Below are positions 1 through 64,000 of a DNA stretch of 64,000 nucleotides, piece by piece (the first letter of the stretch is position 1; each line of letters begins with the position of its first letter). Origin of the DNA: Apibacter mensalis (GTDB lineage: Bacteria > Bacteroidota > Bacteroidia > Flavobacteriales > Weeksellaceae); the NCBI RefSeq assembly GCF_001418685.1, contig NZ_LIVM01000008.1, positions 62,001 through 126,000 on the forward strand. The letters run 5' to 3'. The notes beneath the pieces were generated by a model. The model was not told the DNA's origin. It worked only from the letters and a program-made list of their open reading frames with translations, and ran no database searches. The position numbers and the translations under genes are program-made.

Positions 1-2
1 TA

Positions 3-425
3 CTTTTTTTAAAAGGAATTATTGACGGATTGGCTTCTGTCTTAAAATTAAAACAGAGAATAAAATTTGTTTTGCTATCCTTTGGAATTTGGATATGTTA
101 TTTTTTTGCATCTTATCTTGTAGTTTTTGCTTTACCCGAAACTTCTTCCATACCTGTACAAACAGGGTTTTATATTTTATCCATAGGAAGCTTAGGCATG
201 TTAGTGCCGGCATCGGGTGGTATAGGTGCTTTTCACCTTGCTATGATGATAGGCTTTGCGGCTTTATATTTACAGTGGGGAAAATCTATTGATGAAGGTA
301 AAGAAATAGGCTATTCTTATGCTATACTTGCTCACACCTTACAAATGGTATTAATGATTTTAATGGGAATAATTTCAATAATTGTGCTTGCAAGGAATAA
401 AGATAAACAAGTCTTAAAAAATTAA
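3..425 (+). CDS. Flippase-like (UPF0104 / MprF-type) membrane protein, 3' part
   Basis: The frame is open from the left edge of the window, so this is the C-terminal ~140 residues of a longer gene; a TTG at position 30 is only an internal codon. At least three hydrophobic segments are visible, and the residues PASGGIGAFH match the conserved P-x-x-GGIGxxH signature of lysylphosphatidylglycerol synthetase transmembrane / flippase-like proteins. The family is polytopic in the inner membrane and is implicated in lipid or glycan-lipid translocation; the substrate here cannot be read from the sequence. It converges on rplY across a shared terminator. The family call is fairly secure, the function is not. 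Confidence 0.8.
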   Translation, partial: LFLKGIIDGLASVLKLKQRIKFVLLSFGIWICYFFASYLVVFALPETSSIPVQTGFYILSIGSLGMLVPASGGIGAFHLAMMIGFAALYLQWGKSIDEGKEIGYSYAILAHTLQMVLMILMGIISIIVLARNKDKQVLKN

Positions 426-487
426 TTACTGAAATCTCATTTTAAAATTGAACTAATCAGTCCCTTTATAAAATAATTTTTTCACCA

Positions 488-524
488 AAAATAAAAGCTG
501 TCCGTTTTGAACAGCTTTTATTTT
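488..524. terminator. Bidirectional rho-independent terminator
   Basis: A perfect 14-bp inverted repeat (488-501 with 511-524, core AAAGCTGT/ACAGCTTT) encloses a 9-nt loop. Its A-rich left arm and T-rich right arm make it usable from both sides, which fits the convergent flippase-like gene and rplY. Confidence 0.85.
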
Positions 525-577
525 GATTTATATAAAAATTATATATTCTTATTAATTCGAAAACTATATTAAAATTA

Positions 578-1159
578 TTAGTTTTCTGATTCATCATCTG
601 TGGAAGCAGCTTTAACATTTCTTGATGTTTTTACAGCTGCAATAACTGTATTTGCCGGATGCAATATTTGATAATCATTTACTTCAACTTTAGACACCTC
701 AAATTTATTACCTACATCTAAAGTAGTTACATCTATAACAATCTCATCAGGTAAATTTGCAGGAAGTGCTTTTACTCTAAGTTTTCTTAAATTAACACGC
801 AATACACCACCTCTAACAACTCCTTTTGCTCTACCTGTAATTACCACAGGAACTTCCATAGTAACAAATTTTTCCGGATTTATTTGATAAAAATCAGCAT
901 GGATAATCTTATCTGTTACCGGATGAAATTGTAGATCTTGCAAAATAGCGTCAATCTTTTCTCCATCTATTTCTAAAGTAACTGTGTGTGCTTCAGGAGT
1001 ATAAACTAAATTAGTAAAGCTTCTTTCTTTAGTAGAAAAATGGATTACATTTTTTTCTCCATAAACAACACAAGGAACTTTTTCAGCATTACGTAAGGCT
1101 TTTGATGAATTTTTACCTACGCTTTCTCTTTTTTCTCCTTGAATTGTAATTGATTTCAT
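578..1159 (-). CDS. rplY: 50S ribosomal protein L25 / general stress protein Ctc
   Basis: The 193-residue protein is the long (CTC-type) L25: an N-terminal 5S rRNA-binding L25 domain (about residues 1-90, opening [20 protein letters not shown]) followed by the C-terminal TL5/CTC beta domain containing [18 protein letters not shown]. It binds 5S rRNA in the large ribosomal subunit. The acidic tail (TDDESEN) is usual for this form. It lies six bases downstream of prs on the same strand, a common prs-rplY pairing in bacteria, so the two are very probably co-transcribed. Confidence 0.95.
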
Positions 1160-1165
1160 ATAATA

Positions 1166-2101
1166 TTACATTATAAATTTTTTACTTATTGATTCTCTGT
1201 TATGTACTAAGTTCATCACTTCTCCAAACAAAGGGGCGCAAGATAACACTTTTATTTTACTTACCAAATTATTTTTTAAAGGAATTGAATCAGTTACAAT
1301 CACTTCCTCCAATTTAGAATCATTAATTCTATCATAAGCAGCTCCTGAAAAAATAGCATGTGTTGCCATTGCTCGTACGCTTGTTGCTCCTGCCTCCATT
1401 AATATATCAGCCGCTTTGGTTAAGGTTCCCGCAGTATCAATCATATCGTCTACTAAAATTACATTCCTACCTCTTACATCTCCAATTAAAGTCATATAAT
1501 CGACATTATTGGCTTTTTTTCTCTCCTTATAACAAATTACCACGTCAGCATCTAAATATCCGGCATAGGTTCTCGCTCTTTTAGCTCCCCCCATATCCGG
1601 AGAAGCAATCGTTAAGTTGTCTAATTTTAGTGACTTAACATAATTAATAAATATAGCAGAGGCAAATAAATGATCTACCGGAATTTCGAAAAATCCTTGT
1701 ATTTGATCTGCATGTAAATCCATTGTCATTACACGTGTTGCACCAGCAGCAGTTAATAAATTAGCGACCAACTTTGCGCCTATCGGAACGCGAGGTTTAT
1801 CTTTTCTGTCTTGACGTGCTAAACCAAAATAAGGAATTACTGCTGTTATTTTATCTGCAGATGCTCTTTTAGCTGCATCTATCATCAACAACATTTCCAT
1901 CAAATTATCTGCCGGGGGAAAGGTTGATCCTATAATAAAGACTCGGGAACCTCTTACCGATTCTTCTAAACAGGGTTGGTATTCACCATCACTAAAATCA
2001 AAGAAACTCATTTTTCCTAGGGGCATTCCATAACTTTGTGATATTTTTTCTGCTAAAGAAACACTTTCTCTAGTCGAGAAAATATGGACTGATTGAATCA
2101 T
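1166..2101 (-). CDS. prs: Ribose-phosphate pyrophosphokinase (PRPP synthetase)
   Basis: This cytoplasmic enzyme makes PRPP from ribose 5-phosphate and ATP for nucleotide, His and Trp synthesis. The 311-residue length is standard. Visible signatures are the ATP-binding FFDFSDGEYQP and ARQDRKDKPR regions, the metal-binding DLHADQIQGFF motif, and the PRPP-binding loop VDDMIDTAGT. It is the first gene of a likely prs-rplY operon. On the minus strand the sequence TAACTTTG at 2140-2147 resembles a flavobacterial -7 element at suitable distance, but no clear -33 partner was found. Confidence 0.97.
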   Translation of the reverse strand: MIQSVHIFSTRESVSLAEKISQSYGMPLGKMSFFDFSDGEYQPCLEESVRGSRVFIIGSTFPPADNLMEMLLMIDAAKRASADKITAVIPYFGLARQDRKDKPRVPIGAKLVANLLTAAGATRVMTMDLHADQIQGFFEIPVDHLFASAIFINYVKSLKLDNLTIASPDMGGAKRARTYAGYLDADVVICYKERKKANNVDYMTLIGDVRGRNVILVDDMIDTAGTLTKAADILMEAGATSVRAMATHAIFSGAAYDRINDSKLEEVIVTDSIPLKNNLVSKIKVLSCAPLFGEVMNLVHNRESISKKFIM

Positions 2102-2218
2102 TTTAATGTGTTAAAAAATATTTCTGAAAACGAGTACTGCAAAGTTATAATTTTTTTAATCATACCCTAATAAAACTCAACAAATTTCATTCAACTTTAT
2201 TAAATAATAACTTTATCT

Positions 2219-3634
2219 TTATGGAAATTTAACAGATTGATACAGATTTGGATTAACCGAAGGAAGATTCGATTTAAATTTATGGTTTATACTTTTAATA
2301 AATTCATTAGCTATTAAAGCATACCCTCTTCCGGTTGGATGTATTCCATCTAAAGAAAAAAATCCTCCTGTTATAAATATATTTGTATAACTTACTCCAT
2401 TGTAGAGAATTCCGTTTTTAGTTTTTAAATTTTTAATTAATGATTTTATATCAACAAATGCCAGATTATATTGTTTCGCTATATTTTCAATAATAGCATT
2501 ATATGCTTGTGTAGCTTCTTGGATATTTCCAATTTCCTTATCGGTCAAAACATATTGATCCTCTATCGGTTTTGACGTTCCTCCTCCTGTTTTTAAAATG
2601 GAGGCCACTGATAACAGAAATAAATCTTTTGTTGTTGACATTCTTATAGAAGGAAGTCCCATCTTATCTAAATTAGTAAGATCTTTATCTATTATTATTG
2701 CTCCATTAGCTTTTGCTTCTGAGAAGACTATCCTTCTAATTTCAGCTTCATCCTTTGTGATTAAATTTTTCGCTTTTGCTTGATCCAAGCCGGAATTGTA
2801 ACCTTCATAGGACTCGTTTAAATTTTTTATTTGCTGTGATGTTAATTGATTGGCTTGGAAAGGTAATGAAGTAATTTTATTGAAATAAGGAAAATCGGTC
2901 ACATCCGGAATATTAGCTACTACTCCCTTGGCCGAATTTGAAGTAAGAGTTTGAATTAATTTAGTGTAGGCATTTTGAAACGTTGAAATGTCTGTTATAA
3001 AGGTAGACCCGTCTCCTCCTGAAGTAGCGTAACTCAAAATATCATTAATCCCAATCCATAAAGTAAAAAATGTTGGTCTTTGACTCATTGCATCTTCTAA
3101 TACGGTAGAATTGGTTGTGGAGGCAATACGAACAAAATAAGGATTTGCTTTTTTCGAAGCTAAATCAGCAGGATTTCCATACCCGGTCGCAAGTAAATGA
3201 AATGATTTAGCACCCGGTATACCCATATTTTGATAAGCTCCCTTTGAATAAATATTTGCGAGAGTGGTGGTACCTGTACCCGGTGATGTTATGGGAGTAA
3301 GAGAGCCATCTGCTACCACCAATATTTTCTTATTATCAACTTTAGCATTTGGGATTCCCCCTAATTCATCAGCCATAAAAGGAATTTTGAAATCTTTACA
3401 TCCCGAACGTTTCATTTGCTCAGCAATCATTAATGGAAATGATTCCTTTTGTCCTGCTACATAAAGTGCATTATCTCTAAACCCTGATGTAAACGCGTCT
3501 CCTAAGGCTACATATTTGGAAAAATCAGCATCGCCTGAGCTAAATTCAGTATCTATATCCTCATTAAAATCATTATTGCATGAAAGGAAAAAACAACAAT
3601 TCCCCAGCAAAAGTGTTAGTATATATTTTCTCAT
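2219..3634 (-). CDS. SGNH/GDSL-fold lipoprotein with Ala at the nucleophile position
   Basis: A predicted lipoprotein: MRKYILTLLLGNCCFFLSC is a signal peptide with a C at the lipobox. I prefer the start at 3634; a Met codon three residues upstream (3643) is also possible. SGNH esterase blocks are recognisable: block I region YVALGDAFTSGF, block III GINDIL and block V LDGIHPTGRG with the Asp-His pair. The block I nucleophile, normally Ser in GDS or GNS, reads GCG (Ala) at 3494-3496, so classical SGNH hydrolase activity is doubtful. It follows the OmpP1/FadL porin by about 10 bases, which suggests a shared transcript and an envelope lipid-related role (inference). Confidence 0.8.
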   Translation of the reverse strand: MRKYILTLLLGNCCFFLSCNNDFNEDIDTEFSSGDADFSKYVALGDAFTSGFRDNALYVAGQKESFPLMIAEQMKRSGCKDFKIPFMADELGGIPNAKVDNKKILVVADGSLTPITSPGTGTTTLANIYSKGAYQNMGIPGAKSFHLLATGYGNPADLASKKANPYFVRIASTTNSTVLEDAMSQRPTFFTLWIGINDILSYATSGGDGSTFITDISTFQNAYTKLIQTLTSNSAKGVVANIPDVTDFPYFNKITSLPFQANQLTSQQIKNLNESYEGYNSGLDQAKAKNLITKDEAEIRRIVFSEAKANGAIIIDKDLTNLDKMGLPSIRMSTTKDLFLLSVASILKTGGGTSKPIEDQYVLTDKEIGNIQEATQAYNAIIENIAKQYNLAFVDIKSLIKNLKTKNGILYNGVSYTNIFITGGFFSLDGIHPTGRGYALIANEFIKSINHKFKSNLPSVNPNLYQSVKFP

Positions 3635-3644
3635 ATCTTGCATT

Positions 3645-4883
3645 TTAAAAAGGATTCCATGCTAAGCCCAACCCGAACATAAAGCTATGCAATTTGACAT
3701 CTCCTTTGAAATTATAAAATTTATTAACTACTTTTCTTGAATTACCTATATAATACATCCCCGTCAAATCGAGCATTAATTTATCATGTAAGAATTTATA
3801 TCCGACACCTCCTGTAATTGCATTATTATCAGTACTAGGCATTTCGGGACTCCAATAATCTTTGCTGATCGGCGAAGGATCATAGTAATAGCCTATACGA
3901 AGGTCTAATTTATCCGACACGGAATATTCTGAACCGATCCTAAATGTATGAGTGTTATGTAAATTTTTAGGGGTGGTGGATATGGTAGGATCGTTTGGAT
4001 CGTTACCGACTTTATTTTGACGGAAATCTAACGTTAAAGCTTTATATTTATTCCAACCGGAAATATTTAAGTCTGTAGAAATCGTCCATTGAGGTAGAAG
4101 TCTGTAGGTTACTCCGAATGTAATTTCAGAAGCTAAAGGTAATCTTGCGTTAAAATTATCATTTTCCGTAGGAAATGATTCACTTCCAACTAATGATTCA
4201 GGCAAATAAAATCGGGCTTTCCCATTGACAGCATGAATATCAATATTGGAGCGATAGGCTATACTTACATCAAGATCTTTAATCGGTTTGAAATACATAC
4301 CTACATTATAACCATTTCCGGTGGCATTTTTATCAACCAATTTCATTCTTCCGTCTACTGACGATATAGCTTTTTGCAAATTTACACTTCCTAATGCATA
4401 TATATATCCTGCACCGATGCTAAACCAATCATTTAAACGATAGGCTACTGTAGGTTGAAAGTAATACGACCGGATGGTAATTTTAGTTATTAAATCTTTA
4501 CCTTCCCAATTTTGTCCCCAGTCAACTCCACTACCAAACGGAGTAGTGAAGCTAAAAGCGACGGATAGTTTATCGGTAGCTTTATAAGCTATATTAAACA
4601 TGGAGGGAGTGCTAACCGGATTATCCGTTTTGGTCCTGTATAAAGTAGGTTTATTTTGAAAATCAGCATTTCCCAATATTATAAAAGTTCCCGCTGCAAT
4701 ACTTAATTTTGAAGGAATAAATGAAATACCTGCCGGATTAAAGAAAGCTATACTTGCATCTCTTGTATGAGCACTGGTATGTGCCATAGCAGCCTGTCTT
4801 GCTCCTTGAAGCGATACTCTGAACCCTCCTCCTTGCATTATAATAGATGTTATAATAAAGAACATAAATACTGGTTTTCTCAT
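3645..4883 (-). CDS. OmpP1/FadL/TodX-family outer membrane transporter
   Basis: The mature N-terminus after the signal peptide (MRKPVFMFFIITSIIMQGGG) contains GARQAAMAHTSAHTRDASIAFFNPAGI, close to the FadL family hallmark in which a plug helix precedes an NPA motif. The remainder alternates aromatic and polar residues, as in a 14-stranded beta barrel, and ends in a terminal Phe (LAWNPF), typical of outer membrane proteins. FadL proteins carry long-chain fatty acids or other hydrophobic compounds across the outer membrane. The start at 4883 puts the signal peptide at the N-terminus; an upstream ATG at 4898 adds five residues. It is directly upstream of the SGNH-fold lipoprotein. Confidence 0.9.
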   Translation of the reverse strand: MRKPVFMFFIITSIIMQGGGFRVSLQGARQAAMAHTSAHTRDASIAFFNPAGISFIPSKLSIAAGTFIILGNADFQNKPTLYRTKTDNPVSTPSMFNIAYKATDKLSVAFSFTTPFGSGVDWGQNWEGKDLITKITIRSYYFQPTVAYRLNDWFSIGAGYIYALGSVNLQKAISSVDGRMKLVDKNATGNGYNVGMYFKPIKDLDVSIAYRSNIDIHAVNGKARFYLPESLVGSESFPTENDNFNARLPLASEITFGVTYRLLPQWTISTDLNISGWNKYKALTLDFRQNKVGNDPNDPTISTTPKNLHNTHTFRIGSEYSVSDKLDLRIGYYYDPSPISKDYWSPEMPSTDNNAITGGVGYKFLHDKLMLDLTGMYYIGNSRKVVNKFYNFKGDVKLHSFMFGLGLAWNPF

Positions 4884-5067
4884 AATTATAAATGTCAAAG
4901 TAAAGCAAAACTATATGATTTTTAATAAAATTATAAATTTCTATTTCTTTAATTTTTAATTTAATAATATATCTTAAGATTTTACTGTAACTATATTTTA
5001 CAAATTGTCTGTAATTTGATTTATTAAATAATTTTATATTTTATTTAGATTAAATACAAATAATTCA

Positions 5068-5075
5068 TATATTTG
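5068..5075 (+). promoter_or_regulatory. -7 promoter element for feoAB
   Basis: TATATTTG matches the Bacteroidota -7 consensus TAnnTTTG and lies 34 bases before the probable feoA ATG. No clear TTG at -33 was found, so the call is moderate. No Fur box could be assigned with confidence. Confidence 0.5.
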
Positions 5076-5109
5076 CCAAAGAATAATTAAGGTGTTTAGT
5101 TATAAAATC

Positions 5110-5349
5110 ATGCTTACCCATAAATCTCTTTCATTTTTAAAACCTACTCAAGAAGCAAAAGTTATAGGATTTTCTGAAGAAGACATACCCACTAAAATTT
5201 TAGAAATGGGAATTGTTCCTGGTGTTTTTGTCAAATTGAAGCGTCAGGCACCTTGGAATGGTCCTCTATTTATTGAGTATGGTAAAGAGAAAAGCACTGT
5301 AATGTTACGTAAGGAAGAAGCCGATTATATATTGATTGAAATGCAATAG
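5110..5349 (+). CDS. feoA: Ferrous iron transport protein A
   Basis: A small SH3-like FeoA protein of about 79 residues with the family features: LEMGIVPGVFVKLKRQAP, then the beta strand GPLFIEYG, then LRKEEADYILIE. FeoA is a small cytoplasmic partner of FeoB. A GTG at 5092 extends the frame by six residues; I favour ATG 5110, which begins MLTHKSLSFLKP. It is separated by only seven bases from feoB, forming the usual feoAB operon for ferrous iron uptake. Confidence 0.92.
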   Translation: MLTHKSLSFLKPTQEAKVIGFSEEDIPTKILEMGIVPGVFVKLKRQAPWNGPLFIEYGKEKSTVMLRKEEADYILIEMQ

Positions 5350-5356
5350 AAAAACG

Positions 5357-7387
5357 ATGATTAGTAAAACTATTGCTCTCATAGGAAATCCAAATGCCGG
5401 AAAAACTACACTTTTTAATCAATTAAGCGGACTGCATCAAAAAACCGGAAACTATCCTGGAATTACCGTTGAAAAAAAAGAAGGTAAGTTTACATATAAA
5501 GATACTGACTATAGACTTATAGACCTTCCGGGGATATACAGTCTTTGCCCCTCATCTGCTGATGAGGAGGTTGTATTGACTATTCTTACCAACCCTGATA
5601 ATTCTTATTATCCCGATATTATTATAGTAGTGGCCGATGTTCATAATATGAAAAGAAGTTTATTTCTGTATGAACAAATAAAAGATTTAAAAATTCCTAC
5701 TATACTAGTTATCAACCAGATTGATAATATTGAAAAAGAAGGAATTTTAATTCGAGAAAAAAATTTGGCTGATTATTTTCATACTCCGGTAGTATTAGTT
5801 AGTTCCAGAAAAGGTAAAGGAATTGATCTGTTGAAAGAAACAATAAATAATGGCTTTATCAATGAATCGCTAAAAACCTTTCAATATCCCAGCGAATTTA
5901 AAGAGGCTGTAAAAGAATTAACAAATCTATTCAAGATTGATGATTACCTTGCTTGGCTTTTCCTAGCCCAAACTAAAACAAGCAATATTCCTCTTGTATA
6001 TCGTGAAAAGGTCACGGAAATTGTAAAAAAATACAAGCTGACACCTAAAAGACTTCAACTTAAAGAAACTATTCTAAGGCATCGGCAAATTGATGATCTT
6101 GTTGAAAAAGTTGTATATAAAGATCCAAACTACCAAACCTTTACGAATAAATTTGATAAAATCGCCACTCATCATTTTTGGGGATATTTTTTATTTTTTT
6201 CAATCTTGTTTTTAATTTTTCAAGCATTATTTTTTTTGTCAGGCTATCCCCAAGATTGGATCGAAACTCTTTTTGCAAATACTAGCGAATTTCTTGAAAC
6301 CTTTTTACCTGAGGGTCCTATATCAGAACTCATAACTCAAGGTATTATTCCGGGTATCAGCGGTGTTGCTGTTTTTGTTCCTCAAATTGCAATTTTATTT
6401 TTCTTTCTATTGATTATGGAAGAAAGCGGCTATATGGCAAGAGTTGTATTTTTAATGGATCGATGGTTTAGACCTGTCGGATTGAACGGAAAAAGTGTGG
6501 TTCCTTTATTATCCGGAGCTGCATGTGCTATACCCGCCATTATGTCAGCACGAAATATTGAAAATTCAAAAGAAAGATTAATAACTATTTTGGTTACCCC
6601 TTTTATAACTTGCTCTGCTCGTCTTCCGGTATATTCCATAATTATAGCTTTAATTATCCCTAAAGGAAGCGGTATTTTCAATTTACAGGGAATTGTTATG
6701 ATGATCATGTATTTACTTGGTGTTATAATGGTATTTATAAGTGCTTCATTGGCCAATAAATTAATGAAATCTCACTATAAAAGCTATCTTATTTTAGATA
6801 TGCCGAATTATAAAATTCCTTTCTGGAGGAATGTATTTTATGGTTTATTCGAAAAGTCACTAAGTTTTATTGCAAATGCTGGTAAAATTATCGTTGCTCT
6901 CAGTGTTATACTTTGGGCATTAGGAAAATTCGGAAGCTTAGAAGAAAATGGTAAAACTAATTATCTTGCTGATGTTACTTTAGAAAATTCCTATTTAGGA
7001 CATTTTGGAAAAGCTATTGAACCGGTTTTCATACCTTTAGGATATGATTGGAAAATAGATATTGGTATTCTTTCATCATTTGCTGCAAGAGAAGTTTTTG
7101 TGGGAACCATTGCCTCTATATACAGCCTTGAGGATGACGGAAGTGAAAATCTTAAGTTAAAAGAATTGATGAGAAAGGATATTAACCATAATACCATGAA
7201 ACCCACATTCAATTTAGCTACAGGAATCTCTATCTTATTATTTTATGCTTTTGCTATGCAATGCGTCAGTACTTTAGCAGTTGTTAGAAAAGAAACGAAC
7301 TCTTGGAAATGGCCGACGATTCAACTATTTTATATGACGGGTATAGCTTATTTGGTTTCTTTATTAGCTTATCAACTCTTAAAATAA
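5357..7387 (+). CDS. feoB: Ferrous iron transporter FeoB
   Basis: The cytoplasmic N-terminal G domain shows G1 GNPNAGKTT, G3 DLPG and G4 NQID; it is followed by a helical GDI-like domain and a membrane part with the Gate-type motifs (SGYMARVVFLMD and SFAAREVFVG) and about ten membrane segments. At 676 residues it is a normal, slightly short FeoB. It imports Fe2+ across the inner membrane. I use ATG 5357 because it places the P-loop at the N-terminus; the frame opens earlier at a TTG inside feoA. No FeoC-like gene follows. Confidence 0.97.
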   Translation: MISKTIALIGNPNAGKTTLFNQLSGLHQKTGNYPGITVEKKEGKFTYKDTDYRLIDLPGIYSLCPSSADEEVVLTILTNPDNSYYPDIIIVVADVHNMKRSLFLYEQIKDLKIPTILVINQIDNIEKEGILIREKNLADYFHTPVVLVSSRKGKGIDLLKETINNGFINESLKTFQYPSEFKEAVKELTNLFKIDDYLAWLFLAQTKTSNIPLVYREKVTEIVKKYKLTPKRLQLKETILRHRQIDDLVEKVVYKDPNYQTFTNKFDKIATHHFWGYFLFFSILFLIFQALFFLSGYPQDWIETLFANTSEFLETFLPEGPISELITQGIIPGISGVAVFVPQIAILFFFLLIMEESGYMARVVFLMDRWFRPVGLNGKSVVPLLSGAACAIPAIMSARNIENSKERLITILVTPFITCSARLPVYSIIIALIIPKGSGIFNLQGIVMMIMYLLGVIMVFISASLANKLMKSHYKSYLILDMPNYKIPFWRNVFYGLFEKSLSFIANAGKIIVALSVILWALGKFGSLEENGKTNYLADVTLENSYLGHFGKAIEPVFIPLGYDWKIDIGILSSFAAREVFVGTIASIYSLEDDGSENLKLKELMRKDINHNTMKPTFNLATGISILLFYAFAMQCVSTLAVVRKETNSWKWPTIQLFYMTGIAYLVSLLAYQLLK

Positions 7388-7958
7388 GATTAAAATATAT
7401 TATACATTTCTATCAGTTCTAATTCGCATAATAAGATATAATTTAGGAAAATTATTTATATATTATGTGAAACAATTAAATATCCAAGCTATAAGAATTA
7501 ACACTACTTCTCCCGATAAAACATAATCATTTAATACTTCCTACCTTATGAATTTATATTTTTCATAAGGAACTAACAACATCTGTCTGTATTTCCAATA
7601 TTAAGTTAAGAAAAAAACATCACTAAAATTTTTCTTTTCACTCACTTTAAGCTTCTAAAAGATAAAAATTCTTATTTTTGAGTAATTCTTGTTTTCTAAA
7701 ATCTGCTATGTCCAGAATCTGAAATTTATTACATAATTCTAAATATTCTAATGCAAAATTTTCTATAGATTTATGATGTTGATAAAACATATTTATTCCA
7801 ATTTAATAAAACATACATTTATAACTTATCACCAACAAAATTACACTAATTTAGAATAATGTAATGGATTAAATGCTAATACAATAACAAGAAATTTAAA
7901 AAAATCATTAGCATAAAATATTATATTTTGTAAATTAGCGCATATTTAATAAATAAAG
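7388..7958. other. Intergenic region between feoB and the acyl-CoA ligase
   Basis: About 570 AT-rich bases. Apart from the possible 47-codon minus-strand ORF at 7647-7790 I see no RNA gene, repeat or strong terminator. Just before the next gene the sequence TATATTTTG (7922-7930) resembles a -7 element with one extra T. Confidence 0.5.
7647..7790 (-). CDS. Possible 47-residue small ORF, unknown
   Basis: The minus strand carries ATG (7790) to TAA (7647) encoding a peptide starting MFYQHHKSIENFALEYLELC and ending FYLLEA. Its composition (mixed charged and hydrophobic residues, amphipathic look) is more protein-like than expected from random AT-rich DNA, and the surrounding sequence is not. It has no recognisable domain, no signal peptide and no visible SD. 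It could be a real small protein, the end of a decayed gene, or chance; an in-frame TAA lies four codons upstream of the ATG. Confidence 0.25.
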   Translation of the reverse strand: MFYQHHKSIENFALEYLELCNKFQILDIADFRKQELLKNKNFYLLEA

Positions 7959-9614
7959 ATGATATTTAAAAAAATTAACTCTGTAAAAAATGCCTATAAG
8001 TCTCCTCTGCTCATTAAAGGATTATATGATTATTGTACCACTTTAAATCCTGATAATGAAATTATTTATAAAGATGTTTTTAGATATAATTATCGAGAAT
8101 TCAAAAAAAGAGTTCAACGATTTGCCAATATGCTTAGTAACCTTGGAATAGAGGGTGGAGAAACTATTGCTGTAATGGATTATGATAGTCACCGTTATCT
8201 CGAATCATACTTCGCTATACCTATGACCGGAAATGTTCTCCATATGATCAATTGGAGACTATCTGCAGAACAAATTCATTACACTATTAATCATGCCGAA
8301 GATTTGGTTATCATAGCACATTCGGATTTTCTACCTATTTTAGAAAAATTTGCCGGAAATATGCCTTCTTTAAAATATTTAATTATATGTAAAGATGATG
8401 ATACTAAAGTATCTTCTGAAATTTTAGATATTTATGGAGAATATGAAGAATTGATGGCTGAATCTTCTGATGAATATGAATTTGAGGATTTTGATGAAGA
8501 TGCCGTAGCAACAACTTTTTATACTACAGGTACAACAGGCGATCCCAAAGGCGTATATTTTACCCATAGACAATTAGTACTACATACATATAATACTGCC
8601 GCCAGTTTTGGTTTTTCCGGATCTGTTGCCTGTCGTATAAACTCAAATGATGTGTATTTACCGTTAACACCCATGTTTCATGTACATGCGTGGGGATTTC
8701 CCTATGTTGCTACAACATTTTCTTTAAAACAAATATATCCCGGAAAATTTAATTTAAATGGATTTATCGATATATTCACTAAAGAAAAACCAACATTTTC
8801 TCACTGTGTACCGACCATCTTACAAATGATTTTAGAGAGCAATGAAACTAAAAATATTGATTTTAACGGATGGAAAGTTATTATTGGTGGTGCTTCATTA
8901 ACTAAAAAGTTAGCGAAAAGTGCTTTGGAAAAAAATATTGATATTATGTCAGGATATGGAATGTCAGAAACTTGTCCTATCATAACATTAACTCATATAG
9001 ACCCGAAATATAAAAATTCCGATATTGATCAACAGTCTGAAATGAGAATAAGAACCGGTACTCCTGTTTTATTTACAACCGTTAAAATTATTAATGAACA
9101 AGGAAAACCCGTACAAAACAATGATATAGAGCAAGGTGAAATTATTATTCGTGCGCCATGGCTTACTCAAGGCTATTATAAAGATGAAAAAAGAGCAATG
9201 GAATTATGGCACGAAGGATATTTACATACAGGGGATGTAGCCACTATAAATTCCAATAATTCCATAAATATCACGGATAGAATAAAAGATATAATTAAAA
9301 GTGGCGGTGAATGGATATCTTCCGTTCAATTAGAAAATATTATTACAAGCCATGAATCTGTAGCTGAAACCGCTGTAATCGGTATTCCGGATGAAAAATG
9401 GAGTGAAAAGCCTTGTGCTTGTATCGTTTTAAAACCGGGTATGACTTTATCACATGATGAATTAAAAAATTACTTAAAACAATATACTGAAACCGGAATA
9501 TTAAGTAAATGGGCTATACCTCAAAATATAAAATTTGTTTCAGAAATTCCCAAAACCAGTGTAGGAAAATTAGATAAAAAATTAATTAGAAATCAATTCG
9601 TAGAAAGTTTATAA
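7959..9614 (+). CDS. Fatty acyl-CoA synthetase (AMP-binding, AlkK-like)
   Basis: A 551-residue member of the ANL adenylate-forming superfamily. Visible are the P-loop TTGTTGDPKGV, the A5 motif YGMSETCP, the A7 region HTGDVATI, the hinge DRIKDIIKSGGEW and the C-terminal catalytic Lys region KTSVGKLDKK. The overall arrangement is that of medium/long-chain fatty acid CoA ligases of the AlkK/FadD3 type, which activate a fatty acid to acyl-AMP and then to acyl-CoA in the cytoplasm. Chain-length preference cannot be read. It is monocistronic, ended by a strong terminator. Confidence 0.9.
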   Translation: MIFKKINSVKNAYKSPLLIKGLYDYCTTLNPDNEIIYKDVFRYNYREFKKRVQRFANMLSNLGIEGGETIAVMDYDSHRYLESYFAIPMTGNVLHMINWRLSAEQIHYTINHAEDLVIIAHSDFLPILEKFAGNMPSLKYLIICKDDDTKVSSEILDIYGEYEELMAESSDEYEFEDFDEDAVATTFYTTGTTGDPKGVYFTHRQLVLHTYNTAASFGFSGSVACRINSNDVYLPLTPMFHVHAWGFPYVATTFSLKQIYPGKFNLNGFIDIFTKEKPTFSHCVPTILQMILESNETKNIDFNGWKVIIGGASLTKKLAKSALEKNIDIMSGYGMSETCPIITLTHIDPKYKNSDIDQQSEMRIRTGTPVLFTTVKIINEQGKPVQNNDIEQGEIIIRAPWLTQGYYKDEKRAMELWHEGYLHTGDVATINSNNSINITDRIKDIIKSGGEWISSVQLENIITSHESVAETAVIGIPDEKWSEKPCACIVLKPGMTLSHDELKNYLKQYTETGILSKWAIPQNIKFVSEIPKTSVGKLDKKLIRNQFVESL

Positions 9615-9646
9615 TTGTTTAAATACTTATTTTTATGTCAAAATAT

Positions 9647-9680
9647 AAAGGTTAATAAATTTGATTTATTAACCTTTTTT
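9647..9680 (+). terminator. Rho-independent terminator after the acyl-CoA ligase
   Basis: A perfect 14-bp inverted repeat (9647-9660 with 9664-9677, core AAAGGTTAAT/ATTAACCTTT) with a 3-nt loop is followed by a T run. Confidence 0.85.
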
Positions 9681-9783
9681 AATCTTAAATATTTTTCATC
9701 CATCTCTAGAAACTCCTATATTCAACATTAGCTTGTAATAAATATTTTTATTCAACTTATTAAACTAAAATTAGGTTAAATAT

Positions 9784-9815
9784 TTGCTTAACTAATATAA
9801 GTATTGTTATATTTG
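9784..9815 (+). promoter_or_regulatory. Promoter for icd
   Basis: TTG at 9784-9786, 21 bases, then TATATTTG at 9808-9815 matches the Bacteroidota sigma-A consensus (TTG, about 19-21 bases, TAnnTTTG). The icd ATG starts 20 bases after the -7 element, so the leader is very short. Confidence 0.65.
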
Positions 9816-9834
9816 ATACAAATCAATAGTTATC

Positions 9835-11061
9835 ATGCAAAAAATAAAAGTACTTAATCCTGTTGTTGAAATGGACGGAGATGAAATGACAAGAATTATT
9901 TGGAAGTTTATTAAAGACAAACTCATTCTCCCCTATTTAGATATAGATCTGAAATACTTTGATTTAGGTATTGAAAACAGAGATAAAACTAACGATCAAG
10001 TTACCATAGACTCTGCAGAAGCAACAAAAAAATATAATGTTGCTGTAAAATGTGCAACTATAACTCCTGACGAAGCCCGTGTTAAAGAATTTAATTTGAA
10101 AAAAATGTGGAAATCGCCAAACGGTACTATTCGTAATATTGTAGGAGGAACAGTATTTAGAGAACCTATTATTATGAGTAATGTTCCCAGATATGTTCAA
10201 GGATGGACTCAACCGATTGTAATTGGCCGTCATGCTTTTGGAGACCAATATAAAGCTACAGATGTTGTAACTAAAGGCCCCGGTAAATTAACTATGACTT
10301 TTACACCCGAAAACGGTGAACCTCAAACTTGGGAGGTATATGATTTTAAAGATGACGGAGTTGCTTTATCCATGTATAACACCGATGAATCTATTAAAGG
10401 ATTTGCACATTCATCATTTCAAATGGCATTAGCAAAAAAATGGCCTTTGTACCTTTCGACTAAAAACACCATCTTAAAAGCATATGACGGAAGATTTAAA
10501 GATATTTTTCAGAAAATTTATGAAGATCATTATCAATCAAAATTTGAAGAGCTGGGAATCAGCTATGAACACCGTCTTATTGATGATATGGTAGCCTGTG
10601 CAATGAAATGGAATGGAGGCTTTGTATGGGCGTGTAAAAACTATGACGGTGACGTGCAATCAGACACAGTTGCTCAAGGTTTTGGATCCCTAGGTTTAAT
10701 GACCTCAGTGTTAGTAACCCCAGATGGTAAAACAGTTGAAGCAGAGGCTGCCCATGGAACAGTAACCCGACATTATAGATTATATCAGGAAGGAAAAGAT
10801 ACATCTACCAATCCCATCGCATCAATCTTTGCATGGACCAGAGGCTTAATACATAGAGGTAATTTAGATGATACCCCTGAGGTAGTCAATTTTGCAGAAA
10901 CACTCGAAAAAGTTTGTATTGAAACTGTTGAAGGAGGTAAAATGACTAAGGATCTTGCTCTTTTAGTAAAAGGGAAACAAATGACTCGTGAAGATTATCT
11001 TAGCACAGAAGATTTTTTAGATGCAATTGACCAAGGTTTAAGAAATAAATTAGTTAAATAA
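9835..11061 (+). CDS. icd: NADP-dependent isocitrate dehydrogenase (eukaryote-like type)
   Basis: The 408-residue protein aligns by eye along its whole length with the homodimeric eukaryotic-type NADP-IDH family ([11 protein letters not shown] near the N-terminus, [19 protein letters not shown], the substrate-binding NGTIR region, [28 protein letters not shown] and [11 protein letters not shown]). It oxidatively decarboxylates isocitrate to 2-oxoglutarate, producing NADPH. This subfamily is distinct from the E. coli Icd and is common in Bacteroidota. It has its own promoter and stands alone. Confidence 0.96.
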
Positions 11062-11191
11062 ATAAGTTTTAACAAGGTAAAATAAATTCTCTTAACAAAT
11101 ATTTTATTTTTATTAATCCATTACTTATGATACTAAATATTACCGAAAATTTCTAATATGAGGGATATCTCACTTTTTTTCAAATTGATTC

Positions 11192-11222
11192 TTGATTATT
11201 TAGAAATAAAATTGTAATTTCG
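11192..11222 (+). promoter_or_regulatory. Promoter for rpmE2
   Basis: TTG at 11192-11194, 20 bases, then TAATTTCG at 11215-11222, a frequent variant of the flavobacterial -7 element, placed 20 bases before the L31 start codon. Confidence 0.5.
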
Positions 11223-11242
11223 CAATTCAAATTTTTAGAGAA

Positions 11243-11494
11243 ATGAAAAAAGACATTCATCCGGATAACTATAGATTAGTTGTTTTTAAAGATATGAGCA
11301 ACGACGAGATGTTTTTATGTAAATCTACAGCAGAAACAAAAGATACAATTGAATATGAAGGCGTAGAGTATCCTTTAGTTAAGATGGAGATTTCAAGTTC
11401 TTCTCACCCTTTTTATACAGGTAAAGTTAAATTGGTTGATACTGCGGGTAGAGTAGATAAATTCTTTAATAAATACAAAAATTATAAAAAATAA
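11243..11494 (+). CDS. rpmE2: 50S ribosomal protein L31 type B
   Basis: The 83-residue protein begins [20 protein letters not shown] and contains SSHPFYTGK...[10 protein letters not shown], the L31 signature. It lacks the CxxC zinc-binding cysteines of type A (only one Cys, in FLCKST), so it is the zinc-independent C- type. It has its own promoter and is followed by a strong terminator. Confidence 0.96.
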
Positions 11495-11514
11495 TATATT
11501 TAGTACTATATTAT

Positions 11515-11559
11515 AAAAAAATATACCCATAGTAGTAATTACAATGGGTATATTTTTTT
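11515..11559 (+). terminator. Rho-independent terminator after rpmE2
   Basis: The arms AAAAAAATATACCCAT (11515-11530) and its complement (11544-11559) form a 16-bp stem with a 13-nt loop, ending in a T run. Confidence 0.85.
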
Positions 11560-11632
11560 ATCTTTTTGGCATAAATATTGATGAAACGAATAATAAAAAT
11601 AGGTTTTCTGTCTTAAGTAAAAACGACATATT

Positions 11633-11947
11633 ATGAATGCTAAAATTTTAATTCTTTATGTAACAATGTCTTTATCTTCTTTACTATGTTTTTCACAAGA
11701 AAAATTTAAATACAGAGAAGAAATACAATCTACTAATGAAAAAGTACATAAAGTAGAAACTTTGGTACAACAAGAATTTGGTTTACCATCTTCACCCGGA
11801 ATTTGGACTTCTACAAATCCTGATTATGGTCTTATGATAAGAACAAAAGGAAATACTTTTACTATAAGTGCATGGCAAATATCTGATAATATAGACATAA
11901 AAGCAAAAATTGAGAAACTTATGTTAAAAGTAAAATCTGAATTATAA
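11633..11947 (+). CDS. Small secreted protein of unknown function
   Basis: The 104 residues start with a signal peptide (MNAKILILYVTMSLSSLLCFSQ, probable cleavage before EKF). The mature part of about 80 residues has no cysteine after the signal and no domain I recognise; it contains a Gly/Pro/Trp-rich centre (GLPSSPGIWTSTNPDYG) and a helical Lys-rich C-terminus. It is bounded by terminators on both sides, so it is a separate transcription unit. Location is presumably periplasm or outer membrane surface. Confidence 0.6.
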   Translation: MNAKILILYVTMSLSSLLCFSQEKFKYREEIQSTNEKVHKVETLVQQEFGLPSSPGIWTSTNPDYGLMIRTKGNTFTISAWQISDNIDIKAKIEKLMLKVKSEL

Positions 11948-11969
11948 TTTAATAAAGTATAAAAAAATT

Positions 11970-12004
11970 AAAAACTTCAGTAATAATTTTACTGAAGTTT
12001 TTTT
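11970..12004 (+). terminator. Rho-independent terminator
   Basis: A 13-bp perfect stem (11971-11983 with 11989-12001, core ACTTCAGTAA/TTACTGAAGT), 5-nt loop, and a terminal T run between the small secreted protein and bshB1. Confidence 0.8.
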
Positions 12005-12022
12005 GACTTCATAATTTGATCA

Positions 12023-12739
12023 ATGAAATTAGATATATTAGCAATAGGAGCCCATCCTGATGATGTGGAGCTTGGCTGCGGAGGAACTATAGCCAAAATG
12101 GTTTACGAAAACAAAAAAGTAGGAATATTAGATTTAACAGAGGGTGAATTAGGTACTAGAGGAACAGCCATCACCAGAAAATCCGAATCGAATGAAGCTA
12201 GTAAATTACTTTCAATTTCTTATCGTGAAAATTTAAAATTTAGAGATGGTTTTTTTATAAATGATAATAATCATCAAATTGAACTAATTAAAATAATTAG
12301 AAAATACAAGCCTGATATAGTTTTAGCTAATTCGATAAGTGATAGACATCCAGATCATGGAAAAGCTGCCAAGTTGGTATATGATGCCTGTTTTCTTTCA
12401 GGATTAATCAAAATACAAACAAACTATAATGGTATTTCACAAGAAAAATGGAGGCCAAAACATATTTTTAATTATATTCAATGGAATGAAGAAAAACCAG
12501 ATTTTATAATTGATATATCCCATTTTTTGGATAAAAAAGTAGAAGCCTGTATGGCATATAAAACACAATTTTATGATCCTAATTCATTGGAACCCAATAC
12601 ACCTATTACTTCACTTAATTTTAAAAAAAGTATTATATATAGGGCAGAAAATTTAGGTAGAATTATTGGCTGTGATGCCGGTGAAGGATTTACTTCTCAA
12701 AGATGGATTGGCCTAAAAGATTTTGAAAATTTTGTTTGA
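12023..12739 (+). CDS. bshB1: Bacillithiol biosynthesis deacetylase BshB1
   Basis: A LmbE/PIG-L family zinc deacetylase of 238 residues. The N-terminal GAHPDDVELGCGGT carries the zinc-binding His and Asp residues plus the catalytic Asp; DRHPDHGKAAKL carries further active-site residues. BshB1 removes acetate from GlcNAc-malate to give GlcN-malate, the second step of bacillithiol synthesis. The features DLTEGELGTRGT and the C-terminal EGF(T)SQRWIG are characteristic of BshB1 rather than of BshB2. bshA and bshC are not in this window. The start lies only about 20 bases beyond the preceding terminator. Confidence 0.93.
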   Translation: MKLDILAIGAHPDDVELGCGGTIAKMVYENKKVGILDLTEGELGTRGTAITRKSESNEASKLLSISYRENLKFRDGFFINDNNHQIELIKIIRKYKPDIVLANSISDRHPDHGKAAKLVYDACFLSGLIKIQTNYNGISQEKWRPKHIFNYIQWNEEKPDFIIDISHFLDKKVEACMAYKTQFYDPNSLEPNTPITSLNFKKSIIYRAENLGRIIGCDAGEGFTSQRWIGLKDFENFV

Positions 12740-12765
12740 AAATTTAAAATCTATTCATATATTTG
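12736..12765 (+). promoter_or_regulatory. Promoter for tRNA-His
   Basis: TTG at 12736-12738, 19 bases, TATATTTG at 12758-12765: an exact match to the Bacteroidota consensus. The tRNA begins 13 bases later. The -33 element lies inside the last codons of bshB1. Confidence 0.75.
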
Positions 12766-12777
12766 CATTCCTTAAAT

Positions 12778-12852
<75 letters not shown>

Positions 12853-14097
12853 CAAATCTTAAAAGCACTTCTATTTACAATCTTGGAGCATTCTTGAAAC
12901 CTATGAAGTGTATATTTGTTAAAAATAGCAATGTAATTAATTGCATATGATAACTATAACAAATATTCGCTACTCTTAGTCTGAAATTTGGGTACCTCCC
13001 CTAAGTTTTATTTAATTTCACAATTTTAAAAATTTCTTATCTTACTCTAAAATCTTTATACTTCATTTATACCAATTACACTAAATATCGAGTAGATTCT
13101 GGTCTTTTCAAAGTAATTTTTAATAATTGTTGTAAGTATTGATCAAATTAATACTAAAAATGGATTTTCCAATAGTATAGACTTTAAGAACTTTATTCAA
13201 CTAAAATGATTTTATTATATTAACGAGTTAATATTTATTATTTTTTATTACAATTTCTAAACAATATGCACCAAATTTATCATTTATTTAATCACTTAAT
13301 CATATACATGACAAACTTATAAGTATATTTTCTAAATTTTAATTTTTTTGAAAACTAACTGTTTTTTAAAGTTAAACCCTTCATTGATATAATTAAATTA
13401 TTAATAGGATTAACAAGTCAAATAGTATACTTAAAAAATAACTATTTATGATTTAAACTAAATTTAATTTCTCTTTAGCTAATAAATTAATTCTAACTTA
13501 AAAATTAGTTTCATTTTGACTATTTCAGTTATTATTACTGTTAAACCATATTCATCAGAAATTAAATAAAAAATAAAGAATTAAAATGAATATATATTAG
13601 ATAAATAGAGCCTGATCTTCCATAAATTTTAGCGTATTACAAAGTTTTCAGTTAAATGTATAACAGGCAATCATTTTAATAAAGAAATGGATTAGCCGAA
13701 ATTTATTTTCATATATAAAAATTAAATTCACATAATATTAATTTTAAATATAATTAAATAAAATAAATACACAATTATATATCATATTATTAATTATCCT
13801 CTAATATTAAATAAAAATATAAGATTATATTTATCAATATAAATAAACACATTGTTTATAATGTATTATCATAATTTAAATTATTTTTATATATTTGCCC
13901 CCTGTTAACCACAAAAATATATGTATATGAAAAAAAAATGATTAAGTTTTAAAGAATTAATATGTAAAATTTATACCTTTTTATATAGGTAATTTTGCTC
14001 ATTAATATTCTTATTATTTAATTTTTATAATATAATAAGAATACTTGTTATTCAAATTAAACAATATTTTATGTAGTAATTTAATCTTAATAGTATT
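12853..14097. other. Long AT-rich region without recognisable genes
   Basis: About 1245 bases, visibly more AT-rich than the coding DNA, with stop codons in all frames. I find no RNA gene, inverted repeat of note or transposon remnant. Near the right end TATATTTG at 13890-13897 matches the -7 consensus and would give the following gene a leader of about 190 bases; it contains a very short ORF (ATG, AAA x3, TGA near 13927). Confidence 0.6.
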
Positions 14098-17000
14098 ATG
14101 ATAAACTTTAAACAATTACTTTTTATGTCCGTTTTTTTTGTATCAAGTGTATTACAGGCGCAGGACATTTCAGAAAAAACTGCTCAAAAAGTAGCAAATA
14201 ATTTTTTAAAGCTTAAAATAAAAGATCCTTTAAAAAAACTATCTAAACAACTAAATTTAGTAAATATTACTTCAACTATTGACAAAAAATATAACGGATT
14301 TTATGTATTTACAGTCGAAAATGGAAATGGATTTTGTATAGTTTCATCTGAAAGTGCAAATCATCCAATTTTAGCTTATTCAACTAATTCTACCTTATTT
14401 AATAGTAAAAAGAAATCTCCAGAGTTTTTGAATATTTTAAATAATTATCAGGATGTAAGCCAAAAGCTTAGAAAAAATGTATTAAAAAAAACTTATAGTA
14501 AAGACAGCGAATTAATTAAAAAAGAATGGGAAACTTTAATTTCCGACAATGAGCTTTATAGCTCACAAAATTTAACTAAAAGAATATCTAACGGTTCATC
14601 ATTACCTGAATCAGTAGCACCTCTTATAAAAACTGAATGGGATCAAAGTCCACTTTATAATAAATATACTCCGGTTACTTATGAAGGGGAACCAACATAT
14701 ACAGGTTCCGCCGCTACAGCTATGGCTCAAATTATGAAATATTGGAATTATCCTACAACTGGTAGTGATTCAGTATCATACCGAATTCCTCAAACTTATT
14801 TTTATTACTATTATAATTGGAGATGGAAGAAGTTGAGTGCTAATTTCCAAAAGACAACGTATCATTGGAATAAAATGCCTATAGCACTATCAAACAGTTC
14901 TTCAGAAGATCAGATAGATGCAGTAGCTACTTTGATGTTACATGCTGGGATTTCTGTTAATATGATGTATGGACCTATAGGATCCGGAGCACACAGTGAT
15001 AATGTTCCTTACGCATTAAAAAAATATTTCAAATACAGTTCAGATATTAAATTAAAAGAAAGATCCGATTATAATTCAGATGAAGAATGGTTAAATGTAA
15101 TTAAAGGTCAAATTTCTAAAGGTTACCCTGTTTATTTTTCATCCATAAGATCCGATGCAGAACATGCATATATTGCTGATGGTTATGATTCCAATAATTA
15201 TATACATCTTAATTTAGGCTGGGCTGGGGAAGCTAATGGTTATTATTATATTAATGACCTTCGTGGATATTCCTCCAGTCAGTTAATAGTTATAAATATT
15301 TATCCTTCAGAATACAATTGTCAACCTCCGACAGGACTGTCTACTTCAGACATAACCTCTAATGCTGTTACCTTCGCTTGGAATAACGATATAACATCTA
15401 AAAATTATAAAATACAATATAAAGAAAATGGAGATAAAGATTGGACTATAGCTGCTGAAAAGACGACAGGATCATCTTTTATATTATCTAATTTATCGGC
15501 AAATACAACATATACGGCGAGAGTAATAGCTAATTGTGATACCATTGACTCGAAATCAAATAATTTTGCTGAAATATCTTTTCAAACTAAAGCTGATAAG
15601 ACACATACAATAGGTTCGTGTATTAATAATTTTGAACCTAATAATTCTTTTGATGATGCCCATTTGATAAAAACAGACTCTACTTATTATGCTGGTATAG
15701 GTTCTTCTAATGATGTAGATTATTACAAATTTGTTATAACAAAAAATTCAAATTTAATAATAACTCTTAATAATTTTTTTAAGGATTACGACATAAAATT
15801 ATACAATCGGTATAAAGAAGAAATAGGACAAAGCATTGCTGGTAGTAATACAAGAGAAAAAATCAAAGTCGAAAATATTTTACCCGGAACTTATTACTTA
15901 AAAGTATATGGATATGAGGGAGCCTTCGATGAATCACAATGTTACGAATTAAATATTCTTACCTCACCTACTACCCCTTTATGTAGCAATAATTACGAGC
16001 CTAACGATTCTTTTGAAGAAGCTTATCCGATCGATATTTTTACTACATACTATGCCAGTATAGGGTCCTCTAGAGATAAAGATTATTATAAATTCTCTTT
16101 AGATACAGATTCAGATGTTAATATTATTCTTCAAAATATTTACTATGGGTATGATTTTAATCTATATGATTCTTCTAAAAATTTGATAGGAAAAGGTTTA
16201 TCTGATCAACATAATAACAAAATTATTCATGCTAAAAATCTTTCTTCAGGCACCTACTATGTTGAAATAACAGGTAGATTTTATCCTTTTGAATGTTATA
16301 ATCTGTCAGTTGATACTAATGTTTCCAGTAATTCATGTATTAATAATTATGAACCTAATGAATCATTTAATAATGCGATTGAAATTAAAACGAATAATGT
16401 CTATTCTGCAGGAATAAAAGTTCCGAATGATCTAGATTATTATAAGTTTACTTTAGACAATAAATCTAATGTTACTGTAACTCTTCAAAATATAACTGAT
16501 AAATATGAATTAAAACTATTTAATTCTTCTCAAACAGAAATTGGAAGTAGTTATAATGAAGATAAAAGTGATAAAATTATTAACATTAACGATCTTGAAC
16601 CGGGAACATATTATATACTGGTACAAGGAATTGAAGGAGCATATAATATTACACAATGTTATGGTTTATTGGTTGAAACCAACTCTTCATTTTCTCCATG
16701 TAATAACAATTATGAATCTAATGATTCCATACAAGATGCAACTCCTATAGATATAAATACTAAATACGAAGCCGGAATAGGTTCTTCAACCGATAAAGAT
16801 TATTATATGTTCACTATCAATGAAACTTCTGACATTACTATTTTGCTTCAAAATCTTCCTAAGAATTATGATTTAAAACTTTATGATGATTCTGGTTATG
16901 AGATTGAAAATAGTACAAATAAAGGTAATACAAGTGAAAAAATTGAGGAAAAGGATTTACCTGCCGGTAAATATTATGTATATGTATACGGATATGAAGG

Positions 17001-17685
17001 CGCATTTGATACAAATCAATGTTATAATTTAGAAGTTAGAGCTACTTCAACTATTAGCAAATCTTTATGTAGCAATAACTATGAACCTAATGACTCTTTT
17101 GATTCAGCTTATGCTATTAGGAATATTTTAACTTATTCATCAGATATTAGCTCACCTACTGATCAAGATTATTACAAAATCTATATAGGAGGAAATTCTG
17201 ATTTACTGGTTATTTTAGAAAATCTACCTCATGATTATGACCTTAAACTGTATGATAGTTTTAAAAGAGAAATAGGAAGTAGTGCTAATAACGGAACTAC
17301 AAAAGAAGTTATTAATGCTAAAAATTTAACTGGAGGCATTTATTATGTATATGTATACGGGAAAAATGGTGCTTATGATCCCAATAAATGCTATAATCTA
17401 AGTGTAAATTTTGTCCCTGCTGAAAAATCAACTGAGTCTAGCAATATAAAGAATTCCATTATCTTATATCCTAATCCTGTTCACGATGTTATTAATATAA
17501 AAGGTTTAAATATCTTAGAAAAAGAAGGCCTTACAACTTTAACAATTCTAGACAGGAATGCACGAGTTGTTAAAACTTTGCAAACTAAAGTTGAGGATAA
17601 TACACTTATAAATGTTTCAGATCTACCTCCAAATCACTATTTTTTACAGATTCAGGGAAAAAATTACAGATTCATTAAAAAATGA
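14098..17685 (+). CDS. Secreted C10 (streptopain-like) protein with catalytic Cys replaced by Ser, five PPC-type repeats and T9SS sorting domain
   Basis: 1195 residues. Order: signal peptide (1-22, ending LQAQ); C10 propeptide/Spi-like domain (about 25-115); C10 peptidase fold (about 175-405); fibronectin III domain (about 408-500); five tandem pre-peptidase C-terminal (PPC)-like repeats of 118-123 residues whose conserved Cys are at 508, 629, 747, 868 and 991; and a T9SS type A sorting domain (about 1120-1195, opening ILYPNPV). In the peptidase the conserved motif GCVATAMAQIM reads GSAATAMAQIM: the nucleophile is Ser204 (codon TCC). The His (H356, EHAYIADGYD), Trp (W375, NLGWAGE) and oxyanion Gln (WDQSPLYN) are kept. 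It is probably exported by type IX secretion as a binding protein or inactive homologue; residual activity through Ser is not excluded. Confidence 0.85.
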   Translation: MINFKQLLFMSVFFVSSVLQAQDISEKTAQKVANNFLKLKIKDPLKKLSKQLNLVNITSTIDKKYNGFYVFTVENGNGFCIVSSESANHPILAYSTNSTLFNSKKKSPEFLNILNNYQDVSQKLRKNVLKKTYSKDSELIKKEWETLISDNELYSSQNLTKRISNGSSLPESVAPLIKTEWDQSPLYNKYTPVTYEGEPTYTGSAATAMAQIMKYWNYPTTGSDSVSYRIPQTYFYYYYNWRWKKLSANFQKTTYHWNKMPIALSNSSSEDQIDAVATLMLHAGISVNMMYGPIGSGAHSDNVPYALKKYFKYSSDIKLKERSDYNSDEEWLNVIKGQISKGYPVYFSSIRSDAEHAYIADGYDSNNYIHLNLGWAGEANGYYYINDLRGYSSSQLIVINIYPSEYNCQPPTGLSTSDITSNAVTFAWNNDITSKNYKIQYKENGDKDWTIAAEKTTGSSFILSNLSANTTYTARVIANCDTIDSKSNNFAEISFQTKADKTHTIGSCINNFEPNNSFDDAHLIKTDSTYYAGIGSSNDVDYYKFVITKNSNLIITLNNFFKDYDIKLYNRYKEEIGQSIAGSNTREKIKVENILPGTYYLKVYGYEGAFDESQCYELNILTSPTTPLCSNNYEPNDSFEEAYPIDIFTTYYASIGSSRDKDYYKFSLDTDSDVNIILQNIYYGYDFNLYDSSKNLIGKGLSDQHNNKIIHAKNLSSGTYYVEITGRFYPFECYNLSVDTNVSSNSCINNYEPNESFNNAIEIKTNNVYSAGIKVPNDLDYYKFTLDNKSNVTVTLQNITDKYELKLFNSSQTEIGSSYNEDKSDKIININDLEPGTYYILVQGIEGAYNITQCYGLLVETNSSFSPCNNNYESNDSIQDATPIDINTKYEAGIGSSTDKDYYMFTINETSDITILLQNLPKNYDLKLYDDSGYEIENSTNKGNTSEKIEEKDLPAGKYYVYVYGYEGAFDTNQCYNLEVRATSTISKSLCSNNYEPNDSFDSAYAIRNILTYSSDISSPTDQDYYKIYIGGNSDLLVILENLPHDYDLKLYDSFKREIGSSANNGTTKEVINAKNLTGGIYYVYVYGKNGAYDPNKCYNLSVNFVPAEKSTESSNIKNSIILYPNPVHDVINIKGLNILEKEGLTTLTILDRNARVVKTLQTKVEDNTLINVSDLPPNHYFLQIQGKNYRFIKK
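15616..17410 (+). repeat. Five tandem coding repeats (PPC-like domains)
   Basis: Units begin near 15616, 15979, 16333, 16696 and 17065. Each encodes CxNNYEPNDSF..A..I, then GSSxDxDYYKF, then YDLKLYDS, then LxxGTYYVxVYGxEGAFDxxQCYxL. The two Cys bracketing each unit probably form a disulfide. The units are diverged at the DNA level, so the array is old rather than a recent expansion. Confidence 0.85.
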
Positions 17686-17708
17686 GTTTTTTAATGAATA
17701 ATTAAAAG

Positions 17709-17737
17709 AAACCGAAAGAATAATCTTTCGGTTTTTT
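17709..17737. terminator. Rho-independent terminator
   Basis: The 11-bp stem AAACCGAAAGA/TCTTTCGGTTT (17709-17719 with 17724-17734) and T run lie between the convergent C10 gene and the APC permease. Confidence 0.85.
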
Positions 17738-17758
17738 AATTTTCATAATTCATAATTA

Positions 17759-19024
17759 CTAATTAACTTTTTTTTTGTCAAAAAAATAAAGTATCATACC
17801 TATTCCTACAATACCTAATCCAATAATACTTTCACGAGGATGATTAATAAATGTAAAATACAATATATAAATGCTGAAAAGTAAAAAGATTATGGGCATC
17901 AATAAAAAAATATTCCTTTTAAATAATACTCTATCCTTTTTCTTGATAAACAAAGAAGTACTCACAGCAGCTGTTGAAAGAAGTTGAAGAACAAACGCAG
18001 TATAGATAAAAATTTCCTCAAATTTACCGCTTAATATAATTAATATGCTGATAATTGTATGAGCTATTACAGCATAAATGGGTATTTGGTTTTTATTTTC
18101 TTTACCTAAAATACTCCATAGATGATTTTCTCTAGCTGTTGCCTGTGTGACTCTCGATCCAACCCATAAATAACCACTAATGGTTGAAACTAATTGTAAA
18201 GCTATCAAATAACTGATCCATTTTACACTCTGTGATCCTAGAATATTAGTAAATGCTATGTTGGCAATATCTTCTTTTCCTTCCATTTGTTCTATCGACG
18301 CATGTTTTAAAAAAACGAAATTTACCAGGACATAACTTACTGTGACAAATATAGTTCCTGTTATCAGAGCTTTAGGAAGATTTAATTTAGGACTATCAAT
18401 TTCTTCAACAATATAAGAAGCTGAGTTCCAACCGGTATATGCATAGGTAACAAATACTAAGGAACTTGCAAAAGCCGGTAATACCAGTTCATAAGTCCAT
18501 GAGTTATCCCACAATAAAGCATTGGATGGAGATGGGTTAATACAAATTCCTATTAAAATTATCATAATAATAAATGCAACTTTGAGGACTGCAAATATAT
18601 TTTGAAAACGACTACTTACCTTTAGGCTAAAACATTGAAAAATAGCTATAATAAAAATTATAAGTATAGCAAAAATTCTTTCATTTTGAAACCCTAAATA
18701 TTTAGACATTGCCAATGCTGCTAAGGCAATAGGGCCTGAGAAGCCTACAATCATCGAAACCCAGCTGCTAATATATCCCATAATGGGATGATAGGTGCGA
18801 GAAAGATAAATATAATCCCCACCCGATTGCTTAAAATGAGCACCTAGCTCTGCATAAATAAAAGCCCCTATTAAAGCTAGTATTCCTCCTATGGTCCATA
18901 AAAGAATGATCGTAAAAGTATTGTGTAATTCCGGCACTTGATATCCTAAACTTGTAAACACTCCGGTTCCTACCATATTGGATATGACTATGGCAGTTGC
19001 TGTCTTCCAGCCTATTTTTTTCAT
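17759..19024 (-). CDS. APC-family amino acid permease
   Basis: A 421-residue integral membrane protein with about 12 hydrophobic segments. The N-terminus has the APC signature ISNMVGTGVFTSLG in the first unwound helix, and TM6-like YTGWNSASYIVEEI. It is a secondary amino acid transporter in the inner membrane. It follows a TonB-dependent receptor by 28 bases and both lie downstream of a SAM-I riboswitch, which suggests that the operon brings in methionine or a related sulfur compound (inference; the substrate cannot be read from the protein). Confidence 0.88.
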   Translation of the reverse strand: MKKIGWKTATAIVISNMVGTGVFTSLGYQVPELHNTFTIILLWTIGGILALIGAFIYAELGAHFKQSGGDYIYLSRTYHPIMGYISSWVSMIVGFSGPIALAALAMSKYLGFQNERIFAILIIFIIAIFQCFSLKVSSRFQNIFAVLKVAFIIMIILIGICINPSPSNALLWDNSWTYELVLPAFASSLVFVTYAYTGWNSASYIVEEIDSPKLNLPKALITGTIFVTVSYVLVNFVFLKHASIEQMEGKEDIANIAFTNILGSQSVKWISYLIALQLVSTISGYLWVGSRVTQATARENHLWSILGKENKNQIPIYAVIAHTIISILIILSGKFEEIFIYTAFVLQLLSTAAVSTSLFIKKKDRVLFKRNIFLLMPIIFLLFSIYILYFTFINHPRESIIGLGIVGIGMILYFFDKKKVN

Positions 19025-19052
19025 ATTTATTTCAAATATATATGCATATTTT

Positions 19053-21497
19053 TTAAAAATTCATAGATAACTTAGTAAACCAATTTGCTCCGGTCATTCC
19101 CATCTGAACCGGTGCATATTTGAACACATTATAATAAGAGTTTTCATATATCTGCTTATCTGGGAAAACATCAAAAATATTATTACCTCCTATAGTTAAT
19201 GTTAAATCCTTTCGTATGATATAGCTGATACTAAAATCTGTAACTAACTTAGGATCATGATGTTGTACCGAACCGTACGGATATCCGTCTCTGGTAACTT
19301 TACCGAAATAGGTATTTCTTATTAAAAGATTCCATTTCATTATATTATAATTTAAACCTAAAGTTGCCTTTGTTTTAGGACTTAATGATTCAATGATATT
19401 AGTTTGATCCGGCCCAAAATATTCATTTCTATCTCCTTCAAATACTTTTGGAAAATGATAATCAACAATTTCAGTTTCTGTATAATTCCCTGATAAGCTT
19501 ACATTAAGAATTCCTGTTCCTAAGCCAACATTATAAGTGGCTACTACATCAATTCCTTTAGTTTCCGTATCTATCGCATTTGTAAAAAATCTTGCACCCT
19601 CCACTCCATAAGATTCAACTTTTGAATTTACAAATTCACTGGTAAGCACGATACGATTATTAACCTTTATATAATAAGCATCAGCCGTTATATATATTTT
19701 TTTAGAAGGTTTGAAAGTTAAACCTACACTTGCATTAATTGACTTTTCCTCTTTAAGTTTTTCAATACCTAAAGCTCTTGCCAGAGGACTATCATTGGTA
19801 AATATTCCTTTTGTAACCACGCCTGATCCTGAAGATGATATGCTTGCAAAAGAATTGTTAAAATATTGCTGTTGCAAGGACGGAGCTCTGAATCCATTAC
19901 TAAATGCACCTCTGATTGCAAATCCGCTTAGATATTCATAACGTAATGCCAACTTTCCTATCCAAGAATTACCAAAATCTGAATAATGTTCGTACCTACC
20001 AGCTAAATCACTCGTAAATTTTCCATTTTTAAATGCGATATCAGCATAACCGGATGCATTATTCCTGTCTTTTTTTAATGCATTTTCGGGAGAAAAACCT
20101 ATAAACCCCTGTGCTCCCCCCTCTCCTAATATATCTGAGGAATGGGTAGAAGAAGTTACCGGATTTCCAAATCTATCATAGTGCATCCAAGAGCCTTCTT
20201 CTCCAGCCTTTATTCTATATTGTTCGTATTTAAATTCTCCTCCGAAAGCAACCGTAAAAAGATTATTGATTTTTTTAGAAATATCCATGTTTACAGTATT
20301 TTGCTTAAATTCATGTCCTCCGGCTTTAAATTCTTTGGGTGAATGTATTCCTAAAGAAGCGTTATTTGTATGTGATGCTTTATAATTAAATAGGTTTTCC
20401 CCAAATGTATTACTTATATCTATAAACCAATTATTATAGGCATATCTTACTCCTGCAGAGTTGGAAATATCATAAATGGTTGATTTTAATAATGGTTGAA
20501 AACCTATAGGATAGAGTTCTTTAACCACCTTATTTTTATCGCTTGGAAGCCTTCTAAATTCAGCCCCTTCGCCTTGCCTTAAACTAGCTCCACCAAATAG
20601 ATAGAACTCAAGATTTTCGGACAATGGATAAATGGAATTGATAAAAAACTGTTGATTTTTTATTTGTGCATCTCCTGCTCTGAAGCGAAAATCTCTTTGA
20701 GTAAGCCCCATTTCAGCCATAATTTTTTCATCATTTATTCTGGCCTGATTAGGGTCTGGTGCAAAGTCGTACGCAAAATTACCACCAAATTTATCCAAGT
20801 TGTTATCATAGGATCGATTAGTTTTATTTCTTTGGCTGACCACAAAAGAAAGATTGATGCTTCCTCCCTTATCCCCTAATTTAGACCCATAATTCCCGCT
20901 AAAATTATAATTTTCTCCATCGTTTCTATTGGTTAATCCATATGTTACTGATGCCGATCCTTTCTCATTCTTTTTTAAAATAATATTAATGACTCCTGCT
21001 ATCGCATCCGATCCGTATTGAGCTGCCGCTCCGTCTCTTAAAACCTCTATTTTCTCAATTGCGGAAACCGGTATGGCACTTAGATCCGTTCCTACAGAAC
21101 CATTACCTACTGTATTCTGATAATTGACTAAAGAAGTAGTATGTCTTCTTTTTCCATTTATTAAAATTAAGACCTGATCGGGTCCCATTCCTCTCAATGT
21201 TGCCGGATCGATATGTTCTGTACCATCTGAAGAAGACTGGCTAACAGAATTAAATGACGGAACTAAATAATTTAACAAATTATTAACGGTTAACTGGGGA
21301 GATGCTTTTTCTATTTTTCTGACATCAATTACATCTATTGCAACGGGCGAATTTATTTTAGTCCGTTCAGAACTTCGACCACCTACTACAACGATCTCTT
21401 CGAGGTCTAAGGGGTCTACCACCCGTTTTTCTTGAGCATCGATAAAATTGGTAAATTCTAGAATTAAACTTACTATTAACAAAGAAATTTTTTTCAT
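19053..21497 (-). CDS. TonB-dependent receptor under SAM riboswitch control
   Basis: 814 residues: signal peptide (1-21, ending FIDA), a TonB box-like stretch (EEIVVVGGR), the plug domain (about 45-165, with TLRGMGPDQVLILINGKRR and VLRDGAAAQYGSDAIAGVINI), and a 22-stranded barrel ending LSMNF. There is no CarboxypepD_reg domain and no SusD partner. Such receptors import scarce solutes across the outer membrane using TonB-ExbBD energy. It is the first gene after the riboswitch leader and is coupled to the APC permease downstream, giving a plausible outer-plus-inner membrane uptake route. Confidence 0.92.
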   Translation of the reverse strand: MKKISLLIVSLILEFTNFIDAQEKRVVDPLDLEEIVVVGGRSSERTKINSPVAIDVIDVRKIEKASPQLTVNNLLNYLVPSFNSVSQSSSDGTEHIDPATLRGMGPDQVLILINGKRRHTTSLVNYQNTVGNGSVGTDLSAIPVSAIEKIEVLRDGAAAQYGSDAIAGVINIILKKNEKGSASVTYGLTNRNDGENYNFSGNYGSKLGDKGGSINLSFVVSQRNKTNRSYDNNLDKFGGNFAYDFAPDPNQARINDEKIMAEMGLTQRDFRFRAGDAQIKNQQFFINSIYPLSENLEFYLFGGASLRQGEGAEFRRLPSDKNKVVKELYPIGFQPLLKSTIYDISNSAGVRYAYNNWFIDISNTFGENLFNYKASHTNNASLGIHSPKEFKAGGHEFKQNTVNMDISKKINNLFTVAFGGEFKYEQYRIKAGEEGSWMHYDRFGNPVTSSTHSSDILGEGGAQGFIGFSPENALKKDRNNASGYADIAFKNGKFTSDLAGRYEHYSDFGNSWIGKLALRYEYLSGFAIRGAFSNGFRAPSLQQQYFNNSFASISSSGSGVVTKGIFTNDSPLARALGIEKLKEEKSINASVGLTFKPSKKIYITADAYYIKVNNRIVLTSEFVNSKVESYGVEGARFFTNAIDTETKGIDVVATYNVGLGTGILNVSLSGNYTETEIVDYHFPKVFEGDRNEYFGPDQTNIIESLSPKTKATLGLNYNIMKWNLLIRNTYFGKVTRDGYPYGSVQHHDPKLVTDFSISYIIRKDLTLTIGGNNIFDVFPDKQIYENSYYNVFKYAPVQMGMTGANWFTKLSMNF

Positions 21498-21607
21498 TAT
21501 TTTTCCTTACAGTTACTAAATTATATTTAATTAAAACTGTATCAAGAAAAACCGGAAAGGAAAAAGAAATTATTCACTGATCATATGTATCATAAAAAAA
21601 GCGAATC

Positions 21608-21704
21608 ACTCATCTCCCCCATCAGGGCTGGAATTAGCACCAAGCCTAAGTAGACCGGTTGCCAAGGTTTCACAGGGCCAGTCCCTCCACCTTTCTTGAT
21701 AAGT
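21608..21704 (-). promoter_or_regulatory. SAM-I (S-box) riboswitch aptamer
   Basis: Reading the minus strand from 21704: P1 5' strand ACTTATC pairs with GATGAGT (21608-21614); between them are the hallmark segments GGTGGAGGGACTGGCCC, GTGAAACC, GGCAACC and GGTGCTAATTCCAGC of the SAM-I class. A run of T follows about eight bases after the P1 3' strand, and the receptor start codon is about 110 bases downstream. Methionine/SAM sufficiency should repress the downstream receptor and permease. I could not work out a convincing terminator/antiterminator pair, so the mode of control is open. Confidence 0.93.
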
Positions 21705-21790
21705 AATGTAAATATACTATAATTTTTATAAAAAAATAATTTTATATCATATAATTCATCATTTGATTTATGTAAAGAAATAAATTTGCT

Positions 21791-22933
21791 TTATCTTAAA
21801 AATTTTACCAAGAAAATGATTCCAATTCCAAATAAGGAAATAAAGGAAAAAGAAATCTGTAGCGAAAATTTTTCAGCTAAAAAACCTATGCCAGGAGGAC
21901 CTAGAAAAAAACCTATAAAGGCAATGCTTGTTATAACTGTAAGTGCCTGTTGCGGCGTAGTAGTTTGGGAATTTCCTGCCAATGTATATACTATCGGCAC
22001 TACTGCAGAAATACCCAATCCAACAATAATAAAAGAGATGAGTGTGGTTAAAAGAGTTGGAAATAAAACAGCACTCATCATTCCAATAAAAATTAGTGTA
22101 CCACTAATGATCAATGTAATTTTGGGCCCAAATTTTCGAACAACATAATCCGAAATAAACCGTCCAATAGCCATAGCTGCCATATAGGCAGTTAAACCAT
22201 ATCCTATATATTTTTTATCTGACTTAACAATATTCCTCATATATTCGTTGGACCAATCGGTCATAGTTCCTTCTGAAACCATTGCAAAGAAGGCTAAAAA
22301 TCCTAAAATTATAAGATTTTTATCATCCAATATATATTGAGATTTTTTCTTATTTTCAATCGGTTCTTCTTTAACTTCATCAAGTAACAAATACCTGAAT
22401 AATAAAAGGGAAACTATGATTCCTACTGAAGAATATAAAATAAAATGCTCAAAAGGTGGAACATTTTTGGCTATCATTACCGCACCTAACCAAGATGCAA
22501 AAAATCCGCCTATACTCCAAGTACCGTGCATGGAACCTATAATCTGCCCCTTATAAGATTTAGATACATCAACTGCCTGAGTATTGATAGCTATATTGGT
22601 TAGATTTCCTAAAGCACCATAGACTATTAAGTTTAACTTCAATTGCCATAATTTATCACAAAATCCAATTCCAATTAAAAATAAAAAGTAAAGTACGATA
22701 AACAAAAGGGTGGATTTTTTACTTCCCAGCTTTTTTATAAGATTTCCGGCAAATGGTAATGTAATGAGTGTTCCTATAGATAAAAATAATAATACAAGAC
22801 CCCAATCGGAATCAGAAACGTTCATCGATAATTTGATGGTTGGAATTCGTGAAGCCCAGGTTGCTGAGCTGCCTCCAAAGAAAAAAAATAAAAAAGTTAC
22901 GGCCATCCTTGGCAAATGCTTTTTGTTTATCAT
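21791..22933 (-). CDS. MFS transporter
   Basis: 380 residues with about 12 membrane segments. The sequence has the short-loop architecture of the FucP/YbjJ-like group of the major facilitator superfamily (GGSSATWASRIPTIK in TM1, GTWSIGGFFASWLGA in TM5, and a motif A-like GNLIKKLGSKKS loop between TM2 and TM3). The substrate is unknown; sugars, or drug-like or metabolite export, are all possible. It is on the minus strand upstream of the riboswitch-controlled operon but is separated by about 85 bases and is not part of that leader. Confidence 0.85.
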   Translation of the reverse strand: MINKKHLPRMAVTFLFFFFGGSSATWASRIPTIKLSMNVSDSDWGLVLLFLSIGTLITLPFAGNLIKKLGSKKSTLLFIVLYFLFLIGIGFCDKLWQLKLNLIVYGALGNLTNIAINTQAVDVSKSYKGQIIGSMHGTWSIGGFFASWLGAVMIAKNVPPFEHFILYSSVGIIVSLLLFRYLLLDEVKEEPIENKKKSQYILDDKNLIILGFLAFFAMVSEGTMTDWSNEYMRNIVKSDKKYIGYGLTAYMAAMAIGRFISDYVVRKFGPKITLIISGTLIFIGMMSAVLFPTLLTTLISFIIVGLGISAVVPIVYTLAGNSQTTTPQQALTVITSIAFIGFFLGPPGIGFLAEKFSLQISFSFISLFGIGIIFLVKFLR

Positions 22934-22982
22934 TTTTAATTCAATACTATTTTATTTACAATATTCATATTCATAACGTAAA

Positions 22983-23013
22983 AAAGCCTGCTTGATTCAA
23001 TCAAACAGGCTTT
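22983..23013. terminator. Rho-independent terminator after clpC
   Basis: AAAGCCTG (22983-22990) pairs with CAGGCTTT (23006-23013), extended by an inner TTGA/TCAA pairing around a short loop. It serves clpC on the minus strand. Confidence 0.7.
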
Positions 23014-23027
23014 GCATTATGCGTTTT

Positions 23028-25559
23028 TTATTCTTTAGTAGGAGATTCTTTTTCAACCTCCATAATTTTAATTTCTGTACTGTCTTTTTCTTTATTTAAT
23101 TGGATATAGAGATGATCTCCATCATGAATAGATGAATTGATAATTTCTTCAGCAATTACATCCTCCACATATTTTTGTATGGCTCTTTTAAGCTGACGTG
23201 CACCAAAATTGTTATCCCAACCTTTTTCAATAATAAATTCTTTAGCTTCCGGGGATAATTCAACTTTATATCCTATTTTGATAATTCTATCGTATACATG
23301 TTTCAACTCTATATCTATAATTTTGGATATATCATCCTTTTCCAGATTATTAAAGATAATAACATCATCTATCCTATTTAGGAATTCCGGAGCAAAGGTT
23401 CGTTTTAATGCATTCTCTAAGGTAGATTTTGCTCTTACATCAGAGGACGATTTTTTTGCTGACGTTCCAAATCCAACTCCATCACCAAATTCTTTTAGCT
23501 CACGTGTACCAATATTGGAAGTTAAAATGATTATAGTATTTCTAAAATCTATTTTTCTTCCTAAGCTATCCGTAACATGTCCATCATCTAAAATTTGTAA
23601 AAGAATATTAAATACGTCTGGATGTGCTTTTTCTATCTCATCTAATAGGATCACAGCGTAGGGTTTTCTTCTTACTGATTCAGTCAACTGTCCCCCTTCT
23701 TCATATCCCACATATCCCGGAGGTGCCCCTACTAATCTCGATACTGCAAATTTTTCCATATATTCGCTCATATCTATTCTAATGAGAGCATCATCTGAAT
23801 CAAATAATTCTCTTGCTATAACTTTTGCTAACTGAGTTTTCCCAACTCCTGTTGCTCCTAAAAATATGAAAGTTCCTATAGGTCTATTAGGATCTTTTAA
23901 TCCTGCACGGTTTCTCTGTATAGCTTTTACTACTTTATTAACCGCCTCGTCCTGGCCTATAATTTTACCTTTAATTAAATCTTTCATTTGGGCAAGTTTT
24001 TTAAGCTCACCCTCTGCTACTCGTTGTACAGGAACACCACTCATCATGGAAACTACCTCTGCAACATTATCTTCGGTTACAATCTCCCTGTGTTCTCTTG
24101 AAGATTTTTCCCATTCTCTTTGTGCATTAGCTAATTTTGATTCAACTTCTTTTTCGGTATCTCTTAACTTGGCAGCTTCTTCATACTTTTGGCTTTTAAT
24201 AACTTTAGTCTTTTCTGCTCTGATTTTTTCTAATTCTTTTTCATAATTCACTATTTCTTTAGGAACCTTGATATTTTTGATATGAACTCTAGAACCTGCT
24301 TCATCTAGTGCATCAATTGCTTTGTCTGGTAAATATCTGTCTGTGATATATCTTATAGTAAGGTTTATACAGGCTTTAATCGCATCGTCTGTATAAATTA
24401 CGTTATGATGTTCTTCATATTTATCTTTAATTTGATTCAATATAATAATGGTTTCTTCCGGAGAGGTTTGTTCCACCATTACTTTTTGAAAACGCCTTTC
24501 TAATGCCCCATCCTTTTCAATATATTGTCTATATTCATCCAAAGTAGTCGCTCCTATACATTGAATTTCTCCTCGTGCTAAAGCCGGTTTAAACATATTT
24601 GAGGCATCCAAAGAGCCTGTTGCTCCACCAGCACCTACTATAGTATGGATTTCATCTATAAAGAGAATAATATCTGAATTTTTTTCGAGCTCATTCATTA
24701 TAGCCTTCATTCTTTCCTCAAACTGTCCTCGATATTTGGTACCTGCTACCAGGCTTGCTACATCTAGGGTAACCACTCTTTTATTGTATAAAACTCGTGA
24801 TACTTTTTTTTGTACAATTCGTAATGCAAGGCCTTCAGCAATGGCTGATTTACCGACTCCGGGCTCGCCTATCAATAGCGGATTATTTTTTTTTCTCCTG
24901 CTTAATATCTGGGATACTCTTTCTATTTCTTTTTCTCTTCCTACCACCGGATCTAATCTACCTTCAATGGCAGCAGTTGTTAAATCTCTACCAAAATTAT
25001 CTAAAACCGGAGTCCTGCTTTTAGATTGATTGGATCTACCTCCTTTGGGTGCTTCATATTGGTTTCCTTCACTGACTCCTTCTTCTTCTGAAAATTCATT
25101 AGCAGGTTGGTCGGTGAAATCGTCTTGAAATTGAAATCTATATTCTTCTCTTACGGTATTTGCATCAATATTATATTTTTTAAAAAGCTGGGTAACAGGA
25201 TCACTTTCTATCCTTAATATGCATAATAATATATGTATGGTTTCTATTTCTGGACTTCTAAATAGCTTTGCTTCTAAAAAACTGGTTTTTAAAGCTCTTT
25301 CGGCAGCTTTAGTAAATGGGATACTATTTCTATCTACTTTTATACTAATATCAGGTTTATTAAGATTTTCAATTTTTTGTCTTAAGTCACCTAAATCAAC
25401 ATTTAAACTTTGAAGTATGGTAATAGCTTTACTATTACCCTCACGTATGATTCCCAGTATAAGATGTTCCGTCCCTAAATGGTCATTACCTAATCGTAAT
25501 ACTTCTTCATTACTGAAGCTTATTACATCTTTTACTTGTTGTGAAAAATTTTCATTCAT
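23028..25559 (-). CDS. clpC: ATP-dependent Clp protease ATP-binding subunit ClpC
   Basis: 843 residues with the full class I Hsp100 layout: two N-terminal Clp_N repeats (about 1-145), a variable linker, AAA+ D1 with Walker A GEPGVGKSAIAEG and Walker B-type IILFIDEIHT, a UVR/M-domain coiled coil (KTKVIKSQKYEEAAKLRDTE), and AAA+ D2 with GATGVGKTQLAK, VGAPPGYVGYEEGG and the C-terminal D2-small domain. It unfolds substrates for ClpP in the cytoplasm. It appears monocistronic. A sigma-54-like -24/-12 element lies 46 bases before the start codon. Confidence 0.96.
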   Translation of the reverse strand: MNENFSQQVKDVISFSNEEVLRLGNDHLGTEHLILGIIREGNSKAITILQSLNVDLGDLRQKIENLNKPDISIKVDRNSIPFTKAAERALKTSFLEAKLFRSPEIETIHILLCILRIESDPVTQLFKKYNIDANTVREEYRFQFQDDFTDQPANEFSEEEGVSEGNQYEAPKGGRSNQSKSRTPVLDNFGRDLTTAAIEGRLDPVVGREKEIERVSQILSRRKKNNPLLIGEPGVGKSAIAEGLALRIVQKKVSRVLYNKRVVTLDVASLVAGTKYRGQFEERMKAIMNELEKNSDIILFIDEIHTIVGAGGATGSLDASNMFKPALARGEIQCIGATTLDEYRQYIEKDGALERRFQKVMVEQTSPEETIIILNQIKDKYEEHHNVIYTDDAIKACINLTIRYITDRYLPDKAIDALDEAGSRVHIKNIKVPKEIVNYEKELEKIRAEKTKVIKSQKYEEAAKLRDTEKEVESKLANAQREWEKSSREHREIVTEDNVAEVVSMMSGVPVQRVAEGELKKLAQMKDLIKGKIIGQDEAVNKVVKAIQRNRAGLKDPNRPIGTFIFLGATGVGKTQLAKVIARELFDSDDALIRIDMSEYMEKFAVSRLVGAPPGYVGYEEGGQLTESVRRKPYAVILLDEIEKAHPDVFNILLQILDDGHVTDSLGRKIDFRNTIIILTSNIGTRELKEFGDGVGFGTSAKKSSSDVRAKSTLENALKRTFAPEFLNRIDDVIIFNNLEKDDISKIIDIELKHVYDRIIKIGYKVELSPEAKEFIIEKGWDNNFGARQLKRAIQKYVEDVIAEEIINSSIHDGDHLYIQLNKEKDSTEIKIMEVEKESPTKE

Positions 25560-25604
25560 GTATGACTTACTGTTCTATATTATAATATTTTACGATTTTA
25601 ATGA

Positions 25605-25620
25605 TGCATTTATCATGCCA
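25605..25620 (-). promoter_or_regulatory. Possible sigma-54-type promoter for clpC
   Basis: The minus strand reads TGGCATG-ATAA-ATGCA, with GG and GC spaced as in the -24/-12 consensus TGGCACG-N4-TTGCW. It lies 46 bases upstream of the clpC ATG. One mismatch falls in each half. This is a single match, so chance remains possible. Confidence 0.3.
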
Positions 25621-25718
25621 GCTTAGTTTTCGGCTATTTTGTCATATTCCCTGATAAAGTATAATCTTTTTTATGATAAATGTACCATAATAATTTAAAA
25701 TATCATATAATGTTGAAA

Positions 25719-26054
25719 CTATTTTTCGGGAACATATATGACTTCACCATTTTCAAGTTCATAGGCTGTCCCTACTTTTCTTCCTTTTTTATTTGTAGAT
25801 TTTTCTTGAGATGGGATATACTTATTTATTTTATTTCCTTCTTTGGTTAGGATCTCCATATCTTCTTTTCCGGGATTTTTAACAATTGTAAAATCTTCTT
25901 TTGAAAATACTTCACTCATATTTAAATTCATTACCATGGCTACCATGAGGGCAACGGCAAACACCATAGCTACATCAAACAGGTTAACAATTACGCTAAG
26001 TGGATCGGTATCTTCTTCTTTTAAAAACCGGTTAATTCTTCTTGGTCTTTTCAT
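25719..26054 (-). CDS. hmuV: DUF2149-type membrane protein of the heme-uptake (hmu) operon
   Basis: 111 residues with one N-terminal membrane helix (NLFDVAMVFAVALMVAMVMN) preceded by a basic cytoplasmic stretch, then a soluble, Lys-rich C-terminal part. The DTDPLSVIVNLFDVAMVFAVAL segment matches the DUF2149 family as I know it. The layout resembles ExbD (one TM helix plus periplasmic domain), so with the neighbouring ExbB-like protein it may form a proton-driven energiser. The gene symbol follows the Porphyromonas hmuYRSTUV naming by position and type, not by direct alignment. Confidence 0.7.
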   Translation of the reverse strand: MKRPRRINRFLKEEDTDPLSVIVNLFDVAMVFAVALMVAMVMNLNMSEVFSKEDFTIVKNPGKEDMEILTKEGNKINKYIPSQEKSTNKKGRKVGTAYELENGEVIYVPEK

Positions 26055-26063
26055 TATTTACAC

Positions 26064-26660
26064 TTATTTTGCATTACCTGTTACCATGCTTGCTATATAG
26101 TCCAAATTATTAACTTCTTTTGCATACCATCGTTGCTTGACTTGTAAGGTAACCAGCCCAATGGCACTTACTACCAATCCGATTACGGTTGTTGCGAAAA
26201 CTACTTGCATATTATAAGCCATACCTGAGACATCTCCTGTGGAAAGCCCTACTAATGCCGGGCTCATTGCTATCAGTGTACCAATTAAACCTAATACCGG
26301 ACCTAATTTTGCCAGCATTTTAGATAATAAGAGGTCTTTATCAGCCTCATTTTCAAAATTTGAAATTGTGTAATCGGCATAAGCTTCATAGTTTGTATTT
26401 TCTAATAGTGTTCTTAAATATTTTATATATAAAGAGTTATTTTTTTGAGGTAATGTTGCTTGTAAATCTTTCAATTTTTCTTGGGTAAAATTTACAATTA
26501 TCGGATTTATTTTCTTGTCATTTTTTCTTTTTACAATAAATTGATTATAAAAGCTTCCCAATAGAAGTAAAGAGCGAGCGAATAACAGGAGTAATATAAT
26601 GATATCCGGAATTAATAAACTATTCGCTACCCAAAATAATACATTTGATATAATTTCCAT
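26064..26660 (-). CDS. hmuU: MotA/TolQ/ExbB-family proton channel of the hmu operon
   Basis: 198 residues with three hydrophobic segments: an N-terminal one (about 15-40) and two in the C-terminal half. The conserved TolQ/ExbB region is visible as LAKLGPVLGLIGTLIAMSPAL...AYNMQVVFATTVIGLVVSAIGLV. This family conducts protons to drive partner proteins across the envelope. It lies nine bases before the DUF2149 gene. In hmu operons of Bacteroidota such a channel accompanies the HmuS chelatase, which is the context here. Confidence 0.82.
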   Translation of the reverse strand: MEIISNVLFWVANSLLIPDIIILLLLFARSLLLLGSFYNQFIVKRKNDKKINPIIVNFTQEKLKDLQATLPQKNNSLYIKYLRTLLENTNYEAYADYTISNFENEADKDLLLSKMLAKLGPVLGLIGTLIAMSPALVGLSTGDVSGMAYNMQVVFATTVIGLVVSAIGLVTLQVKQRWYAKEVNNLDYIASMVTGNAK

Positions 26661-26709
26661 ATTTATTTAGTTATTTTTATATTCTTTTCTTACTGTTTTA
26701 ATAATAGTT

Positions 26710-27390
26710 TTATTGGGTTAATTTCCATTTAATTTTATTTCCTATACATCCTACTAGGAAAAACAACAGAAAAAGTCCTGCAGTTAAAAGTATATTTCTA
26801 AAATTAAGGGTTTCATTCGAGGTTTTGTATACAATATTTCCATCAACGGTTATTATTAGTCCAAGAATACAAATGATTAAGCTGACTATAAAATGTATTT
26901 CAAGTCTTAAATCAAAATCAGGAAGGGATTTCTTAATTGCTATGATTGCCAAAACCATAGATAATATAACTGTCGAAGCATAGAGAATTGCCATAGTTAA
27001 AAAATTGAAACCGGTACATGTAAAGGCTGCTTGGGTTAGTCCATAAAACAATACTAAAAACAATAATACCCCGGGGTAATAGTGTAATACTAACCTAAGT
27101 ATCTGATGTTTTTTATTTTCATACCATCCCATTAATACGGCAAAACAAAAAGCAAAAAATAAGCCCGATTCTACTGTAACCAGCACAGAAACGTTTTGCA
27201 TCATAACACTATCAGCTAAAAAATTTTCTATTTGAGTTTTAGATTGTTTAATGGATAAAGGATAAATCCATAATATAAATGCTGTATAAATAAGCAGCAT
27301 TATGCCTATTTGTCTTTTTTTCCAAAAACTCAGCTTAATAATAGCATTTATTAGTATTAAACCCATTAATAATTGTTTGATGAGTTCCAT
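26710..27390 (-). CDS. hmuT: Polytopic membrane protein of the hmu operon
   Basis: About 226 residues with six or seven hydrophobic helices and no soluble domain. I start it at ATG 27390 (MELIKQLLMGLILINAIIKL), 19 bases after hmuS ends; the open frame extends back into hmuS to 27462, but that extension is not hydrophobic or conserved-looking. I do not recognise a named domain with confidence. Its position between hmuS and the ExbB-like gene matches the membrane protein that occupies this slot in other heme-uptake operons, hence the tentative symbol. Confidence 0.6.
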   Translation of the reverse strand: MELIKQLLMGLILINAIIKLSFWKKRQIGIMLLIYTAFILWIYPLSIKQSKTQIENFLADSVMMQNVSVLVTVESGLFFAFCFAVLMGWYENKKHQILRLVLHYYPGVLLFLVLFYGLTQAAFTCTGFNFLTMAILYASTVILSMVLAIIAIKKSLPDFDLRLEIHFIVSLIICILGLIITVDGNIVYKTSNETLNFRNILLTAGLFLLFFLVGCIGNKIKWKLTQ

Positions 27391-27409
27391 AGAATATTCT
27401 TCTTTTATT

Positions 27410-30400
27410 TTAACCGTTTTTTTTTCTTTTCCTGATATATAATGTAAGTGAAAGGACAACAATGCTTATAACTGTGATTAATATAATGCCGTTTACTGCT
27501 GTTTTTTCTGATTTGTTATTACCTCTGAAAACTTCTTCTTTTTTTAGAACCATCCCCTCTTTATTGCTGGATGAAATCTCTCCTATTTTCATTTTAGTTA
27601 TTTGTTGTTTATATTCCGTAGATTGTTGTGGTTCAACTTGAGTTGCAATATAATCTTGTAATTTTTTATTGTTTCCTGAAAAACCTGCCCCGGAATGTCC
27701 GAATTCTTTAACTGTTTGTGTATGTACGAGAGCTGTTTTCTTTAATTGCTCCTTAGTTGCTTTCCACATCCCTTTTCTTGAGGTTTCGAGCATAATTGCT
27801 GTGATCTCTTCTAAAGCTGCCGGGTTAACTTTTTTGAAAAATTCTTTAGTTCCTAAATTCGCTTTATAATTTACATAGGTATCATAAATTTGATTCCACA
27901 TTTCATTATCGATGGCTTCGGGCTTCATTACGTTCCAACCGTACGTATTGGTTATAATCTCTGTTATATCGGCTGCACTGGAGGCTCCTCCTTTCATCTT
28001 TTCTTTAATATATACAGGATTGAAAAGGGTGGTACGTGCTTCTACTCCAATAGCTTCTTTTAATTCCTGCATTTTGAAATTATTATGGTTTCTATAATCA
28101 GCAAAGTACGCAACCGGATCTTTTCCTGTAACGTGGCGAATGGCAAGATTCATTCCTCCCATAAATTCATATACATGATCTAAACTTAAAGCTCCCCAAG
28201 TATTGCTTTGTCTTGGATGAACAACCATATCCGTATTTTTTAATACAGCTTTTAACAATCCTTTGTGAAAATCACCCCAATTTTTATCACTGCCATAAAT
28301 TGCACCCATATTATTGATATAGGTTTCCGCTATTTCTTTTTCATTTTCCCATTTATCTCCGCTGGTCACCATTTCTTGAATTCCTGTTCCATACATTCCA
28401 TTAACTCCGCCAAATATTCGTTGCGTTGAAATTTGGCGAGCTTCTTGCGGAGATACCCCTTCATCTACCAAACTTTTTTCTATATCTGTAGTGCTTTGAG
28501 CAACTAAATTTTCATAGTTGGAATCTTTGGCCGATGCGGCTATTTCTACGGCTCTGGATAGTAACGCTAATCGTGAGGCTGCTAAATCTCTAAACTGTCC
28601 GGAAGTTTGCACCACCACATCGATTCTCGGTCTGCCTAAATTCGCGGATTCTATGAGCTGTAAATCGGATACTCTTCCAAAGGCATCCCAAACCGGTTCA
28701 ACTCCCAGCATATATAAAACCTGTGCTAGGGTTGTTCCTTCACTCTCAATAAATTCACTGCTCCAAAAGGTATAATTAACTTTTTTAGGGTAGGTTCCAT
28801 GACTGGCTTTATATTGTGCTAAGGTTGTATTAACAAGTTCTTTACCTCTCTCCCAAGCTATTTCTGTAGGTGTCGATTCTGCATTTATGGAATATAAGTT
28901 TCTACCGGTTGGCACTCCGTTTGGATTCGCCACTGCATCTCCTCCTGAAGATGGCTCAATATAGCCTCCGGATAGAGCATTGATCAATGCTTCAAATTCC
29001 AATTCGGGACTTTCTTCTAAACTCTTTTTGTATTTTTTTATGTTGGTTATGGTTCTTTCCATTTCTACAATAGCTCTTGCTCTTGATTTTTGCTCTTTGG
29101 TATATACAATCTTTTTATCCGCCATTCCATGCATTGGCTTTTTTTCTGAATCCTTTATAGCAGGATGTGCTGCTGTTTTTGATTGGGTATTTTTAGAAGG
29201 ATCTGAAGAACTAATCGGTATAGAGGGTTTACCGTCTGTGCGTTTATTACTTTTTTTAAACTTTCTTTTCAAAGGAGAAATAATCATTTTAGATTGTTCC
29301 AATTCTTTTTCATCAATTCCGGAAAAATTGCAAATAAATGCAGGGGTCACTTCTCTCCCGGATAAGATTTGAGTTACTAAATTTTTGGCAACGTCTAAAT
29401 ATCTCTGTTTAAAGTATACTTTATTTTTTAATTGCTTCTCGGTTACTATTCCTCTTTGCTTATCTAAGGCTGCTAAGCTATAGGCGATCGGATCTGTACT
29501 CATAGCCTGTACGGATGATATGATTTGGTCTTTTGTATAAGGTATTCCGGATGTATAGAGATGTCCGGACATTTTCTCATTGGAAATTTCTTCAGCAAAA
29601 TTTTCAATTCTTTCTATTTCCTCTAAATTATAAGGTTGAGTTAATATACTATCTAAACGTAAATCTCTATGCAGTCCTATTTTTACCGCTATTTTTTTTA
29701 CTTCCAAAGATATTGCGGGTTGATTGATTTCATCGGTTTTATAGTAATTTTGTATCTTATCTTGCAATTCTTTAAATTGTGAACAGGTCTGATTTTCCAT
29801 AAATGCAGGAGTTAAATAAGATATTAGGGTGGCATAAGAGCGTCTTTTAGCCATCATACTTTCACCTATATTTCCTATGGTATAATAGTAGAAGTGAGGT
29901 AACGTGCCCACTAATCTGTCCGGCCAATCCTCATTGCTTAAGGCGACTTGTTTTTGCGGTGTAAACTCAAGGCTTCCATGTGTCCCAAAATGGATAAGAG
30001 CATCTGCTCGGAAACCATGCTGTACCCAAAGGTATGAGCCTATATAGGTATGAGGAGGTGCTGTTTTTTCTCCATGTATTATAGCAAAGGTATCACCTCC
30101 CAATCCGGCCATGGGTTGCGGCAACAAAACAATATTTCCGAATTGAATTCGAGAAATTGCCAGATAGGAATTTTCTTTTACTTTTTTACTCATATAATTG
30201 CCCGGTGCTTCATCATAAACCGCAGTTACTTCAGCATACTTTTCTGGTGTAAGTGTATTTTTAATCCAGCTTTCATAGGTATGTTTATCGATCAACTCCG
30301 GATTACCCTTTTTTAAAAATTCATCAAAGGCTCCTTGGGCATAGGTACTCATTACTGAGCCCTGTGTCATCAACAATCGTTCAAAATCTCGTTCATTTTC

Positions 30401-30535
30401 AGGTAATTTCTCAACTTTATACCCTTCTTTTTTCAACCGTTTTAAAAAATTATAAAGTGAAGGCACCGTTTCTAATCCTTGAGCGGTTAATGATTCTTTA
30501 CCGGGACCTTTATAATAGTAGATAGCTAGTTTTAA
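27410..30535 (-). pseudogene. hmuS: HmuS (CobN/BchH-like heme chelatase), 5'-truncated
   Basis: The minus-strand frame encodes about 1040 residues of a CobN/HmuS-type chelatase and ends with a membrane anchor (IILITVISIVVLSLTLYI) and a basic tail, the arrangement of periplasm-facing HmuS rather than cytoplasmic cobaltochelatase CobN. Homology begins abruptly with KLAIYYYKGPG at about 30535; the usual start codon, signal peptide and roughly the first quarter of the protein are absent. The best remaining start would be GTG 30466 (VPSLYNFLKRLK). No internal frameshift or stop interrupts the 3 kb, so the damage looks recent. Conserved HGSLEFTPQKQ and VHPRQSNTWGALSLDHVYEF segments are present. HmuS proteins act on heme; cobalamin synthesis is unlikely here. 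Confidence 0.8.
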
Positions 30536-30542
30536 TACGAAA

Positions 30543-31340
30543 TTTGATAATCAGTATTCTTATTCACTTGCCATGAAATATCAATTATCGCCAAACTCCA
30601 ATTTTCGTACGGAAATAACTTCTACTAACAGAACTCCAAATTTTGATGAATTATATACTTATTTTGTAGATACCAATCACAATATACAAGGTAATGAGAA
30701 TTTACTTCCTGAAAAAGGATATTCCAGCTCTGTCTATTGGAATCAAAAATTCAAATTTAAAGATAATTGTAAAGGAGAGATTACCTTAAGCACTTTGTAT
30801 ATTAATTTAAAAGACAAAATTGAATTGGCAACAGTCAATATCCAGCCCTTAGAATACAAATATTTGAATGTGGATAAGTTCAAAAGATGGGGGATACAGT
30901 TCAATTCTAATTTGAAAATACATAATTTGCATTTTAACCTTAATGCCTCTTATTTTGGAGTTTCACGAACATTAGAAGATAACATTAAGGGAATTCATAT
31001 TGCAAGGCCTGACAATGATTACTTGTATACCTTCCATTTAAACTCAAATGTTAATTATACAAGTAAAAAATGGAAAAGAATCTTCATATGTGTTAAATTC
31101 TAAAACGGATTCCTATTATCTGGGAAAACAAGATGATTTTGATTTACTTGATTTTTCAGTAAGAAAAACATTGTTTAACAAATTTATGAACTTACGGCAG
31201 GTGTAAGAAATATTTTTGACGTTAAAAAAGTAAATACGACAGCAGCAAAAGCAGGAGCTCATGAAGGACCGGTGAGAGGTATAAATTTATTTTATGGCAG
31301 GTCCTACTTCACTAAACTTGGTTTTAATTTTAATATTTAA
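30543..31340 (+). pseudogene. hmuR: HmuR-like TonB-dependent heme receptor, 5'-truncated and frameshifted
   Basis: Only the last ~266 codons of a TonB-dependent receptor remain. It starts at FDNQYSYSLAMKYQL and continues with the barrel signature RTPNFDELYTYF. Near 31074-31077 the frame shifts (an extra A in an AAAA run gives a stop at 31101); at about 31183-31185 a missing T restores the original frame, from YELTAGVRNIFDV to the final KLGFNFNI and TAA 31338. The plug domain, TonB box, signal peptide and promoter are missing. hmuY starts on the next base after the stop, showing that this was the hmuRY operon. Confidence 0.85.
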
Positions 31341-32396
31341 ATGATGAAAAAATATTTTTCACCTATACTAATTTCTTTTTTTATAATCTTAAGTTGTAAA
31401 GAAGATGATAGTCCTATATATGTACCCCAACCTGGAGCAACTTTAGATATTCCTGTAGGAGGACCCACTGAGCCTAATCAGGTTTGGGTAGATTTAGATC
31501 AATGCACAGTTAATGTAAATCAACGGGATTCTTGGGATTTTGGTTTTTATTTTGATGAAAATTTTCGTGTTATTTTGAATAATTCAACAGGGATGGCAGC
31601 AGGAAAATTAAATTCAACTAATATCGATGAGGTTAAAGAATCCGATATCGCTTCCTTAAAATCTGTAGTAACGGTCGGTAATTTTCAAGCTGATAATGTA
31701 CAATATGTTGATGATATTATGGGAAATTACTTGGAACGAACAGCCATCGATGAAATAAGAAAAAAAGACGAAGAAAACCATGTTTATCTTGTTAACATGG
31801 GATATTTTGTATTTAATGGCAATACAAATGATTTAACGGTTATAGGAGATCATAGAGGTTGGAAAAAAATTAGAATTCTTCGTAATGATTTTAATAGTTA
31901 TAAAATTCAATATGCAGATATTTCCGATATTACACATAAAGAAGTGATTGTAAAAAAGAATAAGGGTTATCATTTTTCATATGTAAGCTTATCCGGAGGT
32001 ATGATAAAAGTCCAACCTCCTAAAAAGTTATGGGATATGTGCTTTACTGTTTTCATTAATGAAAACAAAGGGCATGGTACCTATACCTTCGCAGATTTTA
32101 TAACTATTAATACCATGAGCAACACAGGCGCCTATCAAGCAAATATATCAGAGGTGGGTAGTTATGAAGATTTTACCAAGGAAAAAGTAGATTTTACTAA
32201 ATTCGTATATAATGACCAAAGAGTCATTGGTTCAAGCTGGAGAACTACTTATGGTGGTGCTAAGGTATATACGGATCGGTTTTACGTTCTTAAGGATTCA
32301 AAAGGTAATTTATTTAAGCTTAAATTTATAAATATGACTGATAAGAACGGACATAGAGGATACCCGAAATTAGAATATAAAATACTTACTAATTAA
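31341..32396 (+). CDS. hmuY: HmuY-family heme-binding lipoprotein
   Basis: 351 residues. The N-terminus MMKKYFSPILISFFIILSC is a lipoprotein signal with a Cys lipobox. The C-terminal half carries the HmuY features: VWVDL...RDSWDFGF near the start of the mature domain and, at the end, DRFYVLKDSKGNLFKLKF followed by GHRGYPKLEYKIL. HmuY proteins are outer membrane hemophores that hand heme to HmuR. This gene is intact but sits directly behind a wrecked receptor and has lost its normal upstream promoter, so expression is uncertain. It is longer than P. gingivalis HmuY (about 216 residues), as in many flavobacterial relatives. Confidence 0.85.
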   Translation: MMKKYFSPILISFFIILSCKEDDSPIYVPQPGATLDIPVGGPTEPNQVWVDLDQCTVNVNQRDSWDFGFYFDENFRVILNNSTGMAAGKLNSTNIDEVKESDIASLKSVVTVGNFQADNVQYVDDIMGNYLERTAIDEIRKKDEENHVYLVNMGYFVFNGNTNDLTVIGDHRGWKKIRILRNDFNSYKIQYADISDITHKEVIVKKNKGYHFSYVSLSGGMIKVQPPKKLWDMCFTVFINENKGHGTYTFADFITINTMSNTGAYQANISEVGSYEDFTKEKVDFTKFVYNDQRVIGSSWRTTYGGAKVYTDRFYVLKDSKGNLFKLKFINMTDKNGHRGYPKLEYKILTN

Positions 32397-32409
32397 TTCT
32401 TCATTATTT

Positions 32410-32433
32410 ACAGGTTGTTATACATTAACCTGT
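32410..32433 (+). terminator. Likely terminator after hmuY
   Basis: A 7-bp stem ACAGGTT/AACCTGT (32410-32416 with 32427-32433), 10-nt loop, followed by a T-rich tract that overlaps the convergent folD end. It indicates that hmuY ended its operon before the rearrangement too. Confidence 0.55.
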
Positions 32434-32436
32434 TTA

Positions 32437-33330
32437 TTATTTATTCTGTTTTTTTATTTCTTTACTATAAGCAAACAGGGTGTTTTTCAGAAGCATGGCT
32501 CTGGTCATCGGACCTACCCCCCCAGGAACAGGAGTTATCCAAGATGCTTTTGGGGATACTTCAGGAAAATCGACATCTCCGGATAAATAATATCCTTTTT
32601 CACTGGTGAAATCCTCTACCTTAGTAATACCAACATCTATAATCACTGATCCTTGCTTTATCATGTCTGCTTTTAAAAATTGGGGAACTCCTAAAGCCGT
32701 AATTATTATGTCTGCATTCCGTGTATGCTTAGGTATATCTACCGTTTTAGAGTGTACCAGAGTAACCGTTGCATCTCCCGGATTTCCTTTTCTGCTTAAA
32801 AGAATGCTCATCGGACGCCCCACAATCCTACTTCTGCCAATAACAACCACTTGTTTGCCTTCAGTAGATATTTTATATCTTGACAACATTTCCATAATAC
32901 CGTAAGGAGTCGCCGGTAGAAAACTTTCAATTCCCAAGGCCATTTTTCCAAAATTAACGGGATGAAAACCATCTACATCTTTATCAGGATTTATTGCTGT
33001 TATAATTCTTTCTTGATTTATATGTTTAGGAAGCGGCAATTGAACTATAAACCCATCTAATCCATCGGTTTCATTTAATTTTCCTACTTCTTTAAGTAAC
33101 CCTTCTTCTGTTATCGTATTCTTAAGCTTTACTAGTGAAGATTTAAAGCCTACTGCTTGGCAATCTTTGATCTTGTTATTTACATAGGTTACACTTGCTG
33201 CATTCTCACCCACAAGTAGAGCTAATAAATGAGGTCGGCGATACCCTTGATTTACATATTGGATAACCTCATCTTTGATTTCCTGTTTTATTTGTTTGGA
33301 TAATTTAATTCCATCCAAAATATTAGCCAT
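32437..33330 (-). CDS. folD: Bifunctional methylenetetrahydrofolate dehydrogenase / methenyl-THF cyclohydrolase
   Basis: 297 residues of standard FolD. The catalytic Tyr and Lys are in VTYVNNKIKDC; the signatures DGFIVQLPLPKH and the NADP-binding VIGRSRIVGRPMSILL, and the C-terminal TPVPGGVGPMTRAMLL, are all present. It interconverts 5,10-methylene-, methenyl- and formyl-THF in the cytoplasm and works with formate-THF ligase (fhs, encoded at 45.6-47.3 kb). It stands alone between hmuY (convergent) and an empty 260-base stretch. Confidence 0.97.
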   Translation of the reverse strand: MANILDGIKLSKQIKQEIKDEVIQYVNQGYRRPHLLALLVGENAASVTYVNNKIKDCQAVGFKSSLVKLKNTITEEGLLKEVGKLNETDGLDGFIVQLPLPKHINQERIITAINPDKDVDGFHPVNFGKMALGIESFLPATPYGIMEMLSRYKISTEGKQVVVIGRSRIVGRPMSILLSRKGNPGDATVTLVHSKTVDIPKHTRNADIIITALGVPQFLKADMIKQGSVIIDVGITKVEDFTSEKGYYLSGDVDFPEVSPKASWITPVPGGVGPMTRAMLLKNTLFAYSKEIKKQNK

Positions 33331-33592
33331 ATTTTTACTATTAATTAGTGATACAAATGTAAAAATTAACTTCTATTAATTATGTATAAAAAAGAGTATG
33401 TATCTGATTGTGTAACCTAATTAAGATACTTAAAGCTTAAAATTATTAATTATTTTAAATAAAATCAAACTAAAATTATAATATTAATAGCATAATAAAT
33501 AATCCAGATCTTTGCCTAATTCATACTAGGCCCTTAAAGAATAAAATTCAATAAAAATTAGCTAACTATATTAAAATAAGGTTATTATATTT

Positions 33593-34249
33593 TTAATTTT
33601 TTAATCTGGCAATAACTCTTTCTCCTCCATCAGGTATCATCTCTCCAACCTTAACTAAAATTTCAGTTCCTAAAGGAAGAAAAATATCCATTCTTGAACC
33701 GAATTTTATAAAACCAAAATCTTTACCTGCTTGGGCCATATCTCCTATTTGAGAATAGATTACTATCCTTCTGGCCATAGCACCTGCGATTTGTCTAAAT
33801 AGTATTTTTTGTTCTTGTTGAGTTTCAACTGCTACAGTAGTTCGTTCATTTAATTCCGATGATTTTTCATGCCAAGCCACTAAAAATTTACCCGGGTGAT
33901 ATTTTTTAAATATTACTTTTCCACTTACCGGATATCTGCATACATGTACATTCAATGGAGACATAAAAATAGATACTTGGATGCAATTGGTTTTAAGAAA
34001 TTCTTTTTCATAAACTTCTTTTACAATTACCACCTTTCCATCTACCGGTGCAATAATTTCATTATCCTTCGCTTGACATTTTCTTATCGGATTTCTAAAA
34101 AACCAGATGATAAAAAATGATAATACCATAGCCGGTATAGCAATTATAAGTCCCCAATAGTAAAGACAATAAATGGAAAGTATACTTATTACAATGCTTA
34201 TCAATAAACTTATATTTATAATAGATTTACCTTCTTTGTGTAATCTCAT
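33593..34249 (-). CDS. psd: Phosphatidylserine decarboxylase proenzyme
   Basis: About 218 residues of the short bacterial Psd type with two N-terminal membrane helices (SIINISLLISIVISILSIYC and the following one). The self-cleavage site is the GS in KFGSRMD; the pyruvoyl group forms from that Ser. The conserved MSPLNVHVCRYPVSG is also visible. The enzyme converts phosphatidylserine to phosphatidylethanolamine. I start at ATG 34249 (MRLHKEGK), which overlaps the cdsA stop as ATGA; the open frame continues into cdsA but not as a credible start. Confidence 0.93.
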   Translation of the reverse strand: MRLHKEGKSIINISLLISIVISILSIYCLYYWGLIIAIPAMVLSFFIIWFFRNPIRKCQAKDNEIIAPVDGKVVIVKEVYEKEFLKTNCIQVSIFMSPLNVHVCRYPVSGKVIFKKYHPGKFLVAWHEKSSELNERTTVAVETQQEQKILFRQIAGAMARRIVIYSQIGDMAQAGKDFGFIKFGSRMDIFLPLGTEILVKVGEMIPDGGERVIARLKN

Positions 34250-35109
34250 ACGATAGTACTTAATAAATAATAGGCAAATACAGCAGGAATACAAAAGATA
34301 AAACTATCTAATCTATCCAATAATCCGCCATGTCCAGGAATTAAATTTCCGGAATCTTTAACATTAAATTTTCTTTTCAACTTAGATTCTGCAAGATCAC
34401 CTATGGGTGCTAATATAGCTATAATTATACTAATTACAATCCAATTTCCGCGTAATCTCGGTTCATAATATTCAATAATTAATCCGGCTATCAATGTTGA
34501 CACAATTCCCCCGATTAATCCTTCGACAGATTTATTAGGTGAAATATGGGGAGCAAGTTTTTTTTTCCCAAATTTACTACCTATTAAATAGGCAAAGCTA
34601 TCACTTATCCATAGCAGTAAAAATATATAAAATATTTCTGGAGTCAAAGGATTATTACTTCTTGGTATAGATAAACTAAGCCCAAAGGGAAGACTTAAAT
34701 AGGCAATTGCAAAAATTAGTTTTGCACTATCTGTGTAAAGCTCATCTGAAAAATAAAACAGAGTTAAAATGCAAAGGACAAATAGTACTAATACAAGTAT
34801 GTACCTCCAATAAAGTAATTTTAAACTAAAACTGCCATTAAAAAAATTTTGAGTAAAGGTATAATATACAATTCCTATTAAGATAAAGGTCAGTATTTTA
34901 TAGATAAGGTTAGTGTATTTTAAAAGCTTAACTGTTTCGTAACTGCTACCTATAAGAAATAGAGTTAGTAAAGCATATAATAAATGATAAGAATTAATTT
35001 TATGATCAAAGTAAACATATACTATATCTGAAAGAAAATTGGTGGTGCATAAAAAAATAAGCAGCACATATACTAAACCAGATAAGGAACGGACAAATAT
35101 TGTTTTCAC
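34246..35109 (-). CDS. cdsA: Phosphatidate cytidylyltransferase
   Basis: 287 residues with about eight membrane helices and the CDP-alcohol precursor signature near the C-terminus: KLKRKFNVKDSGNLIPGHGGLLDRLDSF. The enzyme makes CDP-diacylglycerol in the inner membrane, the precursor for phosphatidylserine and phosphatidylglycerol. It overlaps psd by four bases and lies 12 bases after the LUD gene; ftsH-LUD-cdsA-psd is an arrangement commonly seen in Flavobacteriia. Confidence 0.95.
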   Translation of the reverse strand: MKTIFVRSLSGLVYVLLIFLCTTNFLSDIVYVYFDHKINSYHLLYALLTLFLIGSSYETVKLLKYTNLIYKILTFILIGIVYYTFTQNFFNGSFSLKLLYWRYILVLVLFVLCILTLFYFSDELYTDSAKLIFAIAYLSLPFGLSLSIPRSNNPLTPEIFYIFLLLWISDSFAYLIGSKFGKKKLAPHISPNKSVEGLIGGIVSTLIAGLIIEYYEPRLRGNWIVISIIIAILAPIGDLAESKLKRKFNVKDSGNLIPGHGGLLDRLDSFIFCIPAVFAYYLLSTIV

Positions 35110-35121
35110 CTGTTTTAAAAA

Positions 35122-35691
35122 TTATTCTTCAACTAAGAGTAAATATAGTTTTTTTGCTGTTGATATACTGCTAAACCCTTGCACCTGATTACCATGAATA
35201 GAGGTAATATTAGAAGGAATATTATTTTTTTTAGCATATCTTATCTTAGCCAATCCAACACTTGAAGAAGAGATTATCTGACTAGGAGTTGCCCAAACTA
35301 TTATTTTTTTAGGTAAATCCGATTTTTTTAAATGATGAGTTTGATCTGAAGATATCATAATGGAACCATCCAAAGCTACTAAATATTCACAGTTTATCAA
35401 GGCTATATCTTGATCACCTGTGCTTTGAGTAGAATAATTACAATCTAAGAGATTAATCATAGATATTAGCTTTGGGTCTACACACAAAACTTCACTTATG
35501 TCTTCATTTTTAAGTATTTCTTGTAGATAATGTAAAGATTCTTCTCGATTTATGCAGTAGAAAAACATTCCTCCTCCGGCTTTAAATTTCCTAGCAAACG
35601 CTACGTCTTCTTCTTCTCCTTCATTATAAAAATCTAGATTAGTAGTCTCGTCTTTGTTTTTTTTCCCAAATATTTTGTTAAGAAATCCCAT
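35122..35691 (-). CDS. LUD-domain (LutC/YkgG-like) protein
   Basis: 189 residues. The N-terminus (MGFLNKIFGKKNKDET) is basic and the remainder forms a LUD-type fold: ALINCEYLVALDGSIMISSDQ followed by LPKKIIVWATPSQII. In other bacteria LUD proteins belong to lactate utilisation complexes (LutABC), but here no LutA or LutB is nearby, and the gene is embedded in the ftsH-cdsA-psd cluster as in other flavobacteria. Its role in this setting is unknown; a membrane quality control or lipid link is only inference. Confidence 0.75.
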   Translation of the reverse strand: MGFLNKIFGKKNKDETTNLDFYNEGEEEDVAFARKFKAGGGMFFYCINREESLHYLQEILKNEDISEVLCVDPKLISMINLLDCNYSTQSTGDQDIALINCEYLVALDGSIMISSDQTHHLKKSDLPKKIIVWATPSQIISSSSVGLAKIRYAKKNNIPSNITSIHGNQVQGFSSISTAKKLYLLLVEE

Positions 35692-35785
35692 TCACTTTTT
35701 AACACTTAAAAATCAAAATTATTTTCATATCAAATCAAATATATAAAAAACTTTTTATTTCATATGATTTTTAGAATTTATCAAA

Positions 35786-37795
35786 TTACTTGCCATTATT
35801 TGGATTCTTTGATTCATTAGTGTAAACATTTTCTTCAAGACCTTTATCTTTTAATTCTTCTGAAAAAGTTTCTTCATCGAATTTTCTTTTTCCGAAAATT
35901 TCTTCTAAATCCTCTTTGAATATTACTTCTTTTTCTAATAATTTGTTAGCTAACCTAGTTAATTTATCTTTATGATCAGATAAAATTTGAACAGCTCTTT
36001 TATATTGAGATTCAATGATCTTTGAAATTTCTTTATCAATAGTTTCTGCAGTTAATTCTGAGTAAGGTTTAGTAAAACCGTATTCATTGCCCGAACTATC
36101 GTAATAAGATATATTTCCTATTTGATCGCTCAATCCATAAATGGTAACCATGGCATTGGCTTGTTTCGTCACCCTCTCCAAATCGGACAAAGCTCCTGTA
36201 GATATATTATTAAAAATCACTTCTTCTGCAGCTCTACCTCCTAAAGTAGCGCATATTTCATCTAACATTTGTTCAGTGGTTGTCAATTGTCTTTCTTCGG
36301 GAAGATACCAGGCTGCCCCTAAAGAGCGTCCTCTTGGTATGATAGTTACTTTTAATAAAGGAGCTGCATGTTCTACCATCCAACTAATGGTTGCATGACC
36401 TGCTTCGTGAAAAGCAACTCTCTTTTTCTCATGGGGTTTGATTACTTTATTTTTCTTCTCTAAACCACCGATTATTCTGTCAACCGAATCTAAGAAATCT
36501 TGTCTTCCAACACTTTCTTTTCCTTTACGTGCAGCTATTAATGCGGCTTCATTACAAACATTGGCAATGTCTGCACCACTAAACCCGGGGGTTTGTTTAG
36601 CTAAGAAATCTATATCTAAATCTTCATCTAATTTTAAAGGTTTCAGATGAACTTGAAATATTTCTTTTCTTTCATTTAAATCCGGTAGATCAACATAAAT
36701 GGATCTATCAAAACGCCCCGGACGCATTAGTGCTTTATCCAAAATATCTGCTCGATTGGTTGCAGCTAATACGATAACGCTGGTGTTAGTTCCAAATCCA
36801 TCCATTTCCGTTAACAATTGATTCAAGGTATTTTCTCTTTCATCATTGGATCCGGTGATATTATTTTTACCTCTTGCCCTACCAATAGCATCTATTTCAT
36901 CAATGAATATAATTGAAGGTGATTTTTCTTTTGCTTGACGAAATAGATCTCTTACTCTGGAGGCTCCTACTCCTACAAACATTTCTACAAAGTCTGAACC
37001 TGATAACGAAAAAAACGGAACTTTGGCTTCTCCCGCAACTGCTTTGGCCAAGAGTGTTTTACCTGTTCCCGGAGGCCCAACTAATAAAGCTCCTTTTGGT
37101 ATCTTACCACCCAATTTGGTATATTTTTGAGAATTTTTTAAAAAATCAACTATTTCTTCTACCTCTTCTTTTGCGCCTTCCAATCCGGCTACATCTTTAA
37201 AGGTAACTCGTACATTATCGTTTTCATCAAAAAGTTTAGCTTTTGAACGACCTATGTTAAATATCTGTCCACCTCCCCCGGCACCACCACCGGCCATTTT
37301 ACGAAATAAGAAAAACCATATTAAAGCAAAGAAAAGAATTGGTAATAACAATTGAATAAACACATCACCCCATTGACTGGGGTTTTCAAATTCCAAATTG
37401 GTATTTAAATTATACTTGGCTTTATCTTCATTGAATCTTTTCTCAAATAATTGCTTGTCTCCAGCTATAAATGAAAATTGTGGAGAATCGGAAATTTGCT
37501 TAAAAGGACTAAAACCTTGGTTATCCATATTGTATACTTCAGGATTCTTCATTGCATCCTGTGTCAAATACACTTTGACTTCAGAAGAGCCATTAACGAA
37601 AACAACATTCTTAACATATCCCTTCTCTAAGTAGGTAAAAAATTTAGCTGAATCTATTTTTACGTCCTTTCCGGAATTTAAAAATTCTTGAGATAATAGT
37701 AGTATAGCAAAAATGATTAGTATACCGTAAAACCAATTAAACGAAAATGCTTTATTATCTTTTTTCCTCTTATTATTTTTATTATTTGTTTCCAA
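35786..37795 (-). CDS. ftsH: ATP-dependent zinc metalloprotease FtsH
   Basis: 669 residues, membrane-anchored: helices at about 18-40 and 148-167 enclose a periplasmic domain. The AAA+ domain has Walker A at residue 240 (GPPGTGKT), Walker [12 protein letters not shown] and the second region of homology ([20 protein letters not shown]). The M41 protease domain carries HEAGH at residue 463. It degrades membrane and regulatory proteins. The glycine-rich patch [11 protein letters not shown] after TM2 is usual for this family. It follows rsfS by 50 bases and is probably co-transcribed with the LUD, cdsA and psd genes. Confidence 0.97.
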
Positions 37796-37845
37796 AATTA
37801 AGTCTGATTTTTATAATTATCGGATTTATTATATTTTAAGATCTA

Positions 37846-38220
37846 TTATTTACCCGGATTAGGTATTTTAGTAATTTCCACATCACCCCATAAATTTTCT
37901 AAATCATAATATTCTCTATATTCGGGTTGAAAAATGTGAACAACCACGGATACATAATCCATTAAAATCCACTGCTGATTATCAACTCCTTCAATATGCC
38001 AAGGTTTGTCTTTAGAATTCTTTCTTACAAATCTTTCCACGGAATTAGAAATAGCTGAAACTTGGGTATTAGTTCCACCGGTACATATGACAAAATAATC
38101 TGTAATTGTATTTTCTAATTTGGTAAAGTCCAAAATAGTTATATCATATCCTTTAACTTCTTCTATCCCTTTTATAATATTTTCTAATAATGCTTTTTTT
38201 TCGATCTGTGTATCAATCAT
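37846..38220 (-). CDS. rsfS: Ribosomal silencing factor RsfS
   Basis: 124 residues of the RsfS/Iojap family (DUF143): an N-terminal helix, ITDYFVICTGGTNTQVSAI, KPWHIEGVDNQQWILMDYVSVVVHIFQPEYREYYDLENLWGD. The protein binds L14 on the large subunit and blocks subunit joining when nutrients are short. It heads the rsfS-ftsH cluster, divergent from birA; the promoter region between them is about 125 bases, with TATTTTTG on the minus strand (38271-38278) as a -7 candidate. Confidence 0.96.
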   Translation of the reverse strand: MIDTQIEKKALLENIIKGIEEVKGYDITILDFTKLENTITDYFVICTGGTNTQVSAISNSVERFVRKNSKDKPWHIEGVDNQQWILMDYVSVVVHIFQPEYREYYDLENLWGDVEITKIPNPGK

Positions 38221-38345
38221 TTAATCTATTTCTAGTATAGTGTATCTTCTATGAAATTTTATGAATTATGCAAAAATAATCAATTTATCACTTATATTAA
38301 TTATTATTTAATAATTTTATCATTTAATTGTATTTGTCAAAACCT

Positions 38346-39041
38346 ATGCCATTAGAATATTTTGATAGAATTGGTTCTACTAACGATTTTGTCAGAGAAA
38401 ATTTAAAACGATATTCAACTAATTTCCATGGAGTATATTCTTTTAATCAAACGAAAGGAAAGGGTGTTAACGGTCATCAATGGATTTCAGAATCTGAGAA
38501 AAATATTGCCCTGACATTTTGTCTTACTGACCCTGCCATACATAATAATTATATTAGTTTTTGGGTAGCCATCAGGGTTTGTTATTTTATAAAAAAAATA
38601 ACTAAAACCGATGCATTAATCAAATGGCCAAATGACATTTTAATCAATAAAAAAAAGGTAAGCGGAATTCTAATTGAAAAATCTGCAAATACCTTTATTA
38701 TTGGAATAGGTATCAATGTTCTTCAAAAAGAATTTTCTGGTGTTCCTCATGCCTCCTCATTAATTTCATTTTCATCTCAAAATTATGACCTTAAAGAATT
38801 AGTTCATGCTTTAATGAAAGATTTTAAAGACTATTTTCATATATTAAAAGATCCTTTTTATCTTCTTAAAAAGTATAATGAATATTTATTTGGAAAAGGT
38901 AAAGTAATGGTGTTTAAAATTGGTGAAACCAAAAAAAACGGAATTATTCAAAAAGTTGAAGAAGATGGACTTTTAGAGGTCGAAGTTGAAAACGCGGGTA
39001 TTATGAAATTTAGAATCAAAGAAATCGAATTTTTATATTGA
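38346..39041 (+). CDS. birA: Biotin--[acetyl-CoA carboxylase] ligase
   Basis: About 231 residues, a short ligase without the N-terminal DNA-binding domain of E. coli BirA, hence an enzyme only. Motifs: STNDFVREN at the N-terminus, the biotin-AMP loop region KGKGVNGHQWISE, and IKWPNDILINKKKVSGILIE with the catalytic Lys. A C-terminal SH3-like domain follows. It biotinylates the BCCP subunit. I start at ATG 38346; a TTG six codons upstream (38328) overlaps promoter-like sequence and is less likely. Confidence 0.93.
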   Translation: MPLEYFDRIGSTNDFVRENLKRYSTNFHGVYSFNQTKGKGVNGHQWISESEKNIALTFCLTDPAIHNNYISFWVAIRVCYFIKKITKTDALIKWPNDILINKKKVSGILIEKSANTFIIGIGINVLQKEFSGVPHASSLISFSSQNYDLKELVHALMKDFKDYFHILKDPFYLLKKYNEYLFGKGKVMVFKIGETKKNGIIQKVEEDGLLEVEVENAGIMKFRIKEIEFLY

Positions 39042-39149
39042 ATTATTTAAATTTTGTTAAATACTTGTTAATAACAAATCATTTCATATAGTTATATTAC
39101 TTTTTTTTAATTATCTTTACATAAATTTAAAAAAGAAATTATAATCTAA

Positions 39150-40526
39150 GTGGAAGATTTTTTAGACAATGAGCTGGTAAATATGTTCGAAGAAATGTTG
39201 GAAGAAAATAAATCCGTTTATTTTGAAGCGGATGAGTTTTGCGAAATAATTTCTTTCTACTTGGATATTTATGATTTTGAATACGCCATAAAAGCTCTTG
39301 ATATTGCATTTTCTCTTTATCCTAATAACATTGATATCAAAATCAAGCAGCTCGAATATTTTGTGGGAACTGAAGATTTACATAATGCTTCCGATTTAAT
39401 TGATGAACTAAATGAATTATGTTTTGCTGATACGGATTATTTAATTGCAACTGCAAGATATTGGTCTTTACGTAAATTTCCTTATAAATCTATAGATTTT
39501 TATATGGCTGCATTAGAAAATGAAGAAGATGAAGATTATATTTATAATTGTTTAGGTAACGAATATCTCGAAATTAATGAGCCAATGCATGCCTTAAATT
39601 CGTACAAAAAAGCATTGGAATGTAACAAAAATGACGAATATTCCTTATTTTCTTGTATCCATTGCTATGAAATTCTACATCAACACAGAGAATGTATTAC
39701 TTTTTTAAATCAGTTTATCGAGGTAAATCCTTATTCTGAAGAAGCTTGGTTTCAATTAGGTTTACAATATTTAAATCTTAATTGGTACGATAAAGCCTTA
39801 GTTGCTTTTGATTATACTATTGTTATAAATCCAAAAAGTATTGCCGGATATACTCAAAAAGCTTTCTGTTACGAAAAATTAAATAATTGGGAACAAGCAA
39901 TCTGTGTGTATAATGAATCTCTGGAATTTGATGATACAGCAGCTTTTACTCTTTTTAAGATAGGACAGGCTTACAATAAACTTCATAAACCTATTCAAGC
40001 TCTTTCTTCTTTTCAAAAAGCGGTAAAAGAAGACCCGCAATTTGATAAAGCTTGGTATGAAATATCAGATCTTTATGATTCATTAGGTAATAATGAGGAA
40101 GCTCTTCATTATATAAAAAAAGCCTTAGATATAGAAACTAAACAAGTAAGCTATTGGAAAAAATATGCATATCTTAATATTCAGCTTGGTAAATATGAAG
40201 AAGCTTCGGATACGTTTGAGATTATTATTGAGTTAGAACCTCATCATTTTTATAATTGGTTGGCTTATTCTGAATTGCTAATCAGCTTGGGAGATTATGC
40301 TAAGGCAGCTTTATTACTGCACACAAGTTTTAAGAAATTTCATAGAGCAGAACTATATTACCAATTAAGTAATTGCTATTTCTTGTTGAAGAATAATGAA
40401 AAGAGTGTAAAATTTTTAAAAATGGCACTAAAATTGAATCCTTCCATCAAACAAGAAATGCAGGAAAAATACTCAATTTCACTTAGGGATCATACTATAA
40501 AATATAAAAATCCCGGCATTATTTAA
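39150..40526 (+). CDS. Tetratricopeptide repeat protein
   Basis: 458 residues, almost entirely TPR-like helical pairs; about ten repeats are visible (for example EEAWFQLGLQYLNLNWYDKAL and AWYEISDLYDSLGNNEEAL). There is no signal peptide or membrane helix, so it is probably cytoplasmic. The start is GTG 39150 (VEDFLDNELVNMFEEML); the next Met, at 39183, would lose the acidic N-terminal helix that such flavobacterial proteins usually have. Its function is a protein-interaction scaffold of unknown partner. It is followed after about 45 bases by acpH, possibly in the same transcript. Confidence 0.85.
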   Translation: MEDFLDNELVNMFEEMLEENKSVYFEADEFCEIISFYLDIYDFEYAIKALDIAFSLYPNNIDIKIKQLEYFVGTEDLHNASDLIDELNELCFADTDYLIATARYWSLRKFPYKSIDFYMAALENEEDEDYIYNCLGNEYLEINEPMHALNSYKKALECNKNDEYSLFSCIHCYEILHQHRECITFLNQFIEVNPYSEEAWFQLGLQYLNLNWYDKALVAFDYTIVINPKSIAGYTQKAFCYEKLNNWEQAICVYNESLEFDDTAAFTLFKIGQAYNKLHKPIQALSSFQKAVKEDPQFDKAWYEISDLYDSLGNNEEALHYIKKALDIETKQVSYWKKYAYLNIQLGKYEEASDTFEIIIELEPHHFYNWLAYSELLISLGDYAKAALLLHTSFKKFHRAELYYQLSNCYFLLKNNEKSVKFLKMALKLNPSIKQEMQEKYSISLRDHTIKYKNPGII

Positions 40527-40572
40527 AAAAAAATTATTAACAAATACTATAAAGAATAATTGATAAAAGTCA

Positions 40573-41214
40573 ATGAACATTGTAGCCCATCAATTGCTAT
40601 CTTATCAAATTCCTGATATACAATTAGGAAATGTGTTGGGTGAAATTGTTCGGGGAAAGGGTTATCAAAATTATCCTCAATCTATAGCTACCGGCATATT
40701 GTTACATAGACATATAGATTCATTCACAGATTCTCATCCAATTGTAAAAGAAACAACAAGTATCTTCCATCAATCTTACGGGAAATTTGCTCCTATAATC
40801 ACGGATGTTATTTATGATTACTTTTTAATAAAAAATTGGCATCTTTTCTGGGATGAAGATTTTGAACTTTTTAAAAAGTCTTGTTACGATTTGGTTCAAT
40901 GTACGGAAATTTTGTTTCCCAAAAAATTAGATACCATTTTAAACTCTTTAATTGAGGATGATTGGTTTGAAAAATACAGTACATACGAAGGTATTGAATG
41001 GACCTTACATCATCTTACTAAAAAATCTAAATTTAACCAAAGTATTGCGGATATGGGAAATTCAATTAAAGAGATTTATTTGCAGGAAAAAAAAATTGAA
41101 AGGCATTTTCTGGAATTTTTCCCACAACTTCAAATTTTTTGTAAAGAATTTATTATCAAGTTAATGCCTGAATATGATATATTAATTCAGCAAAATAACG
41201 CACATCGTTTATGA
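40573..41214 (+). CDS. acpH: Acyl carrier protein phosphodiesterase (AcpH/DUF479 family)
   Basis: 213 residues with the AcpH pattern: MNIVAHQLLSY...QLGNVLGEIVRGK, the HD-like GILLHRHIDSFTDSHP, and the conserved Asp in VIYDYFLIKNW. The enzyme removes the phosphopantetheine arm from holo-ACP. The HRHIDSFTD motif and the DYF...W context are retained, so an active enzyme is expected. Its stop overlaps the start of the DCC-family gene (ATGA), showing translational coupling. Confidence 0.9.
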   Translation: MNIVAHQLLSYQIPDIQLGNVLGEIVRGKGYQNYPQSIATGILLHRHIDSFTDSHPIVKETTSIFHQSYGKFAPIITDVIYDYFLIKNWHLFWDEDFELFKKSCYDLVQCTEILFPKKLDTILNSLIEDDWFEKYSTYEGIEWTLHHLTKKSKFNQSIADMGNSIKEIYLQEKKIERHFLEFFPQLQIFCKEFIIKLMPEYDILIQQNNAHRL

Positions 41215-41609
41215 AAACATATATTGTTTTATTTGATGGCATTTGTAATCTTTGTAATTCAACTGTTCAATTTATTATTAAGAGAGATAAAAATAATGTA
41301 TTTAAATTTTCTTCTCTCCAGTCAGAGTTTGGACAAAATTTTTTAAAAGAAAGAAATCTTTCTTCTACCGATTTCAATTCCATAATTTTATATGAACCAG
41401 GAGTTGCCTATTATACTAAAAGTACTGCAATACTAAAAATAGTGCAAAAACTAGGTTTCCCTTATAAGATTTTATCTGTTTTTCTTTTAATCCCTTCTCC
41501 TATAAGAGATAGTATATATTCTTTACTTTCTAAAAACCGGTATCACTTATTTGGTAAAAAAGATAGCTGTATGGTTCCTACTCCGGAAAACAAAAAAAAA
41601 TTTATTTAG
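41211..41609 (+). CDS. DCC-family thiol-disulfide oxidoreductase
   Basis: 132 residues of the DUF393/DCC family, named from the conserved N-terminal D-x-x-C-x-x-C: here LFDGICNLCNSTVQFII. The Cys pair resembles a thioredoxin-type active site. Biochemistry is poorly defined for the family. It overlaps acpH by four bases and has no obvious signal peptide, so it is cytoplasmic or membrane-associated through the hydrophobic segment ILSVFLLIPSPIRDSI. Confidence 0.88.
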   Translation: MKTYIVLFDGICNLCNSTVQFIIKRDKNNVFKFSSLQSEFGQNFLKERNLSSTDFNSIILYEPGVAYYTKSTAILKIVQKLGFPYKILSVFLLIPSPIRDSIYSLLSKNRYHLFGKKDSCMVPTPENKKKFI

Positions 41610-41662
41610 CATTTTATATTTTATTATTATTTATTAATTATATTTAGCTTCATAAAAAGCTA

Positions 41663-43810
41663 TTATACCTTTTCAATTTCGTATACCGAAATTTTGGTGG
41701 TGAATAGTCCATAATTCAAAAATGCGGTTTCTCCTTCAATCTTATCTATAGTAGCAACACTGGAGCTACCTTTAATTCGAACTCTTTTACCTTCCTTCAT
41801 CCATTTTTTTGCTTTATCTGCAGTAGTTCTAATTTCCTCTGCTTTAGTTTCTTCCAACTGCTTTTTTATCTCTTGTTTTTTTAATTCTGTCTTTACTTTA
41901 GTGCGTTGCTTTTTAGTTTGAATTTTTTCAACTTCAGTTACTTGTGTTTTTTTATATTTTTCTTGTTCAAGGATTTTTGCAAAGTCTTTTATAATATCTC
42001 TTTTTTTCTTGCCATTGGAATATGACTCTATATATTTTTCGAATTTTTGTCCTAACTGATTTAATTTGGTTTCCTCATCATACAACTTCTGAAAATTAAT
42101 CAGTTTCTGTTTGTAATTATTTATGGTATCGGATAGTTGTTTTTTCTTTTCTTCAGAATCATCCATTTGCTTATTTAGATCTCCCTTTAATTTTTCAACT
42201 TGATATTTTTCTTGTTGTAAGCGAACAATAGTTTTATCTAAATTGACCTTATCTTTTTCTATTTTTTGCTTGGCAACCTGAATAATCTCTTGAGGAATTT
42301 TATTTTTTTCTGCAACTTCAAATGTAAATGAACTTCCAACCTGCCCTATTTCTAACTTGTATATGGGTTGCAAAGTTTTCTCATTAAATAACATAGATGC
42401 ATTTTTAGTATGGTTCAACTCTTCAATTTTTAATTTGATATTTGTATAATGAGTTGTTATTATTCCGTAAGACTTCTTATGATAAAAATACTCTAAAAAT
42501 GCTTCGGCTAATGCACCTCCTAATTCCGGATCAGATCCTGTTCCAAATTCATCAATTAGTAATAAAGTTTGGGAATCTGCATGTTTTATGATTTGCTGCA
42601 TTTTCCTTAGTCGTGAACTATAAGTACTAAGCTGATTTTCAATGGATTGATTATCTCCTATATCGGTAAGTATTTTATTAAAAAAACCTACTTTAGATTT
42701 AGGATGTACCGGAATTAATATTCCACTTTGTATCATGAGTTGTAGTAATCCTACTGTTTTTAAAGTAATACTTTTGCCTCCGGCATTCGGTCCTGAAATG
42801 CAAATTATCCTAATATCTTTATCTAAAGTAAGTGTCTGAGGAATTGTTGTTTTTTTATCTGTTTTGTTAGTTAAAAATAGTATCGGATGGTAGGCATTAA
42901 TAAGATTAATTTCTGCTTGATCAGTAATCTCCGGTAGTACTGCATCTAAAGCTTCTGCATATCTTGCTTTAGCCTGTATAAAGTCTAACTTATAAACATA
43001 GTGTTGATACTTTTCCAATAATGGATAAAATTCAACCATTTGTTGAGTTAAGTTAAAAAGAATTTTTTGGATTTCATTTTTTTCCTTATTTAATAATTCC
43101 AATAATCTTATATTAGGTTGAATCACAGATTCCGGCAAAATAAAACATATGGATCCTGTTTTTGAAAAACCTAATACCCTTCCTTTAACCGATTTTTTGA
43201 AGGAAGATTTTACAGCCAAAACTCGTTGATCATCAATAACACTTTCCCTTATTTCATCTAAAATTCCTGTTTGGGTAAAATGGGAAACTGTTTGAGCAAA
43301 ATTCTCCTGAATGTTTTTTTTTACTATCTGAATATGCTCTCTAATATTTTGTAAGGTAACCGATGCATCATTTTTAATTTCTCCAAAACGATTGAATATT
43401 TTATTTACCATCAATACAATCTCTTTCGTGTATTCGATATGAGAGAGATTCTTGTGAAGAGTAGGAAAATAATCCTTAAATTTTTCAAAATGTATGATGA
43501 GTGAATTCACTAATTGAGATAAATCTCTGATTTTATGAAATGATTTCGCTTCCAAAGTAAAATTTTCAATGAGAAGCATCTTTAATTCCATTTCAATATC
43601 ATCGTATTCTCTAAAAGGGATATAATTTTCATTGGAAAAACTTCCTAAGTATTCATTAACACAATTTAAGTCCTCTTTAATTTTTTCTTTTTTAAGCGGT
43701 TTAAGCTGAGCTACTAAATTTCTAGATTTATCCGAGTAGCAAAAGGGTATAATTTCTTCAATAATCTTTTGAAATTCTAATTCTTTTAATGTATCTTCTG
43801 ATATTTGCAT
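41663..43810 (-). CDS. mutS2: MutS2-type ATPase lacking the Smr domain
   Basis: 715 residues. Residues 1-280 are the MutS core/lever region; the ABC-type ATPase has Walker A at G340 (GPNAGGKSITLK), the ABC signature-like STYSSRLRKM, and Walker B TLLLIDEFGTGSDPELG. A long Lys/Glu/Gln-rich coiled coil follows (about 500-650), then a short KOW/SH3-like end (MKEGKRVRIKGSSSVATIDKIEG). The C-terminal Smr nuclease domain of canonical MutS2 (about 780 residues) is absent, which is a frequent situation in Flavobacteriia. MutS2 rescues collided ribosomes and/or suppresses recombination in other bacteria. It appears monocistronic. Confidence 0.9.
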   Translation of the reverse strand: MQISEDTLKELEFQKIIEEIIPFCYSDKSRNLVAQLKPLKKEKIKEDLNCVNEYLGSFSNENYIPFREYDDIEMELKMLLIENFTLEAKSFHKIRDLSQLVNSLIIHFEKFKDYFPTLHKNLSHIEYTKEIVLMVNKIFNRFGEIKNDASVTLQNIREHIQIVKKNIQENFAQTVSHFTQTGILDEIRESVIDDQRVLAVKSSFKKSVKGRVLGFSKTGSICFILPESVIQPNIRLLELLNKEKNEIQKILFNLTQQMVEFYPLLEKYQHYVYKLDFIQAKARYAEALDAVLPEITDQAEINLINAYHPILFLTNKTDKKTTIPQTLTLDKDIRIICISGPNAGGKSITLKTVGLLQLMIQSGILIPVHPKSKVGFFNKILTDIGDNQSIENQLSTYSSRLRKMQQIIKHADSQTLLLIDEFGTGSDPELGGALAEAFLEYFYHKKSYGIITTHYTNIKLKIEELNHTKNASMLFNEKTLQPIYKLEIGQVGSSFTFEVAEKNKIPQEIIQVAKQKIEKDKVNLDKTIVRLQQEKYQVEKLKGDLNKQMDDSEEKKKQLSDTINNYKQKLINFQKLYDEETKLNQLGQKFEKYIESYSNGKKKRDIIKDFAKILEQEKYKKTQVTEVEKIQTKKQRTKVKTELKKQEIKKQLEETKAEEIRTTADKAKKWMKEGKRVRIKGSSSVATIDKIEGETAFLNYGLFTTKISVYEIEKV

Positions 43811-43824
43811 ATTATCCTATGTAA

Positions 43825-43846
43825 TGTATACACGTATACAAAAATA
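43825..43846 (-). promoter_or_regulatory. mutS2 upstream region: -7-like element and 7-bp inverted repeat
   Basis: On the minus strand TATTTTTG (43839-43846) fits the TAnnTTTG -7 consensus. Immediately downstream, TGTATAC-AC-GTATACA (43825-43840) forms a perfect 7-bp inverted repeat placed where transcription would start, which could be an operator. No protein is known to bind it, and no -33 element was found. Confidence 0.3.
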
Positions 43847-44029
43847 AGGCTTTTTTCTTCTCCTATATTTACTCTTAGATAAACTTCGTTCAAAATCATG
43901 ATCAAATAAAGTTTTTAAAAACTATCATTTTCAATCTCATGATAAATATTGGATTAGTATATGTTTCGAATACCAATTAATTATCAATTTGATGGTGGAG
44001 AAAAATTCAAATAAATAATTCGTATTAAA

Positions 44030-45403
44030 TCATAAAGTCATGCCTATATCTATTCCTTTAATCTTTCTGTATAAATCCGTTGCGTAATTATCTGTCATTC
44101 CCGATACAAAATCTATTATTCCTAATACTTTTTCATAGTCGTTTTCATTTTCATAAAGAAACTGTTTCGGGATAAGTTTCACTGCTTTTTTTTCATATCC
44201 CAAACGATTTTTTTCTGATTTTAAAATTGACGGTATAAAATGATCTAATAGTTCATACATTACATTATAACCTGCATTTTCTATTTCAACTACTGATCGG
44301 TGATTATAGATATGAGTCTCGGAAAATTCTTTAATGGTTAGAAGTGCTTTACATTCCTGCTGAATTAAGTCATAAATGGAGATTTGCAAAGTACCCTCTA
44401 CTATTTTTTCAAAATTTTGTTTAAACAGCTCTACTGATCTTGAGATTAATGCACATATGGACACTGCACGTAAAAAAGAAATACGATCATTTTTATCTTT
44501 AATACTATCCAACTTTTTTTTTACCCTGCACCATTTATCGTTACCGTGAATTTCTGTAATTATTTGCTGCAAAAGATTTTCGCATGTCTGAGCATTTATA
44601 AATCCTAATCGTTGTGCATCTTCCAGATCTATTATGTTATAACAAATATCATCTGCAGCTTCTACGATCCAAACAAACGGATGTCTATAATAACACAAAG
44701 GATCTTCTTGTACCAGTTTCATAGATGTTTCATGAGCAATATCCTGAAAAGTTTTTTTTTCGGATTGAAAAAAACCGAATTTTTTTCTTTGTAATAGTTT
44801 TTTATCTTTTGCTATAGATTCACATGGATACTTGACAATAGATGTTAAGGTCGAATAAGTAAGCATAGCTCCTCCTTCAGACTTACCGTTTTGTTTTTGA
44901 GTGAGTAGGCGTATAGCGTTAGCATTTCCTTCAAAATTTAAAAAATCAGTCCATTGGGCTTTGGAAAACCGATCTTTTAACTGAGATGCATTTCGATGAA
45001 AATAACTGGCAATAGCGTCTTCTCCGGAATGTCCAAACGCAGGATTTCCTATATCATGGCATAAACAGGCAGTGGAAATTACGTTATAAAGGCTGTGTCG
45101 ATATAATTCTTTATTATTTTCTGTTAAATCCGAAGCAAAAGCAGTTGCTATAAAATTCCCTATTTCACTTCCTAAAGACCTTCCTACTGAAGCCACTTCC
45201 AATGAATGCGTTAGTCTATTGTGTACAAAAACACTTCCCGGAAGGGGGAAAACCTGCGTTTTATTTTGCAATCTTCTAAACGAAGTAGAAAATATAACTC
45301 GATCAAAATCTCTTTGATATTCACTTCTTGCATCTGCATGTTTCTCCGTCGATTTATATTGTATTCCCGTTCGTTTTTCTGAGAACAATTTATTTATGTT
45401 CAT
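44030..45403 (-). CDS. dgt: Deoxyguanosinetriphosphate triphosphohydrolase
   Basis: 457 residues of the Dgt family. The N-terminus has YQRDFDRVIFSTSFRRLQNKTQVF and HNRLTHSLEVASVGRSLG; the metal site follows in CLCHDIGNPAFGHSGEDAI (HD motif). The C-terminal part (YELLDHFIPSIL...FVSGMTDNYATDLY) completes the fold. It hydrolyses dGTP (or other dNTPs) to deoxynucleoside and triphosphate. It stands alone between mutS2 and fhs, all on the minus strand. Confidence 0.94.
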   Translation of the reverse strand: MNINKLFSEKRTGIQYKSTEKHADARSEYQRDFDRVIFSTSFRRLQNKTQVFPLPGSVFVHNRLTHSLEVASVGRSLGSEIGNFIATAFASDLTENNKELYRHSLYNVISTACLCHDIGNPAFGHSGEDAIASYFHRNASQLKDRFSKAQWTDFLNFEGNANAIRLLTQKQNGKSEGGAMLTYSTLTSIVKYPCESIAKDKKLLQRKKFGFFQSEKKTFQDIAHETSMKLVQEDPLCYYRHPFVWIVEAADDICYNIIDLEDAQRLGFINAQTCENLLQQIITEIHGNDKWCRVKKKLDSIKDKNDRISFLRAVSICALISRSVELFKQNFEKIVEGTLQISIYDLIQQECKALLTIKEFSETHIYNHRSVVEIENAGYNVMYELLDHFIPSILKSEKNRLGYEKKAVKLIPKQFLYENENDYEKVLGIIDFVSGMTDNYATDLYRKIKGIDIGMTL

Positions 45404-45585
45404 TATTTTATGTAATGATAATTAATGATAAAAATTAGGTTATGTTTTTGATAAATGTAATTACTTGTTATTCACCGAATCTTTTTGTATAAACTATTTT
45501 TATTGCAACAAAATTTATACAATAAAATAAATTGCTCTTTAATTAATTTAATCAGGCGCATAATTAAATGATTTAAAATTTACCT

Positions 45586-47280
45586 TCAACTGAGACCTTC
45601 CACTAAACCATTAACCAAATCTATATGCATAGCCGCCGGATTTTTTGGTAAACCGGGCATACGCATGATATCCCCTGCAATCACAACAATAAATTCAGCT
45701 CCTCTATTAATTATAATATCCCTTATTTCCAGATCAAAGTCTCTAACTACTCCATAAGCGGTCGGGTTTGCTGAAAATGAAAATTGTGTCTTTGCGATAC
45801 AAACCGGGAACTTTCTCATATCGCTATCTTCTAGTTTTTTGAGTTTTTGATTTGCCTGTTTACTAAAAGTTATCGATGATGCTCCGTATGTATTTTTTGC
45901 TATTTTTTCTATTTTTAGTTTAAATGAATCCTCATCTTTATAAACAAATTTTAGTTTTTCGGAGGGATTTTTTTCAATAGTCTCCACTACTAATTCAGCC
46001 AGATGCACTGCGCCTTTTCCTCCTTCCGCAAAAGCATTATTCATAGCAAAACCTATTTCTCTTTCTTTACAAAATTCTTGTACTAAAGAAATTTCTTTTT
46101 CCGTATCAGTTGTAAATTTATTAAAAGCAACTACTACGGTTTGCCCGTATGATTTAATGTTTTCAATATGCTTTTCCAGGTTTTCAAGGCCTTGCTTGAT
46201 TCCGTTAATATTTTCCTCTTTTATATGAGTTATAGGAACTCCTCCATGCATTTTCAATCCTTGAGCAGTAGCTACCAGTACAGTCAATTTAGGTTGTAAT
46301 CCCGATTTCCTGCACTTAATATTATAAAACTTTTCAGCGCCTAAATCAGCACCAAAGCCGGCTTCTGTAATCACATAATCTCCATGGCTCATCGCCATTT
46401 TAGTTGCTATTACGGAATTACATCCATGAGCTATGTTGGCAAATGGTCCCCCATGTACAAATGCAGCTGTATTTTCAGTAGTTTGTACTAAGTTGGGAAG
46501 TAAAGCGTCTTTTAATAAAACCGTTATAGCTCCCGCAATTCCTAAATCTTTCACAGTGAAAATGCTACCATCTGTTTTGTAGCCCAATAAAATATTTTCA
46601 ATCCTTCTTCGTAAATCTATTATATCTGTTGCTAAACATAGTATAGCCATAATTTCAGAAGCCGGAGTAATATCAAATCCCGATTCCTGAATTACACCGT
46701 TGCCATTTTCTCCCAAACCGGTAACTATGTTACGAAGATAACGGTCATTAACATCCAATACTCTTTTCCAAACTACTTCTTTTAATACATCCGATGTGCC
46801 TCTGTTTTGATAATTATAATTATCCAGTAAAGCGGTAATCATATTATGCGCTGAGGTTATTGCATGGAAATCTCCGGTAAAATGAAGATTGATATTTTCC
46901 ATTGGCAGCACTTGGGCGTATCCTCCTCCGGTTGCTCCTCCTTTCATCCCAAAACAGGGTCCTAACGAAGGTTCTCGAAGGGCAACTACTGCTTTTTTAC
47001 CGATTTTGGTAAGTCCTAGTGCTAAACCTATGGACACTGTTGTTTTTCCTATACCTGCTTTAGTAGGTGTTATGGAGGTTACTAAAATTAAATTAGATTT
47101 TTTTATTTTATCTTCTGATTCTAATTCAAGTGGAACTTTTGCGATATATTTTCCATAAGGTATTAATTCTTTTTCCGGAATGGTTATGCTTTGAGCTATT
47201 TCGGTAATAGGTTTTAACTTTATCGAACGAGCTATATTTATATCAGAACTTATTGTTTTATATTTATGTTTAGTTTCCAT
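45586..47280 (-). CDS. fhs: Formate--tetrahydrofolate ligase
   Basis: 564 residues, full length. The ATP-binding loop [15 protein letters not shown] and the conserved [47 protein letters not shown], and [16 protein letters not shown] segments are all present, ending with [10 protein letters not shown]. The enzyme makes 10-formyl-THF from formate, THF and ATP; with FolD it feeds purine synthesis and formyl-methionyl-tRNA. No folate riboswitch is seen in the 150-base leader. Confidence 0.97.
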
Positions 47281-47436
47281 TTTAAAAATTTTAAATACAT
47301 AATTCCAAATATATACAATTTATACCAATAAACTTTAATTTATGTTTTTTATTCCTTACGGTTATTAAAAGTATGAAATGTATAACAACAGTAAAAAACT
47401 GTGAATTATAAGTTGTATTTAAAAATAGATTAATGA

Positions 47437-49863
47437 TTATAATTTTACATTCAATTTAACATTAAAAAATCTTCCGGTGAGTTTATTGGGCACCGCATAA
47501 TAAGATGTTGAATTTATATCTCTTATCCATTCATTGCTTATAGTATTTCTAACATTAAAAACATTGAATATTTCAAGACCTAAAGATAGTTCCTTAAATC
47601 TTTCCCACCCTGTACCGATACGCGCTTTATTCTTTTTTTGATCAACAAAAACATAGGTCAAGCCAACATCGGCTCGTTTATAGTCCGATAAGGTCGTTTG
47701 ATAATCATAAGGATCCGAATATAAAGGAGCTCCATTGGGAAGACCGGATGCATACACTAAATTCACATTGGCTTTAAATCGAGGATAATTTTTCATATAA
47801 TCTTGAAAAAATAATCCTACTTTTAATCTAGGATCAGTCGGACGCGGTATATATCCTCTTCCGTCAATATTTTCTTCGGTTTTACCATATGAAACCGATA
47901 ACCAAGATTCTGCTCCACTTACAAATTCACCATTCAACCGAGCATCTATCCCATAGGCATATCCTTTGGAATTATTTTCTCCCGTATAAATTACCCTAAC
48001 ATTATCCAAAAAGTATGGGATAAGATCATCTAACTTTTTATAATAAATTTCTGTTGTCAATTTAAATGGATGCTTATTTAGCATTTTAAATTCAAAGTCA
48101 TTACCTAAAATAAAATGTATGGAACGTTGTGATTTTATTTTATCATTGAGGATACCATCCAATCGCATGGCTTCTTTATAAAAAGGAGGTTGATAGTAGA
48201 ATCCTGTGGCAAAACGAAATAACATATCTATTTTCCAATCTGGCTTTAGAGCGATTTGTGCTCTTGGGCTGAAATTGGTTTCTCCGTTGAAATCCCAATA
48301 GGTTGCCCTCACTCCCGCATTAATTAGCACACGCGACGTATTCCACAAAAATTTAGTTGAATATTGCAAATACCCATTAATTCGATTGGACAAAAGCTTA
48401 TTATTAGCTGAAACATGATGTAATAAAATTAGATCTGATTCGTCTAGATCTCCGGGCGGCAATATAGGTCTTGGTATTGAATATCCTGCTGAATCAATAA
48501 GCTGCCATTCGTTTTTAAGATTACGTATATCTTCATGCTGATACTGAAAACCTGCCTCCAATGCGGAATTAATGTTCAGATTGTATTTAGATTTTAACTG
48601 TGTTCCAAGAACTAACATATCCAAATTGTTTCTTCCATGGTTAATTTGTCCTCCCGAATTGAAGGAAGGAAGAAAGTCTCCTGTATTGTGATCTGCTTCT
48701 TGCAGCATATATCCGGCTGAAATATCAAAATATTCATGCTCTTTGGAATGAAAAGCATATCCATCTAAATTAAAGGCTAAGTTATCTGTCGGTTTAAATT
48801 CTAATGATAAAGTTCCGTTAGCTGTTTTATAAGTATCTTTTTCATTTCCATTATAGGCAACGTTTAACTTAATTGGTTGATGTAAGGTTCCAAATTCTAC
48901 TTCCCTTTTTTTAGGTACCATTTTATACTCATTGGAAGCATAATTTCCTAAAAAAGATAGTTTCCATTTAGGAGCCCATGTATATTGAAGGAAAGTTTGT
49001 ACATCAAAATATTCCGGATTGAAATCCGTATCTCCATCAAAAGTATTCAAAATAAGATCCGTATTTCTATATCTGGCTCCTAAAATTCCTGAAAATTTAT
49101 TTTTTTTATCCGCAAAGCCGAAAGTTGTTCCACCGCCTAATAAACTGGCTTCCAATTTAGTTTCAAATTTTTTGGGTTTTCTGTATGCAATATCTAGCAC
49201 ACTGGACATTTTATCACCGTAACGAGATTCAAAACCTCCTGCAGAAAAATTTACCGTAGAAACCATATCCGGATTAATGATGCTCATACCTTCTTGTTGT
49301 CCACTTCGAACCGATAACGGTTTATAAATTTCAACCCCATTTATATAAACTAAATTTTCATCATAATTTCCTCCTCTGACTCTGTAAAATGAGCTTAACT
49401 CACTGGCTGTACTGACAAAAACTGTATTTAGGATCTCTTCTACTCCTCCGGAAAGAGTCGGAGTATTATCTAAATTTTTCATATCGATTGGATGCATGGT
49501 AATATCTGCCGATTTTTTTCGGGCTCCTTTGAATACAATTTCCGGAATCACTTTTTCTTTAATCGTCTTAAGTTTAAAATCAACTACAATATCTTCATCA
49601 GTCGTAATAATACTTTTAGAATCTACTGAAAACCCAATATGTTCAACGGTTAAGATAATAGATGTATGGGAAGGTACCTGCAATCGATAATTTCCTTTTA
49701 TATCGGAAGTTGAAAATTGGTCAGATTTTACATAAACATGGGCCCCTTTTAAAGGATTTCCTTGTTCATCTTCTACTTTTCCTGAAATATTTATGGCCTG
49801 CCCCCATACGGTAAAAGAGACCGTCCATAAGACTAAAAATGATAGAATTTTATAATTTTTCAA
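47437..49863 (-). CDS. TonB-dependent receptor with CarboxypepD_reg-like N-domain
   Basis: 808 residues: signal peptide (1-21, ending WGQA), a CarboxypepD_reg-like beta domain (about 22-105, with SGKVEDEQGNPLKGAHVYVK), plug domain (about 115-235; YRVRGGNYDENLVYINGVEIY and SAGGFESRYGDKMSSVLDI), then a barrel ending in KLNVKL. There is no SusD partner, so it is not a classical polysaccharide-uptake SusC. Its ATG overlaps the 3' end of the M23 peptidase gene by 14 bases, indicating translational coupling. The substrate is unknown. Confidence 0.92.
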   Translation of the reverse strand: MKNYKILSFLVLWTVSFTVWGQAINISGKVEDEQGNPLKGAHVYVKSDQFSTSDIKGNYRLQVPSHTSIILTVEHIGFSVDSKSIITTDEDIVVDFKLKTIKEKVIPEIVFKGARKKSADITMHPIDMKNLDNTPTLSGGVEEILNTVFVSTASELSSFYRVRGGNYDENLVYINGVEIYKPLSVRSGQQEGMSIINPDMVSTVNFSAGGFESRYGDKMSSVLDIAYRKPKKFETKLEASLLGGGTTFGFADKKNKFSGILGARYRNTDLILNTFDGDTDFNPEYFDVQTFLQYTWAPKWKLSFLGNYASNEYKMVPKKREVEFGTLHQPIKLNVAYNGNEKDTYKTANGTLSLEFKPTDNLAFNLDGYAFHSKEHEYFDISAGYMLQEADHNTGDFLPSFNSGGQINHGRNNLDMLVLGTQLKSKYNLNINSALEAGFQYQHEDIRNLKNEWQLIDSAGYSIPRPILPPGDLDESDLILLHHVSANNKLLSNRINGYLQYSTKFLWNTSRVLINAGVRATYWDFNGETNFSPRAQIALKPDWKIDMLFRFATGFYYQPPFYKEAMRLDGILNDKIKSQRSIHFILGNDFEFKMLNKHPFKLTTEIYYKKLDDLIPYFLDNVRVIYTGENNSKGYAYGIDARLNGEFVSGAESWLSVSYGKTEENIDGRGYIPRPTDPRLKVGLFFQDYMKNYPRFKANVNLVYASGLPNGAPLYSDPYDYQTTLSDYKRADVGLTYVFVDQKKNKARIGTGWERFKELSLGLEIFNVFNVRNTISNEWIRDINSTSYYAVPNKLTGRFFNVKLNVKL

Positions 49864-51523
49864 AGTCGCTCGTATATATCTTTTTATTATTTACTTTATC
49901 GGTAACTATAACTTCCACTTGATGTTTTCCTGCTCGAATGCCTTCTTTCTCTAAATTGGAAATAAAAAGGCTGTTTTGCTTATACTCGTATTCTGCGAGT
50001 ATCCATTTTCCATCAATAAAAACATCATATGTGTTTATTCCCGACCCTGTGTCCTTTATTTTAAACACTAATTTATTTCCAATTTTTTTTGATTTTGAAA
50101 GCATGGGACAACTAATTGAAGGAACTGATTCATCTAATGCTAGATAAAATTTACCAAAATCTTTGGGATTTGCTTTATATGTACCGCTTTCGTAGGAAGT
50201 ATCTAAATATTCCTTTTTTAAGGGACCAAAATTAGATTCTCTAATAATTACATATTTGTCCGCTTTAGATTTATCCAAGTTGCTCCAATCAGGAGTTATA
50301 ATCATTTCGTATTTTTTGTGTATAGGGACTGAAGATTTATGAACTTGATATTCATTATTTCCCATTTTTTTGTAATTAAAAATAAAATCTTCATAAAAAG
50401 AATCTTTCTCAAAGTTTATAAACAATCCGTCCTGTTTAAAAATATAGGGACTCTTAAAATTAACCACTAATTTATCGTTTTCTATTTTCGATTTACCATC
50501 TTCATCCGGGTTTTTATAAGCCACACCATTCATAGTAAAACTTCGGGTGGTTACATTCCCGGCATAATCTCCTACTTCTATTTTTACTTTATAAGTTTTT
50601 CCTGCCTCGACTTTTACTATCCCTCTATTTACTTTTTGTTCATACATTTGCAAAGTATTACCCGGTAATAAATAGGTACGGTATATCCAATTATTATGAG
50701 CTATTAACTCAGGATAATCCACACTCGCATTGATATAACGCGTTTCACTAAAGGAATGCTTATCCGCTTGAAAAGTCGATAATAAATTATCATTAACAAA
50801 GATTTTTATAAAATAAATTCCATTTAAATTTTGGGATCCACCCTGTTGATCATATGCTTTTACACCAAAACCTACTTCTCCGGACACAGTATAATTTCCA
50901 CCTTCTGAGGCTACAACTTTACTGGCACTTCCATTCACCGTTCCTTTGATGGGATAAATCCAGGAACCTCTCAGCATAGGTTTTATATGATCATTAACAT
51001 CATATCCGAACAAAAATGGATTTAAAATTTCTTCTGTTTGCGTATCTCGAACTTCAAAATGTAAGTGTGGCCCTCCTGAACCTCCGGTATTTCCTGAAAG
51101 TGCTATAACTTCTCCTTTTTTAACCGGAATTTCTCCCGGTTTCAGATAAAAATCGACAGAATAGTTTTTATTTTTATATTGTTCTTTACGTGCTCTTTCT
51201 TCAATTGCACCTTTCAATTCGCTTAGATGACCATATACAGTAGTGTATCCATTAGGATGATCTATATATATTGCTTTGCCGTATCCATAGGCTGAAATAT
51301 TAATTCTAGAAATATAACCCTCTTGAGCAGCCAACACTGACAAACCTGATCTTTGCTGGGTTTTCATATCCAAACCGGAATGAAAATGATTTTTTCTTAA
51401 TTCTCCATAATTAGCAGATAAAGAAATTGATATAGTTAAAGGAGACACAAAATCTTTAGGATAACGTTGTGCTTGGGATAAGATCGTGAATAATAGGGCT
51501 GCTGTTACTGCTATTTTTTTCAT
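49850..51523 (-). CDS. Secreted M23 (LytM) metallopeptidase with accessory domains
   Basis: About 557 residues from ATG 51523; the signal peptide MKKIAVTAALLFTILSQA supports this start over the ATG at 51568. The M23 domain is N-terminal: zinc ligands in HFHSGLDMKT and the HLH in GGPHLHFEVRD, with the conserved GNTGGSGGPHLHF context. Two or three beta-sandwich-like regions follow without recognisable names. It probably cuts peptidoglycan peptide cross-links in the periplasm. Coupling to a TonB-dependent receptor downstream is seen in several flavobacteria and may reflect envelope maintenance (inference). Confidence 0.9.
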   Translation of the reverse strand: MKKIAVTAALLFTILSQAQRYPKDFVSPLTISISLSANYGELRKNHFHSGLDMKTQQRSGLSVLAAQEGYISRINISAYGYGKAIYIDHPNGYTTVYGHLSELKGAIEERARKEQYKNKNYSVDFYLKPGEIPVKKGEVIALSGNTGGSGGPHLHFEVRDTQTEEILNPFLFGYDVNDHIKPMLRGSWIYPIKGTVNGSASKVVASEGGNYTVSGEVGFGVKAYDQQGGSQNLNGIYFIKIFVNDNLLSTFQADKHSFSETRYINASVDYPELIAHNNWIYRTYLLPGNTLQMYEQKVNRGIVKVEAGKTYKVKIEVGDYAGNVTTRSFTMNGVAYKNPDEDGKSKIENDKLVVNFKSPYIFKQDGLFINFEKDSFYEDFIFNYKKMGNNEYQVHKSSVPIHKKYEMIITPDWSNLDKSKADKYVIIRESNFGPLKKEYLDTSYESGTYKANPKDFGKFYLALDESVPSISCPMLSKSKKIGNKLVFKIKDTGSGINTYDVFIDGKWILAEYEYKQNSLFISNLEKEGIRAGKHQVEVIVTDKVNNKKIYTSDFEKL

Positions 51524-51568
51524 GAGAATTTTCAAATAAATATCTTTACTGTGTATAATTATCGTCAA

Positions 51569-51972
51569 AAAATTTAATCTTTCTCAAAATTAAGAATTTC
51601 ATTTTTATTTAGATTCTTTTAACACTTAATTCAGTTAAATTTTGTTTTTGAAATTCTTTATATTAATGAGCTTAATCCGTACATTTTATAATATACCATT
51701 TAACGTTAATGCTTAGATTGGTTTTGATTGGGATGGCTATTATGAATGTAATGATGTAGATGGGGCATGCTTTATGTAAAGTATCAAAATACATTAAAAT
51801 ATACGATTGAAATAGTACGTTAAATCTTTATATTTGATGGTAATTCCCTTTCCATATTGTAAACTACCTTTTAATTTGTAATTAAAAATAAATAGTTACA
51901 TATTTGAAAAATATTATTAATTTACCTCGTATACTTATTTAATACATATAAATTTTAACTAAACTACCAATT
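51569..51972. other. Intergenic region between the M23 and secreted TonB-domain genes
   Basis: About 400 bases, divergent promoters for both flanking genes presumably inside. A short stretch at 51639-51779 reads as ILFLKFFILMSLIRTF...FNVNA, an in-frame TAG (51714), then IGFDWDGYYECNDVDGACFM and TAA. This could be a decayed small secreted peptide gene, but evidence is thin. Nothing else is recognisable. Confidence 0.4.
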
Positions 51973-52437
51973 ATGTTGAGAAAAACCATACACACATTCA
52001 TATCTTATTTAACTGTTATATTACTTATCAATAGTCTTAATGCTCAGGAATTTAAAAAAGCTTCTCACACAAATAAAATATATGAGCCGAGTCAAGTCCG
52101 TATAAAAGGAGAATATGAAGGCGGTAAACAACAATTATTTAAAATTTTATCCTCTAATCTTGAATACCCAACCAAAGCATTACAAAACCATATACAAGGG
52201 AAAGTAATTGTAAAATTTATTATTGAGAAAAACGGCACAATTACTAATTTTGAAATCTTAAAAGATATAGGATACCAATGTGCTGATGAAATTATTCGGG
52301 TTTTAAAGAAGACTCAAGCCAGATGGAATTCGGCTAAAATAAATAAAAAGCGTGTACGGTCTTATTATATTTTACAAGTTAATTTTAAAATACCATCAGA
52401 TCAATCAAAACCATATATTCAAGATGATAATAACTAA
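51973..52437 (+). CDS. Secreted protein with TonB C-terminal-like domain
   Basis: 154 residues: a cleavable-looking signal peptide (MLRKTIHTFISYLTVILLINSLNA|QE) and a TonB C-terminal domain (about 55-140; LEYPTKALQNHIQGKVIVKFIIEKNGTITNFEILKDIGYQCADEIIRVLKKT). Unlike energising TonB it has no proline-rich spacer, and the hydrophobic segment looks like a signal peptide rather than a permanent anchor, so it may act as a soluble periplasmic protein. The stop overlaps the start of the M28 peptidase gene. Confidence 0.82.
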   Translation: MLRKTIHTFISYLTVILLINSLNAQEFKKASHTNKIYEPSQVRIKGEYEGGKQQLFKILSSNLEYPTKALQNHIQGKVIVKFIIEKNGTITNFEILKDIGYQCADEIIRVLKKTQARWNSAKINKKRVRSYYILQVNFKIPSDQSKPYIQDDNN

Positions 52438-53743
52438 CTTAAGATTTATAAACTGTTATACAATTTTAATTCTTTTTCTGTTTAATTTTTCTAAAGCGCA
52501 AACTTCTAAAGTTTATGCGGAACAGGTCATTAAAAAATTAACTTCTTCTGAATTTGCCGGCCGAGGCTATGTAGAAGATGGGATGGAAAAAACATCGAGA
52601 GAAATTGCTTCTCAGTTTGAAAAAATAGGATTATTAAAGTTCCATAATTCTTATTTCCAACCTTTTACCTATTCAATTAATATTATCGAAAAAAGTTTTG
52701 TATCTATTAATGGTAAAGAACTGAAACTAGGAACTGACTATTTAGTGGGCGCCGGCTCTCCTTCATTACAAGGAACATTTTCTCCTGTTGTTTTTAATAC
52801 TTCAGTAATTGATAGTTTATTTGAATGGAATGATCGTTCTTATTTTGATAAGGAATTGGAAAAAATAAATACACATTCTGTGGTTTTTCCCAATAAAATA
52901 TTCTCGGATAATATGATCATACAGGATGAATCAGCGAATCAACTATACCGTGATGTACCTCAAATTATATCTAATGGAGATTTAGGAATTTCAACCCCAC
53001 TGGTAATACAGCAAACTACTTCAAAATTTATACATTCGTTGAGCCCTATACAAACTAAAACCGTTAATTTATTTATCAATGATCAATCACTAACTGACAC
53101 TATTAAATCCATATCTTTAGATATAAAAACTCATTTTGAACCTAATTTTGAAGCTAATAATATCGTAGGATATATAAAAGGTAAGCGTTCAGATAGTCTT
53201 ATCGTATTAACAGCTCATTATGATCATTTGGGTAAAATTAATGATGTTGTATTTTCCGGTGCTAATGATAATGCCAGTGGGATAGCCCTATTACTTTCAA
53301 TGGCTAAAGTGTTTGAAAAAAATAAGCCTAATTTTGACATAGTGTTTATTGCTTTTGCCGGAGAGGAAGCAGGATTAAAAGGTTCGAAATATTTTGTAGA
53401 TCATCCCCTGTTTGATTTAAAGAAAATTAAATTTTTGCTGAATTTTGATATGGTAGGTACCGGCGAAGAAGGTATACAAGTAGTAAATGGTAAAGAATTT
53501 TATAAGCAATTCAATAAACTTGATTATATAAGCTATATGTATAATTATTTAAAGCAGGTGAAAATCAGAGGAAGTGCATGCAATAGCGATCATTGTCCTT
53601 TTTATGAAAAAGGGGTTCCTTCTTTTTATATTTATACCTTAGGTGGAAAAAGCGGATATCATGATATATACGATACAGAAGTTTCCTTATATGCCTTCGA
53701 TAAGTTGGTTGCCCTGCTTACTAAATTTATAAATGTTTTGTAA
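52424..53743 (+). CDS. Secreted M28-family metallopeptidase
   Basis: About 439 residues from ATG 52424; the signal peptide MIITNLRFINCYTILILFLFNFSKA supports this start and the open frame upstream lies within the preceding gene. The M28 dizinc residues are visible: LTAHYDHLG (His, Asp), GANDNASGIALL (Asp), FAGEEAGLKGS (catalytic Glu and ligand), NFDMVG (Asp) and the last His in SGYHDIYDT. It is probably an aminopeptidase acting in the periplasm or outside. The gene overlaps the TonB-domain gene by 14 bases. Confidence 0.9.
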   Translation: MIITNLRFINCYTILILFLFNFSKAQTSKVYAEQVIKKLTSSEFAGRGYVEDGMEKTSREIASQFEKIGLLKFHNSYFQPFTYSINIIEKSFVSINGKELKLGTDYLVGAGSPSLQGTFSPVVFNTSVIDSLFEWNDRSYFDKELEKINTHSVVFPNKIFSDNMIIQDESANQLYRDVPQIISNGDLGISTPLVIQQTTSKFIHSLSPIQTKTVNLFINDQSLTDTIKSISLDIKTHFEPNFEANNIVGYIKGKRSDSLIVLTAHYDHLGKINDVVFSGANDNASGIALLLSMAKVFEKNKPNFDIVFIAFAGEEAGLKGSKYFVDHPLFDLKKIKFLLNFDMVGTGEEGIQVVNGKEFYKQFNKLDYISYMYNYLKQVKIRGSACNSDHCPFYEKGVPSFYIYTLGGKSGYHDIYDTEVSLYAFDKLVALLTKFINVL

Positions 53744-53762
53744 TAGAATATCTATACGCAAT

Positions 53763-53798
53763 AAAAAAGGCAAGAATAGGTTATACTTGCCTTTTTTT
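53763..53798. terminator. Bidirectional rho-independent terminator
   Basis: The 12-bp stem AAAAAAGGCAAG/CTTGCCTTTTTT (53763-53774 with 53786-53797) with flanking A and T runs separates the M28 gene from the convergent deoD. Confidence 0.88.
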
Positions 53799-53814
53799 AT
53801 AATTATCTGAAAAT

Positions 53815-54531
53815 TTATTGAAAACCTATAGCTGATTCCAGAGCAAGTATCATCATTGTATCAAAAGATGATTGTCTTTCTTTTGCTGATATATTTTCTT
53901 GAGTAATGAAAGAATCAGAGATTGTTAATAAACAAGCTGCATTCTTACCTAAAACTTGTGCATTATGAAATAAAGCAAAACTTTCCATTTCTACACAAGT
54001 ACAACCATGATCTTGCACCAATTTTTTATAATCAGTTCCTCCTTTCACATAAAAAACATCACTAGAATGTATGCATGCTTCGTGAATTGAAATGTTTAAT
54101 TCTAGTGCTTTTTTTGAGATGTATGAATTTAATTTTTCAGAAGGGTAGGATTTATCTTTCTCGTATCCCGACTGTACTTTTGCGTAGGAGGATTCGCTAT
54201 ACGCACTATTTCCCAGTACAACGTCATATATCTTAATATTTTCTACATATGATCCTGCTGATCCGATTCGTATTATAGTATCTACTCCATAATGAGAGAA
54301 TAATTCGTATGAATAAATACCTATACTGGGCATCCCCATACCGGAACCCATAATGGATATTTTTTTTCCTTTATAATGCCCGGTGTATCCTAACATGTTT
54401 CTAACAGAATTAAATTGTATTGGATTTTCTAAATATTTATCTACTATATATTTTGCCCTTAAAGGATCTCCGGGCATCAATACCGTTTTCGCAATTTCTC
54501 CAAATTCTGCTTGAATGTGTGCAGTTGCCAT
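53815..54531 (-). CDS. deoD: Purine-nucleoside phosphorylase (DeoD type)
   Basis: 238 residues of the hexameric DeoD family: MATAHIQAEFGEIAKTVLMPGDPLRAKYI, the GSGMGMPSIGIYSYEL and RIGSAGSY motifs for phosphate and nucleoside binding, and VEMESFALFHNA with the ribose-binding Glu. The proton donor Asp is in LLTISDSF. It phosphorolyses purine (deoxy)nucleosides for salvage. It is a single gene with a terminator behind it; the aminotransferase upstream is about 110 bases away. Confidence 0.96.
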   Translation of the reverse strand: MATAHIQAEFGEIAKTVLMPGDPLRAKYIVDKYLENPIQFNSVRNMLGYTGHYKGKKISIMGSGMGMPSIGIYSYELFSHYGVDTIIRIGSAGSYVENIKIYDVVLGNSAYSESSYAKVQSGYEKDKSYPSEKLNSYISKKALELNISIHEACIHSSDVFYVKGGTDYKKLVQDHGCTCVEMESFALFHNAQVLGKNAACLLTISDSFITQENISAKERQSSFDTMMILALESAIGFQ

Positions 54532-54639
54532 ATTTTTTAATTTTAGTTGTTAAGTAATAGTAAAGGAATACTCTCTTTACTTGAAAAGGTTTTGTTTAAA
54601 TGAAACCTAGAATTTATCCTAATTTAATATTATTCGAAT

Positions 54640-55836
54640 TTAAATTTCTTTAGCTACTTCATTGATTGATTCTAAAATAATATCACACCCTTTTATAATC
54701 TCTTCAGGAGTGATGGTTAAAGGGGGGGAAATTCTTAAAAATTCATTCCTGTATAATTGCCAAAAAACGATTAAACCTTTGTTCATACATCTTTCAGCAA
54801 CTTTTAAACTAAATTCAGGAGATCTTAATTGTACAGCCAACATTAATCCCCTTCCATTAATGGATATGATTTCCTTATGATTTAATTTTTCTCTGTATAA
54901 CTTTTCTTTACTGTGAACTTGAACCATTAAATCCGTAGTTAATAATTCCTCCATAACCGCACAAGCTGCTGCTGCCGGTATGGGATTACCGCCAAATGTA
55001 GTAACATGGCCCAATTTAGGATGATCTGCTAAAGTATTCATTATTTCTGCAGAAGCCGTAAATGCACCTATTGGGATTCCTCCGGCCATACCTTTTCCCA
55101 TTGCCAAAATATCGGGAACTATATCATACCATTGAAAAGCAAATAATTTACCTGTTCTTCCAAACCCTGGTTGTATCTCATCTAAAATTAATAAAGCCCC
55201 TACTTCTTCGCATCTGTTTTTTAATTTTTTCAGGTAATTGTCTTCAGGAACTATAAATCCTGCCGCACCTTGAATTGTTTCTACTACTACTCCTGCAGTT
55301 TTTTCTGTTATTTTAGCTAAATCTTTTTCTTGATTAAAATGTATAAATTTAATTTGAGGCAATAAAGGCTCAAACGGTTTTTTATTGGTATCTCTCCCGG
55401 CTAAACTCAATGAACCTTGTGAGTTTCCATGGTAAGCATCTACAAATGATATGATTTCTTGTCTTCCTGTATATCTTTTAGCTAATTTCATGGAAGCTTC
55501 AATAGCTTCTGTTCCGGAATTTACCAAATAAGTGGTATGAAGCGGATCCGGTAAATTTTCCGATAACATTTTACATATTTGTACCGGCTTTTCCATCGCA
55601 TATTCCCCGTATACCATTACATGTAAGTATTTATCCGCTTGATCTTTAATTGCTTGTACCACTTTAGGATGGGAATGACCTAAAGTATTAGCAGAAACTC
55701 CGGCTACAAAGTCTAAGTACGCTCTGCCATCTTTACCGTAAATATAATTCCCAACTGCTTTATCTACTTCAAAACCTGAAGCAAAAAAAGTTGTTTTAGC
55801 CTGATATTTAAAAAATTCCTCTTTTAATTTACCCAT
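54640..55836 (-). CDS. Class III PLP-dependent aminotransferase (ornithine/acetylornithine-like)
   Basis: 398 residues. The class III signature with the PLP Lys is in ILAMGKGMAGGIPIGAF, preceded by LLILDEIQPGFGRTGKLFAFQWYDIVPD; the cofactor-binding region VNSGTEAIEASMKLAKRYTGR is intact. The protein resembles acetylornithine/succinylornithine or 4-aminobutyrate aminotransferases; no arginine or putrescine genes are nearby, so the substrate is not determined. It appears to be its own transcription unit. Confidence 0.88.
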   Translation of the reverse strand: MGKLKEEFFKYQAKTTFFASGFEVDKAVGNYIYGKDGRAYLDFVAGVSANTLGHSHPKVVQAIKDQADKYLHVMVYGEYAMEKPVQICKMLSENLPDPLHTTYLVNSGTEAIEASMKLAKRYTGRQEIISFVDAYHGNSQGSLSLAGRDTNKKPFEPLLPQIKFIHFNQEKDLAKITEKTAGVVVETIQGAAGFIVPEDNYLKKLKNRCEEVGALLILDEIQPGFGRTGKLFAFQWYDIVPDILAMGKGMAGGIPIGAFTASAEIMNTLADHPKLGHVTTFGGNPIPAAAACAVMEELLTTDLMVQVHSKEKLYREKLNHKEIISINGRGLMLAVQLRSPEFSLKVAERCMNKGLIVFWQLYRNEFLRISPPLTITPEEIIKGCDIILESINEVAKEI

Positions 55837-56214
55837 TATTCATAGATTTTCACAAGCAAAAATACGGAATATATTGCAGCCTGGGAAAGGTAATGATCTA
55901 ATAAATTATCTTCTAAAATTTTTGTTTGCTACACATATATTGGACAAAAGTTATATGATATATAACTTTTAATCATTCAACTTTAAAATTCTTCAAATTG
56001 TCATTTTTTGCTCTATTATTTTTATACATTTGAATTTAGCCACAAGTAAAATATTATCTATAGATAATTTATAAGGACATTTTGAAAATATACATCTTTT
56101 AAATTCACCACTTAGTATTGATAAACTCTTTTTTAATTCTCAGATTTATTAAACTTTATACCCCCCCTTTAATAAATTTATATTTACTATTTTTGTGAAG
56201 AATTTATTAATATT
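55837..56214. other. Divergent intergenic region upstream of HMG-CoA synthase
   Basis: About 380 AT-rich bases with a C7 tract near 56161. TATTTTTG at 56188-56195 is a -7-like element 20 bases before the HMG-CoA synthase start. No other structure is evident. Confidence 0.4.
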
Positions 56215-57585
56215 ATGAATTATGATGTAAAAGTGGGTATTGATGCATTCTCTTTTGATATCCCAAAAATATACTTGCCTATAAAAGATTTAGCAATTGC
56301 TAGAGACATTGAACCGGCAAAGCTTGAAAAAGGATTAGGTTTACGTAAGATGTCTCTTCCGGATGTTCATCAAGACGTAATTGTTTTTGCAGCTAATGCT
56401 CTAAAAAAATTACTGGAACAAGAAAGATTGCGACCTGAAGAAATTTGCCGCATTTATGTAGGTACAGAAAGCGGTATCGACTCATCCAAACCCATCGGAT
56501 CTTTTCTGATATCATTAATGGAGGATCTTTATGGCGAAGGTTCTTTTGAGCATTGTGATGTGGTTGATCTTACTTTTGCTTGTATTGGTGGGGTAGATGC
56601 CTTACATAATTCATTAGACTATATTCGAGTTAATCCTGACAAAAAAGCAATTGTCATTGGTACTGACTATGCAAAATACGACTTGAATTCAACAGGTGAA
56701 TATACACAAGGAGCAGGTGCTGTTGCCTTATTATTGTCTGCTAATCCTAAAATAATTTCAATCAGTAATAAAATCGGAATTAGTACTCAAGGTGTTTTTG
56801 ATTTTTTTAAGCCTAAAAGAAGTTTATCCAAAAAAGAAGTAACTGAAAAAGATACCAATCCAATTTGGTTTGGAATTGAGGAAAATGAGATTGATCTTTT
56901 TAAGGAACAACCTGTATTTGATGGTCAGTATTCAAACATGTGTTACCAAAATAGATTAAAAGGGGCTTATTTCCATCTTAAAAAATTATTAAGTGTTGAA
57001 ACAACCCTTTATCAACAGTGGAAAAATATTATTGTACATTCTCCTTATTCATTTCAAGGAAGAAGAATGTTTTCTGAAATATATGCTTTAGATTCGGATT
57101 TAAAAGAATCTTTACCTACACAAGAAAAGGAGTATGCAGATAAAATTAAGGAAATAGGAAAAACTGAGGAATACCAATCTTTTGTAAAGGAAAAGTTTGC
57201 TCCCGCTGAAGTTGCTTCTTCCCATATAGGTAACATGTATACAGGATCTATATTTATGGGATTATTATCTACCTTATCTTATCATGTAAAAAATAATACC
57301 GAGATAACCGGAGAAAAGTTTGGTTTTTTAGCTTATGGAAGTGGTTCTAAATCGAAAGCATTTGAAGGTATAGTTGAAAAAGATTGGAAAACACAGTCTG
57401 AAAAGCTTCGATTATTTGAAACGTTAGATAATACTTATGCAATTGATATGGATACGTATCATTCTTTATATAAAAAAGAATTGAAGAAATCTGTTCTTAC
57501 ACCTAAAAACGAATATATTTTGGAAAGAATTGAAAATGAAAATCCTGTATTAATAGGAGCTAGATATTATAAGTTTAAAAAATAA
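56215..57585 (+). CDS. mvaS: Hydroxymethylglutaryl-CoA synthase
   Basis: 456 residues of the thiolase-fold HMG-CoA synthase family. The catalytic residues are visible: E85 in GTESGIDSSKP, C123 in DLTFACIGGVDAL, and H275 in IIVHSPYSFQG. The enzyme condenses acetyl-CoA and acetoacetyl-CoA to HMG-CoA, the committed step of the mevalonate pathway, which Flavobacteriia use for isoprenoids. It is preceded by its own promoter-like element and followed by a terminator, so it is monocistronic. Confidence 0.93.
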   Translation: MNYDVKVGIDAFSFDIPKIYLPIKDLAIARDIEPAKLEKGLGLRKMSLPDVHQDVIVFAANALKKLLEQERLRPEEICRIYVGTESGIDSSKPIGSFLISLMEDLYGEGSFEHCDVVDLTFACIGGVDALHNSLDYIRVNPDKKAIVIGTDYAKYDLNSTGEYTQGAGAVALLLSANPKIISISNKIGISTQGVFDFFKPKRSLSKKEVTEKDTNPIWFGIEENEIDLFKEQPVFDGQYSNMCYQNRLKGAYFHLKKLLSVETTLYQQWKNIIVHSPYSFQGRRMFSEIYALDSDLKESLPTQEKEYADKIKEIGKTEEYQSFVKEKFAPAEVASSHIGNMYTGSIFMGLLSTLSYHVKNNTEITGEKFGFLAYGSGSKSKAFEGIVEKDWKTQSEKLRLFETLDNTYAIDMDTYHSLYKKELKKSVLTPKNEYILERIENENPVLIGARYYKFKK

Positions 57586-57605
57586 AAACATCACTTTAAT
57601 AATAT

Positions 57606-57634
57606 AAAAGCCTGAAATATTTTCAGGCTTTTTC
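57606..57634. terminator. Rho-independent terminator
   Basis: The 12-bp stem AAAAGCCTGAAA/TTTCAGGCTTTT (57606-57617 with 57621-57632) with a 3-nt loop lies between mvaS and the convergent DegT aminotransferase and can serve both. Confidence 0.88.
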
Positions 57635-57658
57635 TTTTATAGGTTTCTCTATTTATTC

Positions 57659-58789
57659 TTATTTAAAAAAGTTTAAAACAGTATCGGTTATAAATTTAAG
57701 CTGATCTTCTTCTAACTCCGTATGCATAGGCAAAGAAATTACTTCATCAATGAGCTTATTGGTTACCGGGAAATCTTCATCATTATAATTTCCATTATCA
57801 TAAGCTTTTTGTTTTCTTAATGGAACAGGATAGTAAATCATTGCAGGAATTTCTCTTTTTGAAAGATATTGTTGTAAAGAATTCCTATCCGAATTGATCA
57901 CCTTTAAGGTATATTGATGAAACACATGAGTAGAATATATTTCCATTCTCACCGGAATAACTAAATTAGGATGATCGGAAAAAGCTCTATCATAATAATT
58001 AGCAGCTTTTATCCTCTTTTCATTATAAGAATCCAATAAAGGTAATTTTGTATTTAGGACTACAGCTTGCAAACTATCCAATCGTGAATTTACTCCTATT
58101 TCATCATGGTAATATCTTTTGTACATTCCATGATTAACAATTCCTCTTATTTTATGCGCCAGCTCATCATCATCAGTAAAAAGTGCCCCTCCATCACCAT
58201 AACAGCCCAAATTTTTAGAAGGAAAAAATGAAGTTGTTCCTATGATTCCCATGGTTCCGGATTTTTTACAAGTTCCGTTTTTAAATGTATACTCTGCACC
58301 TATTGCTTGAGCATTATCTTCAATAACATATAAGTTATGTTCATTAGCAATCTGCAAAATTTCCTCCATATTTGCACACTGTCCGAATAAATGAACCGGA
58401 ATAATAGCTTTAGTACGGGGAGTAATAGCTTTCCTAATTGCTTCCGGACTTATAGTAAATGTGTCATAATCAACATCTACTAATACAGAATTTAATTTTA
58501 ATAAACTGATTACTTCAACGGTTGCTGCAAAAGTAAAATCAGAGGTGATAACTTCATCTCCGGGTTGTAAATCCAAAGCCATTAAAGCTATTTGAAGCGC
58601 TTCTGTACCATTCCCACATGGGATTACATGCTTTACATCTAAATATTTTTCTAAATTTTGTGCAAATAAATTTACTTGTGGACCGTTAATAAAAGAAGCG
58701 GTGCTTAATACTTCTTCAAATCCTTTGTCTATAGTAGGTTTTATATGCTGATATTGGCTGATTAAATCCACCATTTGAATTTTCTTCAT
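57659..58789 (-). CDS. DegT/DnrJ/EryC1/StrS-family PLP aminotransferase
   Basis: About 376 residues from ATG 58789 (MKKIQMVDLISQYQHIKP); the frame extends six codons further. PLP features: GNGTEALQIALMAL, VIEDNAQAIGAEY, and the internal aldimine Lys in TTSFFPSKNLGCYGDGGALF, followed by NSRLDSLQAVVL. These enzymes transfer amino groups to keto-sugars (UDP- or dTDP-linked) for LPS, glycan or glycoprotein assembly. No sugar-synthesis neighbours lie in the window, so the product is not known. Confidence 0.9.
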   Translation of the reverse strand: MKKIQMVDLISQYQHIKPTIDKGFEEVLSTASFINGPQVNLFAQNLEKYLDVKHVIPCGNGTEALQIALMALDLQPGDEVITSDFTFAATVEVISLLKLNSVLVDVDYDTFTISPEAIRKAITPRTKAIIPVHLFGQCANMEEILQIANEHNLYVIEDNAQAIGAEYTFKNGTCKKSGTMGIIGTTSFFPSKNLGCYGDGGALFTDDDELAHKIRGIVNHGMYKRYYHDEIGVNSRLDSLQAVVLNTKLPLLDSYNEKRIKAANYYDRAFSDHPNLVIPVRMEIYSTHVFHQYTLKVINSDRNSLQQYLSKREIPAMIYYPVPLRKQKAYDNGNYNDEDFPVTNKLIDEVISLPMHTELEEDQLKFITDTVLNFFK

Positions 58790-58905
58790 GCGTAAAATTT
58801 TGAACACAAATTTACTAAATGAATTTGTAATGCCGCTTTTATAAAAAGAAAAACCCTTATTAAAAATAAGAGTTTTCTATAATACGTATTATTTTAAACA
58901 ATATT

Positions 58906-59676
58906 TTACTTTTGTTGTGGTTTGGATTGGTTTTTTAATTGCTCTAATTGTTCAGGAGTCAACTGCATGGGTGCTTCATTTTTTCCATCTTTAGGCATAG
59001 GTTTAAAATCTACCAATTCCACTTCAAATATTAAAGCCTGATTAGGACCTGCCGGTCCATTTTCTCCATACGCTAACTCTGAAGGCACATATAATATATA
59101 TTTAGCACCTTTGGACATGAGTTTAACCCCTTCTTTCCACCCGGGTACAACTCTTGCTAAAGGAATATCGGCAGGTTTACCTTCAGTTTGTTTTTTAGAA
59201 TCTTCAACAATAGAACCATCTGTAGTTTTCAACACATAATTAACGGAGACCATATCTTCATCTGTTGGCTTAGCTCCATTTCCTTCTTTTTCAACTTTAT
59301 ATTGTAGACCTGTAGCTGTAGTTTTAACGCCTTCTTTCTTTTTATTTTCTTCTAAGAATTTTTTGCTTTCTTCTGCGTTTCTTTTAGCTATTTTTTCCAC
59401 ATGTTTTGGAACATAAACAGTCATAAAAGATTGTATGGAATCTTCAGAAAATAATAATTGTTTATTTTCAAATTTATCTTCCATCGCTTGTTTAATAATA
59501 TTTACATTTAAATCTTTATCAAATCCCTGAATTTTAAAATTACGAGCTAAATCTAGGCCGATTGCGTATGCTGCTTTTTCATCATCGGTATTTAATTTAG
59601 TAACTCTTTGTCCTTCTTTATTACATGCAACAAGACTCATACCTGCTAATGCTAGTAAAATCGTTTTCTTTATCAT
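58906..59676 (-). CDS. FKBP-type peptidyl-prolyl isomerase, lipoprotein
   Basis: 256 residues: lipoprotein signal MIKKTILLALAGMSLVAC with C19 at the lipobox, an FKBP-N (FkpA/Mip-like) helical dimerisation part (about 28-110), and an FKBP domain (about 110-235; TGLQYKVEKEGNGAKPTDED, VVPGWKEGVKLMSKGAKYILYVPSELAYGENG). A Gln/Pro-rich tail follows. It acts as a periplasmic or outer membrane-linked folding catalyst. It sits 37 bases from a related FKBP gene, a tandem duplication; the two share the same architecture but differ in anchoring. Confidence 0.93.
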   Translation of the reverse strand: MIKKTILLALAGMSLVACNKEGQRVTKLNTDDEKAAYAIGLDLARNFKIQGFDKDLNVNIIKQAMEDKFENKQLLFSEDSIQSFMTVYVPKHVEKIAKRNAEESKKFLEENKKKEGVKTTATGLQYKVEKEGNGAKPTDEDMVSVNYVLKTTDGSIVEDSKKQTEGKPADIPLARVVPGWKEGVKLMSKGAKYILYVPSELAYGENGPAGPNQALIFEVELVDFKPMPKDGKNEAPMQLTPEQLEQLKNQSKPQQK

Positions 59677-59713
59677 TGTGTTAAATAGTTAAATATTTTT
59701 TTATTGGCAATTT

Positions 59714-60442
59714 TTATTCAGTTTTAGTTTCATTCTTATTAGTAAAATCTACTAATTCTATATCAAATATTAATACTGAGTTAGGACCTATATCCATACC
59801 GGCTCCATTTTCTCCATAAGCAAGATCTGAAGGAATAAAAAATCTGTATTTTGATCCTTTATTCATGAGAGCTACTCCTTCTGTCCAACCTTTAATAACC
59901 CTATTTAATTGAAATTCTATAGGATTTCCTGAATTATTCTTATCCGTTGAATCAAATATTTTCCCGTCTAAAAGTTTACCGGTATATTTAACCTTTACCA
60001 TATCATCAGGATTAGGCTTTTCAGTAGATTTACTTTTTTCTAAAACCTCATATTGTAAGCCTGAGGCAGTAGTAAATACTCCTTTTTTCTTTTTATTTTT
60101 TTCTAAAAAAGCTAAGCCTTGGGTTTTATTTATTTCACCTTTTTCTTTTCTTTTCTTTTCAAATTCTTGTCTCTTTTTTGAAAAATATTTTTGCATAAAG
60201 GAATTTATAGAATCTATAGGAAATACAGCTGGTTTACCGGCTATTTCATCCCTCAATGCCTGATTAAATATATTTACATCTACATCTTTTAGCATATCCT
60301 GTTGTTTTAAATTCTGAGCAATGTTTAATGCTAAAGAATACGACAACTTTTCTTTATCTGTTTTTAATTCAATTTTATTTTGCGCAGAAAGTGATAATGA
60401 GCATGCTACACATAAAACTGCAATTATTTTATTTCTTTTCAT
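59714..60442 (-). CDS. FKBP-type peptidyl-prolyl isomerase, periplasmic
   Basis: 242 residues with a signal peptide (MKRNKIIAVLCVACSLSLSAQ; no lipobox-like Cys context at the cleavage site), an FKBP-N helical region (about 25-125, rich in Lys) and a C-terminal FKBP domain (TASGLQYEVLEKSKSTEKPNPDD; VIKGWTEGVALMNKGSKYRFFIPSDLAYGENGAG). It is paralogous to the lipoprotein gene 37 bases downstream, and both probably come from one transcript. Confidence 0.92.
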   Translation of the reverse strand: MKRNKIIAVLCVACSLSLSAQNKIELKTDKEKLSYSLALNIAQNLKQQDMLKDVDVNIFNQALRDEIAGKPAVFPIDSINSFMQKYFSKKRQEFEKKRKEKGEINKTQGLAFLEKNKKKKGVFTTASGLQYEVLEKSKSTEKPNPDDMVKVKYTGKLLDGKIFDSTDKNNSGNPIEFQLNRVIKGWTEGVALMNKGSKYRFFIPSDLAYGENGAGMDIGPNSVLIFDIELVDFTNKNETKTE

Positions 60443-60660
60443 CCGTTTATAATTTAATATTTTATAATCTTGACCGTCTTAATTTTATACTGAAAATCAT
60501 AACAATTAAAGTATTCAAATTAAACACCATGCAAATATCCGATAATTTATTGAAACACGAATATAAATTTTAGTTAATATTCTACCAAAAAGAATTAATT
60601 CTATTTCGAATAGTGATGAACCTATTAATAATTAATTTTCATTATACTTTATCAGTAATC

Positions 60661-61302
60661 TTAAAAATCTAATCGAAAATCATTCCTTAATTTTTTCAAT
60701 AAGGGATTTTCTTTAACCATTTTTTCATATTTATCCTTATCAGTTAAAAGAATAGTTCTTTCAGTTTCCTTAATTTGATATTTAAAATTGATTGAATAAT
60801 TGTTGGCTTCCTTTTTTAACTTTTGAAATATATCTTCTCTTAAATTTTCAAATTCATCATAAGCTGAATTTGAAGGAAATTCAAAAAAAATTGTATGATT
60901 AGGCTTAACAGTGCATTGAGTCGTATTTAAAACACTATACAAAACTGGCTGATTTTTTAATGTTTCCAAATAAGCTTTCCAAAAACTATTTACTTGATCT
61001 TCTGTTAAATCGTCTTTATCTTTTTTAGAAATATCTAAATTAGTAACCGTTTCTTCTTTTTGTGAAGCTTTATGAAGTGATTCTTTAATTGAAAGAAACG
61101 AAATGTTTTTAGTTTGATTACCAAGGGGAGTTGTACTTTTAACTATCGGTTTTGTCGTTAATTTTTCAACCACCGTCACTTTAGTTTTATCAACTATTTT
61201 CACCTGTTTTTCGTCCTCATTTTTTTTGAGTGATGGAGGTAATTTACTATCCTGATTGGTTTGATAGTGATTGGGAGGGGGTATTATCCTGAATTTTTTT
61301 TT
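60661..61302 (-). CDS. dnaX: DnaX tau C-terminal extension, reached by frameshift
   Basis: This frame is open from the A11 tract (61302) to TAA at 60661, about 213 codons, but has no plausible start of its own (a GTG at 61203 is the first candidate). It continues the gamma reading frame after a -1 shift: KKKFRIIPPPNHYQTNQ, then a low-complexity Lys/Thr linker, then a folded tail ending PLLKKLRNDFRLDF. Such linker-plus-domain ends belong to the tau form of DNA polymerase III, which binds the polymerase and helicase. I therefore treat it as part of dnaX, not as a separate gene. Confidence 0.75.
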   Translation of the reverse strand, partial: KKKFRIIPPPNHYQTNQDSKLPPSLKKNEDEKQVKIVDKTKVTVVEKLTTKPIVKSTTPLGNQTKNISFLSIKESLHKASQKEETVTNLDISKKDKDDLTEDQVNSFWKAYLETLKNQPVLYSVLNTTQCTVKPNHTIFFEFPSNSAYDEFENLREDIFQKLKKEANNYSINFKYQIKETERTILLTDKDKYEKMVKENPLLKKLRNDFRLDF

Positions 61303-62375
61303 TTAATTATATTAGACTCTCCTACTGTTAAAGAAGCTAGTTGCATTAAGGCTATCTCAATAGAAAGCTTAGGACTTTTACTATTCCTGAAATTTATATC
61401 TGCCTGGTGGCAAATTTCAATTGCATCTATCAACATTCTTGATGAACAACTTTGCGCTTGTTGTAAATATTTTTGTTTGGTATTAACTCCTACTTCTAAC
61501 AGGGCGATAGTTTGAGGATTCTGAGCTACCATTAAGTCTCTAAAATGACTTCCTAAACCTGAAATAAAGAGTTGAGGATCGAAACCTTTTTTTACAATAT
61601 CATGGAATATTAATAGTAATCCGGGAATATCATTTTTTAAAGATAAATCTGTTATTTTGAAATAATAATCATAATCGAGAACACTTAGATTTTCGCTAAC
61701 TGCTGCAACTGTTAAGTTTTTTTGAGTAAAAGTAACCAGCCTGTCAAATATAGAAAGGGCATCCCGTAATCCCCCATCTGCTTTTTGGGCAATAATATAA
61801 ATAGCATCTTCTTCGTATTGAATGCCTTCTTCTTCAGCTATTTTTTTTAACTGATCTTTTATATCGTCAATTTCAATTCTCTTGAAATCATAAATCTGAC
61901 ATCTTGAAAGTATAGTAGGTATAATCTTTTGTTTTTCAGTAGTTGCCAAAATAAATATAGCATGTGCCGGTGGCTCTTCCAAAGTTTTCAAAAAAGCGTT
62001 AAAAGCCGCATTAGACAACATATGTACCTCATCGATAATATATACTTTGTATTTTCCTACTTGAGGTGCGTATCGCACTTGCTCTATCAAATTACGTATA
62101 TCTTCTACGGAATTATTGGAGGCTGCATCTAACTCAAATATATTAAATGCGAAATCATGCTCATCGGTATCTCCATATTTTTCATTAATTTTTCTTGCTA
62201 AAATACGGGCACACGTAGTTTTTCCTACCCCCCTGGGTCCACAGAAAAGCAATGCCTGAGCTAATTGATTATTATCTATAGCATGTTCCAGAGTATGGGT
62301 TATGTGACTTTGCCCTACTACAGCATCAAATTCCAGAGGTCTGTATTTTCGGGCTGAAACTACAAAGTTTTTCAT
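61284..62375 (-). CDS. dnaX: DNA polymerase III gamma subunit (short dnaX product)
   Basis: 363 residues with the clamp-loader AAA+ layout: ARKYRPLEFDAVVGQSHI, Walker A GPRGVGKTTCARIL, Walker B VYIIDEVHMLSNAAFNAFLKTLEEPP, sensor 1 TTEKQKIIPTILSRC and sensor 2 GGLRDALSIFDR. The zinc-binding Cys cluster found after Walker A in E. coli is missing, as in related flavobacteria. The frame ends KKKNSG-stop immediately after an A11 run, the length expected of a gamma subunit. Full-length tau would need a -1 shift at the run. Confidence 0.93.
   Translation of the reverse strand: MKNFVVSARKYRPLEFDAVVGQSHITHTLEHAIDNNQLAQALLFCGPRGVGKTTCARILARKINEKYGDTDEHDFAFNIFELDAASNNSVEDIRNLIEQVRYAPQVGKYKVYIIDEVHMLSNAAFNAFLKTLEEPPAHAIFILATTEKQKIIPTILSRCQIYDFKRIEIDDIKDQLKKIAEEEGIQYEEDAIYIIAQKADGGLRDALSIFDRLVTFTQKNLTVAAVSENLSVLDYDYYFKITDLSLKNDIPGLLLIFHDIVKKGFDPQLFISGLGSHFRDLMVAQNPQTIALLEVGVNTKQKYLQQAQSCSSRMLIDAIEICHQADINFRNSKSPKLSIEIALMQLASLTVGESNIIKKKNSG
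61294..61323 (-). promoter_or_regulatory. Probable programmed frameshift/slippage site in dnaX
   Basis: Eleven consecutive A on the minus strand (61304 to 61294) are read as ATT AAA AAA AAA AAT in the gamma frame. Twelve bases upstream of the run lies AGGAGAG (61323-61317), a Shine-Dalgarno-like sequence as in the E. coli dnaX -1 site. The gamma stop (TAA, 61286-61284) follows eight bases later. The tau frame is reached by a -1 shift or by one added A in the transcript. Confidence 0.7.
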
Positions 62376-62416
62376 GAGTTTACAAAGTTACTAATTTTCT
62401 CTTTCCTTTGTTCATT

Positions 62417-62839
62417 TTAGTTAAGATTCTCTGTACATCCGTTACACAATCCGTGAATAATAATATCTAATTTTTCAGCATTAAATCCGGAAGGAATATT
62501 TATGTTAGGCGTTTTTACCGAACGCATACAGTATATTTTTTTACAATTTTTGCAACAAAAATGCATATGACTGTCTGCATGTTGCTCCTCTGAACAGTTA
62601 TCCATGCATAAGGCATATACGGTAATGTGTCCATCGTTTATACTGTGCAATAATCCTTTCTTTTCAAAGGTTTTTAAAGTTCTGAACAGAGTAGCTCGGT
62701 TTGAATAATCAAAACCCGATTCCAAATCCGATAAGGATAAAGCAGTGCTTTGTTTAAGAAAATAATCTAAAACTAATAATCGCATTGCTGTAGGGGTTAT
62801 ATCTTTTTGCTTTAATATATTTTCTAAATACAGCGACAT
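62417..62839 (-). CDS. Fur-family transcriptional regulator
   Basis: 140 residues: an N-terminal winged helix (TPTAMRLLVLDYFLKQS...SNRATLFRTLKTFEKKGLLHSI) and a C-terminal metal-binding part with HADSHMHFCCKNCKKIYC and a final CNGC, two Cys pairs that should form the structural zinc site. Which metal or signal it senses (Fe, Zn or peroxide) cannot be decided. It starts one base after argS ends and is probably in the same transcript as argS. Confidence 0.9.
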   Translation of the reverse strand: MSLYLENILKQKDITPTAMRLLVLDYFLKQSTALSLSDLESGFDYSNRATLFRTLKTFEKKGLLHSINDGHITVYALCMDNCSEEQHADSHMHFCCKNCKKIYCMRSVKTPNINIPSGFNAEKLDIIIHGLCNGCTENLN

Positions 62840-62840
62840 C

Positions 62841-64000
62841 TTACATTCTTTTCGGTGCCCCTATACCCAGCAAATGTAAACCATGCTTAATCACATTGCC
62901 CGTCCACCGGGTTATTGCAAGGCGTATGGTTTGTTCTGATTCATTTTCGGCATTCAAGATCCGGTTACTCTGATAAAAAGAATTATATTCTTTTGAAACA
63001 TTGTAAATATAGTTGGCTATCAAAGCCGGATTCAACTCTGCAGCGGATTTTTCAATGAGTTCTTCGTATGAGGATAATAAAATAATTAATTTTTGTTCTG
63101 CTTTATTTAATTCTTTATCTTTTATTTCAAAAGTTTGCTTCGCTGCTTTTCTTAACACGGAGCAAGTTCTTGCATAAGTATATTGAATAAACGGACCGGT
63201 GTTCCCATTAAACTCTATACTTTCATTGGGATCAAACAAGATTCTTTTCTTAGGATCAACTTTTAAAATAAAATATTTTAACGCGCCCAATCCTATAAGC
63301 TCATTCACTTGTTCTTTTTCTTTTTCGGTATAGCCTTCCAATTTTCCAAGTTCTTCGGTTTTTTTTACAGCTTCCCTGTACATTTCTTCCATTAACTCAT
63401 CTGCATCTACCACGGTTCCTTCCCTGGATTTCATTTTTCCACTTGGTAAATCTACCATTCCGTAAGAGAGATGATATAATTTATCTGCCCAATGGTATCC
63501 TAATTTTTTTAAGATGAGAAACAATACCTGAAAATGATAGTCTTGTTCATTTCCTACTGTATAGATTAATTCATTTAAATGAAAACGAGTAAATCTTTCT
63601 ACGGCGGTGCCTAAATCCTGTGTTATATAAACAGAAGTTCCATCTCCTCTCAATAATAATTTTTGATCTAAACCCTCTTCTGCTAAATCAGCCCAAACGG
63701 ACCCGTCATCTTTTTTGAATAACACCCCCTTTTTTAAACCTTCCTCAATAACATCTTTCCCCAACAAATAGGTATCACTTTCATATTGAACTAAATCAAA
63801 AGAAACTCCAAGTCTCTGATAAGTTTTATCAAAACCGGAATAAACCCAACTATTCATCTCTTCCCATAGAGCTCTTATATCAGCATCTCCGGCTTCCCAC
63901 TTTTTCAACATTTCTTGAGCTTCCAACAGCATCGGTGCTTTTTTCTTGGCTTCCTCTGCATCCATCCCGGAAGAAATTAAAGCATGGACCTCCTCTTTGT
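62841..64000 (-). CDS. argS: Arginine--tRNA ligase, C-terminal part
   Basis: The frame is open to the right edge, so the N-terminal part of the gene lies outside the window; about 386 residues are visible. Recognisable are the class I signature loop LPSGKMKSREGTVVDADELM (KMSKS-type, written KMKSR), the connection region DLGTAVERFTRFHLNELIYTVGNEQDYHFQVLFLILKKLG, and the C-terminal DALR anticodon-binding domain ending RWTGNVIKHGLHLLGIGAPKRM. It charges tRNA-Arg. Confidence 0.96.
   Translation of the reverse strand, partial: KEEVHALISSGMDAEEAKKKAPMLLEAQEMLKKWEAGDADIRALWEEMNSWVYSGFDKTYQRLGVSFDLVQYESDTYLLGKDVIEEGLKKGVLFKKDDGSVWADLAEEGLDQKLLLRGDGTSVYITQDLGTAVERFTRFHLNELIYTVGNEQDYHFQVLFLILKKLGYHWADKLYHLSYGMVDLPSGKMKSREGTVVDADELMEEMYREAVKKTEELGKLEGYTEKEKEQVNELIGLGALKYFILKVDPKKRILFDPNESIEFNGNTGPFIQYTYARTCSVLRKAAKQTFEIKDKELNKAEQKLIILLSSYEELIEKSAAELNPALIANYIYNVSKEYNSFYQSNRILNAENESEQTIRLAITRWTGNVIKHGLHLLGIGAPKRM

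Follow-up and report, generated by a model that had tools for sequence, protein, structure and literature searches.

The closest described counterpart of the locus analyzed here is the hmuYRSTUV operon of two other members of the Bacteroidota, Porphyromonas gingivalis and Bacteroides thetaiotaomicron. The known HmuS acts at the periplasmic side, with its N-terminal part present (PMC12583661). Apibacter mensalis carries the same six genes in the expected families, i.e., HmuY, a TonB-dependent receptor (HmuR), a CobN-like HmuS, HmuT, a MotA/ExbB-like HmuU and a DUF2149 protein, HmuV. Unlike the operon of P. gingivalis and B. thetaiotaomicron, the Apibacter locus is arranged as two divergent operons, hmuRY and hmuSTUV, and it differs further from hmuYRSTUV of other Bacteroidota in that the first genes of both operons are truncated in this genome.

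We analyzed a window of 64,000 nucleotides (contig C8, positions 62001-126000) from the draft assembly of this organism, which comprises 2.33 Mb in 42 contigs and is 99.99% complete. The original prediction was that a single deletion had removed the divergent promoter region together with the 5' ends of hmuS and hmuR. Apibacter congeners (designated G001-G008, one genome per species) were used for comparison, and two of these, G008 and G004, stand for the ancestor as proxies only. Both flanks of the hmu locus are collinear with G008 and G004 by tblastn.

Truncated hmuS and hmuR and the junction between them

The remnant of hmuS, encoding the CobN-like heme de-chelatase, occupies 27410..30528 on the minus strand and was identified by tblastn and by PF02514 (profile positions 279-1090 of 1090). 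When HmuS of G008 was compared with the window by tblastn, the match began only at residue 367 and ran from 30532 down to 27416 on the minus strand with 88% identity. Thus, of the N-terminal membrane anchor, head and catalytic body that make up HmuS, the body is present and about 367 N-terminal codons are absent. The remaining 1038 codons are open, with no frameshift or stop, and the HFGTHG motif of the chelatase body is retained, in agreement with the original description of hmuS as otherwise undamaged over 3 kb.

The remnant of hmuR, encoding the TonB-dependent heme receptor, lies on the plus strand at 30524..31340 (tblastn and nucleotide alignment). HmuR of G008 matched only from residue 441, at 30525 to 31337 with 76% identity. 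The intact G008 gene encodes both a plug and a beta-barrel; only a C-terminal part of the barrel is left here, and it is frameshifted, as nucleotide alignment revealed two more frame-breaking deletions, of 35 bp after 31071 and of 1 bp after 31186. Relative to G008, codons 1 to about 367 of hmuS and 1 to about 440 of hmuR are therefore gone. The beheading of both genes had been recognized from the beginning, but these two further indels in hmuR had been missed.

Base-level comparison with G008 and G004 showed that native hmuS sequence (minus strand) extends to 30528 and native hmuR sequence (plus strand) starts at 30524, with 0 bp between them and no filler. The junction itself, 30524..30528 (assigned to neither strand), is a 5-bp microhomology, AGCTA, common to the hmuS and hmuR sides. 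Homology had initially been placed as ending at about 30535 for hmuS and about 30543 for hmuR; the near-zero gap was correct, but the positions move slightly to the left. AGCTA is found at the hmuR site in G004 and at the hmuS site in G008, whose hmuR site reads AGCCA. Among random breakpoint pairs drawn over the same G008 genes, at least 5 matching bases occurred in about 0.8%, which argues that the microhomology is a trace of end joining rather than a chance fit. A short shared run with nothing inserted, an ancestral arrangement that is intact in relatives and the absence of the deleted sequence from the genome characterize a single-event microhomology deletion, and all of them are observed at this locus.

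The other four genes are present and open, with lengths about equal to those of the congeners, so that the description of hmuTUV and hmuY as complete is borne out. hmuY, encoding a hemophore-like lipoprotein (31341..32396, plus strand; PF14064, 7.3e-19), directly follows hmuR, and its 351-residue product has the same length as in G008. On the minus strand are hmuT (26710..27399, within an open reading frame at 26710-27462; 228-232 residues in congeners), whose upper bound is approximate because the native start was deduced from the MELI... start of the congeners; hmuU, encoding a MotA/TolQ/ExbB-like protein (26064..26660; PF01618, 1e-10; 198 residues, as in G008 and G004); and the DUF2149 gene hmuV (25719..26054; PF09919, 6.1e-34; 111 residues, as in G008 and G004).

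The missing stretch and the locus in other Apibacter species

Compared with G008, 3,820 bp are missing. They comprise the first 367 or so codons of hmuS, the gene for a 413-residue protein, an intergenic region of about 110 bp and the first 440 or so codons of hmuR. The protein of 413 residues is secreted and carries a type IX secretion sorting tail (PF18962); its N-terminal part has no counterpart in Pfam. Its gene is located between hmuS and hmuR in G008 (L010:12467-13708) and G001 (L013:6368-7609), its 3' part is found at a contig end in G006, and it does not occur in G004 and G007, in which hmuR and hmuS are spaced by about 0.6 kb and 0.3 kb, respectively. A search for traces of this gene in the hmuS-hmuR intergenic regions of G004, G007 and G002 detected nothing above noise; a 33-residue match in the G004 region (E=0.10) is unreliable. 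Since only some congeners have the gene, the size of the deletion in A. mensalis is roughly 3 to 3.8 kb, and it may have included this third gene.

hmuS and hmuR are intact and divergent, head to head, in the same neighborhood in G008, G004, G001 and G007. The clean 5-bp join and the absence of the 5' parts elsewhere in the assembly also favor the predicted single deletion, and we consider it very probable that one event, about 3 to 3.8 kb in size and sealed at AGCTA, took the divergent region and both 5' ends and that the locus has decayed since. Such a deletion would have excised the DNA that separates hmuSTUV from hmuRY and clipped the leading gene of both operons at its 5' end, presumably by illegitimate recombination. 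HmuS lacks the membrane anchor or signal at its N terminus, together with the head region, and HmuR lacks the signal peptide, the plug domain and the initial segment of the barrel. As hmuY directly follows hmuR and hmuTUV follow hmuS, the expected promoter region of both operons would be gone as well. A Bacteroidota-type promoter pattern, TTTG...TANNTTTG, had 0 occurrences at the junction, but it also had 0 in the intact G008 locus and fewer in the window than expected by chance, so that its absence from the junction carries no weight. Judged from these sequences, the heme-uptake locus is almost certainly dead. Ferrochelatase and FeoB families were found in this genome, and their presence is compatible with living without heme uptake.

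Four species of the genus have a complete hmu locus, and in one draft (G006) it is spread over contigs, with hmuS in pieces. In two species only hmuRY is left, in another the locus was not found, and in A. mensalis it is broken. The two species with hmuRY only are G002 (L045:8047-11272) and G003 (L046:8205-11433), in which hmuR is intact and hmuS and the DUF2149 gene hmuV are absent. In G002, hmuRY lies between clpC and folD, the site of the whole locus in other species, and therefore hmuSTUV was lost there (or was never there). G003 carries hmuRY in a different neighborhood. In G002, hmuY is followed by a DUF6607 gene (L045:11300-12199), and the other species have none at that site. In G005, a fragmented draft, genome-wide searches for hmuR, hmuS, hmuV and ferrochelatase gave no match; heme synthesis and the hmu uptake route may both have disappeared from this species, or the draft may be incomplete. 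It is conceivable, as a speculative reading of this distribution, that the genus sheds heme-iron harvest repeatedly and in varied orders, and that hmuRY without HmuS may serve otherwise, e.g., in whole-heme import.

Relaxed selection and alternative histories

Nonsynonymous and synonymous changes were counted by parsimony on this lineage and compared with those on the G008 branch, G004 serving as the outgroup; dS is high (about 0.8), and the counts are hence rough. Nonsynonymous/synonymous changes were 76/95 here versus 60/139 on the G008 branch in hmuS (p=0.005), and 21/34 versus 6/36 in hmuR (p=0.012). For hmuTUVY pooled they were 92/118 versus 52/109 (p=0.025), and none of hmuT, hmuU, hmuV and hmuY was significant singly. 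The corresponding counts for five flanking genes were 87/221 and 83/249 (p=0.37). Selection on the hmu genes is relaxed on this branch, and selection on the flanking genes is not. The remaining hmu genes are decaying, and hmuR is the furthest advanced.

If the neutral nonsynonymous/synonymous ratio is assumed to be 2.5-3.5, the relaxed fraction of the branch is 0.12-0.18 for hmuS and 0.14-0.19 for hmuR, both with wide intervals. The two times are alike and are therefore compatible with one event. Very roughly, the time since the loss amounts to 10-20% of the branch that began at the divergence from G008. The loss is recent, but not immediate, because the pooled hmu genes show excess nonsynonymous change and the flanking genes show none. 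The event had been called recent at the outset, which is right relative to species divergence but needs correcting in view of the two extra hmuR indels and the relaxed selection.

The most serious competitor of the single deletion is a stepwise loss, which began with damage to hmuR (and perhaps to the intergenic gene) and ended with the removal of both heads by one or more later deletions. At least two successive deletions would give an identical junction, and separate loss of parts of the locus is demonstrated by G002 and G003. Moreover, hmuR has two indels in about 0.8 kb, and the hmuS remnant, about 4 times longer (about 3.1 kb), has none, a distribution expected by chance in about 4% of cases if all indels postdate the deletion. 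Against such a sequence of events, the relaxation times of hmuS and hmuR are similar, with the wide intervals noted, and a single event accounts for the junction more simply. We regard stepwise loss as possible but distinctly less likely.

An assembly error, in which the assembler skipped about 3-4 kb and both genes are intact in the organism, is very improbable. The genome is a draft of 42 contigs, examined as assembled sequence, but the only repeat found at the junction measures 5 bp, a length far below what could confuse an assembler, and the 3-4 kb were not left on any other contig. A skipped stretch also yields neither independent frameshifts in hmuR nor relaxed selection, and both are seen at this locus. 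It is equally doubtful, to a high degree, that the shortened HmuS (about 1018-1038 open codons) is retained as a working cytoplasmic protein: its 1038 codons without frameshift or stop and the HFGTHG of the catalytic body would suit this role, but nonsynonymous change is significantly raised on this branch, the partner receptor gene hmuR is dead, and the N-terminal anchor and head, present in the known periplasmic-side HmuS (PMC12583661), are gone. Finally, an inversion, which the original prediction had allowed, or a translocation that moved the 5' parts elsewhere in the chromosome would equally leave two truncated genes at one breakpoint, but it is hardly credible, as the flanks are collinear with those of G008 and G004, and searches of the whole 99.99%-complete assembly for the HmuS N-terminus, the HmuR N-terminus and the 413-residue protein gene returned distant paralogues only, such that only contig gaps could hide them.

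Comparison with known forms of gene loss

The deletion and subsequent decay provide a datable snapshot of a heme-acquisition locus under loss in an insect-associated group whose members retain differing amounts of it. The series of species offers a natural way to ask when HmuS-type release of iron from heme becomes dispensable. A search of the literature available for this analysis found no account of hmu loss in Apibacter, and a scan of genome contigs revealed no second strain with the hmuS/hmuR junction. The type of event is already known, and the locus represents ordinary gene loss caught part-way. It resembles bacterial pseudogenes formed by microhomology deletion in its clean, filler-free join of a few shared bases and in the small indels and relaxed selection that came afterwards, and the sole difference from such pseudogenes is that the deletion happened to hit the first genes of two operons.
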